The notes under the pieces are model-generated. The model worked only from the letters and a program-made list of their open reading frames with translations. It did no database searches and had not been told where the DNA came from. Position numbers and translations under genes: made by a program. From Compostimonas suwonensis (GTDB lineage: Bacteria; Actinomycetota; Actinomycetes; Actinomycetales; Microbacteriaceae): 64,000 bases of DNA. Numbering within the stretch: position 1 is the first letter of the stretch; every line of letters begins with the position of its first letter. The stretch covers positions 1 through 64,000 of the forward strand of contig NZ_PGFB01000003.1 in NCBI RefSeq assembly GCF_002797855.1, given 5' to 3'. This document shows positions 1 through 64,000 of this stretch, one piece after another.

Positions 1-177
1 ACGTGAGCGACCGCTCGCCCCGACCCGATGCGTTGGACCATGATCAACCTGCCGGCCGGAGCCAGCCGGGCATTAGCGTGAGACACGAGAGACCTCCGTG
101 GGATCGAGGGAACCTAGACAGCTCCAACTCGACCTCGGAGGTCTCTCCTACGTCAACAACGATCCGGGTCAGTACAT
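1..177. other. Intergenic edge region without a supported gene
   Basis: No convincing coding sequence is seen. A 66-codon open frame on the plus strand (3-203) has no ribosome binding site or recognisable composition, and it runs into the 3' end of the DUF4012 gene. The notable content is a 12-bp perfect inverted repeat, at 88-99 and 136-147, listed separately. It lies about 30 bp beyond the stop codon of the minus-strand gene. Confidence 0.5.
88..147. repeat. Interrupted palindrome, 60 bp (12-bp arms)
   Basis: The arm GAGAGACCTCCG at 88-99 is exactly inverted as CGGAGGTCTCTC at 136-147, with 36 bp between. It lies 30 bp past the stop of the minus-strand DUF4012 gene, so it is probably in that gene's 3' untranslated region. 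There is no T-tract. A terminator or mRNA 3'-end stabiliser is an inference from the position. Confidence 0.75.
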
Positions 178-2016
178 CTAGCCGCAGGACGGCGGCTCGA
201 TGACGTTCTCGGTCGTGTTGATCATCGGGGTTCCGCGCACCTCGAGCGGGCCATAGGCTCCGGGCGCCCCAATGAACGTCGCGGTCACGGTCGTGGTCTC
301 GCCGGGAGCGAGATAAGCGGCGAAGGATGCCACGGGTCGCCCGAGATCGTCGGTGCGACCGGTGACAATGGTCTCGAGTCCCTGGACGTCGACACGTGCG
401 TCGCTGACGGACGCCCCGATCGGGCCGTAGACGAAGATCTCGGTGCGGAACTTCTCACCCAGCCAGTCGCGACTCATCACGTACTGGGGGAGGGCGTCCG
501 CTTCGTCGACGGTCAGATTGGAGTGCAGGGTCACGGAGGTCGAGAAAGTGGGGTTCGCCGGTGCTGTGCAGACGTCGGTCGTCGTGCGCGTGCTGGTTTG
601 CAGGTAGTAGTCGATCTTCGAGGCCGAGGTGTCGCGGTAGTAGACCCCGATCACGGTCTTCTCGTCATTGGTCTTCGGCAGAGTGCCCTGCAAGGGGGTG
701 CCGTCGAGCAGCGCCTGTTCGTCGGGACTGGCGCTCCACATCATGATGCTGCCGTGATTGATGCCCTCGGTGATCGCCCTGGTCATCGTCTTGATGTCGA
801 AATCCCCGGTCGTGATCTTGTTGATGATCTCTGAGGCGGCGGCCTGGAAGAAGGCGTCGGCGAGGGGCGCGTCCTCGTTCCGGGGGTATCTCATATAGAC
901 GCCGTTGACGAGCAGGGACACGGCGTTGTCGCTCGAGAGCACGTCTCCCGAGGAGAGGGTGATGGGCCCGGTGGCCTCGAGGATCCGGGCCAGGGCCAGC
1001 GGATCGATCGAGATGACGCCGTCGACGCTCGAGCCCTGGTCGCGCAGCCAGAAGGCACGCATGATGCTCGCGGCCGTGGGGAAGTCGGGCCGGCTGGTCG
1101 AGGTGTTGATGTGGTCGACGAGGTAGCTGCCGTAGAGGTCGAGGGCGCTCTGGTCGACGGGGACGTCGACGGGGACGCCCTCGACGAAGTTGCCGCTGTT
1201 CGCCTGCCCCACCATCGCGATCGAGCCGTTGTCGATCGACATGAGCGAGTAGGCGGCGGCGCTTCCGCCCAGGGCCGTGCTCTCGGCGTTGTTCTGGAAG
1301 GCGAGCAGATAGCTACGGGGGCCGTTCTGGCCCAGCACGTTCCCGGCGACGTCGACGAGCGGAGTCATCTGGGTGATCGCCGTGTCGGCCGTGGTGAGCA
1401 GCCCGTCGAACTTCTCGACCGCGGCCTTCACGGGGCCGATCGTGTTCGCCGTGTCGATGGTCGACATCTTCTGCTTCGCATCGCCGAAGACGGTCGTCGC
1501 CGAGGCCAGGATCGTCTTGGCCTTGTCGAGCGGGGTGAGGTCGAATCCGCCGGTCACCGGATCGCGCGCACCGAGGTCGAAGGTCGACAGGGTGTCGATG
1601 GCGGGCACGGCGACCTGCTGCACGATGTCATCGATGCTTCCCGCCACGATGCGCACGGCGCTGAGGTTCTCGCCCAGCACCGGGATGTACTCGGCAGCGC
1701 GCCAGATCGGGTCGTCCGCCCCCGCGACCGCACCCGCGGAACGGGTTTGGAGCTGATCGCTCGTGCCGGCGAGAGCGTCGAGGTCGAAGCTCGTGGCTTG
1801 AGCCTGCAACTGGTCGACGAGGGTCTGCGCCGCCTCGAGGTCGTTCTTGACGATGAGCACCCGGGTCGCGAGCCAGGCGGCACAGCCCAGACCGGCGATG
1901 AGCACGATGGAGACGACGATCCAGACGGTCCGTTTGGTCGTGGATCCTCTGCCCGGCCGGCGCTCGGAGGCATGACGTGGCGTCGCGGTCGCGTGTTGGG
2001 GGCCTGGACGATTCAC
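178..2016 (-). CDS. DUF4012 domain-containing membrane-anchored protein
   Basis: A 612-residue protein with a short basic cytoplasmic N-terminus (about residues 1-28), one membrane segment (about 29-51) and a long extracytoplasmic part that matches the DUF4012 family as I recognise it, including the motif LLAFQNNAESTALGG. The biochemical function of the family is unknown. Members often sit beside capsule or exopolysaccharide genes, and here the divergent neighbour is a polyprenyl-phosphate sugar transferase, so a surface polymer role is plausible but inferred. The start is GTG at 2016. A -10-like TACAGT (minus strand, 2028-2023) ends only 6 nt before it and there is no Shine-Dalgarno, so the mRNA is probably leaderless. 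Confidence 0.85.
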   Translation of the reverse strand: MNRPGPQHATATPRHASERRPGRGSTTKRTVWIVVSIVLIAGLGCAAWLATRVLIVKNDLEAAQTLVDQLQAQATSFDLDALAGTSDQLQTRSAGAVAGADDPIWRAAEYIPVLGENLSAVRIVAGSIDDIVQQVAVPAIDTLSTFDLGARDPVTGGFDLTPLDKAKTILASATTVFGDAKQKMSTIDTANTIGPVKAAVEKFDGLLTTADTAITQMTPLVDVAGNVLGQNGPRSYLLAFQNNAESTALGGSAAAYSLMSIDNGSIAMVGQANSGNFVEGVPVDVPVDQSALDLYGSYLVDHINTSTSRPDFPTAASIMRAFWLRDQGSSVDGVISIDPLALARILEATGPITLSSGDVLSSDNAVSLLVNGVYMRYPRNEDAPLADAFFQAAASEIINKITTGDFDIKTMTRAITEGINHGSIMMWSASPDEQALLDGTPLQGTLPKTNDEKTVIGVYYRDTSASKIDYYLQTSTRTTTDVCTAPANPTFSTSVTLHSNLTVDEADALPQYVMSRDWLGEKFRTEIFVYGPIGASVSDARVDVQGLETIVTGRTDDLGRPVASFAAYLAPGETTTVTATFIGAPGAYGPLEVRGTPMINTTENVIEPPSCG

Positions 2017-2022
2017 AGGTCA

Positions 2023-2028
2023 ACTGTA
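2023..2028 (-). promoter_or_regulatory. -10 element of leaderless DUF4012 gene
   Basis: TACAGT on the minus strand ends 6 nt before the GTG start at 2016. This spacing puts the transcription start at or next to the start codon. Confidence 0.5.
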
Positions 2029-2204
2029 GAGGAGCGAAACTGGGAAGCCGGGTCATGAACTGCCCCCTGAAATGACGGCAGCTTAAGGGGGAGCCCCGTA
2101 TGGGATGTCCAGTACAGTTATGACGTCGTGAATCGTCTGCGATTGATCCCACGATTTACGCTTCATCACCCGAAGGATGGGCGAGTCAGGTCAGGAGGTC
2201 GCCT

Positions 2205-3668
2205 ATGGTCGCGCGGGGTTCGCGTCCGACGGCTTCGATTCGGCGGCGGTCATGGCAGCGATCGTTCGCCGCTCGACTGTTCACGACCGACATCCTTCTG
2301 ATCAGCGGCTCGGTGCTCGGCTCGCAGCTGCTCTGGTTCGGTTTCGACACGGTCGAGCTGTCCGCCGACATCCCTGCTCTTCGCGCCGGCTACACCACCG
2401 TCTCGATCGTCTTGATCGTCAGCTGGATGCTCATGCTCGACCTTTTCGGAACCCGCGACCACAAGGTCATCGGCAGCGGCTCGCTCGAGTACAAGCGCGT
2501 CACCGATGCGACCATCAGGCTCTTCGGGGTCTTCGCGATCCTCGCCTTCCTCTTCAGGATCGAGCTCGCCCGCGGCTACTTCCTCACCGCGCTGCCGGCC
2601 GGACTGCTGCTCCTCCTCTTCTCGCGCTGGCAGTGGCGGCAGTGGCTGCGTCGCAGACAGGCGAAGGCCACCTTCGTCTCGCGTGCGCTGCTCGTGGGCG
2701 AGCGCGACAAGTCGGTGCACGTCGGGCAGACGATCCAGGCGACCCCCGGGGCGGGCCTCCTGCTCGTGGGCGCGCTCACCCCCGACGGGCGGGTCACCGA
2801 TCCCGACATCCAGGGGGCTCCGATCCTGGGCGACTTCGCCACGCTCCTGCAGGCCGTCGAGAGCTCGCGGGCCGACACCGTGATCCTCACCGGTTCCGAC
2901 GAGCTCAGCCCGGCCGACATGCGCCGGGTCGGCTGGGAGCTCGAGTCGCGCGGCGTCGAGCTCATCGTCGCGCCGGCGCTGACGGATGTCGCGGGCCCCC
3001 GCATCCACGCCCGCCCCGTCGCCGGGCTGCCCCTCATCCATGTGAGCTACCCGACCTTCGAGGGTGTGAAGCGCTTCTCGAAGAGGATCTTCGACATCCT
3101 CGGCTCCGGTCTGCTCATCGTCGTGAGCTCCCCGCTCCTGCTGGGCATCGCGATCGCCGTCAGGCGCTCGGGGCCGGGCAGCATCCTCTACCGCCAGGAG
3201 CGCATCGGACGCAAGGGCACCCCCTTCGGCATGCTCAAGTTCCGCTCGATGGTGCAAGACGCCGACGACCAGCTCGAGAGCCTGCTCGACGCGCAGGGCA
3301 CTTCGGACACCCCGCTGTTCAAGGTCACCAACGATCCGCGCATCACCCCGATCGGGCAGGTGCTGCGCAGGCACTCCCTCGACGAGCTGCCGCAGCTGTT
3401 CAACGTCTTCGTCGGGAACATGAGCCTCGTCGGTCCCCGGCCCCAGCGCGCGGCCGAGGTCGCGCTCTACGACGACGCCGCTCATCGGCGCCTCATCATG
3501 AAGCCGGGCATGAGCGGCCTCTGGCAGGTGAGCGGCCGATCCAACCTCAGCTGGGACGACAGCATCCGCCTCGGTCTCTACTATGTCGAGAACTGGTCGC
3601 TGACCGCCGACGTCATCATCCTGTGGCGCACGGTGAGGGCCGTCGTCAAGCCGGAGGGCGCGGTTTGA
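2205..3668 (+). CDS. Exopolysaccharide polyprenyl-phosphate sugar transferase
   Basis: A 487-residue initiating glycosyl-phosphate transferase. The N-terminal half has about five hydrophobic membrane segments (residues about 25-160), followed by a CoA-binding-like region. The C-terminal 200 residues form the bacterial sugar transferase domain: KRIFDILGS, the substrate loop YRQERIGRKGTPFGMLKFRSM, RRHSLDELPQLFNV and VGPRP, then the closing SGLWQVSGRS. The family transfers a sugar-1-phosphate to undecaprenyl phosphate to start capsule or EPS repeat units. AGGAGG at 2192-2197 fixes the ATG at 2205. It sits directly upstream of the S10 leader, where the str operon (fusA-tuf) is often found. The exact sugar cannot be told from sequence. 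Confidence 0.92.
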   Translation: MVARGSRPTASIRRRSWQRSFAARLFTTDILLISGSVLGSQLLWFGFDTVELSADIPALRAGYTTVSIVLIVSWMLMLDLFGTRDHKVIGSGSLEYKRVTDATIRLFGVFAILAFLFRIELARGYFLTALPAGLLLLLFSRWQWRQWLRRRQAKATFVSRALLVGERDKSVHVGQTIQATPGAGLLLVGALTPDGRVTDPDIQGAPILGDFATLLQAVESSRADTVILTGSDELSPADMRRVGWELESRGVELIVAPALTDVAGPRIHARPVAGLPLIHVSYPTFEGVKRFSKRIFDILGSGLLIVVSSPLLLGIAIAVRRSGPGSILYRQERIGRKGTPFGMLKFRSMVQDADDQLESLLDAQGTSDTPLFKVTNDPRITPIGQVLRRHSLDELPQLFNVFVGNMSLVGPRPQRAAEVALYDDAAHRRLIMKPGMSGLWQVSGRSNLSWDDSIRLGLYYVENWSLTADVIILWRTVRAVVKPEGAV

Positions 3669-3972
3669 GGCGCGACACGCCCGGGTTGCAGCAATACCCG
3701 AAATGTGGCAAACTCGTCTAGTTCAACATTTCGGCCCGCGCGCCTGCTTGAGTGCAAGCGCTGCAGGGCCGAATCACTGCCAGGCAGTGCATAGGAGTTG
3801 CTCTTCGAGAGCATTGGGCCTAGGCCGCGGGTAGCAGAACGAAGCTTAATCGACACCCCAAACGACCTGGGTAAAACCATGTCATGAGTCGTGCGCCCGA
3901 ACATCGGCGACACGCTCGAACGGGGAGCCGGTGACAGGCTCGTTGGTCGGGTCTGTCGAGCGCAGCAGGCAT

Positions 3973-3989
3973 CGCGGAGGCTCTCCGCG
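3973..3989 (+). other. Leader hairpin, 7-bp stem
   Basis: CGCGGAG, loop GCT, CTCCGCG. A perfect stem in the S10 leader, about 130 nt upstream of rpsJ. Confidence 0.5.
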
Positions 3990-3998
3990 GTGCGGGGC

Positions 3999-4023
3999 TG
4001 GGTTCGACAGGCTCGATGAGCGG
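3999..4023. repeat. Dispersed-repeat-like motif GGTTCGACAGGCTCGATGAG
   Basis: The sequence from 4001 resembles a short motif of the type GGTTTCGACAGGCTC that I recall as recurrent between genes in Microbacteriaceae genomes. A degenerate relative containing GACAGGCTCGTTGG lies just upstream (about 3934-3947). Recognition is from memory; no other copy is seen in this window. Confidence 0.4.
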
Positions 4024-4121
4024 CCATTGACAGAAGAACAGTGGTGCGACATACGTAGTGCTACGCAGCGTCCAATGCGGCCGGAAGACCGTAAGACGCT
4101 CTGAATGAGAGAGAGTCAGAC

Positions 4122-4430
4122 ATGGCGGGACAAAAGATCCGCATTCGACTTAAGTCATATGACCACGAGGTCATCGACACCTCGGCGCGCAAGATCGTCG
4201 ACACGGTGACCCGTGCCGGCGCGACTGTGGTCGGCCCGGTGCCGCTTCCTACCGAGAAGAACGTCATCGCCGTCATCCGTTCGCCTCACAAGTACAAGGA
4301 CAGCCGTGAGCACTTCGAGATGCGCACCCACAAGCGACTGATCGACATCATCGATCCGACGCCCAAGGCCGTCGACTCGCTCATGCGTCTCGACCTGCCG
4401 GCGGACGTCAACATCGAGATCAAGCTCTGA
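4122..4430 (+). CDS. rpsJ: 30S ribosomal protein S10
   Basis: A 102-residue protein, the normal S10 length, beginning [19 protein letters not shown] and containing the conserved [15 protein letters not shown] and RTHKRLIDI segments. It is a small-subunit head protein that is also NusB's partner in antitermination. First gene of the S10 cluster; rplC follows after 23 bp. Confidence 0.98.
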
Positions 4431-4453
4431 GCCGGATAGGGACGCAAGGAATC

Positions 4454-5113
4454 ATGGCTACCGAAACCAAGAAGACCACCAAGGGTCTGCTCGGCACGAA
4501 GCTCGGCATGACCCAGGTGTGGGACGAGAACAACAAGCTCATCCCCGTCACCGTCATCGAGCTCTCCCCGAACGTCGTCACCCAGATCCGCACCCCTGAG
4601 GTCGACGGATACGACGGCGTGCAGATCGCCTACGGCCAGATCGACCCGCGCAAGGTCGACAAGCCCTCCACCGGCCACTTCGCCAAGGCCGGCGTCACGC
4701 CGCGCCGCCACCTCACCGAGCTCCGCACCGCGGATGCCGCTGACTACAGCCTCGGCCAGGAGCTCACCGTCGACGGTGTCTTCGAAGCCGGCAAGAAGGT
4801 CGACGTCGTCGGCACCAGCAAGGGCAAGGGCTTCGCCGGTGTTATGAAGCGACACAACTTCAAGGGTGTCTCCGCTTCGCACGGTTCGCACCGCAACCAC
4901 CGCAAGCCCGGCTCGATCGGCGCCTCCTCGACCCCCAGCCGTGTCTTCAAGGGCATGCGCATGGCCGGTCGTATGGGTGGCGACCGGGTGACCGTGCTCA
5001 ACCTCGTCGTGCACGCCGTCGACGCCGAGAAGGGTCTCTTGCTCGTCAAGGGCGCCGTTCCCGGTGCACGCGGTCGCATCGTATTCGTCCGCAACGCAGT
5101 GAAGGGGGCGTAG
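4454..5113 (+). CDS. rplC: 50S ribosomal protein L3
   Basis: 219 residues, usual length. It contains [15 protein letters not shown] near the N-terminus, the central [17 protein letters not shown] loop that reaches toward the peptidyl transferase centre, and [18 protein letters not shown] lies 5-9 nt before the ATG. L3 is an early 23S rRNA assembly protein. Second gene of the cluster. Confidence 0.98.
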
Positions 5114-5116
5114 TTC

Positions 5117-5788
5117 ATGGCTACCGCACTCGACATCGTCGACATCTCGGGTAAGAAGGCCGGCTCGGTCGAGCTTCCCGCCGAGATCTTCGACGTTCAG
5201 ACCAATGTGCCGCTCATCCACCAGGTGGTCGTGGCCCAGCTCGCAGCCGCCCGTCAGGGAACCCACAAGACCAAGCGTCGTGGTGAGGTCTCCGGTGCCG
5301 GCCGCAAGCCGTTCAAGCAGAAGGGAACCGGTCGCGCTCGTCAGGGCTCGATCCGCGCCCCTCAGATGACCGGTGGTGGCATCGTCCACGGACCGCAGCC
5401 GCGCAACTACTCGCAGCGCACCCCGAAGAAGATGATCGCCGCCGCTCTGCTCGGCTCGCTCTCGGACCGCGCCCGCGGAGGCCGCCTCCACGTCGTCGAG
5501 TCGCTCGTCGCCGGTGAGACGCCCTCGACGAAGGCCGCTCTCGAGCTGCTCGCCGGTGTCGCGTCGAGCAGGCACGTGCTCATCGTGCTCGAGCGCGACG
5601 ACGACCTCAGCTACCTGAGCGTTCGCAACATCCCCACCGTCCACGTGCTCACTGCCGACCAGCTGAACGCCTACGACGTGCTCGTCTCCGACGACATCGT
5701 CTTCACGAAGGCGGCCTTCGACATCTTCGTCGCGGCCAAGCTCGCGAGCGCGGCCAGCAAGGCGAACAAGGAAGAGGTGTCCGCGTAA
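5117..5788 (+). CDS. rplD: 50S ribosomal protein L4
   Basis: 223 residues. It shows the conserved exit-tunnel loop region [19 protein letters not shown] and the globular C-terminal part. It starts 3 bp after the rplC stop and its stop overlaps the rplW start by one base, so translation is probably coupled. In enterobacteria L4 represses its own operon through the S10 leader; the long structured leader here makes that worth testing. Confidence 0.98.
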
Positions 5789-6090
5789 TGGCCATCGCAG
5801 TCAACAAGGACCCCCGCGACATCATCATCGCGCCGGTCGTCTCCGAGAAGAGCTACGGGCTGATCGACGAGGGCAAGTACACCTTCATCGTCGACCCCCG
5901 CTCGAACAAGACCGAGATCAAGCTCGCCATCGAGAAGATCTTCAAGGTCAAGGTCGCGTCGATCAACACCCTCAACAAAAAGGGCAAGACCCGCCGCACC
6001 AAGTTCGGCATCGGCAAGACCAAGGACACGAAGCGCGCGATCGTCACGCTCAAGTCCGGTTCTATCGACATTTTCACGGCAGTTGGCTAG
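5788..6090 (+). CDS. rplW: 50S ribosomal protein L23
   Basis: 100 residues, with [19 protein letters not shown] and the extended loop [20 protein letters not shown] typical of L23. It sits at the tunnel exit, where trigger factor and SRP dock. The ATG overlaps the last base of the rplD stop codon. Confidence 0.98.
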
Positions 6091-6116
6091 GCGCCGGGAC
6101 TAGAGGATAAAGAACA

Positions 6117-6956
<840 letters not shown>

Positions 6957-6968
6957 GAGTTGTAGAAG

Positions 6969-7250
6969 ATGCCACGCAGTCTCAAGAAGGGCCCCTTCGT
7001 TGATGACCACCTGCTCCGCAAGGTCGTTACAGCGAACGAAGCCAACAACAAGAACGTGATCAAGACCTGGTCGCGCCGCTCGATGATCATCCCGGCCATG
7101 CTGGGACACACCATCGCGGTGCACGACGGTCGCAAGCACATCCCGGTGTTCGTCACCGAGACGATGGTTGGGCACAAGCTCGGAGAGTTTGCCCCCACCC
7201 GCACCTTCCGTGGACACGAGAAGGACGACAAGAAGGGTCGTCGCCGCTAA
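6969..7250 (+). CDS. rpsS: 30S ribosomal protein S19
   Basis: 93 residues, normal length. It begins [18 protein letters not shown] and contains [19 protein letters not shown] and the [11 protein letters not shown] signature. It contacts 16S rRNA in the head together with S13. Confidence 0.98.
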
Positions 7251-7274
7251 CGCGGGGACGTAAGGAGGAGAGAA

Positions 7275-7679
7275 ATGGTGGAAGCAGTCGCACGCGTGCG
7301 TCACATCCGCGTCACCCCCATGAAGGCCCGTCGCGTCGTCAACCTGATCCGCGGCAAGCAGGCCCAGGAGGCCTTGGCCATCCTGAAGTTCGCACCGCAG
7401 TCGGCGAGCGAGCCGGTCTACAAGCTCGTCGCGGCGGCCATCGCCAACGCGCGAGTGAAGGCCGACGCGAGCAATTCGTACCTTGACGAGCAGGACCTCT
7501 ACGTCGCGAAGGCATTCGTCGACGAGGGCACGACCTTGAAGCGGTTCCAGCCGCGTGCACAGGGCCGCGCGTTCCAGATCCTCAAGCGCACGAGCCACAT
7601 CACGATCGTCCTGGCAACGCCGGACGAGACGGTGGCCGCCGGTTCCAAGAAGTCAGCCCAGAAGGCGAGGACCAACTAA
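7275..7679 (+). CDS. rplV: 50S ribosomal protein L22
   Basis: 134 residues with [20 protein letters not shown] and the beta-hairpin ending [19 protein letters not shown] that lines the exit tunnel. GGAGGAGA lies just upstream of the ATG. The stop overlaps rpsC by one base. Confidence 0.98.
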
Positions 7680-8467
7680 TGGGTCAGAAAGTCAATCCGT
7701 ACGGTTTCCGTCTCGGGATCACGACCGACCACGTGTCGCGCTGGTTCTCGGACAGCACCAAGAAGGGTCAGCGTTACTCGGACTACGTTGCCGAAGACGT
7801 CAAGATCCGTCGTCTGCTCAGCACCTCGCTCGACCGCGCCGGCGTTTCGCGCATCGAGATCGAGCGCACCCGTGACCGCGTCCGCGTCGACATCCACACC
7901 GCCCGTCCGGGCATCGTGATCGGTCGCCGTGGCGCCGAGGCCGAGCGCATCCGCGCCGACCTCGAGAAGCTCACGGGCAAGCAGATCCAGCTGAACATCC
8001 TCGAGGTCAAGAACCCCGAGGCCGACGCCCAGCTCGTCGCGCAGGGCATCGCCGAGCAGCTTTCCGCTCGTGTGGCGTTCCGCCGTGCGATGCGCAAGGG
8101 CCTGCAGGGCGCTCAGCGCACCTCCACGGTCAAGGGTGTTCGTATCCAGGTCTCCGGCCGCCTCGGCGGCGCCGAGATGAGCCGTTCCGAGTTCTACCGC
8201 GAGGGCCGCGTTCCGCTGCACACTCTGCGCGCGAACATCGACTACGGCTTCTACGAGGCGAAGACCACCTTCGGCCGCATCGGCGTGAAGGTCTGGATCT
8301 ACAAGGGCGACATCACCAACAAGGAGCTTGCCCGCGAGCAGGCCAACCAGAAGTCATCGCGCCCGGAGCGTCGTGACGGCCGCGATGGCGACCGTCCCCG
8401 TCGTGGCTCGGCGCCGAAGACGGATGCGGCCGCCGCCGCTCCCGTCGCAGCAGGAGTTGAGGCATAA
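7679..8467 (+). CDS. rpsC: 30S ribosomal protein S3 with basic/Ala-rich tail
   Basis: 262 residues. It begins [20 protein letters not shown], has the KH-type RNA-binding motif [20 protein letters not shown], and the C-terminal domain [30 protein letters not shown]. The last 45 residues or so form a charged, then Ala-rich tail ([15 protein letters not shown]) beyond the conserved core. It lines the mRNA entry tunnel. The start overlaps rplV, and rplP follows after 2 bp. Confidence 0.98.
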
Positions 8468-8469
8468 CC

Positions 8470-8889
8470 ATGTTGATTCCACGTCGAGTCAAGCACCGCA
8501 AGCAGCACCACCCCGGCCGTAGCGGCCAGGCGACCGGTGGCACCACGGTGTCGTTCGGTGAGTACGGCATCCAGGCCCTCACCCCTGCCTACGTGACCAA
8601 CCGTCAGATCGAGTCCGCTCGTATCGCGATGACCCGTCACATCAAGCGTGGTGGAAAGGTGTGGATCAACATCTACCCCGACCGCCCGCTGACCAAGAAG
8701 CCCGCCGAGACCCGCATGGGTTCCGGTAAGGGTTCACCCGAGTGGTGGGTCGCCAACGTCAAGCCGGGTCGCGTGCTCTTCGAGCTCAGCGGCGTCAACG
8801 AGACGGTCGCCCGCGAGGCGCTCACCCGTGCTATCCACAAGCTGCCGCTCAAGGCACGCATCATCAAGCGCGAGGAGGGCGACGCGTAA
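8470..8889 (+). CDS. rplP: 50S ribosomal protein L16
   Basis: 139 residues, normal length. It begins [19 protein letters not shown] and contains [15 protein letters not shown] and [20 protein letters not shown], near the A-site tRNA contact surface. The TAA overlaps the rpmC ATG. Confidence 0.98.
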
Positions 8890-9215
8890 TGGCGATCGGA
8901 TCCAAGGAACTCCGCCCGACGGAGCTCGACACCTTTGAAGACGAGCGACTTGTCGACGAGCTGAAGAAGGCCAAGGAAGAGCTGTTCAACCTGCGCTTCC
9001 AGTCGGCCACCGGCCAGCTCGAGAGCCACGGCCGCCTGCGTGCGGTCAAGCGCGACATCGCTCGTATCTACACCGTGATTCGCGAGCGTGAGCTCGGAAT
9101 CCGCGCGACGCCCGCACCTCTCGAGGTCGAGGCGAAGCCAGAGAAGAAGACCCGTGCCAAGAAGGCGGATGCCGCAGAGGCAGCGCCGACCGAGAACAGT
9201 GAGGAGGCCAAGTAA
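8889..9215 (+). CDS. rpmC: 50S ribosomal protein L29 with long C-terminal tail
   Basis: 108 residues starting at the ATG at 8889 that overlaps the rplP stop. A longer open frame reaches back to 8742 but would run inside rplP. Residues 1-75 are ordinary L29 ([20 protein letters not shown], then [17 protein letters not shown]). Residues about 76-108 are a Lys/Ala/Glu-rich extension absent from the usual 65-75-residue protein. L29 lies at the tunnel exit beside L23. The tail is probably disordered. Confidence 0.96.
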
Positions 9216-9520
9216 TGGCTACCGCCAAGGAACAGACGACTGAGACAGAAGCCGCGGCCGAGACGCTCGTTCGCGGTTACCGCAAGAGCCGTCGTGGATA
9301 CGTCACGAGCGACAAGATGCAGAAGACCATCGTCGTCGAGGTCGAAGACCGCGTGAAGCACCCGCTGTACGGCAAGGTCATCCGCCGTACCTCGAAGGTC
9401 AAGGTCCACGACGAGAACAACACCGCCGGCGTCGGCGACCTCGTTCTCATCTCCGAGACGCGTCCCCTCAGCGCTTCCAAGCGCTGGAGGCTCGTCGAGA
9501 TCCTCGAGAAGGCCAAGTAA
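9215..9520 (+). CDS. rpsQ: 30S ribosomal protein S17
   Basis: 101 residues with [39 protein letters not shown] and [20 protein letters not shown], the S17 OB-fold. It has a short N-terminal extension of about 20 residues. The start overlaps the rpmC stop by one base. Confidence 0.98.
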
Positions 9521-9553
9521 GCCTCGGCTTGCTTGCGATATAGGGACAGATAA

Positions 9554-9922
9554 ATGCTTCAGCAGGAATCAAGAGTCAAGGTGGCCGACAACACGGGCGC
9601 CAAGGAGCTCCTCACCATCCGCGTGCTCGGCGGCTCCGGCCGTCGCTACGCGGGTCTGGGCGATGTCATCGTCGCGACCGTCAAGGACGCGATCCCCGGT
9701 GGCAACGTCAAGAAGGGTGACGTCGTCAAGGCGGTCATCGTTCGCACCAAGAAGGAGACCCGTCGTTCGGACGGCTCCTACATCAAGTTCGATGAGAACG
9801 CCGCGGTGATCTTGAAGAACGACGGGGACCCCCGCGGTACCCGCATCTTCGGACCGGTTGGTCGTGAGCTTCGCGACAAGAAGTTCATGAAGATCGTTTC
9901 CCTGGCGCCGGAGGTTATCTAG
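9554..9922 (+). CDS. rplN: 50S ribosomal protein L14
   Basis: 122 residues, exactly the usual length: [34 protein letters not shown] and [21 protein letters not shown]. It binds 23S rRNA at the subunit interface. First gene of what is called the spc operon elsewhere; a 33-bp gap after rpsQ shows no obvious new promoter. Confidence 0.98.
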
Positions 9923-9924
9923 TC

Positions 9925-10287
9925 ATGGCGAAGAACATCAAGAAGGGCGACCTCGTGCAGGTCATCACCGGTGCCACGCAGGCACGCGGTGGCGACCGCG
10001 GCAAGCAGGGGCGCGTCATCGAGGTCTTGGTCGAGCAGAACCGCGTCATCGTCGAAGGTGTGAACTACATCACCAAGCACACCCGCGTCGGCCAGACGCA
10101 GCGTGGCACGAAGACCGGTGGCATCGAGACCATGGAGGCCCCGATCCACATCTCCAACGTCGCCATCGTCGACCCGGAGACCAAGAAGCCGACCCGCGTC
10201 GGCTTCCGCACCGAGCAGGTAACGAAGGACGGCGTCTCCAAGACCGTCCGCGTCCGTTACGCCAAGAAGTCAGGTAAGGACCTGTAA
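9925..10287 (+). CDS. rplX: 50S ribosomal protein L24
   Basis: 120 residues with the KOW motif region [30 protein letters not shown] and the [16 protein letters not shown] segment. An assembly-initiator protein. It starts 2 bp after the rplN stop and its stop overlaps the rplE start. Confidence 0.97.
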
Positions 10288-10892
10288 TGACTGACATCTC
10301 AACTGCTGCGCCGGCTGGCACAGTGTCTTCCAACAGCACCCAGCCGCGCCTGAAGCAGAAGTACCAGACCGAGATCTCGGCCGAGCTCACGAAGGCGCAC
10401 GGTTTCACCAACGTGCACCAGGTTCCGACGCTCGTCAAGGTCGTCGTGAACATGGGTGTCGGAGAGGCTGCCCGCGATGGCAAGATCATCGACGGCGCCG
10501 TCACCGACCTCACGAAGATCACGGGCCAGAAGCCCCAGGTCACGAAGGCCCGCAAGTCGATCGCGCAGTTCAAGCTGCGTGAGGGACAGCCCATCGGCGC
10601 CCACGTCACACTTCGTGGCGACCGCATGTGGGAGTTCCTCGATCGTCTGCTCTCCCTCGCGCTTCCCCGCATCCGCGACTTCCGTGGTCTCTCCGACCGC
10701 CAGTTCGACGGAAACGGCAACTACACCTTCGGTCTCACGGAGCAGTCCGTGTTCCACGAGATCGACCAGGACAAGATCGACCGCGTTCGAGGCATGGACA
10801 TCACCGTGGTGACGACCGCCAAGACCGACGACGAGGGTCGTGCGCTGCTCAAGGCGCTCGGCTTCCCGTTCAAGACGGCCGACACCAAGTAG
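10287..10892 (+). CDS. rplE: 50S ribosomal protein L5
   Basis: 201 residues including a short Thr/Ser-rich N-terminus before [20 protein letters not shown]. It contains [38 protein letters not shown] and the C-terminal [20 protein letters not shown]. It binds 5S rRNA. Downstream comes a 105-bp gap and then rpsH; the S14 gene usually found here is absent. Confidence 0.98.
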
Positions 10893-10997
10893 CCTCACGG
10901 CTGCGCAGCGACGCGGGCATCCGCCCGGCGTCGTCCGACACCACAGGTCGACATTCGTGTAACGGATGCCGAAACCAGGCGAGAAAGGCACCACCAC

Positions 10998-11396
10998 ATG
11001 ACAATGACAGATCCGGTCGCAGACATGCTGACCAGACTGCGTAACGCGAACTCTGCGCACCACGACTCCGTGTCGATGCCGCACAGCAAGCTCAAGGCCC
11101 ACATCGCGCAGATCCTCACCGATCAGGGTTACATCGCGGCGTGGGAGGTCACCGACGCCACCGTCGGCAAGACCCTCACTCTCACGCTCAAGTTCGGTCC
11201 CAACCGCGAGCGTTCCATCGCCGGCATCAAGCGCGTCTCGAAGCCGGGTCTGCGCGTGTACGCGAAGTCGACCGAGATCCCCACGGTTCTCGGCGGGCTC
11301 GGTGTCGCCATCCTGTCAACGTCCTCCGGTCTGCTCACCGACCGCCAGGCTGAGAAGAAGGGCGTGGGTGGGGAAGTCCTCGCCTACGTGTGGTAA
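10998..11396 (+). CDS. rpsH: 30S ribosomal protein S8
   Basis: 132 residues, normal length. It begins [20 protein letters not shown] and ends with the S8 signature [34 protein letters not shown] upstream supports the ATG at 10998. It binds 16S helix 21, and in E. coli S8 represses the spc operon. Confidence 0.98.
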
Positions 11397-11402
11397 CTCG
11401 CA

Positions 11403-11939
11403 ATGTCACGTATTGGACGTCTTCCGATCGACGTGCCCGCAGGGGTCACCGTGACGATCGATGGCTCTAACGTCTCCGTCAAGGGACCGAAGGGCGAGCT
11501 CGCGCTCACCGTCGCCAGCCCCATCGAGGTTCAGCTCGAAGAAGGGCAGGTCCTCGTGACCCGCCCGAACGACGAGCGCGAGTCCCGTTCGCTGCACGGC
11601 CTGACGCGCACGCTCATCAGCAACCAGATCATCGGCGTCACCGAGGGTTACTCCAAGGGACTCGAGGTCGTCGGCACGGGTTACCGTGTCGTCGCCAAGG
11701 GCGCGGGTGTCGAGTTCGCGCTCGGCTACTCGCACTCCATCACGGTCGAGCCGCCGACGGGAATCACTTTCGCGGTCGAGGGCAACAACAAGCTCACCGT
11801 GCACGGCATCGACAAGCAAGCCGTGGGCGAAGTCGCCGCCAACATTCGTAAGTTGCGCAAGCCCGAGCCCTACAAGGGCAAGGGTGTGCGTTACGCCGGC
11901 GAGGTCGTTCGCCGCAAGGCCGGAAAGAGTGGTAAGTAA
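11403..11939 (+). CDS. rplF: 50S ribosomal protein L6
   Basis: 178 residues, usual length: [39 protein letters not shown] and the closing [26 protein letters not shown]. It lies near the sarcin-ricin loop. rplR follows after 2 bp. Confidence 0.98.
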
Positions 11940-11941
11940 CC

Positions 11942-12313
11942 ATGGGTCTCGGAACTAGAGGAAAGAGCAAGGCGGCCGCTCGTACGCGCCGTCACACGCG
12001 CCTTCGCAAGAAGGTCGTCGGCACCGAGCTGCGCCCGCGTCTCGTGGTCACGCGTTCGGCCCGCCACGTCTTCGTGCAGGTCGTCGACGACAGCAAGGGC
12101 TTCACTCTCGCGTCGGCTTCGACGCTCGAGTCGGACCTGCGCACCTTCGACGGCGACAAGACGGCCAAGGCCCGCAAGGTCGGCGAGCTCGTCGCCGAGC
12201 GCGCCAAGAAGGCCGGCGTCGAGGCGGTCGTATTCGATCGTGGTGGCAGCAAGTACGCGGGTCGCGTCGCTGCCATCGCCGAGGGAGCTCGAGAGGGTGG
12301 TTTGGACCTGTGA
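11942..12313 (+). CDS. rplR: 50S ribosomal protein L18
   Basis: 123 residues. It begins [20 protein letters not shown] and carries [20 protein letters not shown] and the terminal [19 protein letters not shown]. It binds 5S rRNA. The TGA overlaps a possible GTG start of rpsE (GTGA). Confidence 0.98.
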
Positions 12314-12993
12314 GCGATCAGCAGATTTCTAAGGAGCAAGAGGTGGCTGTAGTAGAGGCACCGGTGGAGACGGCCGCATCGACCGAATCCACGCAGAACG
12401 AGCCTCGCGAAGGCCGTCGCGGGGGTCGCGAACGCAACCCCAACCGCGACCGCGGCAGCCGCGACTCCGAGAAGAGCCAGTTCCTGGAGCGCGTTGTCAC
12501 CATCAACCGCGTCTCCAAGGTCGTGAAGGGCGGTCGTCGCTTCAGCTTCACCGCTCTCGTGGTCGTGGGCGACGGCAACGGACTCGTGGGCGTCGGCTAC
12601 GGCAAGGCCCGTGAGGTCCCGACCGCCATCTCCAAGGGCGTCGAGGAGGCGAAGAAGAACTTCTTCCGCGTCCCGCGCGTCGGCAACACGATCCCGCACC
12701 CCGTCCAGGGTGAGGCCGCCGCAGGCGTCGTCCTGCTGCGTCCGGCGTCGGGTGGTACCGGTGTCATCGCGGGTGGTCCCGTGCGCGCCGTGCTCGAGTG
12801 CGCCGGCATCCACGACGTGCTGAGCAAGTCGCTCGGCTCGTCCAACACGATCAACATCGTGCACGCAACCGTCGCGGCGCTCAAGCAGCTCGAAGAGCCG
12901 CGCGCCGTCGCCGCCCGTCGTGGCCTCGACGTCGATGACGTCGTTCCCGCCCGTCTGCTGCGTGCCGAGGCCGACGCTAAGGCAGGTGCATGA
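12310..12993 (+). CDS. rpsE: 30S ribosomal protein S5 with N-terminal extension
   Basis: 227 residues from the GTG that overlaps the rplR stop. Conserved S5 starts near [19 protein letters not shown] (residue about 57), followed by [20 protein letters not shown] and the C-terminal domain. The extension ahead of it is Glu/Ala-rich, then Arg-rich. An in-frame GTG at 12343 has a far better ribosome binding site (AAGGAG, 12331-12336, 6 nt spacing), so the real start may be 12343, giving 216 residues. S5 acts in decoding fidelity and helicase activity at the mRNA entry. Confidence 0.95.
12331..12345 (+). promoter_or_regulatory. Strong internal RBS and alternative rpsE start
   Basis: AAGGAG at 12331-12336, 6 nt, then in-frame GTG at 12343. 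It is much stronger than any site before the overlapping GTG at 12310. Confidence 0.6.
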
Positions 12994-13178
12994 TGGCCGC
13001 GCGCCTCAAGGTGACACAGATCAAGTCCATAATTAGTGAGAAGCAGAACCAGCGCGACACGATTCGCAGCCTGGGTCTCAAGCGCATTGGTGACGTCGTG
13101 GTCCGCGAGGACAACCGCCAGAACCGCGGTTACGTCAACACTGTCGCTCACCTGGTGAAGGTCGAGGAGATTGACTAA
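12993..13178 (+). CDS. rpmD: 50S ribosomal protein L30
   Basis: 61 residues. It begins [20 protein letters not shown] and contains [23 protein letters not shown], the complete compact L30 fold. Two consecutive ATG codons (12990 and 12993) are possible; GGCAGG at 12981-12986 is better spaced for 12993. It overlaps the rpsE stop and its own stop overlaps rplO. Confidence 0.96.
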
Positions 13179-13948
13179 TGGCTGAAGAAACAGAAGCCAC
13201 CACAGGTGCCGCAGCTGAGAAGAAGCCCGCGGCCAAGAAGGCGGCGGCCCCCAAGGTCGCAGCCGACAAGCCCGTAGCCGAGAAGGCTCCTGCCGCCAAG
13301 AAGGCGCCGGCCAAGGCCGCTGCCGACACGGCGACGGATGCAGAGAAGGCGCCCGCGGCCGAGAAACCCGCTGCTGCCAAGAAGGCACCCGCCAAGGCCG
13401 CTGCTGCTGCCACGGCGGACGCCGAGGCGGCTCCGGCCGCCAAGGCTCCCGCGAAGAAGGCTCCTGCGAAGGCGGCGCCCACGGCCAAGGCCGAGAGCGA
13501 AGCCCCGCGCGAGCAGGTTCTGAAGGTGCACCACCTGCGCCCCGCCGCCGGATCCAAGAAGGCCAAGACCCGCGTCGGACGCGGTGAGGGCTCGAAGGGC
13601 AAGACGGCCGGCCGTGGAACCAAGGGAACCAAGGCCCGGTACTCGATCCGTCCCGGTTTCGAGGGCGGCAACCTGAACTCGGTCATGCGGGCTCCCAAGC
13701 TCCGCGGGTTCAAGAACCCGTTCCGGGTCGAATACCAGGTCGTCAACCTCGAGCGTCTCGCGGAACTGTACCCGGCCGGCGGTGAGGTCACCATCGGCGA
13801 CCTCGTGGCCAAGGGCGCTGTGCGCAAGAACGAAAAGGTCAAGGTTCTCGGCAACGGCGACATTACGGTTAAGCTGAACGTTGCGGTCGACAAGGTCTCC
13901 GGCTCCGCTGAGCAGAAGATCGTCGCCGCTGGTGGCTCCGTCAAATAA
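13178..13948 (+). CDS. rplO: 50S ribosomal protein L15 with 112-residue Ala/Lys/Pro extension
   Basis: 256 residues, against about 145-150 normally. The L15 core begins near residue 113 ([20 protein letters not shown], then [20 protein letters not shown]) and runs to the C-terminus. Residues 1-112 are low-complexity repeats of the type [17 protein letters not shown] with periodic acidic residues, resembling histone H1 or Hup-type tails rather than a ribosomal fold. The ATG overlaps the rpmD stop, there is no better internal start before the core, and the frame is intact, so the extension looks real. Its role is unknown; nucleic-acid binding is possible. Confidence 0.94.
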
Positions 13949-13994
13949 AACACGATGCACACAGCGTCGCGGCGTTCCGCCACGACGAGTGGCA

Positions 13995-14022
13995 TTCGTG
14001 TCATGCAGAGTCATCGTAGAGT
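13995..14022 (+). promoter_or_regulatory. Candidate secY promoter
   Basis: TTCGTG (13995-14000), 16 bp, TAGAGT (14017-14022). It predicts a start near 14029, the first bases of the inverted repeat that follows. The same two hexamers with the same 16-bp spacing occur before livK (40469-40496). Confidence 0.5.
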
Positions 14023-14027
14023 AGTCA

Positions 14028-14059
14028 AGTTGGGTGTCCGTTGGATCGGACACCCAACT
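14028..14059 (+). other. Perfect 13-bp hairpin in secY 5' UTR
   Basis: AGTTGGGTGTCCG (14028-14040), loop TTGGAT, CGGACACCCAACT (14047-14059). No T-tract follows, and the secY RBS begins 18 nt later, so it is not an ordinary terminator. If the TAGAGT promoter is used, the mRNA starts with this stem. mRNA 5' stabilisation or regulation of secY-adk is inferred. Confidence 0.75.
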
Positions 14060-14087
14060 AACTCCCACAGGAAAGCTGGAGGCCCTC

Positions 14088-15410
14088 TTGTTTAGCGCCG
14101 TTGCGCGGATCTTCCGCACACCCGACCTTCGACGGAAGATCGGCTTCACCCTGGGTATCGTCGCGCTTTTCCGGCTCGGATCCTTCATTCCCGCTCCCTT
14201 CGTCGACTTCGGCAACGTCCAGCAGTGTCTCGCGGACAACCAGGGCACCTCGGGTCTCTACGAACTCGTCAACCTCTTCAGCGGCGGAGCGCTCCTGCAG
14301 CTCTCGGTCTTCGCGATGGGCATCATGCCCTACATCACCGCGTCGATCATCGTGCAGCTGCTGCGTGTCGTCATCCCTCACTTCGAGACCCTGTACAAAG
14401 AGGGCCAGGCCGGTCAGGCCAAGCTCACGCAGTACACGCGTTACCTCACCATCGCGCTCGGCGTCCTGCAGTCGACGACGCTCATCACGGTGGCACGCAG
14501 CGGGGCCCTGTTCGGCACCTCCGCCAGCCCCGAGTGCTCGCAGCTCATCACCGATGACTCCTGGTACGCGATCATGCTCATGGTCATCACCATGACCGCG
14601 GGAACCGGCCTCATCATGTGGCTCGGCGAGCTCATCACCGAGCGCGGCATCGGCAACGGCATGTCGCTCCTCATCTTCACCTCGATCGCCGCGACGTTCC
14701 CGAACTCGCTCTGGGCCATCGCCCAGGCCAAGGGCTTCGAGGTCTTCCTCCTCGTGCTCGCGATGGGCATCGTGATCATGGGACTCGTGGTCTTCGTCGA
14801 GCAATCGCAGAGACGCATCCCCGTGCAGTACGCGAAACGGATGGTCGGGCGCCGAACCTACGGCGGCAACAACACCTACATCCCGATCAAGGTCAACATG
14901 GCCGGCGTCGTGCCCGTCATCTTCGCCTCCTCGCTGCTGTACCTCCCCGCCCTCATCGCCCAGTTCAACCAGCCCGCTGCGGGCCAGGAGCCGGCACCGT
15001 GGGTCGTGTGGATCACCAACTACCTCACCAAGGGCGACCACCCGCTGTACATGCTGCTGTACTTCCTGCTCATCGTCGGGTTCACCTACTTCTACGTCGC
15101 GATCACCTTCAACCCCGAAGAGGTCGCCGACAACATGAAGAAGTACGGCGGGTTCATCCCCGGCATCCGCGCAGGGCGCCCGACGGCCGAGTACCTCGAC
15201 TTCGTGCTCACCCGCGTGACCCTGCCCGGATCGATCTACCTCGGTTTGATCGCGCTCATCCCGCTCATCGCCCTCGCGGCGGTCGGGGCGAATGCGAACT
15301 TCCCCTTCGGCGGCGCGTCGATCCTCATCATCGTCGGTGTCGGACTCGAGACGGTCAAGCAGATCGACTCCCAGCTGCAGCAACGGCACTACGAGGGTCT
15401 GCTTCGGTGA
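14088..15410 (+). CDS. secY: Protein translocase subunit SecY
   Basis: 440 residues starting at TTG 14088 with GGAGG at 14078-14082. An in-frame GTG at 14034 lies inside the hairpin and lacks an RBS. It begins [20 protein letters not shown] and has ten hydrophobic segments, with [20 protein letters not shown] (plug/TM2 region) and [18 protein letters not shown] (TM5) as strong SecY signatures. It is the central channel of the Sec translocon in the plasma membrane. The stop overlaps the adk GTG (GTGA). Confidence 0.96.
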
Positions 15411-16036
15411 GCCGGGCGACGAGCGAGTCGGGTACTCGTCTGCTGCTCATCGGCCCTCCCGGGGCTGGCAAGGGCACGCAGGCGGCTCGGCTCGCCGAGC
15501 TCCTCGGCGTACCGGCGGTCTCCACGGGAGACATCTTCCGCTGGAACGTCAAGAACGAGACCGAACTCGGCCTGCAGGCGAAGGCGTTCATGGATGCCGG
15601 GCAGTACGTGCCCGACTCCCTCACCAATGCGATCGTGCACGACAGGCTGCAGGAGGCCGACGCCGGGGCGGGGTTCCTGCTCGACGGCTACCCGCGCACG
15701 ACCGAGCAGGTCAGTGAGCTCGACCGTCTCCTGCATTCCGACGGCACGCACCTCGACGGCGTCGTGCAGCTCGTGGCCGACCGCGACGAGGTCGTGAGCC
15801 GGCTGCTCAAGCGGGCAGACGAGCAGGGGCGTTCGGATGACACGGAAGAGGTCATCCGTCACCGCCTCGCCCTCTACGACGAGCAGACCGCTCCGCTCAT
15901 CGAGGTCTACGGCCGTCGTGGCCTGCTCATCGAGATCGACGGGCTCGGCCCGGTCGACGACGTGACCGACCGCATCGTCGCGCAGCTCGTGGAACGCGGC
16001 ATCCTGCCCGGGGACGGCGAGTCGGCCGCCTCTTGA
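15407..16036 (+). CDS. adk: Adenylate kinase
   Basis: 209 residues from a GTG overlapping the secY stop. P-loop [17 protein letters not shown]-binding [10 protein letters not shown], and the family signature [13 protein letters not shown]. The LID region is short and lacks the zinc cysteines. It interconverts ATP + AMP and 2 ADP in the cytosol. A longer open frame extends back through secY but is a shadow. Order secY-adk-map is standard. Confidence 0.97.
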
Positions 16037-16887
16037 TGGCCCTGCACCGTTCGCTCTACAAGACGCCTGCCCAGCTGCGGGCGATGGTCGCGCCCGGCCT
16101 CGCGACCGCCGCGTCCCTCGCAGCGGCGCGCGACGCCATCCGCCCCGGCGCGACGACCCTCGAGCTCGACACGCTCGCCCGCCAGACCATCGAGGGCCTG
16201 GGCGGCATCTCGAACTTCATGCTCGTGCCGGGCTACCGGCACACCATCTGCGCGTCGGTGAACGACGACGTCGTGCACGGTATCCCGAGCGACCGTCCGC
16301 TCGAGGCCGGCGACATCGTGTCGATCGACAGCGGCGCCGAGATCGACGGCTGGAACGGCGACTCGGCCTTCACCATGGTCGTGCCGGATGCCGCGAGGCC
16401 CGAGCTCGTGGCCGAACGCGAGCGCCTCTCGCACGTCACCGAGCAGTCGCTCTGGCACGGCATCGCGCGGCTCGCCCGCGCACGTCACCTCAACGAGGTC
16501 GGCGAGGCCGTGCAGGACTACATCGAGTCGCAGCACAACCCTTCGTCTCCGGACGGCCGGTACGGCATCCTGACCGATTACATCGGCCACGGCATCGGCC
16601 GGTCGATGCACGAGGCGCCTCCCGTGTTCAACTACCGGGTGCGGCAGAAAGGCCCTGAGGTCAAGCCGGGGCTCGTCGTCGCGATCGAGCCCATGGTCGT
16701 GCTCGGCAGCCCCGACACCTTCGTGCGCGACGACGAGTGGACGGTCGCGACCGAGGACGGCGCCTCCGCGGCGCACTGGGAGCACTCGGTCGCGGTGCAC
16801 CCGGGCGGAATCTGGGTGCTCACGGCGCCCGACGGAGGGGCGAGCGGTCTCGCACCCCTCGGTGTGACCCCCGTTCCCGTTCCGTAG
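16036..16887 (+). CDS. map: Type I methionine aminopeptidase
   Basis: 283 residues. The metal ligands of the pita-bread fold are visible: the Asp pair in IVSIDSGAEIDGWNGDSAF, His in GHGIGRSMHEAPPV, Glu in AIEPMVVL and Glu in VATEDGASAAHWEHSVAV; the His in PGYRHTICASVNDDVVHG is also present. It removes N-terminal Met from nascent proteins. The ATG overlaps the last base of the adk TGA; a TTG three bases earlier is a weaker option. Confidence 0.96.
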   Translation: MALHRSLYKTPAQLRAMVAPGLATAASLAAARDAIRPGATTLELDTLARQTIEGLGGISNFMLVPGYRHTICASVNDDVVHGIPSDRPLEAGDIVSIDSGAEIDGWNGDSAFTMVVPDAARPELVAERERLSHVTEQSLWHGIARLARARHLNEVGEAVQDYIESQHNPSSPDGRYGILTDYIGHGIGRSMHEAPPVFNYRVRQKGPEVKPGLVVAIEPMVVLGSPDTFVRDDEWTVATEDGASAAHWEHSVAVHPGGIWVLTAPDGGASGLAPLGVTPVPVP

Positions 16888-16965
16888 CCCGCCCGTCACG
16901 GCTATCGTGAAGCTGGGTGGCGACGTCCGTTCGGGCGGAGTTCGATCCGCGACGTGAGGATGGCG

Positions 16966-18618
16966 ATGGAACTGCACGGGATCGGTGTTGGACAGGGCGT
17001 GGCGATCGGGCCGGTCATCCTCATGCCGGAGCCTCTGCCCGAGCCGGTGGGCGCGCAGAGCGCTCTCTCGCCGGCGGAGGAGGGCGAGCGCGCGGCCGCG
17101 TCTCTCGCCGCCGTCGCCGACGAGCTGCGCGCTCGGGGCGAGCGTGCGGGAGGGACCGCGCAGGAGGTGCTCGACGCACAGGCGCTCATGGCGGCGGACC
17201 CGGCGCTGAGCGACGACGTGACCGCCCGGCTGCAGACGGGGATCACCGCAGAGCGCGCTGTGTTCGAGGCCTTCGCCGCCTTCCGCGAGCTGCTCGTAGG
17301 CATGGGCGGCTACATGGCCGAGCGCGCGACCGACCTCGACGACATCTCGCAGCGGGTCATCGCCGACCTCGGCGGGCTCCCCGCGCCGGGGGTGCCGGCC
17401 CCGGACCACCCCTTCGTGCTCGTCGCACGCGACCTCGCGCCGGCCGACACCGCCCTGCTCGACCTCGAGAAGGTGCTCGCCCTCGTGACGAGCGATGGCG
17501 GCCCCACCTCGCACACGGCGATCCTGGCGCGCGACAAGGCGATCGTCGCGATCGTCGGCGCCTCGGGCGCGCTCGCGCTGCACGACGGGCAGGAGGTGAT
17601 CGTCGACGCCGCGGCCGGCCGTGTGGTCGTCGACCCCTCCGCCGACGAGAAGGATGCCGCGCGCTCCGCCATCGCGGATCGCGCGGGCCGCGCCGAAGCG
17701 CCCGTGGGGCCCGGCCGTCTCGCCGACGGCACCGGGCTGCCGCTCCTGGCCAACCTCGGCTCGGCGGAGGGGGCCGCGGTCGCGATCGAGCGCGGAGCGG
17801 AGGGTGTCGGCCTCTTCCGCACCGAGTTCCTCTTCCTCGACGCGGCGATGGCGCCCACAATCGTCGAGCAGCAGGAGCAGTACACGGCCCTGCTCGCGCA
17901 GTTCCCCGGGCAGAAGGTCGTGGTGCGCGTGCTCGACGCGGGCGCCGACAAGCCGCTGCCCTTCCTCAACGACGGCGAGGAGGAGAACCCCGCCCTCGGC
18001 CTGCGCGGGCTGCGGGCGCTGCGAGCCAAGGAGGACATCCTGCGCGAGCAGCTCACGGCGCTCGCGAACGCCGACGCGGCCACCGACGCCGAGGTCTGGG
18101 TGATGGCGCCCATGGTCTCGACGGTGGAGGAGACGCGGTACTTCGTCGAGCTCGCCCACGAGCTGGGGCTCGCGATGGCGGGCGTGATGGTCGAGGTGCC
18201 GGCGTCGGCGCTTCTCGCGGACCGCATCCTCGCCGTCGCCGACTTCGTCTCGATCGGCACCAACGACCTCACGCAGTACACCCTCGCGGCCGACCGGATG
18301 CTCGGCTCGGTCGCCGGCTTCCAGGATCCGTGGCACCCGGCCGTGCTGAAGCTCGTCGGCGAGGTGGGCGCAGCAGGGGTCGCGACGGGCAAGCCCGTCG
18401 GCATCTGCGGGGAGGCCGCGGCCGATCCCGCCCTCGCCGTCGTGCTCGTCGGGCTGGGGGCCACGAGCCTGTCGATGTCGTCCGCCGCTCTCGGCGACGT
18501 GCGCACCGAGCTCGCCGGCGTGACGCTCGCCCAGGCGAAGGAGCTCGCGGCGGTCGCCCTGGCCGCCGACGGCGCACCGGAGGCCCGAGCCGCGGTCGCT
18601 GCGGCCGCCCGGGGCTAG
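16966..18618 (+). CDS. ptsI: Phosphoenolpyruvate-protein phosphotransferase (PTS enzyme I)
   Basis: 550 residues. The phosphorylated histidine lies in DGGPTSHTAILARDKAIVA (His about 183), the PEP-site signature is DFVSIGTNDLTQYTLAADRM, and the catalytic Cys is in PVGICGEAA (about 481). It starts the phosphotransferase relay from PEP to HPr. Of the in-frame starts at 16954, 16960 and 16966, only the ATG at 16966 has a well-spaced GAGG (16956-16959). No ptsH or EII gene is adjacent, so HPr must be encoded elsewhere. Confidence 0.95.
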   Translation: MELHGIGVGQGVAIGPVILMPEPLPEPVGAQSALSPAEEGERAAASLAAVADELRARGERAGGTAQEVLDAQALMAADPALSDDVTARLQTGITAERAVFEAFAAFRELLVGMGGYMAERATDLDDISQRVIADLGGLPAPGVPAPDHPFVLVARDLAPADTALLDLEKVLALVTSDGGPTSHTAILARDKAIVAIVGASGALALHDGQEVIVDAAAGRVVVDPSADEKDAARSAIADRAGRAEAPVGPGRLADGTGLPLLANLGSAEGAAVAIERGAEGVGLFRTEFLFLDAAMAPTIVEQQEQYTALLAQFPGQKVVVRVLDAGADKPLPFLNDGEEENPALGLRGLRALRAKEDILREQLTALANADAATDAEVWVMAPMVSTVEETRYFVELAHELGLAMAGVMVEVPASALLADRILAVADFVSIGTNDLTQYTLAADRMLGSVAGFQDPWHPAVLKLVGEVGAAGVATGKPVGICGEAAADPALAVVLVGLGATSLSMSSAALGDVRTELAGVTLAQAKELAAVALAADGAPEARAAVAAAARG

Positions 18619-18696
18619 GCCATCCGGCGGGTGCAGGGGAACACCGAGGCTCCGGGAGTACACTGACGGCCGCGCAGAACCCGAGTCGGAGGCACC

Positions 18697-18831
18697 ATGT
18701 CAGTCACAACGGAATTCTTGGCACAGACGGGTGTCAACACCCTCCCGATCATCATCGGCGTGGCCGCCGTCATCGCGATCGGCGTGCTGCTGCTCGTGGT
18801 CGGGCTCGTTCGACGTCGCGGGCAGCGCTGA
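18697..18831 (+). CDS. 44-residue single-pass membrane protein
   Basis: A small protein not previously recognised by me: MSVTTEFLAQTGVNTLPIII, a hydrophobic stretch (about residues 16-38) and a basic tail RRRGQR. GGAGG at 18688-18692 is ideally spaced. The tail layout, Leu-Pro followed by a hydrophobic helix and arginines, recalls a sortase anchor, but LPIII is not LPXTG and no signal peptide precedes it. A -10-like TACACT lies at 18659-18664. Followed 29 bp later by an 83-bp palindromic element. Confidence 0.7.
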   Translation: MSVTTEFLAQTGVNTLPIIIGVAAVIAIGVLLLVVGLVRRRGQR

Positions 18832-18860
18832 GTCGCGGCATCCGCTCGCTTCTCGTCGTT

Positions 18861-18943
18861 CTCAAAACGACGGAGATTTCGCTTAAACCGGGCCTTGTGA
18901 GCCTCAAATCCGCTCAAATCGGCAGAATGTCCGTCGTTTTGAG
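18861..18943. repeat. 83-bp palindromic element, family A copy 1
   Basis: The arm CTCAAAACGACGGA (18861-18874) is inverted as TCCGTCGTTTTGAG (18930-18943), enclosing a 55-bp core. A/T tracts recur about every 10.4 bp along the whole element. Same length and identical arms as the elements at 34120 and 48093, while the cores differ. It lies 29 bp after a stop codon. Confidence 0.9.
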
Positions 18944-19004
18944 TACGGGTGAGGGCGACGGAGGCGACTGCGATCGCGACGGAGGCTCCGCCGCCGGCGA
19001 ACGA

Positions 19005-19034
19005 TTGGCGAAAAGCGGGATTATCACATAAGAT
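19005..19034 (+). promoter_or_regulatory. Promoter of infA-rpmJ-rpsM-rpsK-rpoA-rplQ
   Basis: TTGGCG (19005-19010), 18 bp, TAAGAT (19029-19034). Five bases after the -10 comes the decamer TTTGGTGTCT (19040-19049), which also occurs at the identical position downstream of the rplM promoter. Confidence 0.7.
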
Positions 19035-19127
19035 TGCTCTTTGGTGTCTTGAGCGCGCCCGCGCGCGCCGTTTTCACCACTCCACCCGCACGATCAGCAA
19101 TCATTACTCTTGAGCGACAGTGAGGCT

Positions 19128-19349
19128 ATGGCCAAAAAAGACGGTGTCATCGAAATCGAAGGCTCTGTGGTCGAGGCTCTTCCCAACGCGATGTTTCGCG
19201 TTGAGTTGACCAACGGACACAAAGTTCTCGCCCACATCTCCGGCAAGATGCGTCAGCACTACATCCGCATTCTGCCCGAAGACCGGGTGATCGTAGAACT
19301 GAGCCCCTACGACTTGACCCGCGGCCGTATCGTCTACCGCTACAAGTAA
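19128..19349 (+). CDS. infA: Translation initiation factor IF-1
   Basis: 73 residues, the standard length, beginning [20 protein letters not shown] and ending [11 protein letters not shown]: the complete OB-fold. An in-frame TTG at 19110 would add six residues but homologues start at MAKKDG. It occupies the A-site region of the 30S during initiation. First gene of the alpha-type cluster. Confidence 0.97.
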
Positions 19350-19437
19350 CGAGCGCTGAAAAGTAACGGCCCGCTCCCGCGTCCGAACCCGGACATCACG
19401 GCGAGCGGGTACGAAGACAGCGAATGAAGGAACAGCT

Positions 19438-19554
19438 ATGAAGGTCAAGCCCAGCGTCAAGCCCATGTGCGAGCACTGCCGCGTCATCCGCCGCAACGGC
19501 AATGTCATGGTCATCTGCAAGAACAACCCGCGCCACAAACAGCGTCAGGGCTAG
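19438..19554 (+). CDS. rpmJ: 50S ribosomal protein L36 (zinc-binding form)
   Basis: 38 residues: [20 protein letters not shown], then [16 protein letters not shown]. The zinc ribbon C-x2-C...C-x4-H is intact, so this is the C+ paralogue used when zinc is sufficient. An A/G-rich stretch (GAAGGAACAG) gives the RBS. Between infA and rpsM as in most actinobacteria. Confidence 0.96.
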
Positions 19555-19563
19555 ATCGTCGAC

Positions 19564-19590
19564 CGAGCCTGCCGGATGCCGGCGGGCTCG
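19564..19590 (+). other. 12-bp hairpin between rpmJ and rpsM
   Basis: CGAGCCTGCCGG, loop ATG, CCGGCGGGCTCG, with one G-T pair, starting 10 bp after the rpmJ stop. No T-tract. Two smaller stems follow: CCTGC-TCCG-GCAGG (19635-19648) and CCCGGG-N7-CCCGGG (19655-19673). It may set the ratio of the upstream and downstream genes; this is inference. Confidence 0.55.
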
Positions 19591-19719
19591 CTCCACGAGT
19601 GACAACTGAACACGAGATAACGGCACCGTCAGAACCTGCTCCGGCAGGGGACACCCCGGGTTGGAGGCCCGGGCACAGGCGCTGCTCCACACCTCCACTC
19701 ACCAACAGGAGAAGCCACA

Positions 19720-20094
19720 ATGGCACGTCTAGCAGGCGTAGACATTCCGCGCGACAAGCGCGTGGAAGTCGCATTGACGTACATCTACGGTGTCGGCCGC
19801 ACGAGGGCGCTCAAGACCCTCGCCGACACCTCCATCGACGGAAACATCCGAGTCAAGGACCTGAGCGACGACCAGCTCGTCGCCTTGCGTGACTACATCG
19901 AAGGCAACTACAAGGTAGAGGGCGACCTCCGCCGCGAGGTGGCCGCCGACATCCGCCGCAAGGTCGAGATCGGCAGCTACGAGGGCATCCGCCACCGCCG
20001 CGGCCTCCCCGTGCGCGGCCAGCGCACCAAGACCAACGCTCGCACCCGCAAGGGGCCGAAGCGCACCGTTGCCGGCAAGAAGAAGGCCCGATAG
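19720..20094 (+). CDS. rpsM: 30S ribosomal protein S13
   Basis: 124 residues, normal length: [34 protein letters not shown] and the tail [25 protein letters not shown] head protein contacting the P-site tRNA and L5. AGGAG upstream. Confidence 0.98.
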
Positions 20095-20136
20095 CGAGCA
20101 CTGCTCGTATCGCCATAAAAGTTTTAGGAGAAAACA

Positions 20137-20535
20137 ATGGCAGCACCAAAATCGGCCGTTCGTAAGCCGCGCAAGAAAGAAAAGAAGAACATCGCTCTGG
20201 GCCAGGCCCACATCAAGAGCACGTTCAACAACACGATCGTCTCGATCACCGACACCACCGGTGCGGTCATCAGCTGGGCGTCGTCCGGTGGAGTCGGCTT
20301 CAAGGGTTCGCGCAAGTCGACCCCGTTCGCCGCTCAGCTCGCTGCGGAGTCGGCTGCCCGCCAGGCTCAGGAGCACGGCATGAAGAAGGTCGACGTCTTC
20401 GTCAAGGGGCCGGGCTCCGGTCGCGAGACCGCGATCCGCTCGCTTCAGGCCGCAGGCCTCGAGGTCGGCTCGATCAACGACGTCACCCCGCAGGCGCACA
20501 ACGGATGCCGCCCGCCGAAGCGTCGCCGCGTCTGA
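20137..20535 (+). CDS. rpsK: 30S ribosomal protein S11
   Basis: 132 residues. It contains [39 protein letters not shown] and the C-terminal [19 protein letters not shown] platform protein near the mRNA exit channel. TTAGGAG precedes the ATG. Confidence 0.98.
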
Positions 20536-20546
20536 CCTTTCGCGTT

Positions 20547-20622
20547 GACCGCCGGCCGATCCGCCGGTGATCGGGCTCGTCGAATCCGACGAGCCCCGTC
20601 ACCGTACGACCGGCCGGCGGTC
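20547..20622. repeat. Nested long hairpin between rpsK and rpoA
   Basis: Outer arms GACCGCCGGCCG (20547-20558) and CGGCCGGCGGTC (20611-20622) are perfect. Inside them CGGTGA (20565-20570) pairs with TCACCG (20599-20604), and the innermost stem GGGCTCGTCG-AATC-CGACGAGCCC (20573-20596) is also perfect. It starts 11 bp after the rpsK stop and may act as an attenuator between the S11 and alpha-subunit genes. Confidence 0.75.
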
Positions 20623-20683
20623 GATGGTCACGTTCTCTACACAACTCCATAGATAGCCGGGCCAGCCACCCGGTCGCCAACGC

Positions 20684-20705
20684 AAGTGTCATATAGCGGA
20701 CACTT
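20684..20705 (+). other. Small hairpin before rpoA RBS
   Basis: AAGTGTC, loop ATATAGCG, GACACTT. It ends 5 nt before the AAAGGA of rpoA, so it could influence translation start. Confidence 0.45.
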
Positions 20706-20723
20706 AGCCGAAAGGAATCAACA

Positions 20724-21713
20724 GTGCTTATTGCACAGCGTCCAACGCTCACCGAAGAGAACATTTCGGAGTTCCGTTCGCGGTTCGTCATCGAGCCGCT
20801 CGAGCCGGGTTTCGGTTACACCCTCGGTAACTCGCTTCGCCGGACCCTCCTGTCCTCGATCCCCGGTGCAGCTGTGACGAGCATCCGCATCGACGGCGTG
20901 CTCCACGAATTCAGCACCGTCCCTGGTGTCAAAGAAGACGTCACGGAGATCATCCTCAACATCAAGGGCCTCGTCGTCTCGAGCGAGCACGACGAGCCCA
21001 TCACGGCCTACCTGCGCAAGCAGGGCGCCGGCGAGGTCACCGCTGCCGACATCTCTGCTCCTGCGGGCGTCGAGATCCACAACCCCGAGCTCGTGATCGC
21101 GACGCTCAACGACAAGGCGAAGTTCGAGCTCGAGCTCACGATCGAGCGCGGCCGCGGATACGTGTCGGCCACGCAGAACCGCAACGAGTTCAGCGAAGCC
21201 GGTCAGATCCCGATCGACTCGATCTACTCGCCCGTGCTCAAGGTCACCTACCGCGTCGAGGCGACGCGTGCCGGTGAGCGCACCGACTTCGACCGTCTTG
21301 TGGTCGACGTCGAGTCGAAGCCGGCGATCACCCCGCGCGACGCCATCGCCTCGGCCGGCCGCACCCTCACCGAGCTCTTCGGTCTCGCCCGCGAGCTCAA
21401 CAACGCGGCCGAGGGCATCGAGATCGGCCCCGCGCCGGTCGACGCCGTGCTGAGCTCCGAGCTCTCGATCCCGATCGAAGATCTCGACCTCTCGGTGCGC
21501 TCGTACAACTGCCTCAAGCGCGAGGGCATCAACAACGTCAGTGAACTGGTCGCCCTCTCGGAGACGCAGCTCATGAACATCCGCAACTTCGGTCAGAAGT
21601 CGGTGGATGAGGTCAAGGACAAGCTCACCGAGCTCGGCCTGTCGCTCAAGGACTCCGTTCCCGGCTTCGACGGGGCGCACTTCTACAGCGGCTACGACGA
21701 CGAGAACATCTAA
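20724..21713 (+). CDS. rpoA: RNA polymerase alpha subunit
   Basis: 329 residues from GTG 20724 with AAAGGA upstream. The N-terminal assembly domain contains [21 protein letters not shown]; the C-terminal domain has [20 protein letters not shown] and [16 protein letters not shown], the helix-hairpin-helix surface for UP elements and activators. Full length. Fifth gene of the cluster. Confidence 0.98.
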
Positions 21714-21763
21714 GGCTCGTCGCAAGACGGCTAACCGACATTTGACACTGGAGATTCACTAAC

Positions 21764-22351
21764 ATGCCAAAGCCAACCAAGGGCCCCCGCCTCGGAGGCG
21801 GTCCTGCTCACGAGCGACTCCTGCTCGCCAACCTGGCTGCTGCCCTTTTCACGCACAAGAGCATCAAGACCACGGAGACGAAGGCCAAGCGACTGCGCCC
21901 CGTCGCCGAGCGTCTGGTGACCTTCGCGAAGCGCGGCGACCTGCACGCTCGTCGTCGTGCGCTCGCGATCATCGGCGACAAGTCGGTCATCCACGAGCTC
22001 TTCACCGAGATCGCTCCGCTCGTCGCGGAGCGTGAGGGCGGCTACACCCGCATCACGAAGCTCGGCTTCCGCAAGGGAGACAACGCCTCGATGGTGCAGA
22101 TCGAGCTCGTTCTCGAGCCCGTCACCCCCAAGGTGAAGCGTTCGAGCACCTCGAAGGCCGCTCCGGCTGCTGAGCCCGTCGCCGACGCGGCCGAGGTCGA
22201 GGAGACCGAGACCGTCGAGGCCTCCGAGCCCATCGCCGAGGAGGAGACCACCGAGGCCGCCGCCGAGGTCGAGTCCGACGCGGCCGAGAAGGCCGACGAC
22301 GCGGCCGCCGAGCCCGCGGCAGACGCCGAGAAGGCCGACGACGCCAAGTAA
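21764..22351 (+). CDS. rplQ: 50S ribosomal protein L17 with acidic/Ala-rich tail
   Basis: 195 residues. The first 125 are normal L17: [26 protein letters not shown]-type assembly region [20 protein letters not shown] and [21 protein letters not shown]. The remaining 70 or so are Glu/Ala/Asp-rich (for example [20 protein letters not shown]), opposite in charge to the L15 extension. Last gene before a strong terminator. Confidence 0.97.
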
Positions 22352-22367
22352 AGCACCTGCACACCGG

Positions 22368-22405
22368 AAAGCCCCGGCCGTCGTCGCGACGGCCGGGGCT
22401 TTTTT
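22368..22405 (+). terminator. Intrinsic terminator after rplQ
   Basis: The stem AAAGCCCCGGCCGTCG (22368-22383), loop TCG, and its complement are followed by TTTTTT. A textbook terminator, ending the infA-rplQ operon. Confidence 0.95.
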
Positions 22406-22542
22406 GTGCCCTTCGCCAGCCTGGCTGCAGGAAGGCGTGATCGAGGTCGCGGGGCCGGGGCGAGGCCGGCATCCGTGTCGTGGATTTCGCGCCCGAGCGG
22501 GCCGAGGCGACACAGCTGCCCCCCAACGACGCGTTTCGGGCG

Positions 22543-22602
22543 GGCACGTGAAAGTCTCGCGGGCACGTGACTTTCCGGGTGCCCCCGGGCTTTTCACGTG
22601 CC
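22543..22602. repeat. Interrupted palindrome, 60 bp, with ACGTGA motifs
   Basis: GGCACGTGAAA (22543-22553) is inverted as TTTCACGTGCC (22592-22602); inside, GGGCAC (22561-22566) pairs with GTGCCC (22579-22584). It lies 19 bp past the stop of the minus-strand acyltransferase. The rest of 22406-22621 shows no gene. Confidence 0.7.
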
Positions 22603-22621
22603 GCGAGGCGCCGGATGATTT

Positions 22622-24658
22622 TTAGCCGGCGGTTGAGGGCGTGAAGGCGTCGAGGGGGGCCGCATGCTGCTTCTCTTGCGCGAGCCGGGCGAGGGCGTCG
22701 CTCACGGCGTTCGCGTAGATCTGCCCACCCGTGGGGCCGGGGTGGATCTGGTCTTCGGAGAGCAGGTCGAGGTGACCCGCGATCGCTGTGCTCCAGTCGG
22801 CGCACGCGACGTTCGTGTAGGCGATGTCGAAATTGCCCAGAGTCTGGTTGACCACGGGAACCCAGTCGCGGGGGGCGAAGGCGTTCACGAGCACGATCTC
22901 GCGGTCGGGGCCGGCGATCGCGCGGATCCGCTCCAGGCCGTCGTTGGAGACGAGTCCGTTGGTGCCCAGACCGATCAGGATCACCGGGCGCAGGGCTCCC
23001 TGGTCGCTCAGCGCCTGGACGATGTCGGGCGCCTCGGAGAACTGCCGGGAGACGGTGGCGTCGATCGCGATGCCGGGGAAGGTGCTCTGGAGCTCGGGGG
23101 CCGAGGCCAGCATGACCGAGTCGCCGATCGCCGTGATCTGGTCGCCCGAGGGAATGGTCACGGCCGGGGCGGGAGGCGCCGGGGGTGTGGTCGGGTCGGT
23201 GGGGGCGTTCGGGGCCGCGGGCTCGGGCGGGGTCGTCGGGGCCGGATCGGCGTCGGCGGGCGGGGCCGGGGTCTCGGTCACGGCCGGAGCCTGCGTCGGC
23301 CCCGGGCTCGCGAGCGCGGCGAGGCCCCTCTCGATGTTCTGCTGCGCGCTCGAGACGCGCGGCGCGGAGGCGAGCGCTGCGGCTGAGCCGGCCAGGAGGA
23401 GCGTCACGACGACGGCGACCCCCGCGACGATCCGGCGGCGCACGCGTGCCGAGCGCACCGGCGCCATGGCGCGGCGCGCGGCCTCCCGGAAGCCCAGCCG
23501 TCGGATGGGCCGCTCGATGTACCGGTAGGAGAGGAAGGCCACGGGCACGAAGACGACGAGCGTCAGGACCCCCACGAGCACGCTGCGCGGTGTTCCCGGG
23601 AGGGCGGGCAGCACGGCCGCGACGATCACGAAGACGGGCCAGTGCCAGAGGTAGAGCCCGTAGGAGCGTTCTCCGAGGTAGCGCAGGGGTGCGACATCCA
23701 GCCACCGGCCCAGCCGCCGCCCCGACTGGATGCCCGACCAGATGAGCACGACGGTGAGCACGCTCACGATCGGCAGGCCGCCGTGATAGGTGAAGGTCGC
23801 CGTGTCGTGGAGCAGGGCGGCGAAGGTCACGAGACCGAGGAGCGCGGCGATCCCGATGACGGGCGACCACCTCTCGATGACGGGCAGGAGCCGCCGGGCC
23901 CGGGCGGGGTCTCGGGGGAGCTGGGACGAGTGGGCGAGGGCCAGCGCGGCGCCGAGCATAAGCCCGAAGCTGTGGGTCTCGGTGCCGAAGTAGACCCGGG
24001 TCGCATCCGTTCCGGGAACGTAGAGCAGCCACATCGCGGCGGCGGATGCCACGGCGAGGCCCACGACGACGATCAGGGTGATGACCGAGCGCCGGCGGCC
24101 TCCGTCGCGGCGCAGCAGGAGCAGCAGGAGGAGGGCGAGCGGCCAGAGCACGTAGAACTGCTCCTCGACGGCGAGCGACCACAGGTTGCGGAAGAGCTCG
24201 GGCGCCGTGAGCGCGAAATAGCTGCCGTCGGAGGCGATCGCCAGCCAGTTGTAGCTGAAGGTCGCGGCGCCGAGCACCTGCCAGTCGAGGCCGACGAGCA
24301 CGTCGCCGCCGACGACCCAGGCGAAGGTGCAGCAGACGAGCAGGAGCACGCCGATCGCCGGCACGAGCCGCAGGAAACGGCGCCACCAGAACGAGCGCAG
24401 CGCGACCCGCCCGGTGCGCACGCGCTCGTCGATGAGCAGGCTCGTGATGAGGAAGCCGCTCACGACGAAGAAGACGTCGACCCCGATGAACCCGCCCGGC
24501 AGGAAGCCCGGGAAGAGGTGGTAGACGACGACCGCGATGACCGCGAGCGCGCGCAGCCCGTCGAGGCCCGCGTAGCGCGGCCGCCCCGCGCGCGCGTCGG
24601 AGAGCGCGGCCGCCGTCGCGGTCGGGGCTGGCGCAGGGGAGTCGGTCTGTGTCGTCAT
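22622..24658 (-). CDS. OafA/YrhL-type membrane acyltransferase with SGNH domain
   Basis: 678 residues. The N-terminal acyltransferase-3 domain (about residues 25-400) has the start motif YAGLDGLRALAVIAVVVYHL with the conserved His, GVDVFFVVSGFLITSLL, and about ten to eleven membrane segments. A Pro/Ala/Thr-rich linker leads to an extracytoplasmic SGNH-like hydrolase domain: GDSVML, GTNG and DQIHPGPTGG. Such proteins O-acetylate peptidoglycan or surface glycans outside the membrane (OatA-like). The acceptor cannot be told. A single gene on the minus strand between two ribosomal blocks. Confidence 0.9.
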   Translation of the reverse strand: MTTQTDSPAPAPTATAAALSDARAGRPRYAGLDGLRALAVIAVVVYHLFPGFLPGGFIGVDVFFVVSGFLITSLLIDERVRTGRVALRSFWWRRFLRLVPAIGVLLLVCCTFAWVVGGDVLVGLDWQVLGAATFSYNWLAIASDGSYFALTAPELFRNLWSLAVEEQFYVLWPLALLLLLLLRRDGGRRRSVITLIVVVGLAVASAAAMWLLYVPGTDATRVYFGTETHSFGLMLGAALALAHSSQLPRDPARARRLLPVIERWSPVIGIAALLGLVTFAALLHDTATFTYHGGLPIVSVLTVVLIWSGIQSGRRLGRWLDVAPLRYLGERSYGLYLWHWPVFVIVAAVLPALPGTPRSVLVGVLTLVVFVPVAFLSYRYIERPIRRLGFREAARRAMAPVRSARVRRRIVAGVAVVVTLLLAGSAAALASAPRVSSAQQNIERGLAALASPGPTQAPAVTETPAPPADADPAPTTPPEPAAPNAPTDPTTPPAPPAPAVTIPSGDQITAIGDSVMLASAPELQSTFPGIAIDATVSRQFSEAPDIVQALSDQGALRPVILIGLGTNGLVSNDGLERIRAIAGPDREIVLVNAFAPRDWVPVVNQTLGNFDIAYTNVACADWSTAIAGHLDLLSEDQIHPGPTGGQIYANAVSDALARLAQEKQHAAPLDAFTPSTAG

Positions 24659-24713
24659 GTTTTCGTGAGGTGCAGTAGGTGCCCGACAACGATAACTCCC
24701 CGCACCTGCCGCC

Positions 24714-24719
24714 TAGACT
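24714..24719 (+). promoter_or_regulatory. -10 element of truA (leaderless type)
   Basis: TAGACT ends 8 nt before GTG 24728, with no RBS between. Confidence 0.5.
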
Positions 24720-24727
24720 ATTCACCC

Positions 24728-25708
24728 GTGGCGGGTGTGATGATGGTCGAGAATTCGCAGGAGCCGGTGCGTTTCCGGCTCGATCTGTCGTATGACGGCT
24801 CCGATTTCACGGGCTGGTCGCGCCAGCCGGGGCTGCGCACGGTGCAGGGCACGCTCGAGGAGGCCCTCGAGACGATCTTCCGCCGCCATCCGCCGGCCCC
24901 GCGGCTCGTGGTCGCCGGGCGAACGGATGCCGGTGTGCACGCGGCCGCGCAGGTCGCCCACGTCGAGCTCACCCGCCAACAGCTCGCCGCGCTCGTCAAG
25001 CCCAGCCGTGGGCACCGGGAGACGGCGGTCAGCTCGGATCCGGAGGTGCAGCTGCTGCGCAGGGTCAACGGCGTGCTGGGCGCGGTCAGCGACATCGTCG
25101 TGCACAGGGCGCGCATCGCCCCCGAGGGCTTCGACGCACGTTTCTCGGCGGTCTGGCGCCGCTACGAGTACCGCATCGCCGACGCGGTCGCGCATCGCGA
25201 CCCGCTGCAGCGGCACCGCACCTACTGGCACCACCTGCCTCTCGACGTCGAGGCGATGGATGCCACGGCCGCGAGTCTCGTCGGGCTCCACGACTTCCGC
25301 GCCTACTGCAAACCGCGCGAGGGCGCGACGACCATCCGCACGCTGCAGGACTTCCGCTGGCGGCGCGACGAGGACGGCACGATCGTGGCCTTCCTGCAGG
25401 CCGACGCCTTCTGCCACAGCATGGTGCGAGCGCTCGTGGGGGCCTGCGTGTCGGTCGGAGAGGGCAAGCTGCCCGCGCAGGAGCTCACCCGGCTGCTCGA
25501 GCAGCGCGAACGCGACAACGAGTTCAAGGTCATGCCCGCTCGGGGCCTGACCCTCATCCGTGTCGGCTATCCGGAGGACGGCCTGCTGAGGTTCCGCGCA
25601 GAGCAGACGCGCGCGCGGCGACGGCTCGACGGCGAGGCCGAGGCGGAGGGCGCGGTCGAGCCGAGTGCCGCGGACGACGGCACGGCCGGGTCGAGCGCTG
25701 CAGTTTGA
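24728..25708 (+). CDS. truA: tRNA pseudouridine(38-40) synthase TruA
   Basis: 326 residues from GTG 24728. The catalytic Asp lies in VVAGRTDAGVHAAAQVAHVE; other signatures are RLDLSYDGSDFTGWSRQPG and DAFCHSMVRALVGACVSVGEG. It modifies the anticodon stem. The start could also be ATG 24740 or 24743; GTG 24728 is chosen because it lies 8 nt after the -10-like TAGACT. Many residues are added between HVE and the following DARFSAVWRRYEYRI, as in other actinobacteria. The stop overlaps the rplM -35. Confidence 0.94.
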   Translation: MAGVMMVENSQEPVRFRLDLSYDGSDFTGWSRQPGLRTVQGTLEEALETIFRRHPPAPRLVVAGRTDAGVHAAAQVAHVELTRQQLAALVKPSRGHRETAVSSDPEVQLLRRVNGVLGAVSDIVVHRARIAPEGFDARFSAVWRRYEYRIADAVAHRDPLQRHRTYWHHLPLDVEAMDATAASLVGLHDFRAYCKPREGATTIRTLQDFRWRRDEDGTIVAFLQADAFCHSMVRALVGACVSVGEGKLPAQELTRLLEQRERDNEFKVMPARGLTLIRVGYPEDGLLRFRAEQTRARRRLDGEAEAEGAVEPSAADDGTAGSSAAV

Positions 25709-25734
25709 CCGGGTCGCCGCCTGTGGCCTAGTAT
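25705..25734 (+). promoter_or_regulatory. rplM-rpsI promoter
   Basis: TTGACC (25705-25710), 18 bp, TAGTAT (25729-25734), overlapping the end of truA. The decamer TTTGGTGTCT follows at 25740-25749, five bases after the -10, exactly as in the infA promoter. Confidence 0.75.
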
Positions 25735-25739
25735 GGACG

Positions 25740-25875
25740 TTTGGTGTCTGCGCCACGCGCGGCACTCGAAGTTGAGCCCTCCACCGCCGGTGTTACCGAG
25801 ATGTTTTTCTCGCGAACACGACAGGGAGCGGGATTCACGAACACCTCATTTCGAACTCAAGGAAGCAGCACTACT
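25740..25875 (+). promoter_or_regulatory. rplM 5' leader
   Basis: About 135 nt of untranslated leader with the stem CGAGA-TGTTTT-TCTCG (25799-25814) and a CACCGCCGGTG palindrome just upstream. An in-frame ATG at 25801 lies within the stem but homologues start later. An L13-type autoregulatory leader is possible; I cannot match it to a known class. Confidence 0.45.
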
Positions 25876-26322
25876 GTGACGCGCACATATTCCCCTAAGG
25901 CCGGCGAGATCCAGCGTGACTGGGTCGTCATCGACGCGACCGACGTCATCCTCGGCCGCCTCGCAAGCCACGCCGCGATCCTCCTTCGCGGCAAGCACAA
26001 GCCGACGTTCGCGCCCCACCTCGACAGCGGGGACTTCGTCATCATCATCAACGCGGAGAAGGTCGCCCTCACGGGAGCCAAGCTCGAGCAGAAGAAGGCC
26101 TACCGCCACTCGGGTTACCCGGGAGGCCTCAAGGCCGTCACCTACTCGGAGCTCCTCGAGAAGAACCCGACCCGCGCGGTCGAGAAGGCCGTTCGGGGCA
26201 TGCTGCCCAAGAACTCGATCGGTCGTGCTCAGCTCACCAAACTCAAGGTCTACGTCGGCCCGGAGCACCCGCACGGCGCACAGCAGCCCAAGCAGTACAC
26301 CCTCGACCAGGTCGCCCAGTAA
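25876..26322 (+). CDS. rplM: 50S ribosomal protein L13
   Basis: 148 residues from GTG 25876, beginning [20 protein letters not shown] and containing [44 protein letters not shown] and [16 protein letters not shown]. Usual length. A longer in-frame reading from 25741 or 25801 would add non-conserved residues. An early 50S assembly protein, cotranscribed with rpsI. Confidence 0.97.
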
Positions 26323-26360
26323 GCGTCCGGCGCCAGACTTTCAGATAAGGAATCACAATC

Positions 26361-26846
26361 GTGGCGAAGATCGCAGACCAGATTGACGCGGCTCCGGAGA
26401 GCTACTCGACGGAGACCCCGGCCGAGGTCGCACCCAAGACCCCCCGCGCCGTCCTCAACGTCCCCGGCGCAGCCGTGGGCCGACGCAAGCAGGCCATCGC
26501 CCGCGTGCGCCTCATCCCCGGTTCGGGAACCATCACGGTCAACGGCCGTGAGTTCGCGGACTACTTCCCGAACAAGCTGCACCAGCAGCTCATCACCGAC
26601 CCGTTCACGGTGCTCGACCTCATCGGCAGCTACGACGTGATCGCCCGCATCACCGGAGGCGGCCCCTCGGGCCAGGCCGGTGCACTGCGTCTCGGCATCT
26701 CCCGTGCGCTCAACGAGATCGACGAGGAGAACAACCGCGCCACGCTCAAGAAGGCGGGCTTCCTCAGCCGCGACGCTCGCGTCAAGGAGCGCAAGAAGGC
26801 CGGTCTCAAGAAGGCTCGCAAGGCTCCGCAGTTCTCGAAGCGCTAG
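26361..26846 (+). CDS. rpsI: 30S ribosomal protein S9
   Basis: 161 residues from GTG 26361. A 35-residue N-terminal extension precedes [20 protein letters not shown]. Conserved elements include [21 protein letters not shown] and the C-terminal tail [12 protein letters not shown], whose last Arg contacts the P-site anticodon. Confidence 0.98.
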
Positions 26847-26873
26847 TCGCGCTCCGGGTACAGACTGCGCTCC

Positions 26874-28220
26874 ATGGCACGTCTTTTCGGCACGGACGGT
26901 GTCCGTGGCCTTGCCAACCGCGACATCACGGCTGAGCTGTCGCTCGGCCTCGCGCAAGCGGCCGCCCAGATCCTGGGTGCGTCCGCTCGCGAGGCCGGGC
27001 GGCGCCCCGTCGCGGTGCTCGCACGCGACCCCCGCATCTCCGGCGAGTTCATCTCGGCCGCGGTGGCGGCGGGGCTCGCCAGCTCGGGGGTCGACGTTCT
27101 CGAGGCCGGCGTCCTGCCGACCCCGGCCGCCGCGTTCCTCATCGCCGACGTCGGCGCCGACTTCGGCGTGATGATCTCGGCGTCGCACAACTCCGCGCCC
27201 GACAACGGCATCAAGTTCTTCGCCCACGGCGGCACCAAGCTCCCCGACGAGCTGGAGGACGAGATCGAGGCGGCCCTCGCGGGCGAGAAGCTCGCTCCCG
27301 TCGGCGGCGAGGTCGGGCGCATCCGCCGTTTCTCCGACGCCGAGGACCGCTACATCGTCCACCTGCTCGGAAGCCTTCCGCATCGTCTCGACGGCCTGCA
27401 CGTCGTCATCGACTGCGCCCACGGCGCGGCCGCCGGCGTCTCGCCCGAGGCCTTCTCGGTCGCGGGCGCCAAGGTCACCGTCATCGGCAACGACCCCGAC
27501 GGTATGAACATCAACGACGGTGTCGGATCGACGCACCTCGACTCGCTCGCGGCGGCCGTCGTCATCCACGGGGCCGACCTCGGCATCGCGCACGACGGCG
27601 ACGCCGACCGCTGCCTGGCCGTCGACGGCCAGGGCAACATCATCGACGGCGATCAGATCATGGCGATCCTCGCCGTCTCGATGGCCGAACGCGGTGTGCT
27701 CAAAGACCGCACGCTCGTCGCGACCGTGATGAGCAACCTCGGCCTGCGGGTCGCGATGGCCGAGAACGACATCACGATGCTCGAGACGCGGGTGGGCGAC
27801 CGCTACGTGCTCGAGGCCATGAACGAGAAGGACTTCTCCCTCGGCGGCGAGCAGTCGGGGCACGTCATCATGCGGGCCTTCGCGACGACGGGCGACGGCA
27901 TCCTCACGGGGCTGCACCTCGCGAGCGAGCTGGCCCGCACCGGCAAGACCCTCGGCGAGCTCGCCTCGGTGATGTCGGTGTACCCGCAGATCCTCGTGAA
28001 CGTGCCGGGCGTCGACAAGAGCGGCGTCGAGACCGACGAGGTCATCGCCCAGGCCGTGCGCGACGCGGAGGCCGAGCTCGGCGACACCGGTCGGGTGCTG
28101 CTGCGCCCGTCGGGCACCGAGCCCCTCGTACGGGTCATGGTGGAGGCCGCCGACCAGCACACGGCCGACCGTCTCGCGCACGAGCTCGCCGGCATCGTGC
28201 GGGAACGGCACTCGCTCTGA
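26874..28220 (+). CDS. glmM: Phosphoglucosamine mutase
   Basis: 448 residues, usual length. The phosphorylated serine is Ser104 in [16 protein letters not shown], the magnesium loop is [12 protein letters not shown], the sugar-binding loop is GGEQSGHVI and the phosphate-binding loop is [15 protein letters not shown]. It converts GlcN-6-P to GlcN-1-P for UDP-GlcNAc. GlmS, which makes its substrate, lies 2 kb downstream. AGACT 7 nt before the ATG hints at a leaderless start. Confidence 0.97.
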
Positions 28221-28252
28221 GCCGTCGCGCGTGCCCCTGAGCCCCGTGCCCC

Positions 28253-28258
28253 TAAGCT
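28253..28258 (+). promoter_or_regulatory. -10 element of DNA methyltransferase gene
   Basis: TAAGCT ends 7 nt before GTG 28266; no Shine-Dalgarno. Confidence 0.5.
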
Positions 28259-28265
28259 CGTTGAC

Positions 28266-29138
28266 GTGATGCCCGCCGAGAACTCCGAGACCTGGCCTCG
28301 CGGCGGCAACGACCTCGTGGTGCAGGGCGACAACCTGGCCGTCATCCGTGACTTCCCCGACGAGACCTTCCGCCTCATCTACCTCGACCCGCCGTTCAAC
28401 ACGGGCCGTGCGCAGAGCCGGCAGTCGAGCGCCATGGTGCGCTCGGAGACGGGCGACAGGGTGGGCTTCAAGGGCCAGCGCTACGAGACGGTCAAGGGCA
28501 CCCTCTACGGCTACGACGACGAGTTCGCCGACTACTGGGAGTTCCTCGAGCCGCGCCTGCGCGAGGCCTGGCGCCTGCTCACCCCCGACGGCACCCTCTA
28601 CCTGCACCTCGACTACCGCGAGGTGCACTACGCGAAGGTCATGCTCGACGCGCTCTTCGGACGCGAGTGCTTCCTCAACGAGATCATCTGGGCCTACGAC
28701 TACGGGGCCCGCTCGCGCCGCAAGTGGCCGAGCAAGCACGACACGATCCTCGTCTACGTCAAAGACCCGTCCGGGTACTTCTTCGACTCGCGGGGCGTCG
28801 ACCGGGAGCCCTACATGGCGCCCGGGCTCGTGACGGCCGAGAAGGCCGCGCTCGGCAAACTGCCGACGGATGTCTGGTGGCACACGATCGTGTCGCCGAC
28901 CGGTCGCGAGAAGACCGGCTATCCCACTCAGAAGCCCGAGGGCGTGCTGAGGCGCATCGTGCAGGCGAGCAGCGCGCCGGGGGACTGGGTGCTCGACTTC
29001 TTCGCGGGCAGCGGCACCACGGGGGCGGTGGCGCAGTCGCTCGGCCGCCGCTTCGTGCTCGTCGACGAGAACCCGGAGGCGGTCGCCGTCATCCGTCGTC
29101 GTCTGGGCGAGCGCGACACCCTCAGCTATCTGAGCTGA
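28266..29138 (+). CDS. Orphan site-specific DNA methyltransferase (beta class)
   Basis: 290 residues. Motif IV DPPFNTG lies near residues 41-47 and motif I FFAGSGTTGAV near residue 240, the order of beta-class N6-adenine or N4-cytosine methyltransferases. Between them are YLHLDYREVHYAKVMLD and the target recognition part; SPTGREKTGYPTQKPEGVLRR precedes motif I. DPPF favours adenine methylation. No restriction endonuclease gene lies nearby; the neighbours are glmM and coaA. A solitary regulatory or epigenetic methylase is likely. The recognition site cannot be derived by reading. Confidence 0.9.
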   Translation: MMPAENSETWPRGGNDLVVQGDNLAVIRDFPDETFRLIYLDPPFNTGRAQSRQSSAMVRSETGDRVGFKGQRYETVKGTLYGYDDEFADYWEFLEPRLREAWRLLTPDGTLYLHLDYREVHYAKVMLDALFGRECFLNEIIWAYDYGARSRRKWPSKHDTILVYVKDPSGYFFDSRGVDREPYMAPGLVTAEKAALGKLPTDVWWHTIVSPTGREKTGYPTQKPEGVLRRIVQASSAPGDWVLDFFAGSGTTGAVAQSLGRRFVLVDENPEAVAVIRRRLGERDTLSYLS

Positions 29139-29232
29139 GCGCGTCGTATCGACCCGACGTGAGCTGAGCACGAGCACCCGCGAAGAGGGGCGGGGCCGGC
29201 TCGGGCCGGAGGCGCAGAGGACGGCGCTCGCT

Positions 29233-29284
29233 GGCTGGAGCTTGTTGTGCGCCGCTGGAGCTTGTGCGCCGCTAGAGCTTGCGC
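29233..29284. repeat. Imperfect tandem copies of the coaA 3' end
   Basis: Three neighbouring units of the form CTGGAGCTTGTGCGCCG, CTGGAGCTTG with a TTG insertion, and CTAGAGCTTGCGC. The last contains the coaA stop codon and final codons, so the end of coaA seems to have been duplicated twice just downstream. Confidence 0.6.
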
Positions 29285-30225
29285 AGGAGCACCGAGGAGA
29301 CCGAGTGGTCTCTGTCTTTGCGCAGCACGAGGGTCGCGCGCGAACGGGTCGGGCGGATGTTCTGCACGAGGTTGGGCTCGTTGATCTCGCGCCAGATCTC
29401 GGAGGCCCGTGCCCGTGCCTCGGCCTCGCTGAGGCTCGCGTAGCGGTGGAAGTACGACTCCGGGTTGGCGAAGGCGCCGCGCTGCAGCGACAGGAAGCGC
29501 TCCTCGTACCAGCGGGCGATGTCGCTCGTGCGCGCGTCGACGTAGATCGTGAAGTCGAAGAGGTCGCTCACCGCGAGCCGGCTCTCCGGGGTGGGCGGCT
29601 GCAGAACGTTGAGGCCCTCGATGATGAGCACGTCGGGCTGCCGCACGATGATCTCGGCGTCGGGCACGATGTCGTAGCTGAGGTGCGAGTAGAACGGCGC
29701 GCGCACCTCGGCGATGCCGCTCTTGACGTCGCTGACGAAACGCAGGAGCGCCCGGCGGTCGTACGACTCGGGGAAGCCCTTGCGGGTCATCAGACCCCGT
29801 CGGGTGAGCTCGGCGTTGGGCAGCAGGAAGCCGTCCGTCGTCACGAGCTCGACTCTCGGGGTGTCGACCCAGCGGGCCAGCAGCTCGCGCAGCAGACGCG
29901 CGATCGTCGACTTGCCGACGGCGACCGAGCCGGCGACGCCGATGACGAAGGGCGTCGTCTTGGCGCGCTCGCCCAGGAAGTCGCTCGTCGCCCTGTGCAG
30001 GTTGCGGGTGCCCGCGACGTAGAGGTTGAGCAGCCGGCTGAGCGGCAGGTAGACCTCGGTCACCTCGCGCAGATCGAGGGGCTCGCCGAGCCCTCGCAGC
30101 TGCACGATCTCGACCTCGCTGAGCGGGAGAGGAGTGGATGGCACGAGGCCGGCCCAGTCGACGCGGTCGAATTCGACGAACGGTGAACTGTGGCCGTGGG
30201 CGGGTGTGAGGGCCGACTCCGACAT
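29272..30225 (-). CDS. coaA: Type I pantothenate kinase
   Basis: 317 residues from ATG 30225; 12 further in-frame codons upstream lack support. The P-loop is [19 protein letters not shown], then [27 protein letters not shown] and the C-terminal [17 protein letters not shown] typical of prokaryotic CoaA. It phosphorylates pantothenate, the first step of CoA synthesis. A -10-like TAAACT (30239-30234) ends 8 nt before the ATG. Divergent from glmS with interlocked promoters. Confidence 0.95.
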
Positions 30226-30233
30226 AGCTTCCC

Positions 30234-30252
30234 AGTTTAGTGAGGATAAAAT
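30234..30252. promoter_or_regulatory. Interlocked divergent promoters of coaA and glmS
   Basis: Minus-strand TAAACT (30239-30234) serves coaA and plus-strand TAAAAT (30247-30252) serves glmS, 7 bp apart. Start codons are 8 and 7 nt from them. Each -35 would fall across the other promoter, so both cannot be occupied at once. Confidence 0.6.
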
Positions 30253-30259
30253 CGGGTTC

Positions 30260-32110
30260 ATGTGTGGAATCGTGGGTTACGTCGGCGACCAGAAGAGCCT
30301 CGAAGTCCTCCTCGGGGGCCTCAGCCGCCTCGAGTACCGCGGGTACGACTCCGCCGGAATCGCCGTGATCGATGAGCACGGCACCCTCAACACGGCCAAA
30401 CGCGCCGGCAAGCTCGCCGTGCTCAAAAAAGATCTCGAGACCAGCCCTGTCGCCAACGGCTCGACCGGCATCGGGCACACCCGCTGGGCGACGCACGGCG
30501 GGCCCACCGACCACAACGCGCACCCGCACCTGGGCGACGACGGCAAGCTCGCCGTCATCCACAACGGGATCATCGAGAACTTCGGCGAGCTCAAGGCCGA
30601 GCTCGTGGCCGAGGGCTTCGAGTTCACGAGCGAGACCGACACGGAGGCGGCCGCCATCATGCTCGGCCGCGAGTACCGTCGCACGGGCGACCTCACCGCC
30701 GCCTTCCGCGCGGTCGTGCGGCGCCTCGACGGAGCCTTCACCCTTCTCGCCGTGCACCAGGACCAGCCCGGCGTCGTCGTCGGCGCGCGCCGCAACTCCC
30801 CGCTCGTCATCGGCCTCGGCGACGGCGAGAACTTCCTCGGCTCGGACGTCGCGGCCTTCGTGGAGTTCACCCGCCGCGCCGTCGCGATCGGGCAGGACCA
30901 GATCGTCACCATCACGCCCCTCGCCGTCGCCGTCACCGACTTCGACGGGGCCGAGGTCGAGACCGAGGAGTTCGAGATCTCGTGGGACGCCTCCGCCGCC
31001 GAGAAGGGCGGCTGGTCGAGCTTCATGCAGAAAGAGGTGAGCGAGGAGCCCGAGGCCGTCGCGAAGACCCTGCTCGGCCGCATGAACGGCGGTGTGGTCC
31101 GGATCCCGGAGCTCGAGGCCTTCGGCGACGAGGTGCTCAGCGGCATCCGTCGTATCACGATCATCGCCTGCGGCACGGCCGCGTACTCGGGCATGGTCGC
31201 CAAGTACGCGATCGAGAAGTGGTGCAGGATGCCGGTCGACGTCGAGCTCAGTCACGAGTTCCGTTACCGCGACCCGGTGATCACCCCCGACACGCTCGTG
31301 ATCTCGATCAGCCAGTCCGGCGAGACGATGGACACGCTCATGGCCGTGAAGTACGCCAAGGAGGCCGGCGCCCGGGTGCTCTCGATCTGCAACACGCAGG
31401 GCGCGACGATCCCCCGCGAGTCGGAGGCCGTCATCTACACGCACGCGGGGCCCGAGGTGGCGGTCGCGTCGACCAAGGCCTTCGTCGCCCAGATCGCGGC
31501 GCTCTACCTGTTCGCCCTGCACCTCGCGCGGGTGAAGGGGACCCTCTCGGAGGAGGAGCTCGCCGCCCAGGCCGCCGAGCTCGCCGCGATCCCCGACAAG
31601 CTCGCGACCGTGCTCGAGTCGCACGGCGAGATCGCCCAGCTCGCCCGCTGGATGGCCGACACCCGCGCCGTGCTCTTCCTCGGCCGCCACGTGGGCTTCC
31701 CCGTCGCGCTCGAGGGCGCCCTCAAGCTCAAGGAGCTCGCCTACATCCATGCGGAGGGCTTCGCCGCCGGCGAGCTCAAGCACGGCCCGATCGCCCTCAT
31801 CGAGCCGGGCCAGGCCGTCTTCGTGATCGTGCCCAGCCCGCGCGGCTCGGCGACCCTGCACTCGAAGGTGGTCTCCAACATCCAGGAGATCCGCGCGCGT
31901 GGCGCCCGGGTCATCGCGATCGCCGAGCAGGGCGACGCCGCCGTGCTGCCGTTCGCCGACGAGGTCATCCCCATCCCGCTCGCCGCGCCGCTCTTCGAGC
32001 CGCTGCTCGCCGTCATCCCGCTGCAGATCTTCGCGATGGAGCTCGCGGCGGCGAAGGGCCTCGACGTCGACCAGCCCCGCAACCTGGCGAAGTCGGTCAC
32101 GGTCGAATGA
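30260..32110 (+). CDS. glmS: Glutamine-fructose-6-phosphate aminotransferase
   Basis: 616 residues from ATG 30260. This start is required because the glutaminase nucleophile must be Cys2: [18 protein letters not shown]. The N-terminal Ntn domain has [18 protein letters not shown]. The two SIS domains carry [37 protein letters not shown] and the end KSVTVE. It makes GlcN-6-P for cell-wall UDP-GlcNAc. Leaderless by position of TAAAAT; no glmS ribozyme is seen, as expected outside Firmicutes. Confidence 0.97.
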
Positions 32111-32120
32111 TGCGGTCGTC

Positions 32121-32480
32121 ATGATCGCGGGAATCGGCGTCGACGTCGTCGACGTCGCGCGCTTCGAGCGCTCGCTGGCCCGCACCCCGCGGCTCGTCGA
32201 GAGGCTCTTCGTGCCGGCCGAGCGGGATCGGGCTCCGCGCTCCCTCGCCGCCCGGTTCGCGGCCAAGGAGGCGCTGCTCAAGGTGATCGGCGGAGCCCAC
32301 GGCGTGCGCTGGCACGACATGGAGGTCGTCTCCGACGACCACGGCAACCCGGCCTTCCGGGTGACGGGCACGGTCGCGGCCGCTTTCGCCGAGCTCGGCA
32401 TCGGAGAGGTGCACCTGAGCATGAGCCACGACGCGGGGCTCGCCTGCGCCTTCGTCGTGGCCGAGAGGGGCATCGGATGA
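32121..32480 (+). CDS. acpS: Holo-[acyl-carrier-protein] synthase
   Basis: 119 residues: MIAGIGVDVVDVARFERSLA, FAAKEALLKVIGGAHG with the conserved Glu and Lys, and HLSMSHDAGLACAFVV. It transfers 4'-phosphopantetheine from CoA to ACP. Ten bases after the glmS stop; the TGA overlaps the alr ATG. Confidence 0.95.
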   Translation: MIAGIGVDVVDVARFERSLARTPRLVERLFVPAERDRAPRSLAARFAAKEALLKVIGGAHGVRWHDMEVVSDDHGNPAFRVTGTVAAAFAELGIGEVHLSMSHDAGLACAFVVAERGIG

Positions 32481-33589
32481 CGCAGCCGCTGTTCCGCGAG
32501 GCGGTCATCGATCGCGCCGCCATCACCCGCAACGTCGAGCACCTGCGTGCACTCGTCGGCACCCCGCACACGATGGCGGTCGTCAAGGCGAACGGCTACG
32601 GGCACGGCGCCGTCGAGTCGGCGCGCGCTGCGCTCGCCGGGGGAGCCGACTGGCTCGGGGTCGCCGACATCCGCGAGGGCGTCGCCCTGCGCGAGGCGGG
32701 TGTCACCGCGCCCGTGCTCGCCTGGCTGCACGAGCCGGAGGCCGACTTCGGCGAGGCCGTGCGGGCGGGCATCGACGTGGGCGTCTCGTCGCGGGCGCAG
32801 CTCGAGCAGCTCGCCGCAGCCGGTTCGACGGCGGCCCCGGCATCCGTTCAGATCAAGTTCGAGACGGGGCTGAGCCGCAACGGCGTGGCCCCCGCCGAGT
32901 GGGATGTCGTGCTCGCCGACGCCGTGCGCTTCCAGAACGACGGCACGATCCGCGTGACGGGGCTCTTCAGCCACCTCTCGAACGCCTCCCCCGCCGACGA
33001 CGCGGCCGCGATCGCCCTCTTCAGCGAGGCGGTCGCGCGGGCTGCCGCCGTCGGGATCGCGCCCGAGCTCGTGCACCTCGCCGCGACCGCCGCGGCGCTC
33101 CGTCTTCCCGCTGCCCGATTCACGATGGTGCGCCTGGGGGTGGGCATCTACGGGCTGTCGCCGTTCGACGACACGGATGCCGCGGAGCTCGGCCTGACCC
33201 CCGCGATGACCGTGCGCGGGCGCGTCGCCGCCGTGCGCCGCGTTCCGGCCGGCACGGGGGTCTCCTACGACTACGCCTACCGCACCGAGCGCGAGACGGG
33301 CCTCGCCCTCGTGCCGCTCGGCTACGCGGAGGGCGTGCCGCGGCAGGCCTCCGGTCGTGCGGAGGTGAGCATCGGCGGCCGCCGCTACCCCGTGTGCGGC
33401 CGCATCGCGATGGACCAGTTCGTGGTCGAGGTCGGCGACGACCCCGTCGAGGTCGGCGACGAGGTGGTGCTCTTCGGCGACCCCGCGACGGGTGCCCCCG
33501 GGGCCACCGATTGGGCGGTCGCGGCATCCACGATCAACTACGAGATCGTCACGCGCATCGGGCCGAGGGTGCACAGGAGCTACGTCTAG
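32477..33589 (+). CDS. alr: Alanine racemase
   Basis: 370 residues. The PLP lysine is Lys37 in AVVKANGYGHGAVE and the catalytic tyrosine lies in GVSYDYAYRTERET; also VRLGVGIYGLSPF and CGRIAMDQFVVEV. It supplies D-Ala for peptidoglycan. ATGA overlap with acpS; tsaE starts directly at the base after the stop. Confidence 0.97.
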   Translation: MTQPLFREAVIDRAAITRNVEHLRALVGTPHTMAVVKANGYGHGAVESARAALAGGADWLGVADIREGVALREAGVTAPVLAWLHEPEADFGEAVRAGIDVGVSSRAQLEQLAAAGSTAAPASVQIKFETGLSRNGVAPAEWDVVLADAVRFQNDGTIRVTGLFSHLSNASPADDAAAIALFSEAVARAAAVGIAPELVHLAATAAALRLPAARFTMVRLGVGIYGLSPFDDTDAAELGLTPAMTVRGRVAAVRRVPAGTGVSYDYAYRTERETGLALVPLGYAEGVPRQASGRAEVSIGGRRYPVCGRIAMDQFVVEVGDDPVEVGDEVVLFGDPATGAPGATDWAVAASTINYEIVTRIGPRVHRSYV

Positions 33590-34084
33590 ATGGCGGTCGA
33601 GACCCGGCTCGTGACCGATCCGGATGCGATGGGCGCGCTCGGCGCGGAGCTCGCGGGGCGCCTGCGCGCGGGAGACCTCGTGGTGCTCACGGGGCCGCTC
33701 GGCGCCGGGAAGACGACGTTCACGCGCGGGCTCGGCGAGGGGCTCGGGGTGCGCGGCCCCGTCACGAGCCCCACCTTCGTGCTCGCACGCACGCATCCCA
33801 GCCTGCGGGGCGGCCCGGCGCTCGTGCACGTCGACGCCTACCGCCTGGGCAGCGCGGTGGAGCTCGACGACCTCGACATCGACTACGCCAACTCGGTGGT
33901 CGTGGTCGAGTGGGGCGCGGGAATGCTCGACGGCGTGAGCGACTCGTGGCTCGACATCCGCATCGAACGGCCCACGGGCGGCGTTGCAGGGGCAGCGGAT
34001 GCCGCGGCTCCCGAGCTCGCCGACGAGGAGCCGATCGAGCCCCGCACCGTGACCATCACCCCCGTCGGCCCCCGCTGGCTCTGA
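33590..34084 (+). CDS. tsaE: tRNA t6A synthesis ATPase TsaE
   Basis: 164 residues. P-loop GPLGAGKTTFTRGLGEGLG, then TSPTFVLARTHPS, HVDAYRLGSAVELDDL and VVVEWGAGMLDG: the YjeE family. The C-terminus (after about 130) is Ala/Glu-rich and not conserved. It works with TsaB-TsaD in threonylcarbamoyl-adenosine formation at tRNA position 37. Abuts alr without a gap. Confidence 0.94.
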   Translation: MAVETRLVTDPDAMGALGAELAGRLRAGDLVVLTGPLGAGKTTFTRGLGEGLGVRGPVTSPTFVLARTHPSLRGGPALVHVDAYRLGSAVELDDLDIDYANSVVVVEWGAGMLDGVSDSWLDIRIERPTGGVAGAADAAAPELADEEPIEPRTVTITPVGPRWL

Positions 34085-34119
34085 CCTCGCTCCTCCCTCC
34101 TCTCCTCCCTCGTCGGCAA

Positions 34120-34202
34120 CTCAAAACGACGGAGATTTGGCCTTTTGGGGGCCGTTTCGGGCACTTCTGGGCATTTTGGGGCCGAATCTCCGTCGTTTTG
34201 AG
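34120..34202. repeat. 83-bp palindromic element, family A copy 2
   Basis: CTCAAAACGACGGA (34120-34133) and TCCGTCGTTTTGAG (34189-34202) around a 55-bp core. In this copy the arms extend to 18 perfect bp (GATT inside, AATC opposite). The core is a run of T-tracts and G-tracts spaced about 10 bp. 35 bp after the tsaE stop. Confidence 0.9.
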
Positions 34203-34241
34203 TAGAGGCGGGGCCGAGGGGAGGGCGCCGGGGAAGGGGAT

Positions 34242-34247
34242 TAGGCT
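34242..34247 (+). promoter_or_regulatory. -10 element of tsaB (leaderless type)
   Basis: TAGGCT ends 7 nt before GTG 34255. Confidence 0.5.
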
Positions 34248-34254
34248 GGAGTCC

Positions 34255-34872
34255 GTGCTTCTGGCGATCGATACCTCCGCGGGAACGAGTGTCGCCGTCG
34301 TCGACCGCGATGGAGGGGTGCTCAGCGAACGCACGGTCGACGACACCATGCGTCACGCCGAGGTCGTCGGAACCCTCATCGCGCAGGCGCTCGACGAGGT
34401 GGGCGTACGGCCCGCCGAGCTCTCGGGCGTCGCGACCGGCATGGGCCCCGGCCCGTTCACCGGGCTCCGCGTGGGCATCGCCGCCGCGCGCACCTTCGCG
34501 CTCGCCGTGGGCAGGCCGGTCGTTCCGATCGTGAGCCACGACGCCATCGCCTTCGGCGCCTACGCCTCCGGGCGCAGCGGACGCCTGCTCGTCGTCACCG
34601 ACGCGCGCCGGCGCGAGCTGTACTGGTCGCTCTACGAGGGCGCCGACGAGTTCGGTCTCCCGCTGCGCGTCGACGGCCCGGGTCTGGCGAAGCCCCCGGA
34701 GCTCGCGGAGGGCCCCGAGCGGCTCGACGCCCGGCTCGTCTCCGCGGGCGAGCTCGGCATGCTCGCCGAGCTGACCTTCCTGCACGAGCGCCCCTTCGCC
34801 GCCGACGAGGCGCTCTACCTGCGCTCGCCCGACGTGACGCCCTCCGCAGGCGCCAAGCGGGTGACGGCATGA
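34255..34872 (+). CDS. tsaB: tRNA t6A synthesis protein TsaB
   Basis: 205 residues from GTG 34255: MLLAIDTSAGTSVAVVDRDG, then GVATGMGPGPFTGLRVGIAA, the ASKHA-fold scaffold subunit (YeaZ). It pairs with TsaD. A long open frame back to 32899 is a shadow of alr and tsaE. ATGA overlap with rimI and GTGA overlap rimI-tsaD make a coupled three-gene unit. Confidence 0.95.
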   Translation: MLLAIDTSAGTSVAVVDRDGGVLSERTVDDTMRHAEVVGTLIAQALDEVGVRPAELSGVATGMGPGPFTGLRVGIAAARTFALAVGRPVVPIVSHDAIAFGAYASGRSGRLLVVTDARRRELYWSLYEGADEFGLPLRVDGPGLAKPPELAEGPERLDARLVSAGELGMLAELTFLHERPFAADEALYLRSPDVTPSAGAKRVTA

Positions 34873-35456
34873 CCTGGCAGCTGCGCCGGGCGACGCCGGC
34901 CGACCTCGACGCGATCATGGGGATCGAGACATCCGTGTTCGTGAGCGACGCCTGGTCGCGCGCGAGCATGGCCTCCGAGCTCGCGAGCGTGCACGGCCAC
35001 TACCTCGTCGCCTTCCGCCCGGAGACCCCCGGCACGATCGACGCCTATGCGGGGCTGCACGCCCCGCAGGGATCCCCCGACGCCGAGATCCAGACCATCG
35101 CCGTCGCCGAGCACGCGCGCCGCCACGGGCTCGGCCGGGTGCTCATGCTGCAGCTCATCGCCGAGGCGCGGCGCCGTGGCGCGACCGAGATGTTCCTCGA
35201 GGTGCGCGCCGACAACCCGCCCGCGCAGACCCTCTACCTCGACCTCGGCTTCGAGAGGATCGCCGTGCGCCCGGGCTACTACCAGCCCGACGGGGTGGAT
35301 GCCTGGGTCATGCGCCTGGCGTTGGAGGAGCCCCGCACGACCGTCGCCGCCGGGCCGGCCGAGGAGCGCGAGGCATCCGGTCATGAGGCGCCGGAGGCAT
35401 CCGGAGCGTCCGGAGCGTCCGGAGCGTCGGCGGAGCAGGACGGGGGTCGGGCGTGA
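34869..35456 (+). CDS. rimI: Ribosomal protein alanine N-acetyltransferase RimI-like
   Basis: 195 residues. A GNAT domain (about 1-155): [40 protein letters not shown] (acetyl-CoA loop), [22 protein letters not shown]. The last 35 residues or so are low-complexity Glu/Ala/Ser/Gly with a threefold GGAGCGTCC repeat in the DNA. RimI acetylates the N-terminus of S18 in E. coli; here its position inside tsaB-rimI-tsaD is the usual one. Confidence 0.92.
35402..35430 (+). repeat. Tandem 9-bp repeat in rimI 3' end
   Basis: Three GGAGCGTCC-type units encode repeated Gly-Ala-Ser in the non-conserved tail. A likely slippage site. Confidence 0.6.
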
Positions 35457-36514
35457 ACCGTGACCAGCCGCTCGTCCTCGGCATCGAGACCTCCTGCGAC
35501 GAGACCGGCGTGGGAATCGTGCGCGGCACGAGCCTGCTCGCCAACGCCATCGCCTCCTCGATGGAGGAGCACGCCCGCTACGGCGGAGTGGTGCCCGAGG
35601 TCGCGGCGCGAGCCCACCTCGAGGCCATGACCCCGACGATCCGCGAGGCCGTCGCGGAAGCCGGCATCCGCCTCGAGGATGTCGACGCGATCGCCGTGAC
35701 GAGCGGGCCGGGGCTCTCGGGGGCGCTCATGGTGGGTGTCGGTGCCGCGAAGGCGCTCGCCGTCGCGCTCGGCAAGCCGCTCTACGCCGTCAACCACCTT
35801 GTGGGCCACGTGGGCGCCGACGTGCTGCGCGCGGAGGGCGAGGGTGACATCGAGCTGCCGACGATCGCCCTGCTCGTCTCCGGCGGCCACACCTCGCTGT
35901 TGCTCGTGCGCGATCTCGTCTCCGACGTCGAGCTGCTCGGCGAGACGATCGACGACGCCGCGGGGGAGGCCTTCGACAAGGTCGCGCGGGTGCTCGGGCT
36001 GCCCTACCCGGGCGGGCCGCAGATCGACCGGGTCGCTGCATCCGGAGACCCTCGGGCCATCCGCTTTCCGCGAGGGCTCAGCCTGCCCAAAGACAGGGAG
36101 CGGCACCGCTACGACTTCTCGTTCTCCGGTCTCAAGACGGCGGTGGCCCGCTGGGTCGAGCGCGAGCAGGACGCCGGGCGCGAGGTCCCGGTCGCGGATG
36201 TCGCGGCGAGCTTCCGTGAGGCCGTCGTCGATGTGCTGCTCACCAAGGCGCTCGCCGCGTGCGCCGACGTCGGGGTGCCGCGGCTGCTGCTCGGCGGAGG
36301 CGTCGTCGCCAACGCACGGGTGCGCGAGGTGGCCCGGGAGCGCTGCGCGGAGCAGGGCGTCGAGCTGCGGATCCCGCCGCTCGAGCTCTGCACCGACAAC
36401 GGCGCCATGATCGCCGCGCTCGGCGCCCAGCTCGTGATGGCGGGCCGCGAGCCCTCCGGCCTCGACTTCGGCGCCGACTCGACGCTGCCGGTCACCCTGA
36501 TCCAGGTGGGGTAG
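35453..36514 (+). CDS. tsaD: tRNA t6A threonylcarbamoyltransferase TsaD
   Basis: 353 residues from the GTG overlapping the rimI stop. [15 protein letters not shown], the metal-binding [20 protein letters not shown] with both histidines, [29 protein letters not shown] and the [12 protein letters not shown] loop: the Kae1/Qri7/TsaD family. It completes t6A37 in tRNAs that read ANN codons. End of this operon. Confidence 0.97.
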
Positions 36515-36534
36515 GCGCCGAGCGGCGCTGCGCG

Positions 36535-36540
36535 TTGACA
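36535..36540 (+). promoter_or_regulatory. -35-like TTGACA before DUF4190 gene
   Basis: TTGACA, with AACTAT 18 bp further at 36559-36564 as a weak -10. It lies right after tsaD. Confidence 0.4.
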
Positions 36541-36606
36541 CCCTCAGTGGGGGAGTGCAACTATGGGGCAGTCTCACGCAACACACTGTCGATGAAGGAT
36601 GTCATC

Positions 36607-37269
36607 ATGAGCGACCCCGTCAACCCGAGCGGTTCCAACCCCGACGAGCCGGACGAGCCGACCACCCCGCCCGTGGCCGGTGCGCCGTCGGAGCCCGCTG
36701 CAGCCGTGCCGCCGGTTCCGCCCGCCGCCGACCTGCCGCCCGTTCCGCCCGTCGCCGACGTTCCTCCGACGCCTCCCACTCCGCCGGCCCCGCCCGTTCC
36801 TCCGGCGCCTCCGGCCCCGCCTGCTCCGCCCGCCGCGAGCCCCTACGGCGCTCCCGCCGCCCCGGCGGCTCCGTACGGCGCACCCGCGCAGCAGCCCTAC
36901 GGCGCTCCCCAGCAGCCGTACGGCACTCCGCCGGCCACGCCCTACGGTCAGCCGGCGAACGGCTATGCGCCTCCCGCCTACGCCGCTCCCGCCTCGCCCG
37001 CCAAGTCGCCGGTGCTGAGCATCATTTCGCTCATCACGGGCATCCTCGGCATCGTCGTGGGCTTCTTCGGCTGGGGCATCCTCTTCGCCATCGCCGGTGT
37101 CGTGCTCGGCTTCCTCGGCCGCTCGAAGGAGCCGGCCGCCAAGGGCCTGTGGCTCACCGGCATCATCACCGGCTTCGTGGGCATCCTGATCAGCCTCATC
37201 GTGCTCATCATCTGGATCGTGATCTTCGCGGCCGTCATGAGCTACGGCGGCGGGGACTACACCTACTAG
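36607..37269 (+). CDS. DUF4190 domain protein with Pro-rich N-terminus
   Basis: 220 residues. AAGGA (36595-36599) with 7 nt spacing fixes ATG 36607. Residues 1-125 are proline/alanine-rich, first with PPVPP/PPTPP runs, then YGAPA/QQPYG repeats. The C-terminal part has two to three membrane segments, with the DUF4190-like LSIISLITGILGIVVGFFGW and GRSKEPAAKGLWLTGIITGF. Probably a membrane protein with a flexible cytoplasmic tail; the function is unknown. Confidence 0.85.
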   Translation: MSDPVNPSGSNPDEPDEPTTPPVAGAPSEPAAAVPPVPPAADLPPVPPVADVPPTPPTPPAPPVPPAPPAPPAPPAASPYGAPAAPAAPYGAPAQQPYGAPQQPYGTPPATPYGQPANGYAPPAYAAPASPAKSPVLSIISLITGILGIVVGFFGWGILFAIAGVVLGFLGRSKEPAAKGLWLTGIITGFVGILISLIVLIIWIVIFAAVMSYGGGDYTY

Positions 37270-37286
37270 CCAGCACCTGTTCCGAA

Positions 37287-37323
37287 CGACGACGGCCCAC
37301 GCGATGCGCGTGGGCCGTCGTCG
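37287..37323. terminator. 17-bp perfect hairpin after DUF4190 gene
   Basis: CGACGACGGCCCACGCG, loop ATG, CGCGTGGGCCGTCGTCG. It begins 17 bp after the stop, lies between convergent genes and has no T-tract. Probably a bidirectional terminator. Confidence 0.7.
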
Positions 37324-37394
37324 TCGTCGGCGCGGATGACGGCGCGCCGACCGCGACGACCGCGCCGCCGCGACGCGCGGCGAACAGGGCGGGC

Positions 37395-38591
37395 TCAGGG
37401 GCGGGCGAGGCGCTCGACGAGCAGGGTCGTGTGCCGCCCGGCCACCCGGGTCATGACGATGGTCGCCGACTCGGGGCCCGAGAGGGCGAGGCGCTGTCGC
37501 AGGGTCGCCGGGTCGATGTCGATCCCGCGCTTCTTGATCTCGAGGGTGCCGATGCCGCGCTCGCGCAGGGCCTTCTTGAGCCGCTTCTCGTCGGCCGGAA
37601 GCGTCTCGAGCACCCGGAAGGCCGTCGCGAAGGGCGTGTGCGGCGGCTCGTCGGCGGTGAGGTAGGCGATGCCCCCGCTCACCATGCGTGCATCGAGGCT
37701 GCGGGCCAGGTCGCCGATCAGCCGGGCCCGGATGACCGCGGCATCCGGCTCGAGCAGGAACCCGCCGAGCTCGCCCACCTCGGCGTCGGGGCTGTCGGCC
37801 GCGGCTGTGAGCTCGTCGATCCCGGTCTCGCCCAGCACAAGAGCAGAACGCCGGATGCCGGGGCGCGCGAGCTCGCGGAACCACAGCCCCATCTCGGTGA
37901 GCTGGCCGCCCACGCTCACCCACTGGGCCTCGGCCTCGGCGGGGATGAGCTCGCGATCGAGTCCCGGACCGAGTTTGACCCCCACCGGCATCCGCTCGCC
38001 GAGGCCGAAGGCGAAGCCGAGGGACGGCGAGTAGTCGTTCGGGTCGGTGAGGCGGGTCGTGCCCGTGTGGCCCGCGGTGCGGCGCGCGGGGTCGAGGTAG
38101 GCGGCGTCCGCGGTGCCGAGGTCGACCTCCTCGGCCCGGGCGTGCACGACGGCGGCGGTCTCGAAGGGCGCGAGGTTGAAGCTCGCGATCGCCGCGGTGA
38201 CCTCGTCGGCCTCGACGGCGGTCACGGTGAGCCCGAGCCCGGCGAGTGCGAGGGCGTCGCCGCCGATGCCGCAGCCGAGGTCGACGACGTGGCGCAGGCC
38301 GGCATCCCGGAACCGGCCGGCGTGCAGGGAGGCGACCCGCAGGCGGGTGGCCTGCTCGAGGCCCGCCTCGGTGAAGAGCATCGAGGGGGCGAAGTCGCCG
38401 AACTTGGCCGCGGCCTTGCGACGCAGGCGCGACTGGGTGAGCACGGCCGAGACGAGCTCGGGCGAGTGCCCCTGCTTGCGCAGGGCGGCCACGAGGGCGA
38501 GCACGTCGCCTTTCGACTCGTAGGGGGGAAGCGAGTCGAGGAGGCCGAGGCCTCCGGGGGACAGCAGCTCGAGAAGTTCCGTTCGCTCCAC
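37395..38591 (-). CDS. THUMP-like SAM-dependent methyltransferase
   Basis: 398 residues from GTG 38591. The central SAM-binding motif is HVVDLGCGIGGDALALAGLG, followed by VEADEVTAAIASFNLAPFE and YLDPARR, which resembles the catalytic DPPR-type motif. The C-terminal region resembles the THUMP-like family, including the end segment IDIDPATLRQRLAL. Probably an RNA base methyltransferase, target unknown. Upstream GTGs at 38600 and 38624 are in frame, but the latter would enter the CIRCE region; TACGGT (38604-38599) 7 nt before 38591 supports the leaderless choice. Confidence 0.8.
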   Translation of the reverse strand: MERTELLELLSPGGLGLLDSLPPYESKGDVLALVAALRKQGHSPELVSAVLTQSRLRRKAAAKFGDFAPSMLFTEAGLEQATRLRVASLHAGRFRDAGLRHVVDLGCGIGGDALALAGLGLTVTAVEADEVTAAIASFNLAPFETAAVVHARAEEVDLGTADAAYLDPARRTAGHTGTTRLTDPNDYSPSLGFAFGLGERMPVGVKLGPGLDRELIPAEAEAQWVSVGGQLTEMGLWFRELARPGIRRSALVLGETGIDELTAAADSPDAEVGELGGFLLEPDAAVIRARLIGDLARSLDARMVSGGIAYLTADEPPHTPFATAFRVLETLPADEKRLKKALRERGIGTLEIKKRGIDIDPATLRQRLALSGPESATIVMTRVAGRHTTLLVERLARP

Positions 38592-38617
38592 GGAGTCCAC
38601 CGTACCCCGGCGCGACA

Positions 38618-38644
38618 CTGGCACTCACATTGCGGGAGTGCCAG
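38618..38644. promoter_or_regulatory. CIRCE-like operator 1 (HrcA)
   Basis: CTGGCACTC, 9 bp, GAGTGCCAG: a perfect inverted repeat sharing the GCACTC-N9-GAGTGC core of CIRCE. It overlaps the groES -35 region. Confidence 0.75.
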
Positions 38645-38659
38645 CTTTGGCCCTAAACT
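38630..38659 (+). promoter_or_regulatory. groES promoter
   Basis: TTGCGG (38630-38635), 18 bp, TAAACT (38654-38659), lying between and overlapping two HrcA operators. Confidence 0.6.
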
Positions 38660-38663
38660 CGTC

Positions 38664-38690
38664 TTAGCACTCTCGGTGTGAGTGTGCTAA
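38664..38690. promoter_or_regulatory. CIRCE operator 2 (HrcA)
   Basis: TTAGCACTC, 9 bp, GTGTGCTAA: the CIRCE consensus with one mismatch in the right arm. It covers the predicted transcription start of groES. Confidence 0.9.
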
Positions 38691-38724
38691 CTCACACTCT
38701 TCAGCATCTAGAAAGAGGTCAACC

Positions 38725-39021
38725 GTGTCGGTCGCTATCAAGCCGCTCGAGGATCGCATCGTCATCAAGCAGGTCGAGGCAGAGCAGACCACTGCGTCTG
38801 GTCTGGTCATCCCTGACACCGCCAAGGAGAAGCCCCAGGAGGGCGAGGTCGTGGCTGTCGGACCGGGTCGCATCGACGACAACGGCAACCGCATCCCGCT
38901 CGACGTCGCCGTGGGCGACAAGGTGATCTACTCCAAGTACGGCGGAACCGAGGTCAAGTTCGGCGGGGAAGACCTGCTCGTGCTGTCGGCTCGCGACGTG
39001 CTCGCGGTCGTCGTCCGCTAG
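38725..39021 (+). CDS. groES: Co-chaperonin GroES
   Basis: 98 residues from GTG 38725: [20 protein letters not shown], the mobile loop [21 protein letters not shown], and [19 protein letters not shown]. Full length. GAAAGAGG lies before the start. No groEL follows; rarD is next after a terminator, so the chaperonin partner is encoded elsewhere. Controlled by two CIRCE sites. Confidence 0.97.
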
Positions 39022-39038
39022 AGAACTGCACCCATCTG

Positions 39039-39070
39039 AAAGGCCCGAGCGGTTCGCCGCTCGGGCCTTT
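39039..39070 (+). terminator. Terminator after groES
   Basis: AAAGGCCCGAGCGG, UUCG tetraloop, CCGCTCGGGCCTTT: a 14-bp perfect stem ending in TTT. It ends the monocistronic groES transcript. Confidence 0.85.
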
Positions 39071-39222
39071 CCGCGTCTCCGGGGGTGCGGCGCCTAGAGG
39101 TGCGCGGTGCGAGCGGCACCGCGGCCCGCGCCCAGGCTGGCGGCGGGTGATCGAAGAATGGCGCTCACGGCACCCTGAGTCGCACCCGGGCGCCCACGGC
39201 GGGCGGTAACGTGAGAACCCGC

Positions 39223-40173
39223 ATGAGTACCTCCGAACCGGCCGTCGCCGCGACATCCCCTCGCCCCAAGCTCTCCGGCGCAGGCCTCATCTACGCGCTC
39301 GCGGCCTACGTGCTCTGGGGGGTGCTGCCGATCTACTTCGTGGCGCTCGCCCCGGCCAACGCCTTCGAGATCGTCGCCTGGCGGATCGTCTTCTCTCTCG
39401 TCTTCTGCGCCGTGCTGCTGACCGTCACGCGGGGCTGGCGGCCGTTCTTCGCCATCGCGCGCCAGCCGCGGCTGCTCTTCATCATGGCGCTCGCGGGTGT
39501 GCTCATCTACATCAACTGGCAGACCTTCGTGCTCGCCGCTGTGTCGGGCCACGTCGTCGAGGGAGCGCTCGGGTACTTCATCAACCCGATCGTGACAGTG
39601 CTGCTCGGTGTGCTCGTGCTGCGCGAACGGCTCCGCCCCGCGCAGTGGGTCGCCATCGCGATCAGCGCCATCGCCGTCATCGTGCTCGCGGTCGGCTACG
39701 GCTCGGTGCCGTGGATCGCTCTCATCCTGGCCCTGTCGTTCGGCTTCTACGGCCTCATCAAGAAGCGCGTCGGGCCCTCGGTCGACTCGGTGAGCGGACT
39801 CACCCTCGAGACCGTCTGGCTGACCCCCGTCGCGGTCGCACAGATCCTCGTCGTCTCGTCGACGGTCGGCCTCACCTTCGGCACGGTCGGCACCTGGCAC
39901 ACCGTCGCGATGCTGAGCGCGGGTGTCGTGACGGCGGTTCCGCTGCTGCTGTTCGCCTCGGCCGCGCGCCGCCTGCCGCTCACCGTCATGGGCTTCGTGC
40001 AGTATCTCGCGCCCATCATGCAGCTCGCCTTCGGCGTCGCGATCATGCACGAGCCGATGCCGCCCGAGCGCTGGTTCGGGTTCGCGCTCGTCTGGCTGGC
40101 CCTCGGAATCCTGACCCTCGACATGGTGATCGCCGGCCGGTCGTCGCGACGCGCCTCGGCACGCACGGCCTGA
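39223..40173 (+). CDS. rarD: RarD/EamA-family transporter
   Basis: 316 residues from ATG 39223. Ten hydrophobic segments in the EamA/RarD pattern, starting LIYALAAYVLWGVLPIYFVA, with NWQTFVLAAVSGHVVEGALGYFINPI, typical of RarD, and ALSFGFYGLIKKRVGPSVDS. An exporter-like drug/metabolite transporter of the inner membrane; the substrate is unknown (the name comes from chloramphenicol sensitivity). TAACGT ends 10 nt before the ATG. Confidence 0.88.
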   Translation: MSTSEPAVAATSPRPKLSGAGLIYALAAYVLWGVLPIYFVALAPANAFEIVAWRIVFSLVFCAVLLTVTRGWRPFFAIARQPRLLFIMALAGVLIYINWQTFVLAAVSGHVVEGALGYFINPIVTVLLGVLVLRERLRPAQWVAIAISAIAVIVLAVGYGSVPWIALILALSFGFYGLIKKRVGPSVDSVSGLTLETVWLTPVAVAQILVVSSTVGLTFGTVGTWHTVAMLSAGVVTAVPLLLFASAARRLPLTVMGFVQYLAPIMQLAFGVAIMHEPMPPERWFGFALVWLALGILTLDMVIAGRSSRRASARTA

Positions 40174-40509
40174 GCGGGCACGCGCGGCCTGACGGCGTGC
40201 GCAACAGACGGCGCGGCTGAGAGCCGGCGTGCATCGCCCGCTCGGCCTGCGCACAGCGGTCGTGGATGCCGCACGCTGCAGATTGTGCGGAGGTGCACGA
40301 AACTGCCCCGGCATCCGCTTTTCGCGGCCGGATGCCGCGTCTGAGCCCACGAGTGCGCCTCTTGTCACGATTCATAACGATTCGGTGCGCGTTACATGCC
40401 CGTAACACCTATGTATTGTCTGCGGTCGGTTGTGCGAATAGGTTGTCACAACGGCAGTGCGCGATTTCTTCGTGCGCTGGTCACACTTTCTAGAGTTACA
40501 AGGAGCACC
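40174..40509 (+). promoter_or_regulatory. livK upstream region
   Basis: 336 bp without a gene. The first half has overlapping palindromes built on GGATGCC: GGATGCCG (40264-40271) with CGGCATCC (40309-40316), and GGCATCCG with CGGATGCC (about 40311-40337). The second half holds the GTTAC-N6-GTAAC box, GTCAC-N6-TAACG (40364-40379), the palindrome GTTGTCACAAC (40442-40452), and TTCGTG-N16-TAGAGT (40469-40496). Confidence 0.5.
40391..40406. promoter_or_regulatory. GlnR-type box upstream of livK
   Basis: GTTAC-ATGCCC-GTAAC fits the actinobacterial GlnR consensus GTNAC-N6-GNAAC. About 100 bp before the livK start. A nitrogen-control role is inferred from the motif and the transport function. Confidence 0.45.
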
Positions 40510-41874
40510 ATGAGCGTTTTTGCGAAGATCTCATCCTCGCGCTCGAAGCCCCTCTCGGTTGTCGTGGGTCTGGTCGCAGTGGGTGCAAGCGCACTGTTGC
40601 TGACCTCGTGCGCGGCTCCCGCGGGACCGGCTGAGAGCTCGGACTCCGCAGCACCCGAGACCGTCCTCTGCGGGCCGGATGCTGCGACCGACACCCCCGA
40701 CCTCGCGCCTGCGGCCCCCGCAGCGGCCCAGACACGTGACACGACCCTGAAGATCGGCTCGATCCTGCCGACGACCGGCAGCCTGGCCTACCTCGGCCCG
40801 CCCGAGATCGCCGGTGTCGACCTCGCCGTCGCCGAGATCAACGCCTCGGCCGGCGGAGTCAACGGCGGCAACGTCGAGGTCATCCACCGCGACTCCGGCG
40901 ACACCACGACCGACATCGCGACCCAGTCGGCGACCGACCTGCTCAGCCAGGGCGTCTCCGGCATCGTCGGCGCCGCCTCGTCGGGTGTCTCGTTCACCTT
41001 CATCGACCAGGTGACCGGCGCGAAGGTCGTGCAGGTCTCGCCCGCGAACACCTCGCCCGACTTCACGACCTACAACGACGGCGGCTTCTACTTCCGCACC
41101 GCTCCGTCGGACGTGCTGCAGGGCCGGGTCCTGGGCAACCTCATCGTGAAGGACGGCGCCGAGAACGTCGGCATCATCTACCTGAACGACGCCTACGGCA
41201 CGGGCCTCGAGTCCAACGTCACGACGGCCATCGAGGCCGCCGGTGGAACCGTCGTCGCCTCCGAGGCGTTCAACGAGGGCGACAGCCAGTTCAGCTCGCA
41301 GATCGACGCCGTGCTGGCCGAGGACCCCGACGCGATCGCGCTCATCGCGTTCGACCAGACCAAGGTCATCATCCCCGAGCTCGTGGGCACCCAGGGCTTC
41401 CCCGGCGACAAGGTCTACTTCGTCGACGGCAACCTGGCCGACTACTCGGCGGACTTCGACGAGGGCGTCCTGAACTGCGCGAAGGGCACGCTCCCCGGTG
41501 TGCTCGCCGATGACGAGTTCAAGGCGAAGCTCCTCGGTGTCGACGACACCCTGACCGACTTCAGCTACGGCGCCGAGTCGTACGACGCGGTCATGCTCAT
41601 GGCCCTCGCCGCCCAGGCGGGTGGCGCATCGGACGGCCCGACCATCCAGGCGAACATGCAGGCGGTCTCCGAGGGCGGTGAGAAGTGCTCGACCTTCGCC
41701 GAGTGCTCCGATCTGCTCGCGTCGGGAGCGGACATCGACTACGAGGGCGTCTCCGGACCGATCACCTTCGACGAGAACGGTGACCCGACCGAGGCGTACA
41801 TCGGCATCTACCAGTACGGCAGCGAGAACACCTACTCGCCGCTCGACGTCGAGTTCGGCTCGCTCGCCGGCTAG
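40510..41874 (+). CDS. livK: Branched-chain amino acid ABC transporter substrate-binding lipoprotein
   Basis: 454 residues from ATG 40510 with AAGGAG. A lipoprotein signal peptide has the lipobox LLLTSC. The mature protein is a type I periplasmic-binding fold: LKIGSILPTTGSLAYLGPPE, GVSGIVGAASSGVSFTFIDQ, NVGIIYLNDAYGTGLESNVT, GPITFDENGDPTEAYIGIYQ. It captures leucine-type amino acids, amides or urea outside the membrane and delivers them to LivHM. It stands alone on the plus strand, convergent with livHMGF. Confidence 0.92.
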   Translation: MSVFAKISSSRSKPLSVVVGLVAVGASALLLTSCAAPAGPAESSDSAAPETVLCGPDAATDTPDLAPAAPAAAQTRDTTLKIGSILPTTGSLAYLGPPEIAGVDLAVAEINASAGGVNGGNVEVIHRDSGDTTTDIATQSATDLLSQGVSGIVGAASSGVSFTFIDQVTGAKVVQVSPANTSPDFTTYNDGGFYFRTAPSDVLQGRVLGNLIVKDGAENVGIIYLNDAYGTGLESNVTTAIEAAGGTVVASEAFNEGDSQFSSQIDAVLAEDPDAIALIAFDQTKVIIPELVGTQGFPGDKVYFVDGNLADYSADFDEGVLNCAKGTLPGVLADDEFKAKLLGVDDTLTDFSYGAESYDAVMLMALAAQAGGASDGPTIQANMQAVSEGGEKCSTFAECSDLLASGADIDYEGVSGPITFDENGDPTEAYIGIYQYGSENTYSPLDVEFGSLAG

Positions 41875-41974
41875 TCCGTCCAGCACCACAGCACACGTGG
41901 CCGGGCCCCTCGGGGTCCGGCCACTCGTGCGTCCTCTTGTCTCAAGTTCCTCTCTCAAGCTCTCTTGTCCCGTG

Positions 41975-42053
41975 CCAAATGCAGGATGCCGCGTGGTCGG
42001 GGGCATTTCGGCAGACGGAGAGCCCCGAGTCCGGCGCGATCTCCTGCATCTGG
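41975..42053. repeat. Interrupted palindrome, 79 bp
   Basis: CCAAATGCAGGA (41975-41986) is inverted as TCCTGCATCTGG (42042-42053), one G-T pair, around a 55-bp core. The core length equals that of family A, but the arms and core differ and the A/T tracts are not phased. 100 bp after livK. Confidence 0.65.
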
Positions 42054-42120
42054 GAAGGAACCGGGATGGGAAAGGCGGGAAGGGAGTGAGGGGAGAGGGC
42101 GACGACGAGGCGGGGCGCGG

Positions 42121-42169
42121 ACACGCAGAACGCCCGGGCCTCCTGCGAGGACCCGGGCGTTCGTCGTGT
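42121..42169. terminator. Bidirectional terminator-like hairpin between livK and livF
   Basis: GAACGCCCGGG (42128-42138) pairs with CCCGGGCGTTC (42152-42162), with CCTC/GAGG inside and ACACG/CGTGT outside. Between convergent genes; no long T-tract. Confidence 0.7.
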
Positions 42170-42187
42170 GCGGGTGGTGCTGCGGCG

Positions 42188-42963
42188 CTAGTGACCCTGG
42201 TCGGCGGCGAGGGTGCCGAGGTAGAGCTCGATGACCTTGGGGTCGTTGAGCAGCTCGCGACCCGTTCCCGTGTACGCGTCCTTGCCCTGGTCGAGCACGT
42301 AGGCGCGGTCGCAGATCTGCAGGCAGCGCCGGGCGTTCTGCTCGACCATGATGACCGACACCCCGGCCCGGTTGATCTGGTGCACCCGCAGGAACGTCTC
42401 GTCCTGCCGAACCGGAGACAGACCGGCGGATGGCTCGTCGAGCAGCAGCACGGAGGGCTCCATCATGAGCGCCCTGCCCATCGCCACCATCTGCCGCTCG
42501 CCGCCCGAGAGGGAGCCGGCGCGCTGTTTGCGGCGCTTGCCCAGCTCGGGGAAGAGCGTGGTCACGAAGTCGAAGCGCTCGGCGAAGATCGACGGCTTCT
42601 GGAAGAGCCCCATCTCGAGGTTCTCCTCGATCGTGAGGGTCGGGAAGACGTTGTTGTTCTGGGGCACCATGCCGACGCCCTTGGCGACGAGCTTGTTGGC
42701 CTTGAGCCCGGTGATGTCCTCGCCCTTGAGGTGGATCGTGCCGCTGCGCACCTGCACCTGGCCGAAGATCGCCTTGAGCACGGTCGACTTGCCGGCGCCG
42801 TTGGGCCCGATGATGCCGATGAGCTCGCCCGGGAAGGCCTCGATCGTGCAGCCGTTGAGGATGTTGACGCCGGGCAGGTAGCCCCCGACGATGTCGTCGG
42901 TGCGCAAGACGGCCTGGCGGGTGTCGGCGACGGCCGCCCCCGCCGCGCCTGGTGTGGGATCGC

Positions 42964-42967
<4 letters not shown>
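42188..42967 (-). CDS. livF: Branched-chain amino acid ABC transporter ATPase LivF
   Basis: 259 residues. Walker A GIIGPNGAGKSTVLKAIFG, signature SGGERQMVAMGRALM, Walker B PSVLLLDEPSAGLSP. LivF-type rather than LivG by the features VTTLFPELGKRRKQRAGSLSG and MVEQNARRCLQICDRAYVLD. It powers uptake with LivG. GTGA overlap with livG. Confidence 0.95.
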
Positions 42968-48059
<5,092 letters not shown>

Positions 48060-48092
48060 GCGGCATCCGCTCTCTCCCCTCGTCGTGTTGTT

Positions 48093-48175
48093 CTCAAAAC
48101 GACGGAGATTGTGGCGAAATACGGGGTTTGCGGGCGTTTCTACCCGAAATCGGGCGGAAAGTCCGTCGTTTTGAG
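48093..48175. repeat. 83-bp palindromic element, family A copy 3
   Basis: CTCAAAACGACGGA (48093-48106) and TCCGTCGTTTTGAG (48162-48175) around 55 bp. Core A/T tracts start at core positions 2, 11, 21, 31, 41 and 52. 33 bp after the guaB stop. Confidence 0.9.
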
Positions 48176-48215
48176 CGCAGACGGGCGGAAAAGGGAAGCC
48201 GATGAGTGCTCACAG

Positions 48216-48221
48216 TAGGCT
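48216..48221 (+). promoter_or_regulatory. -10 element of guaB3 (leaderless type)
   Basis: TAGGCT ends 6 nt before GTG 48228. Confidence 0.5.
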
Positions 48222-48227
48222 TGACCG

Positions 48228-49349
48228 GTGACTGAGATTGAGATCGGCCGTGCCAAGCGCGGTCGCCGCGTGTACGCATTCGACGACATCGCCATCGTTC
48301 CGAGCCGCCGCACGAGAGACCCGCAAGACGTCTCCGTGAACTGGTCGATCGATGCGTTCCAGTTCGACATCCCCTTCCTCGCGGCCCCCATGGACTCCGT
48401 CGTCTCGCCGACGACCGCCATCATGATGGGCCAGCTCGGCGGGCTCGGAGTGCTCGACCTCGAAGGCCTGTGGACCCGCTACGAGAACCCCGAGCCGCTG
48501 CTGGCCGAGATCCGCTCGCTGCCCGAAGACGCCGCGACGAGCCGGATGCAGCAGATGTACGCCGAGCCGATCAAGCCCGAGCTCGTCACCGCCCGCATCG
48601 CCGAGATCCGCGCCGCCGGCGTCACCGTCGCCGGCTCGCTCTCGCCGCAGCGCACCCAGGAGCTCTACCAGACGGTCGTGGCGGCGGGCGTCGACCTCTT
48701 CGTCATCCGCGGCACGACCGTGTCGGCCGAGCACGTCTCGAAGAACTCGGAGCCGCTCAATCTCAAGGAGTTCATCTACGAGCTCGACGTGCCCGTGATC
48801 GTGGGCGGCGCCGCCACCTATACGGCGGCGCTGCACCTCATGCGCACGGGCGCGGCAGGCGTGCTCGTCGGCTTCGGGGGCGGCGCGGCGTCGACGACAC
48901 GCGCGGCGCTCGGCATCCACGCGCCCATGGCGACGGCGGTGGCGGATGTCGCGGGCGCACGTCGCGACTACATGGACGAGTCGGGCGGCCGCTACGTGCA
49001 CGTCATCGCCGACGGCGGACTCGGAAGCTCGGGCGACATCGTCAAGGCGATCGCCTGCGGAGCCGACGCCGTGATGCTCGGCTCGACTCTCGCCCGCGCG
49101 ACCGACGCACCCGGGGGCGGCTACCACTGGGGGCCCGAGGCCCACCACGCGCAGCTGCCCCGCGGCAACCGCGTGCGGGTCGGGACGATCGCGCCGCTCG
49201 AGGAGATCCTCTACGGCCCGGCGCCCGTCGCCGACGGCACAGCCAACCTCGTGGGCGCCCTGCGGCGCTCGATGGCGACGACCGGATACTCCGACCTCAA
49301 GGAGTTCCAGCGCGTCGAAGTGGTTGTGGCGCCTTACCCGGTGCATTAG
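48228..49349 (+). CDS. guaB3: GuaB3-family IMP dehydrogenase-related protein
   Basis: 373 residues from GTG 48228. IMPDH/GMPR barrel without CBS domains: MTEIEIGRAKRGRRVYAFDD, FLAAPMDSVVSPTTAIMMGQ, HVIADGGLGSSGDIVKAIAC. At the position of the catalytic Cys loop (GSICTTR in GuaB) it reads GFGGGAASTTR, with no cysteine, so ordinary IMPDH or GMP reductase chemistry is unlikely. The family is conserved beside guaB in actinobacteria, with an unsettled role. Confidence 0.92.
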   Translation: MTEIEIGRAKRGRRVYAFDDIAIVPSRRTRDPQDVSVNWSIDAFQFDIPFLAAPMDSVVSPTTAIMMGQLGGLGVLDLEGLWTRYENPEPLLAEIRSLPEDAATSRMQQMYAEPIKPELVTARIAEIRAAGVTVAGSLSPQRTQELYQTVVAAGVDLFVIRGTTVSAEHVSKNSEPLNLKEFIYELDVPVIVGGAATYTAALHLMRTGAAGVLVGFGGGAASTTRAALGIHAPMATAVADVAGARRDYMDESGGRYVHVIADGGLGSSGDIVKAIACGADAVMLGSTLARATDAPGGGYHWGPEAHHAQLPRGNRVRVGTIAPLEEILYGPAPVADGTANLVGALRRSMATTGYSDLKEFQRVEVVVAPYPVH

Positions 49350-49414
49350 CGTCGCAAGGGACGGCATGCGAATGCCGGTTGCACGACTCGTTCCACAGAA
49401 CTGAGGAGGCACTG

Positions 49415-51145
49415 ATGCCCAAGACCACGTCGGTATCGCACTCGAGCAAGCTGGGCCCGGAGGAGCGAGCGGCAGCGATCGCCGCCCTCACGGAGAAAGA
49501 GCTCGACATCCTGGTCGTCGGCGGTGGCATCGTCGGCGCGGGAAGCGCTCTGGATGCCGTCACGCGCGGCCTGAGCGTCGGCATCCTCGAAGCGCGCGAC
49601 TGGGCCAGCGGCACCTCGAGCCGGTCGTCGAAGCTCGTGCACGGCGGCATCCGCTATCTGGAGCAGCTCGACTTCCATCTCGTGCGCGAGGCCCTCATCG
49701 AGCGCGGCCTGCTGCTGCAGCGCATCGCGCCGCACCTCGTCAAGCCCGTGCGCTTCCTCTACCCGCTCACCAAGCACGTCTGGGAGCGCTTCTACATCGG
49801 CGCCGGCATGATGCTCTACGACGTCTTCTCGTACACGGGAGGGCGGCCCCCGGGCGTTCCGCACCACCGCCACCTCAGCAAGCGCCAGGTGCAGCGGGCC
49901 ATGCCGAGCATCGCCCCCGACGCGCTCGTGGGCGGCATCTCGTACTACGACGCCCAGGTCGACGACGCCCGCTACGTCGCGACGCTCGTGCGCACGGCCT
50001 CCTTCTACGGAGCGCACGCGGCCAGCCGGGTGCGGGTCGAAGGCTTCCTCAAGGTCGGTGAGAGGGTCGTGGGAGTGCAGGCACACGACCTGCAGACCGG
50101 CGAGCGCTTCGAGGTGCGCGCCAAGCAGGTCGTCAATGCGACGGGCGTCTGGACGGACGACACCCAGGCGATGGTCGGCGAACGCGGCCAGTTCAAGGTG
50201 CGCGCCTCGAAGGGCGTGCACCTCGTGGTGCCCCGCGACCGCTTCCAATCGTCGATGGGGCTGCTGCTGCGTACGGAGAAGAGCGTGCTCTTCGTCATCC
50301 CGTGGGGGCGGCACTGGCTCATCGGAACGACCGACACCGACTGGCATCTCGACAAGGCGCACCCGGCCGCGACCGCCGCCGACATCGACTACATCCTCGA
50401 GCACGTGAACTCGGTGCTCGGCGTTCCGCTCACCCGTGAAGACGTCGAGGGCGTCTACGCGGGGCTCCGCCCGTTGCTCGCGGGGGAGTCCGACCAGACC
50501 TCGAAGCTCTCGCGGGAGCACCTCGTGGCGCACTCCGTGCCCGGTCTCGTCGTGATCGCGGGCGGCAAGTGGACGACCTACCGGGTCATGGCGAAAGACG
50601 CCATCGACGCGGCGGTGGACGCGCTCGACGGCAAGATCCCGCCGAGTGCGACGCAGGACATCGCGTTGCTCGGCGCCGAGGGGTACCAGGCGGCGTGGAA
50701 CAAGCGCGGCGCCATCGCTCAGGCGTTCGGGGTGCACCGGGTGCGCATCGAGCACCTGCTCAACCGGTACGGGGTGATGGCCGACGAGGTGCTCGAGCTC
50801 ATCCGCGACGATCCGGAGCTGCAGAATCCGCTGCCCGGGGCGGACGACTACATCGGCGCGGAGGTCGTGTACGCGGCATCCCACGAGGGCGCCCTGCACC
50901 TGGAGGACGTGCTCGCCCGCCGCACGCGCATCTCGATCGAGGCCTGGGACCGCGGCGTCTCGGCCGCCCCGGTCGCCGCGCAGCTGATGGCCGGGGTTCT
51001 CGGCTGGGACAAGAAGCGCGAGAACCAGGAGGTCGCCAACTACCTCAAGCGCGTGGCCGCCGAGCGCGAGAGCCAGCTGCAGCCCGACGACGCCTCCGCC
51101 GACCGGGTGCGCCTGGAGGCCCCCGACATCGTCGACACGAAGTAG
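49415..51145 (+). CDS. glpD: Aerobic glycerol-3-phosphate dehydrogenase
   Basis: 576 residues from ATG 49415 with GAGGAGG at 49403-49409. FAD-binding LDILVVGGGIVGAGSALDAV, then GTSSRSSKLVHGGIRYLEQ, PWGRHWLIGTTDTDWHL, and the C-terminal helical DAO-C domain. It oxidises G3P to DHAP and passes electrons to the quinone pool at the membrane. glpQ, which yields G3P, lies 7 kb downstream. Confidence 0.96.
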   Translation: MPKTTSVSHSSKLGPEERAAAIAALTEKELDILVVGGGIVGAGSALDAVTRGLSVGILEARDWASGTSSRSSKLVHGGIRYLEQLDFHLVREALIERGLLLQRIAPHLVKPVRFLYPLTKHVWERFYIGAGMMLYDVFSYTGGRPPGVPHHRHLSKRQVQRAMPSIAPDALVGGISYYDAQVDDARYVATLVRTASFYGAHAASRVRVEGFLKVGERVVGVQAHDLQTGERFEVRAKQVVNATGVWTDDTQAMVGERGQFKVRASKGVHLVVPRDRFQSSMGLLLRTEKSVLFVIPWGRHWLIGTTDTDWHLDKAHPAATAADIDYILEHVNSVLGVPLTREDVEGVYAGLRPLLAGESDQTSKLSREHLVAHSVPGLVVIAGGKWTTYRVMAKDAIDAAVDALDGKIPPSATQDIALLGAEGYQAAWNKRGAIAQAFGVHRVRIEHLLNRYGVMADEVLELIRDDPELQNPLPGADDYIGAEVVYAASHEGALHLEDVLARRTRISIEAWDRGVSAAPVAAQLMAGVLGWDKKRENQEVANYLKRVAAERESQLQPDDASADRVRLEAPDIVDTK

Positions 51146-51163
51146 CCGGCTCGCGTTCTGCGT

Positions 51164-51229
51164 CGAGCGCGGGTTTGTTCGCGAGCGACGTGCCTCGAAG
51201 GGGCGCGGCGGCGAACAAACCCGCGCTCG
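51164..51229. repeat. 66-bp palindromic element, family B copy 1
   Basis: The 19-bp arm CGAGCGCGGGTTTGTTCGC (51164-51182) is perfectly inverted at 51211-51229, with a 28-bp core. 18 bp after the glpD stop. A similar element lies at 52322-52387. Confidence 0.9.
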
Positions 51230-51273
51230 GCGGCAATCCCGCGCATCGGGCGGCAGGGTGCGACCGAGCGAGC

Positions 51274-52218
51274 TCATGCGCGGCGACGTCTCAGACCCGC
51301 GCGCTCGAGCAGAAGGCGCAGCCGCTCCGGGCTCAGCAGATCGCTCCACACGATGCGGATGACGCGGAGCCCGAGTGCGCGGAGCCTGTCCTCGCGCAGC
51401 TTCTCGGCCCACACCACCTCGGCCGGAGTGCGGCCCTGCAGGTACTCGGGCCTGCTGTACTTCTGAAAGCCGTCGAACTCCACCACGAGGCCGAGCTCGG
51501 GCCAGAAGAAGTCGACCTCGCCGATCAGGCCGTCGGCGTCGTGCACGGGATGCTGGAGCTCCGGCGGGTCGAAGCCGAGCTGGTGCATGAGCACCCGGGC
51601 GAGCGACTCGCCGGCGTTGTAAGCCCCGGGGTCGGCGAACTCGAGGACCGCGCGTGCCCGGCGCACCCCGCGCGCGGGGCCGTGCCGCCCGAGCTCATCG
51701 ACGAGCGCTTCTCGGGTCACGAGCTGGTTCCGCAAGGCGCGGTCGGCCATCGCGACCCCGCCGGCGAAGTCGTGGAGCCGTGAGACCGAGACGACGGTGC
51801 GGGCGGCCGAGGTGACGCGCAACCCGTCGATCACCGTGGCGTCGTGCGCGGCATCCGCGTGGAATCGATAGGTGACCCGGGAGGTGCTGCGGCCGCCGCT
51901 CGCGTCGGGGCCGTCGATGTGCACGGCCGTCGGCCAGCTGCCCAGCATCGGGAGCCGCCAGACGGCTGCGGCCGAGAACCGGGCGAGGATGTCGCGATGC
52001 CCCCGTGCCGCGTCGACCGCGCGCACGAGCGTGCGGTAGCGGGCGTCCGCATCCGCCGAGGCGGGCTCGGCGGGCGCGTAGACCCCGCGGGTGACCCTGC
52101 GGAGATCACCGGTCACGAGCGCTCTCGGCAGCTCGCCGTGCCGGCCATGCTCGTGCGCGTCTCTCCAGAGCAGCAGCCCGTCGCGTCGTTCGAGGAGTGT
52201 CTTCCAGTCGTTCGTCAT
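51274..52218 (-). CDS. AbiEi-like / DUF559-type endonuclease-fold protein
   Basis: 314 residues from ATG 52218; a longer frame to 52287 is unsupported. The N-terminal part (about 1-80), ending TGDLRRVTRGVYAPAEP, resembles the winged-helix AbiEi antitoxin domain. The C-terminal 100 residues contain GEVDFFWPELGLVVEFDGFQ and KLREDRLRALGLRVIRIVW, a PD-(D/E)XK-like (DUF559/Vsr-type) fold with E and D/E positions intact. I know this architecture as common and multi-copy in actinobacteria, function unproven. No AbiEii toxin is adjacent. Bracketed by family B palindromes. Confidence 0.78.
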   Translation of the reverse strand: MTNDWKTLLERRDGLLLWRDAHEHGRHGELPRALVTGDLRRVTRGVYAPAEPASADADARYRTLVRAVDAARGHRDILARFSAAAVWRLPMLGSWPTAVHIDGPDASGGRSTSRVTYRFHADAAHDATVIDGLRVTSAARTVVSVSRLHDFAGGVAMADRALRNQLVTREALVDELGRHGPARGVRRARAVLEFADPGAYNAGESLARVLMHQLGFDPPELQHPVHDADGLIGEVDFFWPELGLVVEFDGFQKYSRPEYLQGRTPAEVVWAEKLREDRLRALGLRVIRIVWSDLLSPERLRLLLERAGLRRRRA

Positions 52219-52526
52219 ACGACGATCGTCGGCGGGGCAGGAGGACCGGGAGACTCTCCGGTGCGGATCGGTGCACTCTCGCGGCATCCACAGCTCGGCC
52301 GTGCGGAGGATCGCATCCCGTCGAGCGCGGGTTTGTTCGCGGGCGACGAGCTTCGAGGGCCGGCGCTCGCGAACAAACCCGCGCTCGACGCAAAACAGGG
52401 GGCGGAGGGGGCGGAGAGGCAGGCGCGAGGAACAAACGGCGCTCGCCGTGGGCGAACCGCGGACGAGTCGTGCCGGGGCTTCGGTAGAATAGACGTACTG
52501 CCCACAAACCAGGAGGAGCCCTCAGC
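52219..52526. other. Divergent intergenic region with family B element and khtT-like promoter
   Basis: 308 bp. It holds the second family B copy, a degraded fragment (GAGGAACAAACGGCGCTCG near 52429-52447), and TAGAAT (52485-52490) as a -10 for the downstream gene. No gene. Confidence 0.55.
52320..52389. repeat. 66-70-bp palindromic element, family B copy 2
   Basis: The same 19-bp arms as copy 1 (52322-52340 and 52369-52387), here extended to 22 perfect bp (52320-52341 and 52368-52389). The core is similar but not identical to copy 1. Unlike the other palindromes it is not just after a stop codon; it lies about 100 bp upstream of the minus-strand gene. Confidence 0.9.
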
Positions 52527-53057
52527 ATGGTTGATGTTCGGCGGGTCAAACTTCCGGGAGTCGGTGTGCTCCACACCTTCGTGACGGATGACGGAGGCAA
52601 GGTCGGCGTCATCGCCCACCGCTCCGGACACAGCGACCTCATCACATTCGCCGACGACGAAGACGGACCCGACGGCACCAAGGTGTCGTTGCGCCTGAGC
52701 GAAGACGAGGCGCACACCCTCGCCGAGCTGCTCGGCGGCACCCAGATCACCGAGTCGCTCACGGCCCTCGACCAGATCCCGGGCCTCAGCATCGACTGGT
52801 TCACGGTCGACTACGAGGACTACATCGCCGGCCAGCAGCTCGGCAACCCCGGCGACCGCGGCATCGTCGGCCTGACCGTCGTCGCCGTCGTTCGCGGCGA
52901 GTCGGCCAACCCGGCGCCCGCCGCCGACTTCAAGGTCTTCCCCGGTGACACCCTCGTCGTCGCGGGGTCGCCCGAGAAGGTCGCCAAAGCGTTCAACTTC
53001 TATCGCACAGGAGAGAAACACCTCAAGACGCCGGTCGACGCCCCGCCGGGAGCCTAG
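52527..53057 (+). CDS. K+/H+ antiporter regulatory subunit, KhtT-like
   Basis: 176 residues. AGGAGGAGC precedes the ATG. The N-terminal half has VRRVKLPGVGVLHTFVTDDG; the C-terminal half is a TrkA-C (RCK-C) domain (GIVGLTVVAVVRGESANPAP, FKVFPGDTLVVAGSPEKVAK). In Bacillus, KhtT controls the KhtU antiporter and senses c-di-AMP or pH; here it precedes the antiporter by 2 bp. Confidence 0.88.
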   Translation: MVDVRRVKLPGVGVLHTFVTDDGGKVGVIAHRSGHSDLITFADDEDGPDGTKVSLRLSEDEAHTLAELLGGTQITESLTALDQIPGLSIDWFTVDYEDYIAGQQLGNPGDRGIVGLTVVAVVRGESANPAPAADFKVFPGDTLVVAGSPEKVAKAFNFYRTGEKHLKTPVDAPPGA

Positions 53058-53059
53058 GA

Positions 53060-54415
53060 ATGCACCTCGGCCAAGATCTCCTCACGCTCGGCGTTCTTCT
53101 GGTCGTTGCCTACGGACTCGGGCGCCTCGCGAAACTCGTCGGCCTGCCGTCCATTCCGGTGTACATGATCGTCGGGCTGCTGGCCAGCCCGCACACGGGA
53201 TGGTTCCCGCTCAACTTCGAGTCCGCCGACATCGAGCTGATCGCGGTCTTCGGCCTGGTCCTGCTGCTGTTCAGCCTGGGACTCGAGTTCGATCAGGAGG
53301 AGTTCTTCGGCAACGCCGGAAAACTCCTGATCTCGGGCGGATCCTATGTGCTCATCAACATGGGCATCGGCTTCCTCTTCGGGATGATGGTCGGCTGGGG
53401 CACCCGTGAGGCGCTCGTCATCGCGGGGATGACCGGCACCTCGTCATCCGCGATCATCACCAAGCTGCTCATCGAGCTGCGCCGTCTCGCCAACAAGGAG
53501 ACGCCCATGATCCTGGGCGTCACCGTCGTCGGTGACATCTTCATCGCCGTCTACCTGGCCATCGTCTCGGTCGTGCTGAGCGGCCAGACCGAGATCTGGC
53601 CGATCGTGCTGCAACTGTCGGTGGCCTTCCTCTTCCTCGTCGTGATGTTCACGATCGCGCGCTGGGGCGGGCGCGTGGTCTCGCGGCTCATGCGCACCAA
53701 AGACGACGAGCTCTTCACGATCCTGTTCTTCGGCCTCGCGGTGCTCTTCGCCGGGATCGGCGAGATCATCGGTGTGACCGACGCGATCGGCGCGTTCCTG
53801 ATCGGCGTCGTGCTCGGCGCGAGCAACTACCGGTCGAAGATCGAACGCGTCGCGGTGCCGTTGCGCGACGTCTTCGCCGCCTTCTTCTTCCTCAACTTCG
53901 GCCTCGCCCTCAACATCGCCGAGTTCGGCTCAGTGATCACGATCGTGGTCATCGCCGTGGTGATGACCTTCGCGCTCAACATCGGCTCCGGCATCCTGCT
54001 CGCCCGGCTGCACGGGATGGGCGCGCCCGAGGCGATCAACACGGCCGCCATCCTCGCGAACCGCGGCGAGTTCACGCTCATCCTCGCGACGCTGTCGGTC
54101 AGCGCCGGCCTCGACCATCGACTGCAGCCCTTCGCCGGTCTCTACGTGCTCATCATGGCCGTGCTCGGCCCGTTGTTCGCGGCGAACTCCGAGCGAATCG
54201 GTGCGAGGATGTTCCGGAGCGCGGAGCGGGCTGCGGTGCAGCATCGCGAGCGGGATCCGATCCTCGACGAAGGCATCAACCTCGTCGAGGCGGCGACCGC
54301 GGGCATGGAGCCCGGCGACGACACCCCGACGAAAGAGGCGGTCGACCGCATCGTCGAACAGGCCATGCAGCAGTCGGATGACGTGGCGGAACGAAGGCGA
54401 GAACCCGATTACTGA
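53060..54415 (+). CDS. Cation/proton antiporter, KhtU-like (CPA2)
   Basis: 451 residues with about twelve membrane segments: VAYGLGRLAKLVGLPSIPVY, FGLVLLLFSLGLEFDQEEFF with the family Asp region, GMTGTSSSAIITKLLIELR, and GVTDAIGAFLIGVVLGASNY. A monovalent cation/H+ antiporter of the CPA2 family, probably K+ efflux given the KhtT partner. The last 60 residues are a soluble acidic tail without an RCK domain, which is supplied in trans. Confidence 0.92.
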   Translation: MHLGQDLLTLGVLLVVAYGLGRLAKLVGLPSIPVYMIVGLLASPHTGWFPLNFESADIELIAVFGLVLLLFSLGLEFDQEEFFGNAGKLLISGGSYVLINMGIGFLFGMMVGWGTREALVIAGMTGTSSSAIITKLLIELRRLANKETPMILGVTVVGDIFIAVYLAIVSVVLSGQTEIWPIVLQLSVAFLFLVVMFTIARWGGRVVSRLMRTKDDELFTILFFGLAVLFAGIGEIIGVTDAIGAFLIGVVLGASNYRSKIERVAVPLRDVFAAFFFLNFGLALNIAEFGSVITIVVIAVVMTFALNIGSGILLARLHGMGAPEAINTAAILANRGEFTLILATLSVSAGLDHRLQPFAGLYVLIMAVLGPLFAANSERIGARMFRSAERAAVQHRERDPILDEGINLVEAATAGMEPGDDTPTKEAVDRIVEQAMQQSDDVAERRREPDY

Positions 54416-55232
54416 TCAGCTCGGGCAGACCCCGACCCTCTTCCGTTTTATGCTGCGCCCGCGCTGGATCGGCCTGCTGCTGCTCACCCTGCTCGTCGCG
54501 GGGATCTTCGCGGCGCTCAGCCAATGGCAGCTCAGCCGCGCCATCGAATCCGGCCAGGAGGTCGTGCGCACGACCGAGCAGGTCGTGCCGCTCGAGAGCA
54601 TCGCGCAGCCGAACGGGCCCATCCAGACGATCGCGACCGGGCAGATGGTGAGCGTCGAGGGCACCCTCGTCGCCTCGGACGTCGACGTGGTCGCCAATCG
54701 GATCAACGGCGGCGTGAGCGGGTACTGGGTGGTCGGCCACGTCGACACGATGACCGATGCGGATGCCGCGGGGCCGGCGCTCGCGGTCGCCTACGGGTGG
54801 ACGGCCGACCGGAACGCCGCCGATGCCGTGGCGCGGCAGCTCGAGGCCTCAGCCGGCCCGCAGGAGCTCGTCGGGCGCTTCCTGCCCAGCGACTCCCCCG
54901 AGGTGCCCGGCGACGGAGTCGACCCGCACGAGATGACGACGATGTCGGTCGCCGACCTGCTCAACCGGTGGTCGAACGCCGACGACCGCGACGTCTACAC
55001 GGGCTACGTGGTCTCTCGCGACGCGGCTGCCGGCCTCGAGGTGATCGACTCGCCCGCCCCCGACGAGGAGGTCACCCTCAACTGGCTGAACATCTTCTAT
55101 GCGGTCGAGTGGGTCGTGTTCGCCGGGTTCGCCTTCTTCCTCTGGTATCGCCTGGCCAAGGACGGGTGGGAGCGGGAGCAGGACGAGCGTCTGCAGGCGG
55201 AGATGGCCGCCCACGGCGTGGACGTAAAATAG
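54378..55232 (+). CDS. SURF1-family cytochrome oxidase assembly protein
   Basis: 284 residues from ATG 54378. Two membrane helices, near residues 25-50 (MLRPRWIGLLLLTLLVAGIF, followed by the SURF1 hallmark QWQLSRA) and near 240-262 (NWLNIFYAVEWVVFAGFAFF), with the large extracytoplasmic loop GYWVVGHVDT...GWT between. The start overlaps the antiporter by 38 bp; ATG 54450 is an alternative without overlap, and neither has a clear RBS. Role: maturation of heme-copper oxidase. Confidence 0.85.
   Translation: MTWRNEGENPITDQLGQTPTLFRFMLRPRWIGLLLLTLLVAGIFAALSQWQLSRAIESGQEVVRTTEQVVPLESIAQPNGPIQTIATGQMVSVEGTLVASDVDVVANRINGGVSGYWVVGHVDTMTDADAAGPALAVAYGWTADRNAADAVARQLEASAGPQELVGRFLPSDSPEVPGDGVDPHEMTTMSVADLLNRWSNADDRDVYTGYVVSRDAAAGLEVIDSPAPDEEVTLNWLNIFYAVEWVVFAGFAFFLWYRLAKDGWEREQDERLQAEMAAHGVDVK
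55225..55230 (+). promoter_or_regulatory. -10 element of DUF3817 gene (leaderless type)
   Basis: TAAAAT, at the end of the SURF1 gene, ends 6 nt before ATG 55237. Confidence 0.5.
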
Positions 55233-55236
55233 CTCC

Positions 55237-55677
55237 ATGCCCCTCGAACCCAAAGCCGCCGATTTCCCGAGAATCCGCGGAGCCCTCACCTTCTACCAGG
55301 TGAGCTCGATCATCACGGGTGTGCTGCTGCTGCTGCTGTGCGCCGAGATGCTCATCAAGTACGTGTTCCAGTACGAGCTCGAGATGGGCGGGCCGCAGGG
55401 CTTCCTCGCCTTCGTGCCGAGAGACACCGTCGTGGCTGTGAACCTCAGCACCGGCATCCTCATCGCCCACGGCTGGTTCTACGTCGTCTACCTCTTCTCG
55501 GACTTCAGGCTCTGGAGCCTCATGCGCTGGCCGTTCGGCCGCTTCGTTCTCATCGCCCTCGGCGGTGTCGTGCCCTTCCTGTCGTTCTTCGTCGAGGTCA
55601 GGATCGCGCGCCAGGTTCGGGCCTACCTCGCCCGGCGTGAATCGGAAGACCAACAACTCGTGGAGGCCCCCCATTAG
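55237..55677 (+). CDS. DUF3817 membrane protein
   Basis: 146 residues, three to four membrane segments ([59 protein letters not shown]). It matches DUF3817 as I recognise it; function unknown. Its position between SURF1 and guaA is usual in actinobacteria. Its stop TAG lies inside the proposed guaA start (ATTAG). Confidence 0.85.
55662..55675 (+). promoter_or_regulatory. guaA RBS with ATT start codon
   Basis: GGAGG at 55662-55666, 6 nt, then ATT at 55673. No in-frame ATG, GTG or TTG lies between 55565 and the conserved glutaminase residues. Confidence 0.6.
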
Positions 55678-57256
55678 CCCGCAGCAGCCGAGCGCGCCCG
55701 CGCCTGTACTCGTTGTCGACTTCGGAGCGCAGTACGCGCAGCTCATCGCCCGCCGTGTGCGCGAGGCGAACGTGTACTCCGAGATCGTGCCGCACGACAT
55801 CACCGCGGCGGAGGTGGCCGAGCGCAACCCGATCGGCATCGTGCTGAGCGGCGGCCCCTCGAGTGTCTACGAAGACGGCGCGCCCGCCTTCGACGCAGCC
55901 ATCTTCGACCTCGGCATCCCCGTGCTCGGCATCTGCTACGGCTTCCAGGTCATGGCGACGGCCCTCGGCGGCGAGGTCGCCCACAGCGGCGTGCGCGAGT
56001 ACGGCTCCACGAACGTGACGGTGTCGGATGCCGGCAACGCACTGCTCGCCGACCAGCCCGCCGCTCAGACCGTGTGGATGAGCCACGGCGACTCCGTGTC
56101 GAAAGCCCCGGCCGGCTTCGACGTGCTCGCGAGCACCGACTCCACCCCGGTCGCGGCGTTCGCCAACGACGCCCGCAGGCTCTACGGCGTGCAGTGGCAC
56201 CCCGAGGTCAAGCACTCCGTGCATGGCCAGCAGGTGCTCGAGAACTTCCTGCACCGCGCGGCCGGCATCCCGGCCGACTGGAACAGCGGCAACGTCATCG
56301 CCGACCAGGTCGCCGCCATCCGCGCCCAGGTCGGAACGGGCAAGGTCATCTGCGCCCTCTCCGGCGGAGTCGACTCCGCCGTCGCGGCGGCCCTCGTGCA
56401 CAAGGCCGTCGGCGACCAGCTCGTCTGCGTCTTCGTCGACCACGGCCTGCTGCGCGCCGGCGAGCGCGAGCAGGTCGAGATCGACTACGTCGCCGCCACC
56501 GGCGTGCGGCTCGTGACCATCGACGCCGAAGACCGCTTCCTGAGCGCCCTCGACGGCGTGAGCGACCCCGAGCAGAAGCGCAAGATCATCGGGCGTGAGT
56601 TCATCCGCACCTTCGAGCAGGCGCAAGCACAACTGCTCGCCGAGTCGGCGGCCGACGGCGACCCCATCCGCTTCCTCGTGCAGGGCACGCTCTACCCCGA
56701 CGTCGTCGAGTCGGGCGGCGGCACGGGCACGGCGAACATCAAGAGCCACCACAACGTGGGCGGCCTGCCCGAAGACCTCCAGTTCGAGCTCGTGGAGCCG
56801 CTGCGCACCCTCTTCAAAGACGAGGTGCGCGCGATCGGCCGCGAACTCGGCCTGCCCGAGATCATCGTCGGCCGCCAGCCCTTCCCGGGCCCGGGCCTCG
56901 GCATCCGCATCGTCGGCGAGGTCACCCGCGAACGGCTCGAGCTGCTGCGCCACGCCGACGCGATCGTGCGCGCCGAGCTGACCGCCGCCGGGCTCGACAG
57001 CCAGATCTGGCAGTGCCCCGTTGTGCTGCTCGCCGATGTGCGCTCCGTGGGCGTGCAAGGCGACGGGCGCTCCTACGGCCACCCCATCGTGCTGCGCCCC
57101 GTCTCCTCCGAAGACGCCATGACCGCCGACTGGACCCGCCTGCCGTACGACGTGCTCGCGCGCATCTCCAACCGCATAACCAACGAGGTGGCGGATGTCA
57201 ACCGCGTTGTGCTCGACGTGACGTCGAAGCCGCCGGGGACGATCGAATGGGAGTGA
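55673..57256 (+). CDS. guaA: GMP synthase (glutamine-hydrolysing), probable ATT start
   Basis: 527 residues if read from ATT 55673. The N-terminal glutaminase domain starts about 14 residues later with [20 protein letters not shown]; nucleophile Cys88 in GICYGFQ, His/Glu in QWHPEVKHS. The ATP-pyrophosphatase domain has [19 protein letters not shown], and the dimer domain ends PPGTIEWE. It converts XMP to GMP. The only upstream in-frame start is GTG 55565, deep inside the DUF3817 gene. The next downstream GTG would remove the start of the glutaminase fold. Confidence 0.93.
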
Positions 57257-57262
57257 CTCGGG

Positions 57263-57400
57263 GCCGGGTTTCGGCTCGGGCCTGAGCATTCGCTCCTCAG
57301 CTCAGACATTGCGGCGAATGGCCCATCCGAAAAGCGTGGATGGGCCATTCGCCGCAAAACTCGCACCCCGCGAATACTCAGGCCCGAGCCGAAACCCGGC
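57263..57400. repeat. Giant nested palindrome, 138 bp
   Basis: Outer arms of 31 bp (57263-57293 and 57370-57400) match at 30 positions. Inside is a second, perfect 18-bp inverted repeat GCGGCGAATGGCCCATCC (57311-57328) with 57338-57355 and a 9-nt loop. It begins 6 bp after the guaA stop. Confidence 0.92.
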
Positions 57401-57423
57401 GTCCGGGTGAGGGTGTTAAAAGG

Positions 57424-57449
57424 AAAGGCCGCCCCGTGGGGCGGCCTTT
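57424..57449 (-). terminator. Terminator of Bax1-like gene
   Basis: AAAGGCCGCCC, loop CGTG, GGGCGGCCTTT; on the minus strand it is followed by CCTTTT. It lies 23 bp past the stop of the minus-strand gene. Confidence 0.85.
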
Positions 57450-57471
57450 GCCGTGAGCAGGAGAGCGGGTG

Positions 57472-58278
57472 CTAGTCGCGGGCGATGGCGAAGATACGCA
57501 GAAGCTCGAGGTAGAGCCAGATGACCGTTACCATGATGCCGAAGGCGCCCGTCCAGCCGTACTTGCGCGGCGCGCGGTTGCGCACGCCCTGCTGGATCGA
57601 GTCGAAGTCGAGCACGAGCGAGTACGCGGCCATGATGACCACGAGCACGCCGACGATGAGACCGAGCGGGATGCCGAAGATCTCGGCGCTGCGCAGGCCC
57701 CACGGGTCTTGGTTGACGCCCGTGAGCATCAGCACGAAGTTGAGCAGCGAGAAGACCGCGTAGCCGATCATCGCGATGAGGAAGATCTTCGTGGCCTTCT
57801 TCGAGGCGCGGATCTTGCCGCTCGCGAAGAGCGCCAGGGTGACACCGACGACGACCAGCGTCGCGATGACCGCCTGCACGACCACGCCGGGGAACTCGGT
57901 CTCGTAGAACGCCGAGATGCCGCCGACGAAGACGCCCTGCACCGCCGAGTAGGCGAGGATGAGCGCGGGCGAGGGCTCCTTCTTGAAGATGTTGACGAGC
58001 GCGAGCACGAAGCCCACGATGCCCGCGCCGATCCACAGGAACGGGATGGTCGGCGCGAGGATCCAGCCGACCGCCGCGCCCGCGAGGAGGAAGACGAAGG
58101 TCACGACCGACTTCATGATCGAATCCTCGATCGTCATGCGGTCGGTGTCGGAGGAGGTCGCGGCCGGCTGGTTGTACAGCTCGGTCAGACTCTCGGCGGA
58201 CGGCGTCGCCACAGCGGTCGTCGTGCCGCCCGTCTGGAAAGCCTTGTTCCGCGAGAATGCGGGGTTGTCGAGTGCCAT
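57472..58278 (-). CDS. Bax inhibitor-1/YccA-family membrane protein
   Basis: 268 residues, seven membrane segments after an N-terminal soluble part of about 50 residues. Signatures: SAVQGVFVGGISAFYETEFP, IGYAVFSLLNFVLMLTGVN and LVLDFDSIQQGVRNRAPRKYGWTGAFG, whose acidic residues match the BI-1 pore/pH-sensor aspartates. Related bacterial proteins leak Ca2+ in a pH-dependent way; the physiological role is unknown. Confidence 0.92.
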   Translation of the reverse strand: MALDNPAFSRNKAFQTGGTTTAVATPSAESLTELYNQPAATSSDTDRMTIEDSIMKSVVTFVFLLAGAAVGWILAPTIPFLWIGAGIVGFVLALVNIFKKEPSPALILAYSAVQGVFVGGISAFYETEFPGVVVQAVIATLVVVGVTLALFASGKIRASKKATKIFLIAMIGYAVFSLLNFVLMLTGVNQDPWGLRSAEIFGIPLGLIVGVLVVIMAAYSLVLDFDSIQQGVRNRAPRKYGWTGAFGIMVTVIWLYLELLRIFAIARD

Positions 58279-58398
58279 GGGTCCTTCTGCTCTCAGGGAT
58301 GTCGGGGATGGAACACCGTCATAGACGCTTCATGACATCTAATCAAGTTTCTCTCAGTAAAAGCTGGATGTTCGCCCGTTATTCCCGGTCTCCCGCAC

Positions 58399-58404
58399 TA
58401 TATT
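58399..58404 (+). promoter_or_regulatory. -10 element of glpQ (leaderless type)
   Basis: TATATT ends 6 nt before ATG 58411. GAGCGG in between could also act as a poor RBS. Confidence 0.4.
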
Positions 58405-58410
58405 GAGCGG

Positions 58411-59430
58411 ATGACCGTGCGCACGACCCCCACACCGATGATCATCGGTCATCGTGGGGCCAGCGGCTACCGTCCCGAACATACCCGATCCGCGTACGAA
58501 CTGGCCTTCGCCCTCGGCGCGGAGGCCGTCGAACCCGACATCGTGGCGACGAAGGACGGCGTGCTGGTGGTGCGGCACGAGAACGAGATCTCGGGCACGA
58601 CGGATGTCGCGAGTCATCCGGAGTTCGCGGCGAGGCGCACGACCAAGCTCATCGACGGCCACGAGCTCACCGGCTGGTTCACCGAGGACTTCACCTGGGA
58701 CGAGCTCTCGACCCTGCGCGCGCGGGAGCGGCTCGGCGCCCTGCGCCAGTCGAGCGCGAGCTTCGACGGCCACTACCCGATCCTGCGGCTGAGCGAGCTC
58801 GTCGAGATCATCGACAGGGCCTCCGCCGATGCACGCGCGCCGCTCGGCATGGTCGCCGAGATCAAGCACGCGACGTACTTCGCCTCGATCGGGCTGCCGC
58901 TCGACGAGCTGCTCGCGAACGAGCTCGACGAGCTCGGCTGGGGCTACCAGTTCGACCGGCTCACGATCGAGAGCTTCGAGCAGACGGTGCTGCACGAGGT
59001 GCGCGCCCGCGGCGTCAAGGCCAGCTACGTGTACCTCATCGAGGCGAGCGGCAAACCCGCCGACCTCGTGGCGCGCAGCGGTGCGCAGGCGACCTCCTAC
59101 GCCGATGTGGTCACGCCCGCGGGCCTGTACGGGCTCTCGGGGCACGTCGACGGCGTGAGCGTCGACAAGTCGCTCCTGCTGAGAACGGATGCCGCGGGCC
59201 GCCCCGCGACGACCGAGCTCGTCGATCACGCCCACGCCGCCGGGCTGCAGATCTTCACATGGACCCTGCGGCCGGAGAACCGCTTCCTCTCGGCGCCGTT
59301 CCGGCGCGGCCGCGCGAAGGCCGCGTTCGGCGACTGGCAGGGGGAGTGGCGGCTCATCATGGGCACGGGCATCGACGGCATCTTCGCCGACCACCCCGAT
59401 CTGGCGCTCGCGCTGCGCGACGAGCTCTGA
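58411..59430 (+). CDS. glpQ: Glycerophosphodiester phosphodiesterase
   Basis: 339 residues. GDPD barrel: IIGHRGASGYRPEHTRSAYE with the catalytic HR...E, AEAVEPDIVATKDGVLVVRHEN with E/D and H, EIKHATYF, and GIDGIFADHPDLAL at the end. No signal peptide is evident, so it is probably cytoplasmic. It releases G3P from deacylated phospholipids, which GlpD could oxidise. Confidence 0.93.
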   Translation: MTVRTTPTPMIIGHRGASGYRPEHTRSAYELAFALGAEAVEPDIVATKDGVLVVRHENEISGTTDVASHPEFAARRTTKLIDGHELTGWFTEDFTWDELSTLRARERLGALRQSSASFDGHYPILRLSELVEIIDRASADARAPLGMVAEIKHATYFASIGLPLDELLANELDELGWGYQFDRLTIESFEQTVLHEVRARGVKASYVYLIEASGKPADLVARSGAQATSYADVVTPAGLYGLSGHVDGVSVDKSLLLRTDAAGRPATTELVDHAHAAGLQIFTWTLRPENRFLSAPFRRGRAKAAFGDWQGEWRLIMGTGIDGIFADHPDLALALRDEL

Positions 59431-59481
59431 CGGCCGCCCGTCGGTCGCCGAGGAACGCGGCCGGGCGTCGGTGGCCGCGCC

Positions 59482-59487
59482 TAGACT
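59482..59487 (+). promoter_or_regulatory. -10 element of pcrA (near-leaderless)
   Basis: TAGACT ends 9 nt before ATG 59497; no Shine-Dalgarno. Confidence 0.45.
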
Positions 59488-59496
59488 TGTTGCGGC

Positions 59497-62007
59497 ATGA
59501 CGACTCTCTCCGATCCTGACGACACCCGCGCGACGGGTTCCACGACGCCCGTGATCGTGCACGACCCCGCGGCGGGCGGCGGCTTCGCGTCCGCGGGCCC
59601 GGGCTCAGCGGCATCCAGCCCTCTGCTCGACGGTCTCAACCCCGAGCAGGCCGAGGCCGTGAGCTACCGGGGGCAGGCGCTGCTCATCGTGGCCGGCGCA
59701 GGCTCGGGCAAGACGAGCGTGCTCACCCGGCGCATCGCGAGCCTCATCGAGAGCCGCGAGGCGTGGCCGAGCCAGATCCTCGCCATCACCTTCACCAACA
59801 AGGCCGCGGCCGAGATGCGCGAGCGCGTCGAGGCGCTGCTCGGCCAGGTCGCCGACGGCATGTGGATCTCGACCTTCCACTCGGCGTGCGTGCGCATCCT
59901 GCGCCGCGAGGCCGAGAACTTCGGCTTCACCTCGAGCTTCAGCATCTACGACTCGGGCGACTCGCGCGCGCTGCTCAAGAGGATCATCAAAGACCTCGAG
60001 GCCGACACGCTCGGCTTCACGGTCGCCTCCGCCGCGAACAAGATCTCGAGGCTCAAGAACGAGCTCACGGATGTCGAGAGCTACGCCCGCATGGCGAACT
60101 TCAACGACCCCAACGAGGTGATGTTCCTCGAGATCTTCCGCCGCTACACGCGCAGCCTCACCGAGGCGAACGCCTTCGACTTCGACGACCTCATCGGCCA
60201 GACGGTCTACCTCTTCCGAGCCTTCCCGCACGTCGCCGCGAAGTACCAGCGGCGGTTCCGGCACATCCTCGTCGACGAGTACCAAGACACCAACCACGCG
60301 CAGTACTCGCTCATCCGCGAGCTCACGCGCCCCGTCGGCGCCGAGGTGGTCGCGCAGGCCGGCTTCGACACGCCCCTCTCGTCGCGGGCGAGCGACGGCA
60401 GCGGCGGCATCCCCGGCGCCTCTCTCACGGTCGTGGGCGACTCCGACCAGTCGATCTACGCCTTCCGCGGGGCCGACATCCGCAACATCTCGGAGTTCGA
60501 GCGCGACTTCCCGGGCGCGAAGGTCGTGCTGCTCGAGCAGAACTACCGGTCGACGCAGAACATCCTCTCGGCGGCGAACGCCGTCATCAGCAACAACTTC
60601 GACCGCAAAGACAAAAAGCTCTGGACGGCCGTGGGCGACGGCGAGAAGATCATCGGCTACACGGGCTACAGCGGGCACGACGAGGCGCAGTTCGTCGCCG
60701 ACGAGATCCAGGTCCTGCACGAGGCGGGCGTCGCCTACAAAGACATCGCGGTCTTCTACCGCACCAACGCCCAGACCCGTGCGCTCGAAGAGATCTTCAT
60801 CCGCTCGGCGCTGCCGTACCGGGTGCTCGGCGGCACCAAGTTCTACGAGCGCGCCGAGATCAAAGACGCGCTCGCCTACCTCGTCTCGGTGGCCAACCCG
60901 CAAGACACCCTGCCGCTGCGGCGCATCCTCAACGTGCCCAAGCGGGGCATCGGCCCGGCGACCGAGACGGCGCTGGCCAGTTACGCCGACAAGAACGGCG
61001 TGAGCTTCCGCCAGGCGATGCGGGACGCCGCGCAGCTCGGCCTCGGGCCCAAGGTGACCGCCGCCATCCTGCAGCTGGCCACCCTGCTCGACGAGACCGC
61101 GCTCGCGATCGACCCGGGCAATCCGGCGGGGCAGCTCAGCGTCGCCGAGGTGCTCACGGCTCTGCTCGAGAAGAGCGGCTACATCGACGCCCTGCGCGCG
61201 AGCCGCGACCCGCAAGACGAGGCGCGCGCCGAGAACGTCGACGAGCTCGTGGCGGTCACGCGGGAGTTCGCGCGCAACAACCCCGACGGCGGCCTCATCG
61301 ACTTCCTCACCGAGGTCTCGCTCGTGGCGGCGGCCGACGAGCTCGACGACTCGAGCGGCACGGTCTCGCTCATGACCCTGCACACGGCCAAGGGTCTCGA
61401 GTACGAGGCCGTCTTCCTCACCGGGGTCGAAGAAGACCTGCTTCCGCACAGGATGTCGGCGAGCGAGCCCGGCGGCCCCGCCGAGGAGCGCCGCCTGTTC
61501 TACGTGGGCATCACGCGTGCACGCCAGCGTCTCTACCTCTCTCTTGCGATGACCCGCGCCCAGTTCGGCGAGACCGCCGTCGCGATGCCGAGCCGCTATC
61601 TGCAAGAGATCCCGGCCGAGCTCATCGAGTGGCGGCAGTCCCCGGGCATGGCGACGAGCCGCGGCGGAACCCAGCCGCGCGCGCTCAACGCCAACCGTTC
61701 GGGCTACGGCGGTTCGGGCTACGGCTCCGGCGGCCACGGTTCCGGTTCGGGCGGCTACGGCACGGGCGGGTCGATCGCGCCGAAGCCCAAGGTCAAGACC
61801 GAGTGGGCGAACCGGGTCACGGGGCAGGTGCGCGACAACGGCGACCTCGAGCTGCTCGCGGGTGACCGCATCCGTCACACCGATTTCGGCGAGGGCCGGG
61901 TCACCGCGGTCACGGGCGAGGGCACCAAACGGGTCGCGCACGTGCAGTTCGACGCCGCGGGCACCAAGAAGCTGCTCATCAAGATCGCCCCGATCGAGAA
62001 GATCTAG
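59497..62007 (+). CDS. pcrA: ATP-dependent DNA helicase PcrA/UvrD
   Basis: 836 residues. SF1A motifs in order: LNPEQAEAVSYRGQALLIVA (Q), AGAGSGKTSVLTRRIA (I), TFTNKAAAEMRERVE (Ia), ILVDEYQDTNHAQYSL (II), VVGDSDQSIYAFRGADIRNI (III), YRSTQNILSAANAV (IV), SLMTLHTAKGLEYEAVFLTG (V) and EERRLFYVGITRARQRLYL (VI). A Gly/Ser/Tyr-rich linker (about 730-760) leads to a C-terminal Tudor-like module that binds RNA polymerase in PcrA. Repair and removal of roadblocks; 3'-5' polarity is expected from the family. Confidence 0.96.
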   Translation: MTTLSDPDDTRATGSTTPVIVHDPAAGGGFASAGPGSAASSPLLDGLNPEQAEAVSYRGQALLIVAGAGSGKTSVLTRRIASLIESREAWPSQILAITFTNKAAAEMRERVEALLGQVADGMWISTFHSACVRILRREAENFGFTSSFSIYDSGDSRALLKRIIKDLEADTLGFTVASAANKISRLKNELTDVESYARMANFNDPNEVMFLEIFRRYTRSLTEANAFDFDDLIGQTVYLFRAFPHVAAKYQRRFRHILVDEYQDTNHAQYSLIRELTRPVGAEVVAQAGFDTPLSSRASDGSGGIPGASLTVVGDSDQSIYAFRGADIRNISEFERDFPGAKVVLLEQNYRSTQNILSAANAVISNNFDRKDKKLWTAVGDGEKIIGYTGYSGHDEAQFVADEIQVLHEAGVAYKDIAVFYRTNAQTRALEEIFIRSALPYRVLGGTKFYERAEIKDALAYLVSVANPQDTLPLRRILNVPKRGIGPATETALASYADKNGVSFRQAMRDAAQLGLGPKVTAAILQLATLLDETALAIDPGNPAGQLSVAEVLTALLEKSGYIDALRASRDPQDEARAENVDELVAVTREFARNNPDGGLIDFLTEVSLVAAADELDDSSGTVSLMTLHTAKGLEYEAVFLTGVEEDLLPHRMSASEPGGPAEERRLFYVGITRARQRLYLSLAMTRAQFGETAVAMPSRYLQEIPAELIEWRQSPGMATSRGGTQPRALNANRSGYGGSGYGSGGHGSGSGGYGTGGSIAPKPKVKTEWANRVTGQVRDNGDLELLAGDRIRHTDFGEGRVTAVTGEGTKRVAHVQFDAAGTKKLLIKIAPIEKI

Positions 62008-62028
62008 CGCCAGCTGCCCCCCCGGTCT

Positions 62029-62094
62029 CGCGGCGCACACCGTTCGTCGCGGCGCAGGTTCTTCGGTGCGCCCCGACGAACGTCGTGCGCCGCG
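62029..62094. repeat. Long imperfect hairpin, 66 bp, after pcrA
   Basis: CGCGGCGCAC then CGTTCGTCG (62029-62049) pairs with CGACGAACG then GTGCGCCGCG (62074-62094), with a 2-bp mismatch. Inside, GGCGCA (62051-62056) pairs with TGCGCC (62067-62072). 21 bp after the pcrA stop; it lies between convergent genes. Confidence 0.8.
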
Positions 62095-62123
62095 GCATCC
62101 GCCGTGCGCGCACGACGCCGCGT

Positions 62124-62885
62124 TCAGAGGGCGCGCAGGTAGCGGTTCTTGAGGGCGTGGCGCAGGCGGCGTGGCAATCGTGGGTAGATCACGGCCGCGG
62201 CCCGCCAGAACCGCTCGAAACGGCGGGCGGATGCCGCAGACCACGGCAGTCCGTAGGCATCCCGCAGCTCGTCCGGCAGCAGCCCCGCCGTCAGCAGTCT
62301 CGCGAGCGGCATGGCGGCCTTCAGCCACAGCGGAGCCGTGCGCGGGTGCAGCAGATCCCACGCGACCCTGCGCGCCTCAGGCGTGACGGTCAGCCCGGCG
62401 ACCGACTGGCGCCAGTAGCGCCGGAACGCCTCCCGATCGGCCGGCCACGAACCGACCGGCACCTGCAGCGCCGTGCCCACGACCTCGTACTGCCGGTAGA
62501 AGGCCTCGGCCGACTCCTCGTCGAGCTCGCCGTAGACCCGCTCGTAGATCTGCAAAGCGGTGTCGTAGAGGGTCGCGGCCACCCACAGCTGCAGCCCGGG
62601 GTCGAAGGCGTCGTAGCCGTCGCCGTGCGCGTCGGCCTTGCGGCGCACGGGCCCGTGCGCCCGGTTGACGCGCCTGCGCACCTCGGCCACGTTCTCGGGC
62701 GTGCCGAAGCCGATCGCATAGAGATAGGTCATCGTGCCGCGCAGGCGGTCGAGCGGCCGGTTCGCGAAGTCGCTGTGCGCGGCGACTCCTGCGCCCACCG
62801 CAGGGTTCGCGATCTGCAGCAGGATGGCGCGCCCGCCCCCCGCGAGCAGGATGCCCTCTGCGCCGATGTCCTGGATGCCGCGCAT
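62124..62885 (-). CDS. Oxygenase MpaB-family protein (DUF2236)
   Basis: 253 residues: GIQDIGAEGILLAGGGRAIL, then NRPLDRLRGTMTYLYAIGFG, VNRAHGPVRRKADAHGDGYD and WVAATLYDTALQIYERVYGE, the pattern of the MpaB/DUF2236 family, several members of which bind heme through conserved histidines. The substrate is unknown. TACAGT (62900-62895) ends 9 nt before the ATG. Confidence 0.88.
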   Translation of the reverse strand: MRGIQDIGAEGILLAGGGRAILLQIANPAVGAGVAAHSDFANRPLDRLRGTMTYLYAIGFGTPENVAEVRRRVNRAHGPVRRKADAHGDGYDAFDPGLQLWVAATLYDTALQIYERVYGELDEESAEAFYRQYEVVGTALQVPVGSWPADREAFRRYWRQSVAGLTVTPEARRVAWDLLHPRTAPLWLKAAMPLARLLTAGLLPDELRDAYGLPWSAASARRFERFWRAAAVIYPRLPRRLRHALKNRYLRAL

Positions 62886-62894
62886 AGTGGTGTC

Positions 62895-62900
62895 ACTGTA
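62895..62900 (-). promoter_or_regulatory. -10 element of MpaB-family gene
   Basis: TACAGT on the minus strand, 9 nt before ATG 62885. Confidence 0.4.
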
Positions 62901-62953
62901 CCCGGCGCGTCAACCCTCTGTCTGAGAGAGGCCCGGCAGGTCATACTGGCGCA

Positions 62954-63112
62954 ATGGGAATCCTCATCGTGTTGCTCATCCTCGTCGGCATCCTCTTCCT
63001 TGCGCTCGGCATCTTCGTCGAGGCCGTCAAGTTCCTGCTCTGGCTCGGCATCGCGCTGCTGATCATCGGCGTGATCGTCTGGTTGATGAAGTACATCCGC
63101 CGCAACGTCTGA
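62954..63112 (+). CDS. 52-residue two-helix membrane protein
   Basis: MGILIVLLILVGILFLALGI, then FVEAVKFLLWLGIALLIIGV, ending WLMKYIRRNV. Two hydrophobic helices with a basic C-terminus. CATACT ends 6 nt before the ATG and there is no RBS, so the message is probably leaderless. I do not recognise a function. Divergent from the MpaB-family gene. Confidence 0.65.
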   Translation: MGILIVLLILVGILFLALGIFVEAVKFLLWLGIALLIIGVIVWLMKYIRRNV

Positions 63113-63235
63113 GCGCGAGCAGCCGGGGCCGCCCTCCTGCGGGATGCGCCATATGGCCGTTCCGGACGGCGACGGACGCGCCGGCGCCCGTTCGCCTCGC
63201 GACGTGCGCCCCATCCGGAGGGAGGAGGTCGCCGG

Positions 63236-64000
63236 CTACTTCAGCGCTCCCGCCAGGATGCCCGACACGAACTGCTTCTGGAACACGAGGAAGAAGATCA
63301 GAGTCGGGATCGTGGTGATCGAGGTGCCGAGGAGAAGAGCTCCGAAGTCGGTCTGGCTCAGTCCCACCAGGGTGCCCAGGAAGACCGGCGCCGTGTACAG
63401 CTGCGGATCTGTCAGCACGAGGAGCGGCCAGAGGAACGAGTTCCACTGGAACATGAACATCAGCAGGGCGACCACGGCGAGGGCGGGCCGGATCGAGGGG
63501 AGAGCGATCCGGTAGAAGATCCTGAAGTCACCTGCACCATCCAGACGCGCCGCCTCGATGAGCTCGGTGGGGAACGCCAGAAAGGACTGGCGCATGAAGA
63601 ACACCCCGAAGGCGTTGAGTGTGAACGGCAGGATGACGGCCTGTGCGGTGTTGATCCATCCGAGGCTGGACATCAGCTCGAACAAGGGCACGAGCGTCAC
63701 CTGATACGGGATCGTCATCGTCAGGAGTATGACAGTGAGGATCGCCTGGCGCCCGCGGAACGAGTACTTCGCCAGCGCGAAGCCCGCCATGGCGGCCACG
63801 AGACCGGCGAGCAGGGTGTACACGACGGCGATGACGATCGACATGAGCAGGTTGGTGGCGAACGTCGTGTCCTGAAACAGGGTGGTGACGTTGGCGGCGA
63901 GCTCGCCGCCCGGCAGAAGCGCCGGTGGTGCGGAGTAGATGTCCGCGCTCTGGCGGGTGCCGGCCACGAACATCCAGTAGATGGGGAAAAGGCTGATGGC
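63236..64000 (-). CDS. Carbohydrate ABC transporter permease, MalG type (partial)
   Basis: The 3' 254 codons of a gene whose 5' end lies beyond the window. The frame stays open from 63973 to the edge, adding AISLFPIYW, and the first membrane helix is there. Five more helices follow. The EAA loop EAARLDGAGDFRIFYRIALP couples to the ATPase, and PTLIFFLVFQKQFVSGILAG ends the protein. A binding-protein-dependent sugar importer of the CUT1 type; the partner permease and binding protein should lie beyond 64000. The sugar is unknown. Confidence 0.93.
   Translation of the reverse strand, partial: AISLFPIYWMFVAGTRQSADIYSAPPALLPGGELAANVTTLFQDTTFATNLLMSIVIAVVYTLLAGLVAAMAGFALAKYSFRGRQAILTVILLTMTIPYQVTLVPLFELMSSLGWINTAQAVILPFTLNAFGVFFMRQSFLAFPTELIEAARLDGAGDFRIFYRIALPSIRPALAVVALLMFMFQWNSFLWPLLVLTDPQLYTAPVFLGTLVGLSQTDFGALLLGTSITTIPTLIFFLVFQKQFVSGILAGALK

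Follow-up and report, generated by a model that had tools for sequence, protein, structure and literature searches.

We asked whether the A/T tracts that recur at about the DNA helical repeat within an 83-bp element of Compostimonas suwonensis are a property of the double helix, as would be expected of a site at which DNA is bent or wrapped, or belong to an RNA structure such as a terminator. Three copies of the element are present in the 64,000-nucleotide stretch of contig NZ_PGFB01000003.1 analysed here (positions 1 to 64,000, referred to below as the window). All three are exactly 83 bp long with perfect 14-bp inverted ends and lie between genes transcribed from the same strand, and in two of the three the neighbours have related domains (TsaE and TsaD, and two IMPDH domains). 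The features of the element in the window are as follows.

18861..18943, unstranded: element copy 1, 83 bp, flanked by a small called ORF (18718-18831) and infA (19128-19349)
18861..18874, minus strand: left end motif of copy 1, TCCGTCGTTTTGAG on the minus strand
18930..18943, plus strand: right end motif of copy 1, TCCGTCGTTTTGAG
18875..18929, unstranded: interior of copy 1, 55 bp
18876-78, 18886-88, 18896-98, 18906-08, 18916-18 and 18926-28: the family A/T tracts (element positions 16-18, 26-28, 36-38, 46-48, 56-58 and 66-68) mapped on copy 1
18902: dyad of copy 1 (element position 42)
18816..18860, plus strand: left flank of copy 1, 45 bp, where the family trend is C > G read inward
18944..18988, minus strand: right flank of copy 1, 45 bp, where the family trend is C > G read inward on the minus strand
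34120..34202, unstranded: element copy 2, between a TsaE-domain gene (33590-34084) and a TsaD-domain gene (34255-34872)
48093..48175, unstranded: element copy 3, between an IMP dehydrogenase gene (46557-48059) and a second IMPDH-domain gene (48228-49349)

A family of elements with near-invariant ends and fixed length

The window copies are members of a family of about 100 elements of 83 bp in the 3.88-Mb, 10-contig C. suwonensis genome, with near-invariant ends (CTCAAAACGACGGA...TCCGTCGTTTTGAG, positions 1-14 and 70-83). Allowing up to one mismatch, the 14-bp end has 109 forward and 104 reverse matches genome-wide and its reversed control has none, and there are 59 exact pairs of the form CTCAAAACGACGGA-N40..70-TCCGTCGTTTTGAG. 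Among 100 exact end 14-mers listed, which come from contigs C1 to C3 only, every one is either an element end or a tandem end beside a copy, and none marks a candidate autonomous partner sharing these ends. Pairs of the inner 8-mers ACGACGGA/TCCGTCGT number 102 both at gaps of 48-62 bp and at gaps of 54-56 bp (cores of 64-78 bp and 70-72 bp, respectively), and because narrowing the gap loses none of them, the core is 70-72 bp in all 102. At a fixed gap of 55 bp, 95 copies have at most three mismatches in 18 positions (control 0), and 93 forward and 91 reverse matches have at most one mismatch in 17 (centre base included; control 0); at the exact length there is thus almost no tail of decayed copies.

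We analysed 97 of the ~102 copies (92 with a core of 71 bp, four with 72 bp and one with 70 bp), two chance matches at C1:553655 and C4:330558 having been dropped from an initial 99; C1:268027, C2:564233 and three other copies lie outside this set. The profile, phasing, bend, nearest-interior, flank-stem, tandem-end and tract-fit analyses based on 92 copies omit the five with a 70- or 72-bp core, and 64 copies of 83 bp align without gaps. The copies are unevenly spread, with 39 of 99 known copies on contig C1 and 10 on C2 (22 expected on each); later contigs may hold a few copies beyond those listed.

Ten-base phasing of A/T and G/C

Alignment of the 92 copies over the 71-bp core and 120-bp flanks reveals peaks of A/T fraction at element positions 4-7, 16-18, 26-28, 36-38, 46-48, 56-58, 66-68 and 77-80, which match to within ~1.5 bp the tract centres (5.5, 17, 25-26, 36-37, 46-47, 56-57, 67 and 78.5) that the initial annotation had read from the three window copies. 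The troughs lie near 22, 32, 42, 52 and 62, the profile is symmetric about 42, and the comb drops to background ~2 bp beyond the element borders. The centroids of the six inner tracts are at 16.7, 26.9, 36.9, 47.0, 57.1 and 67.3. A mean spacing of 10.4 bp had also been given, and this holds over all seven intervals, but not for the free interior (19-65), which fits a period of 10.04 bp (bootstrap 9.98-10.08); the fitted period is 9.90 bp in 15-69 and 10.30 bp in 1-83, a range that takes in the wider 11.5-bp step to each end tract.

Period-10 power in positions 15-69 is 149.9, compared with 20.9 in dinucleotide shuffles, and each of the 92 copies is individually significant (p<0.05, 200 shuffles each) with a phase coherence of R=0.99. 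The 10-bp periodicity anticipated on aligning many copies is therefore present, and it is much stronger than is visible from the three window copies. Restricting the range to 19-65, and so leaving out the near-invariant tracts, gives a coherence of R=0.98 with 89 of the 92 copies significant; in the flanks it is only R=0.10. Copy 1 at 18861 is among the less regular copies and has a G at element position 37.

Counted from the dyad, A/T (W) falls at 5, 15 and 25, and G/C (S) at 0, 10 and 20. The same spacing is the rule for nucleosome positioning sequences, with W at ±5, 15 and 25 and S at 0, 10 and 20 from the dyad and a period near 10; the element differs from these in being 83 bp long, in having near-invariant end motifs, and in being bacterial. 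GGC/GCC is in antiphase to the A/T tracts (205 of 460 S peaks are GGC or GCC), and 85% of the WW steps in the four free tracts are AA/TT and 5% are TA (92 copies). The orientation of the A-tracts is near-independent from one tract to another, with the exception of tracts 37 and 47 (r=-0.33). Interior identity between copies averages 0.44 and W/S agreement is 0.72, where 0.53 is expected from composition (64 copies), confirming the earlier observation that A-runs and T-runs replace each other while the phase is kept. A and T are interchangeable in the interior; the W/S pattern and the length are kept and the letters are largely free. That the signal belongs to the double helix, with W and S phased at ~10 bp and confined to the element, is supported by this analysis.

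Modelled curvature and pairing of the interior

The intrinsic curvature that had been predicted from the tracts is reproduced by a wedge model using the Bolshoy parameters, which gives a bend of 53 deg over 55 bp, compared with 22 deg in mononucleotide shuffles and 18 deg in the flanks, and 70 of the 92 copies lie above the 95th percentile of the shuffles. Such a modelled static bend is far below a full turn, and a protein would therefore have to do most of the bending work.

The inverted ends could alternatively function in RNA as a bidirectional intrinsic terminator, with a GC stem (CGACGGA/TCCGTCG) and the TTTT that follows halting polymerase in both directions and the interior serving as a mere loop. 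The stem formed by the paired ends is real, being a perfect 14 bp with AAAA/TTTT outside its GC part, and the predicted folding energy of copy 1 is -33.6 kcal/mol (z=-4.9); a location mostly at gene 3' ends is also as expected of a terminator. However, the end letters are near-invariant although a stem requires pairing only, and a loop of strict 55-nt length with a 10-bp W/S phasing is left unexplained. Intrinsic terminators have a short-loop GC hairpin and a U-tract, and here the ends enclose a loop of 55 nt; a terminator scan of 18300-19500 around copy 1 found none, and Rfam had no match at gathering scores in the whole window. The left and right halves of the interior match at 13.5 of 27 pairs when taken from one copy and at 13.0 when taken from different copies (p=0.05). 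The positions slightly in excess are pairs 20/64, 21/63 and 38/46, and because the halves of a copy hardly covary the interior forms no conserved hairpin. A conserved interior hairpin was accordingly rejected, the excess being nearly but not quite zero. In three of the 64 copies, however, 23 or 24 of the 27 inner positions pair, making these near-perfect hairpins. Extension of the stem into the flanks is slight (p=0.016 for positions 1-2 outward, p=0.048 for 3-12, and not significant farther out), and in three of 92 copies the stem is at least 6 bp longer. We consider a terminator of this type improbable, and for the interior, whose halves hardly covary even though the end stem is real, we agree with the initial annotation in setting the element apart from an RNA-only terminator.

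Relatives in other genomes

A scan of contigs for AAAACGACGGA/TCCGTCGTTTT pairs identified relatives in Microbacteriaceae bacterium FW021_bin.57, Microbacterium sp. STN6 and Herbiconiux sp. nzgw89, and a single match in Bosea. The Bosea match (L063, 82 bp, one copy) fits chance, with ~0.3 expected in the 257-Gb scan, and was not used. The full 14-mer pair is present in one of 299 family genomes, that of C. suwonensis itself, and the 8-mer pair is present in 50 of 398 genomes, many of which have just one match, as might arise by chance; a few genomes likewise have one match to the reversed control. At least six pairs per genome are found in genera g9, g12, g17, g69, g74 and g82, making seven genera with that of C. 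suwonensis, with g9, g69 and g82 being identified by pair counts alone. Among 395 other genomes of the order, sampled to reach beyond the family, nine have one match each, similar to chance coding matches, and one of these nine belongs to the same family.

In genus g12 the 71-bp core is found again and the rest of the interior is different from that of C. suwonensis. All 51 g12 cores used have an internal CGACGGA at core positions 31-37 (with up to two mismatches), which occurs in both orientations and is separated by 29 bp from the motif at one of the ends. These cores are 25 of the 39 listed for genome G287, from which 11 near-copies of one subfamily and three of other lengths were dropped, and 26 of the 29 listed 71-bp cores in other g12 genomes (the three from G416 being omitted), where the copy totals are higher than those listed. 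The A/T phase in g12 equals that in C. suwonensis (6.7 and 6.5 bp, compared with 7.0 bp; R of 0.96 and 0.86), and after removal of the internal motif it is 7.3 and 7.0 in the left part and 6.5 and 6.8 in the right (R of 0.65-0.94). In the six STN6 copies the distances of W from the dyad are 4-5, 15-16 and 25, and phasing is weaker or less clear in FW021 (six copies) and Herbiconiux (seven copies). The G287 subfamily of near-identical elements occurs in both orientations, suggestive of recent spread in that genome.

At three loci in relatives the genes to the left and right are homologous to those around a C. suwonensis copy: L178 and L122, both in G287, which correspond to C1:390565 and C4:448880/450058, respectively, and L107 in G291, which corresponds to C3:404003. 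The interior of L178 is 0.34 identical to its counterpart with a W/S agreement of 0.68, and that of L122 is 0.26 or 0.34 identical with an agreement of 0.55 or 0.64. The 48 relative loci, some of them overlapping, were compared with the C. suwonensis stretches around its own copies only, and the comparison therefore reports on shared places and not on how often a place is empty.

Genomic context

Gene positions were assigned with a home-made gene caller (87% coding) and place 92 of 97 copies between genes, with 31 in convergent, 49 in tandem and 12 in divergent intervals. Gaps of at least 83 bp include 29 convergent, 49 tandem and 12 divergent gaps with a copy, and 27, 72 and 41, respectively, without one, an enrichment of copies in convergent over divergent gaps (p=0.003) within stretches that were themselves picked around copies. 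Where a copy faces a gene 3' end (111 sides) the two are a median of 46 bp apart, and where it faces a 5' end (73 sides) the median is 109 bp. One 84-bp copy (C1:534544-534627; L070) lies inside an Nramp/MntH-like ORF whose frame stays open, and the stretch around it aligns poorly with the STN6 and Herbiconiux homologues.

Read inward, both 45-bp flanks have more C than G in 89 of 97 copies, compared with 15 of 131 control gaps. In G287, STN6, FW021 and Herbiconiux, for which the counts are without control gaps, the bias has the same sign but is weaker. Rho-utilisation (rut) sites are C-rich, G-poor RNA, and RNA of this composition would run just ahead of the element in both directions, with C exceeding G upstream of the stop region as in Rho-dependent terminators. 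The flanks differ from rut sites in that the C>G bias is also present on the 5' sides of genes; no sense transcript comes in there, and the bias on those sides goes unexplained by a pure termination model.

Copying and decay

The interiors that are most alike (0.87 and 0.79 identity) have unrelated flanks, which indicates that the copied unit is the 83-bp element itself. Outside 17 of the 92 copies there are extra end motifs, 27 in the same orientation as the adjoining end and two in the opposite orientation (control 1), often in steps of 14-23 bp (for example at C4:357826, C8:92139, C1:516926 and C1:453062).

With about 100 mostly extragenic copies, conserved inverted ends, a variable spacer and a preferred fixed spacing, the family resembles the REPINs. 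In the GI REPINs of SBW25 the first residues are 71 bp apart, according to the available text of PMC3116915, and in the element the first residues of the 14-mers are 69 bp apart and the core is 71 bp. REPINs are described there as coming with a RAYT gene and a hairpin, and 'A-tract' is nowhere mentioned in that text; for the element, by contrast, no RAYT gene was found, and it pairs at its ends but hardly covaries across a spacer that is not complementary, and has a 10-bp A/T phasing. A search for RAYT (Y1_Tnp, PF01797) found none in the C. suwonensis genome, with a positive E. coli control, and none in 14 other genomes with pairs (one 84% complete and three of untold completeness); a RAYT-driven REPIN was therefore rejected.

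The broader proposal of a REPIN- or MITE-like miniature mobile element is that a transposase reads the ends, the variable spacer bends so that the ends meet, and parasitic copies persist. The GI REPIN-like plan (PMC3116915), the terminal inverted repeats that MITEs also have, and the copying of the 83-bp unit among unrelated flanks would all fit, as would the G287 subfamily, the 84-bp copy within the Nramp/MntH-like ORF and a slight excess of 2-bp direct repeats next to the ends (k=2, offset 0; 15 compared with 9.6 expected in 92 copies). For longer repeats there are no matches among the 92 copies at k=5, 6, 8 and 9, the lengths tested, two at k=4 (offset 4, 0.24 expected), and k=3 is near expectation except for 3 compared with 1.15 at offset 3. 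No target-site duplication of at least 5 bp was thus found at these lengths, and there is no clear one of 3 bp or more. Selfish elements leave fossils, whereas decayed copies are nearly absent here at the exact length; the interiors are near-saturated yet every copy is phased, and L178, L107 and L122, found by searching near C. suwonensis copies only, share both neighbours with those copies. The combination of near-saturated interiors with kept phase and ends points to selection on each copy over a dying transposon family, and we regard a mobile element, for which no RAYT gene was found in the genomes searched, as a doubtful explanation.

CGTC-tagged REPs are likewise dispersed between convergent and same-strand genes without a dedicated transposase, and the element ends happen to contain CGTC as these do. 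They are small palindromes with a stem of 8-9 bp and a loop of 4-5 bp (PMC3733652, Di Nocera 2013), and 'Actinobacteria' has no occurrence in the main text of that article. GTAG/CGTC REPs are 20-40 bp palindromes with their own stem-loop and a tagged end, and on inspection the 14-mer CTCAAAACGACGGA has no stem-loop of its own.

A candidate nucleoprotein site at gene ends

We propose, with roughly even confidence, that the element is a nucleoprotein site of fixed geometry, with a protein on both ends and the DNA between them bent or wrapped, acting as a two-way boundary at genes. From the pattern of phasing, ends and location we infer that a protein binds, that the DNA is bent or wrapped and that the complex serves as a boundary. 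A sequence-specific protein would bind the two inverted AAACGACGGA ends, and the ~55 bp between them would curve tightly to form a loop or roughly a single wrap, the phasing suggesting that A/T minor grooves face in and GGC/GCC out. The third motif copy in g12, 29 bp from one end or about three 10-bp turns, would add a contact on nearly the same face. Such a complex may slow polymerase and hold torsion, so forming a boundary in both directions, and Rho could load on the incoming C-rich RNA. No binding protein for the element was found. A two-way boundary is the most likely role because the elements mostly follow gene 3' ends and the sequence leading into them from either direction is C-rich and G-poor. 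Against this role, a strong terminator would be costly between same-strand genes of related domains and all three window copies have same-strand neighbours; 12 of 97 copies lie between divergent genes, and the C>G tracts are found on 5' sides too.

Of the proteins that read 10-bp G/C phasing, the best known is gyrase, which the initial annotation had considered as a wrapping protein. It prefers G/C variation phased at 10 bp in which the AT side is turned towards the enzyme, and it acts at sites in BIME-2 and beyond the ends of highly transcribed operons (PMC6379681); the element resembles these in its downstream or intergenic place and in a G/C phasing that can be read as wrapping. The geometry is nonetheless unlike that of the element. 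In E. coli the motif spans 130 bp, of which two arms of 47 bp are periodic and the 36-bp centre is non-periodic (PMC6379681), and it has no counterpart of the 14-bp near-invariant ends, whereas the element is periodic through its dyad and its phasing stops at 83 bp. Gyrase as the specific reader is thus not borne out, and a gyrase wrapping site downstream of genes, comparable to strong gyrase sites or BIME-2, is in our view very improbable. The reader may instead be a nucleoid-type protein or some other wrapping protein with sequence specificity.

A more specific form of the nucleoprotein site is possible but tentative: a dedicated protein might grip the ends and wind the 83 bp, read as a mechanical code of A/T and G/C at 10.0 bp per turn, into a nucleosome-like unit. 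About 100 such particles per chromosome, mostly at gene ends, might then set transcriptional and topological boundaries in Microbacteriaceae-like bacteria. If this is true, selection would act on DNA mechanics and not on letters at ~100 bacterial sites of near-exact length, and encoded, positioned DNA wrapping at bacterial gene ends would become testable, with the near-invariant ends as ready bait for the putative protein and the two genera with different interiors as natural controls. Among the matches listed for end sequences, intergenic repeats and phased A-tracts, the open-licence literature has no description of such elements; a dispersed plan with inverted ends is known, and a mechanical code of near-exact length appears to be new as far as the literature was searched.

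The window also contains a different repeat family, comprising 88-bp inverted repeats at 51146-51233 and 52318-52405 that are 82% complementary and ~1.1 kb apart, each of which is itself hairpin-like (GCGCGGGTTTGTTCGC...GCGAACAAACCCGCGC).
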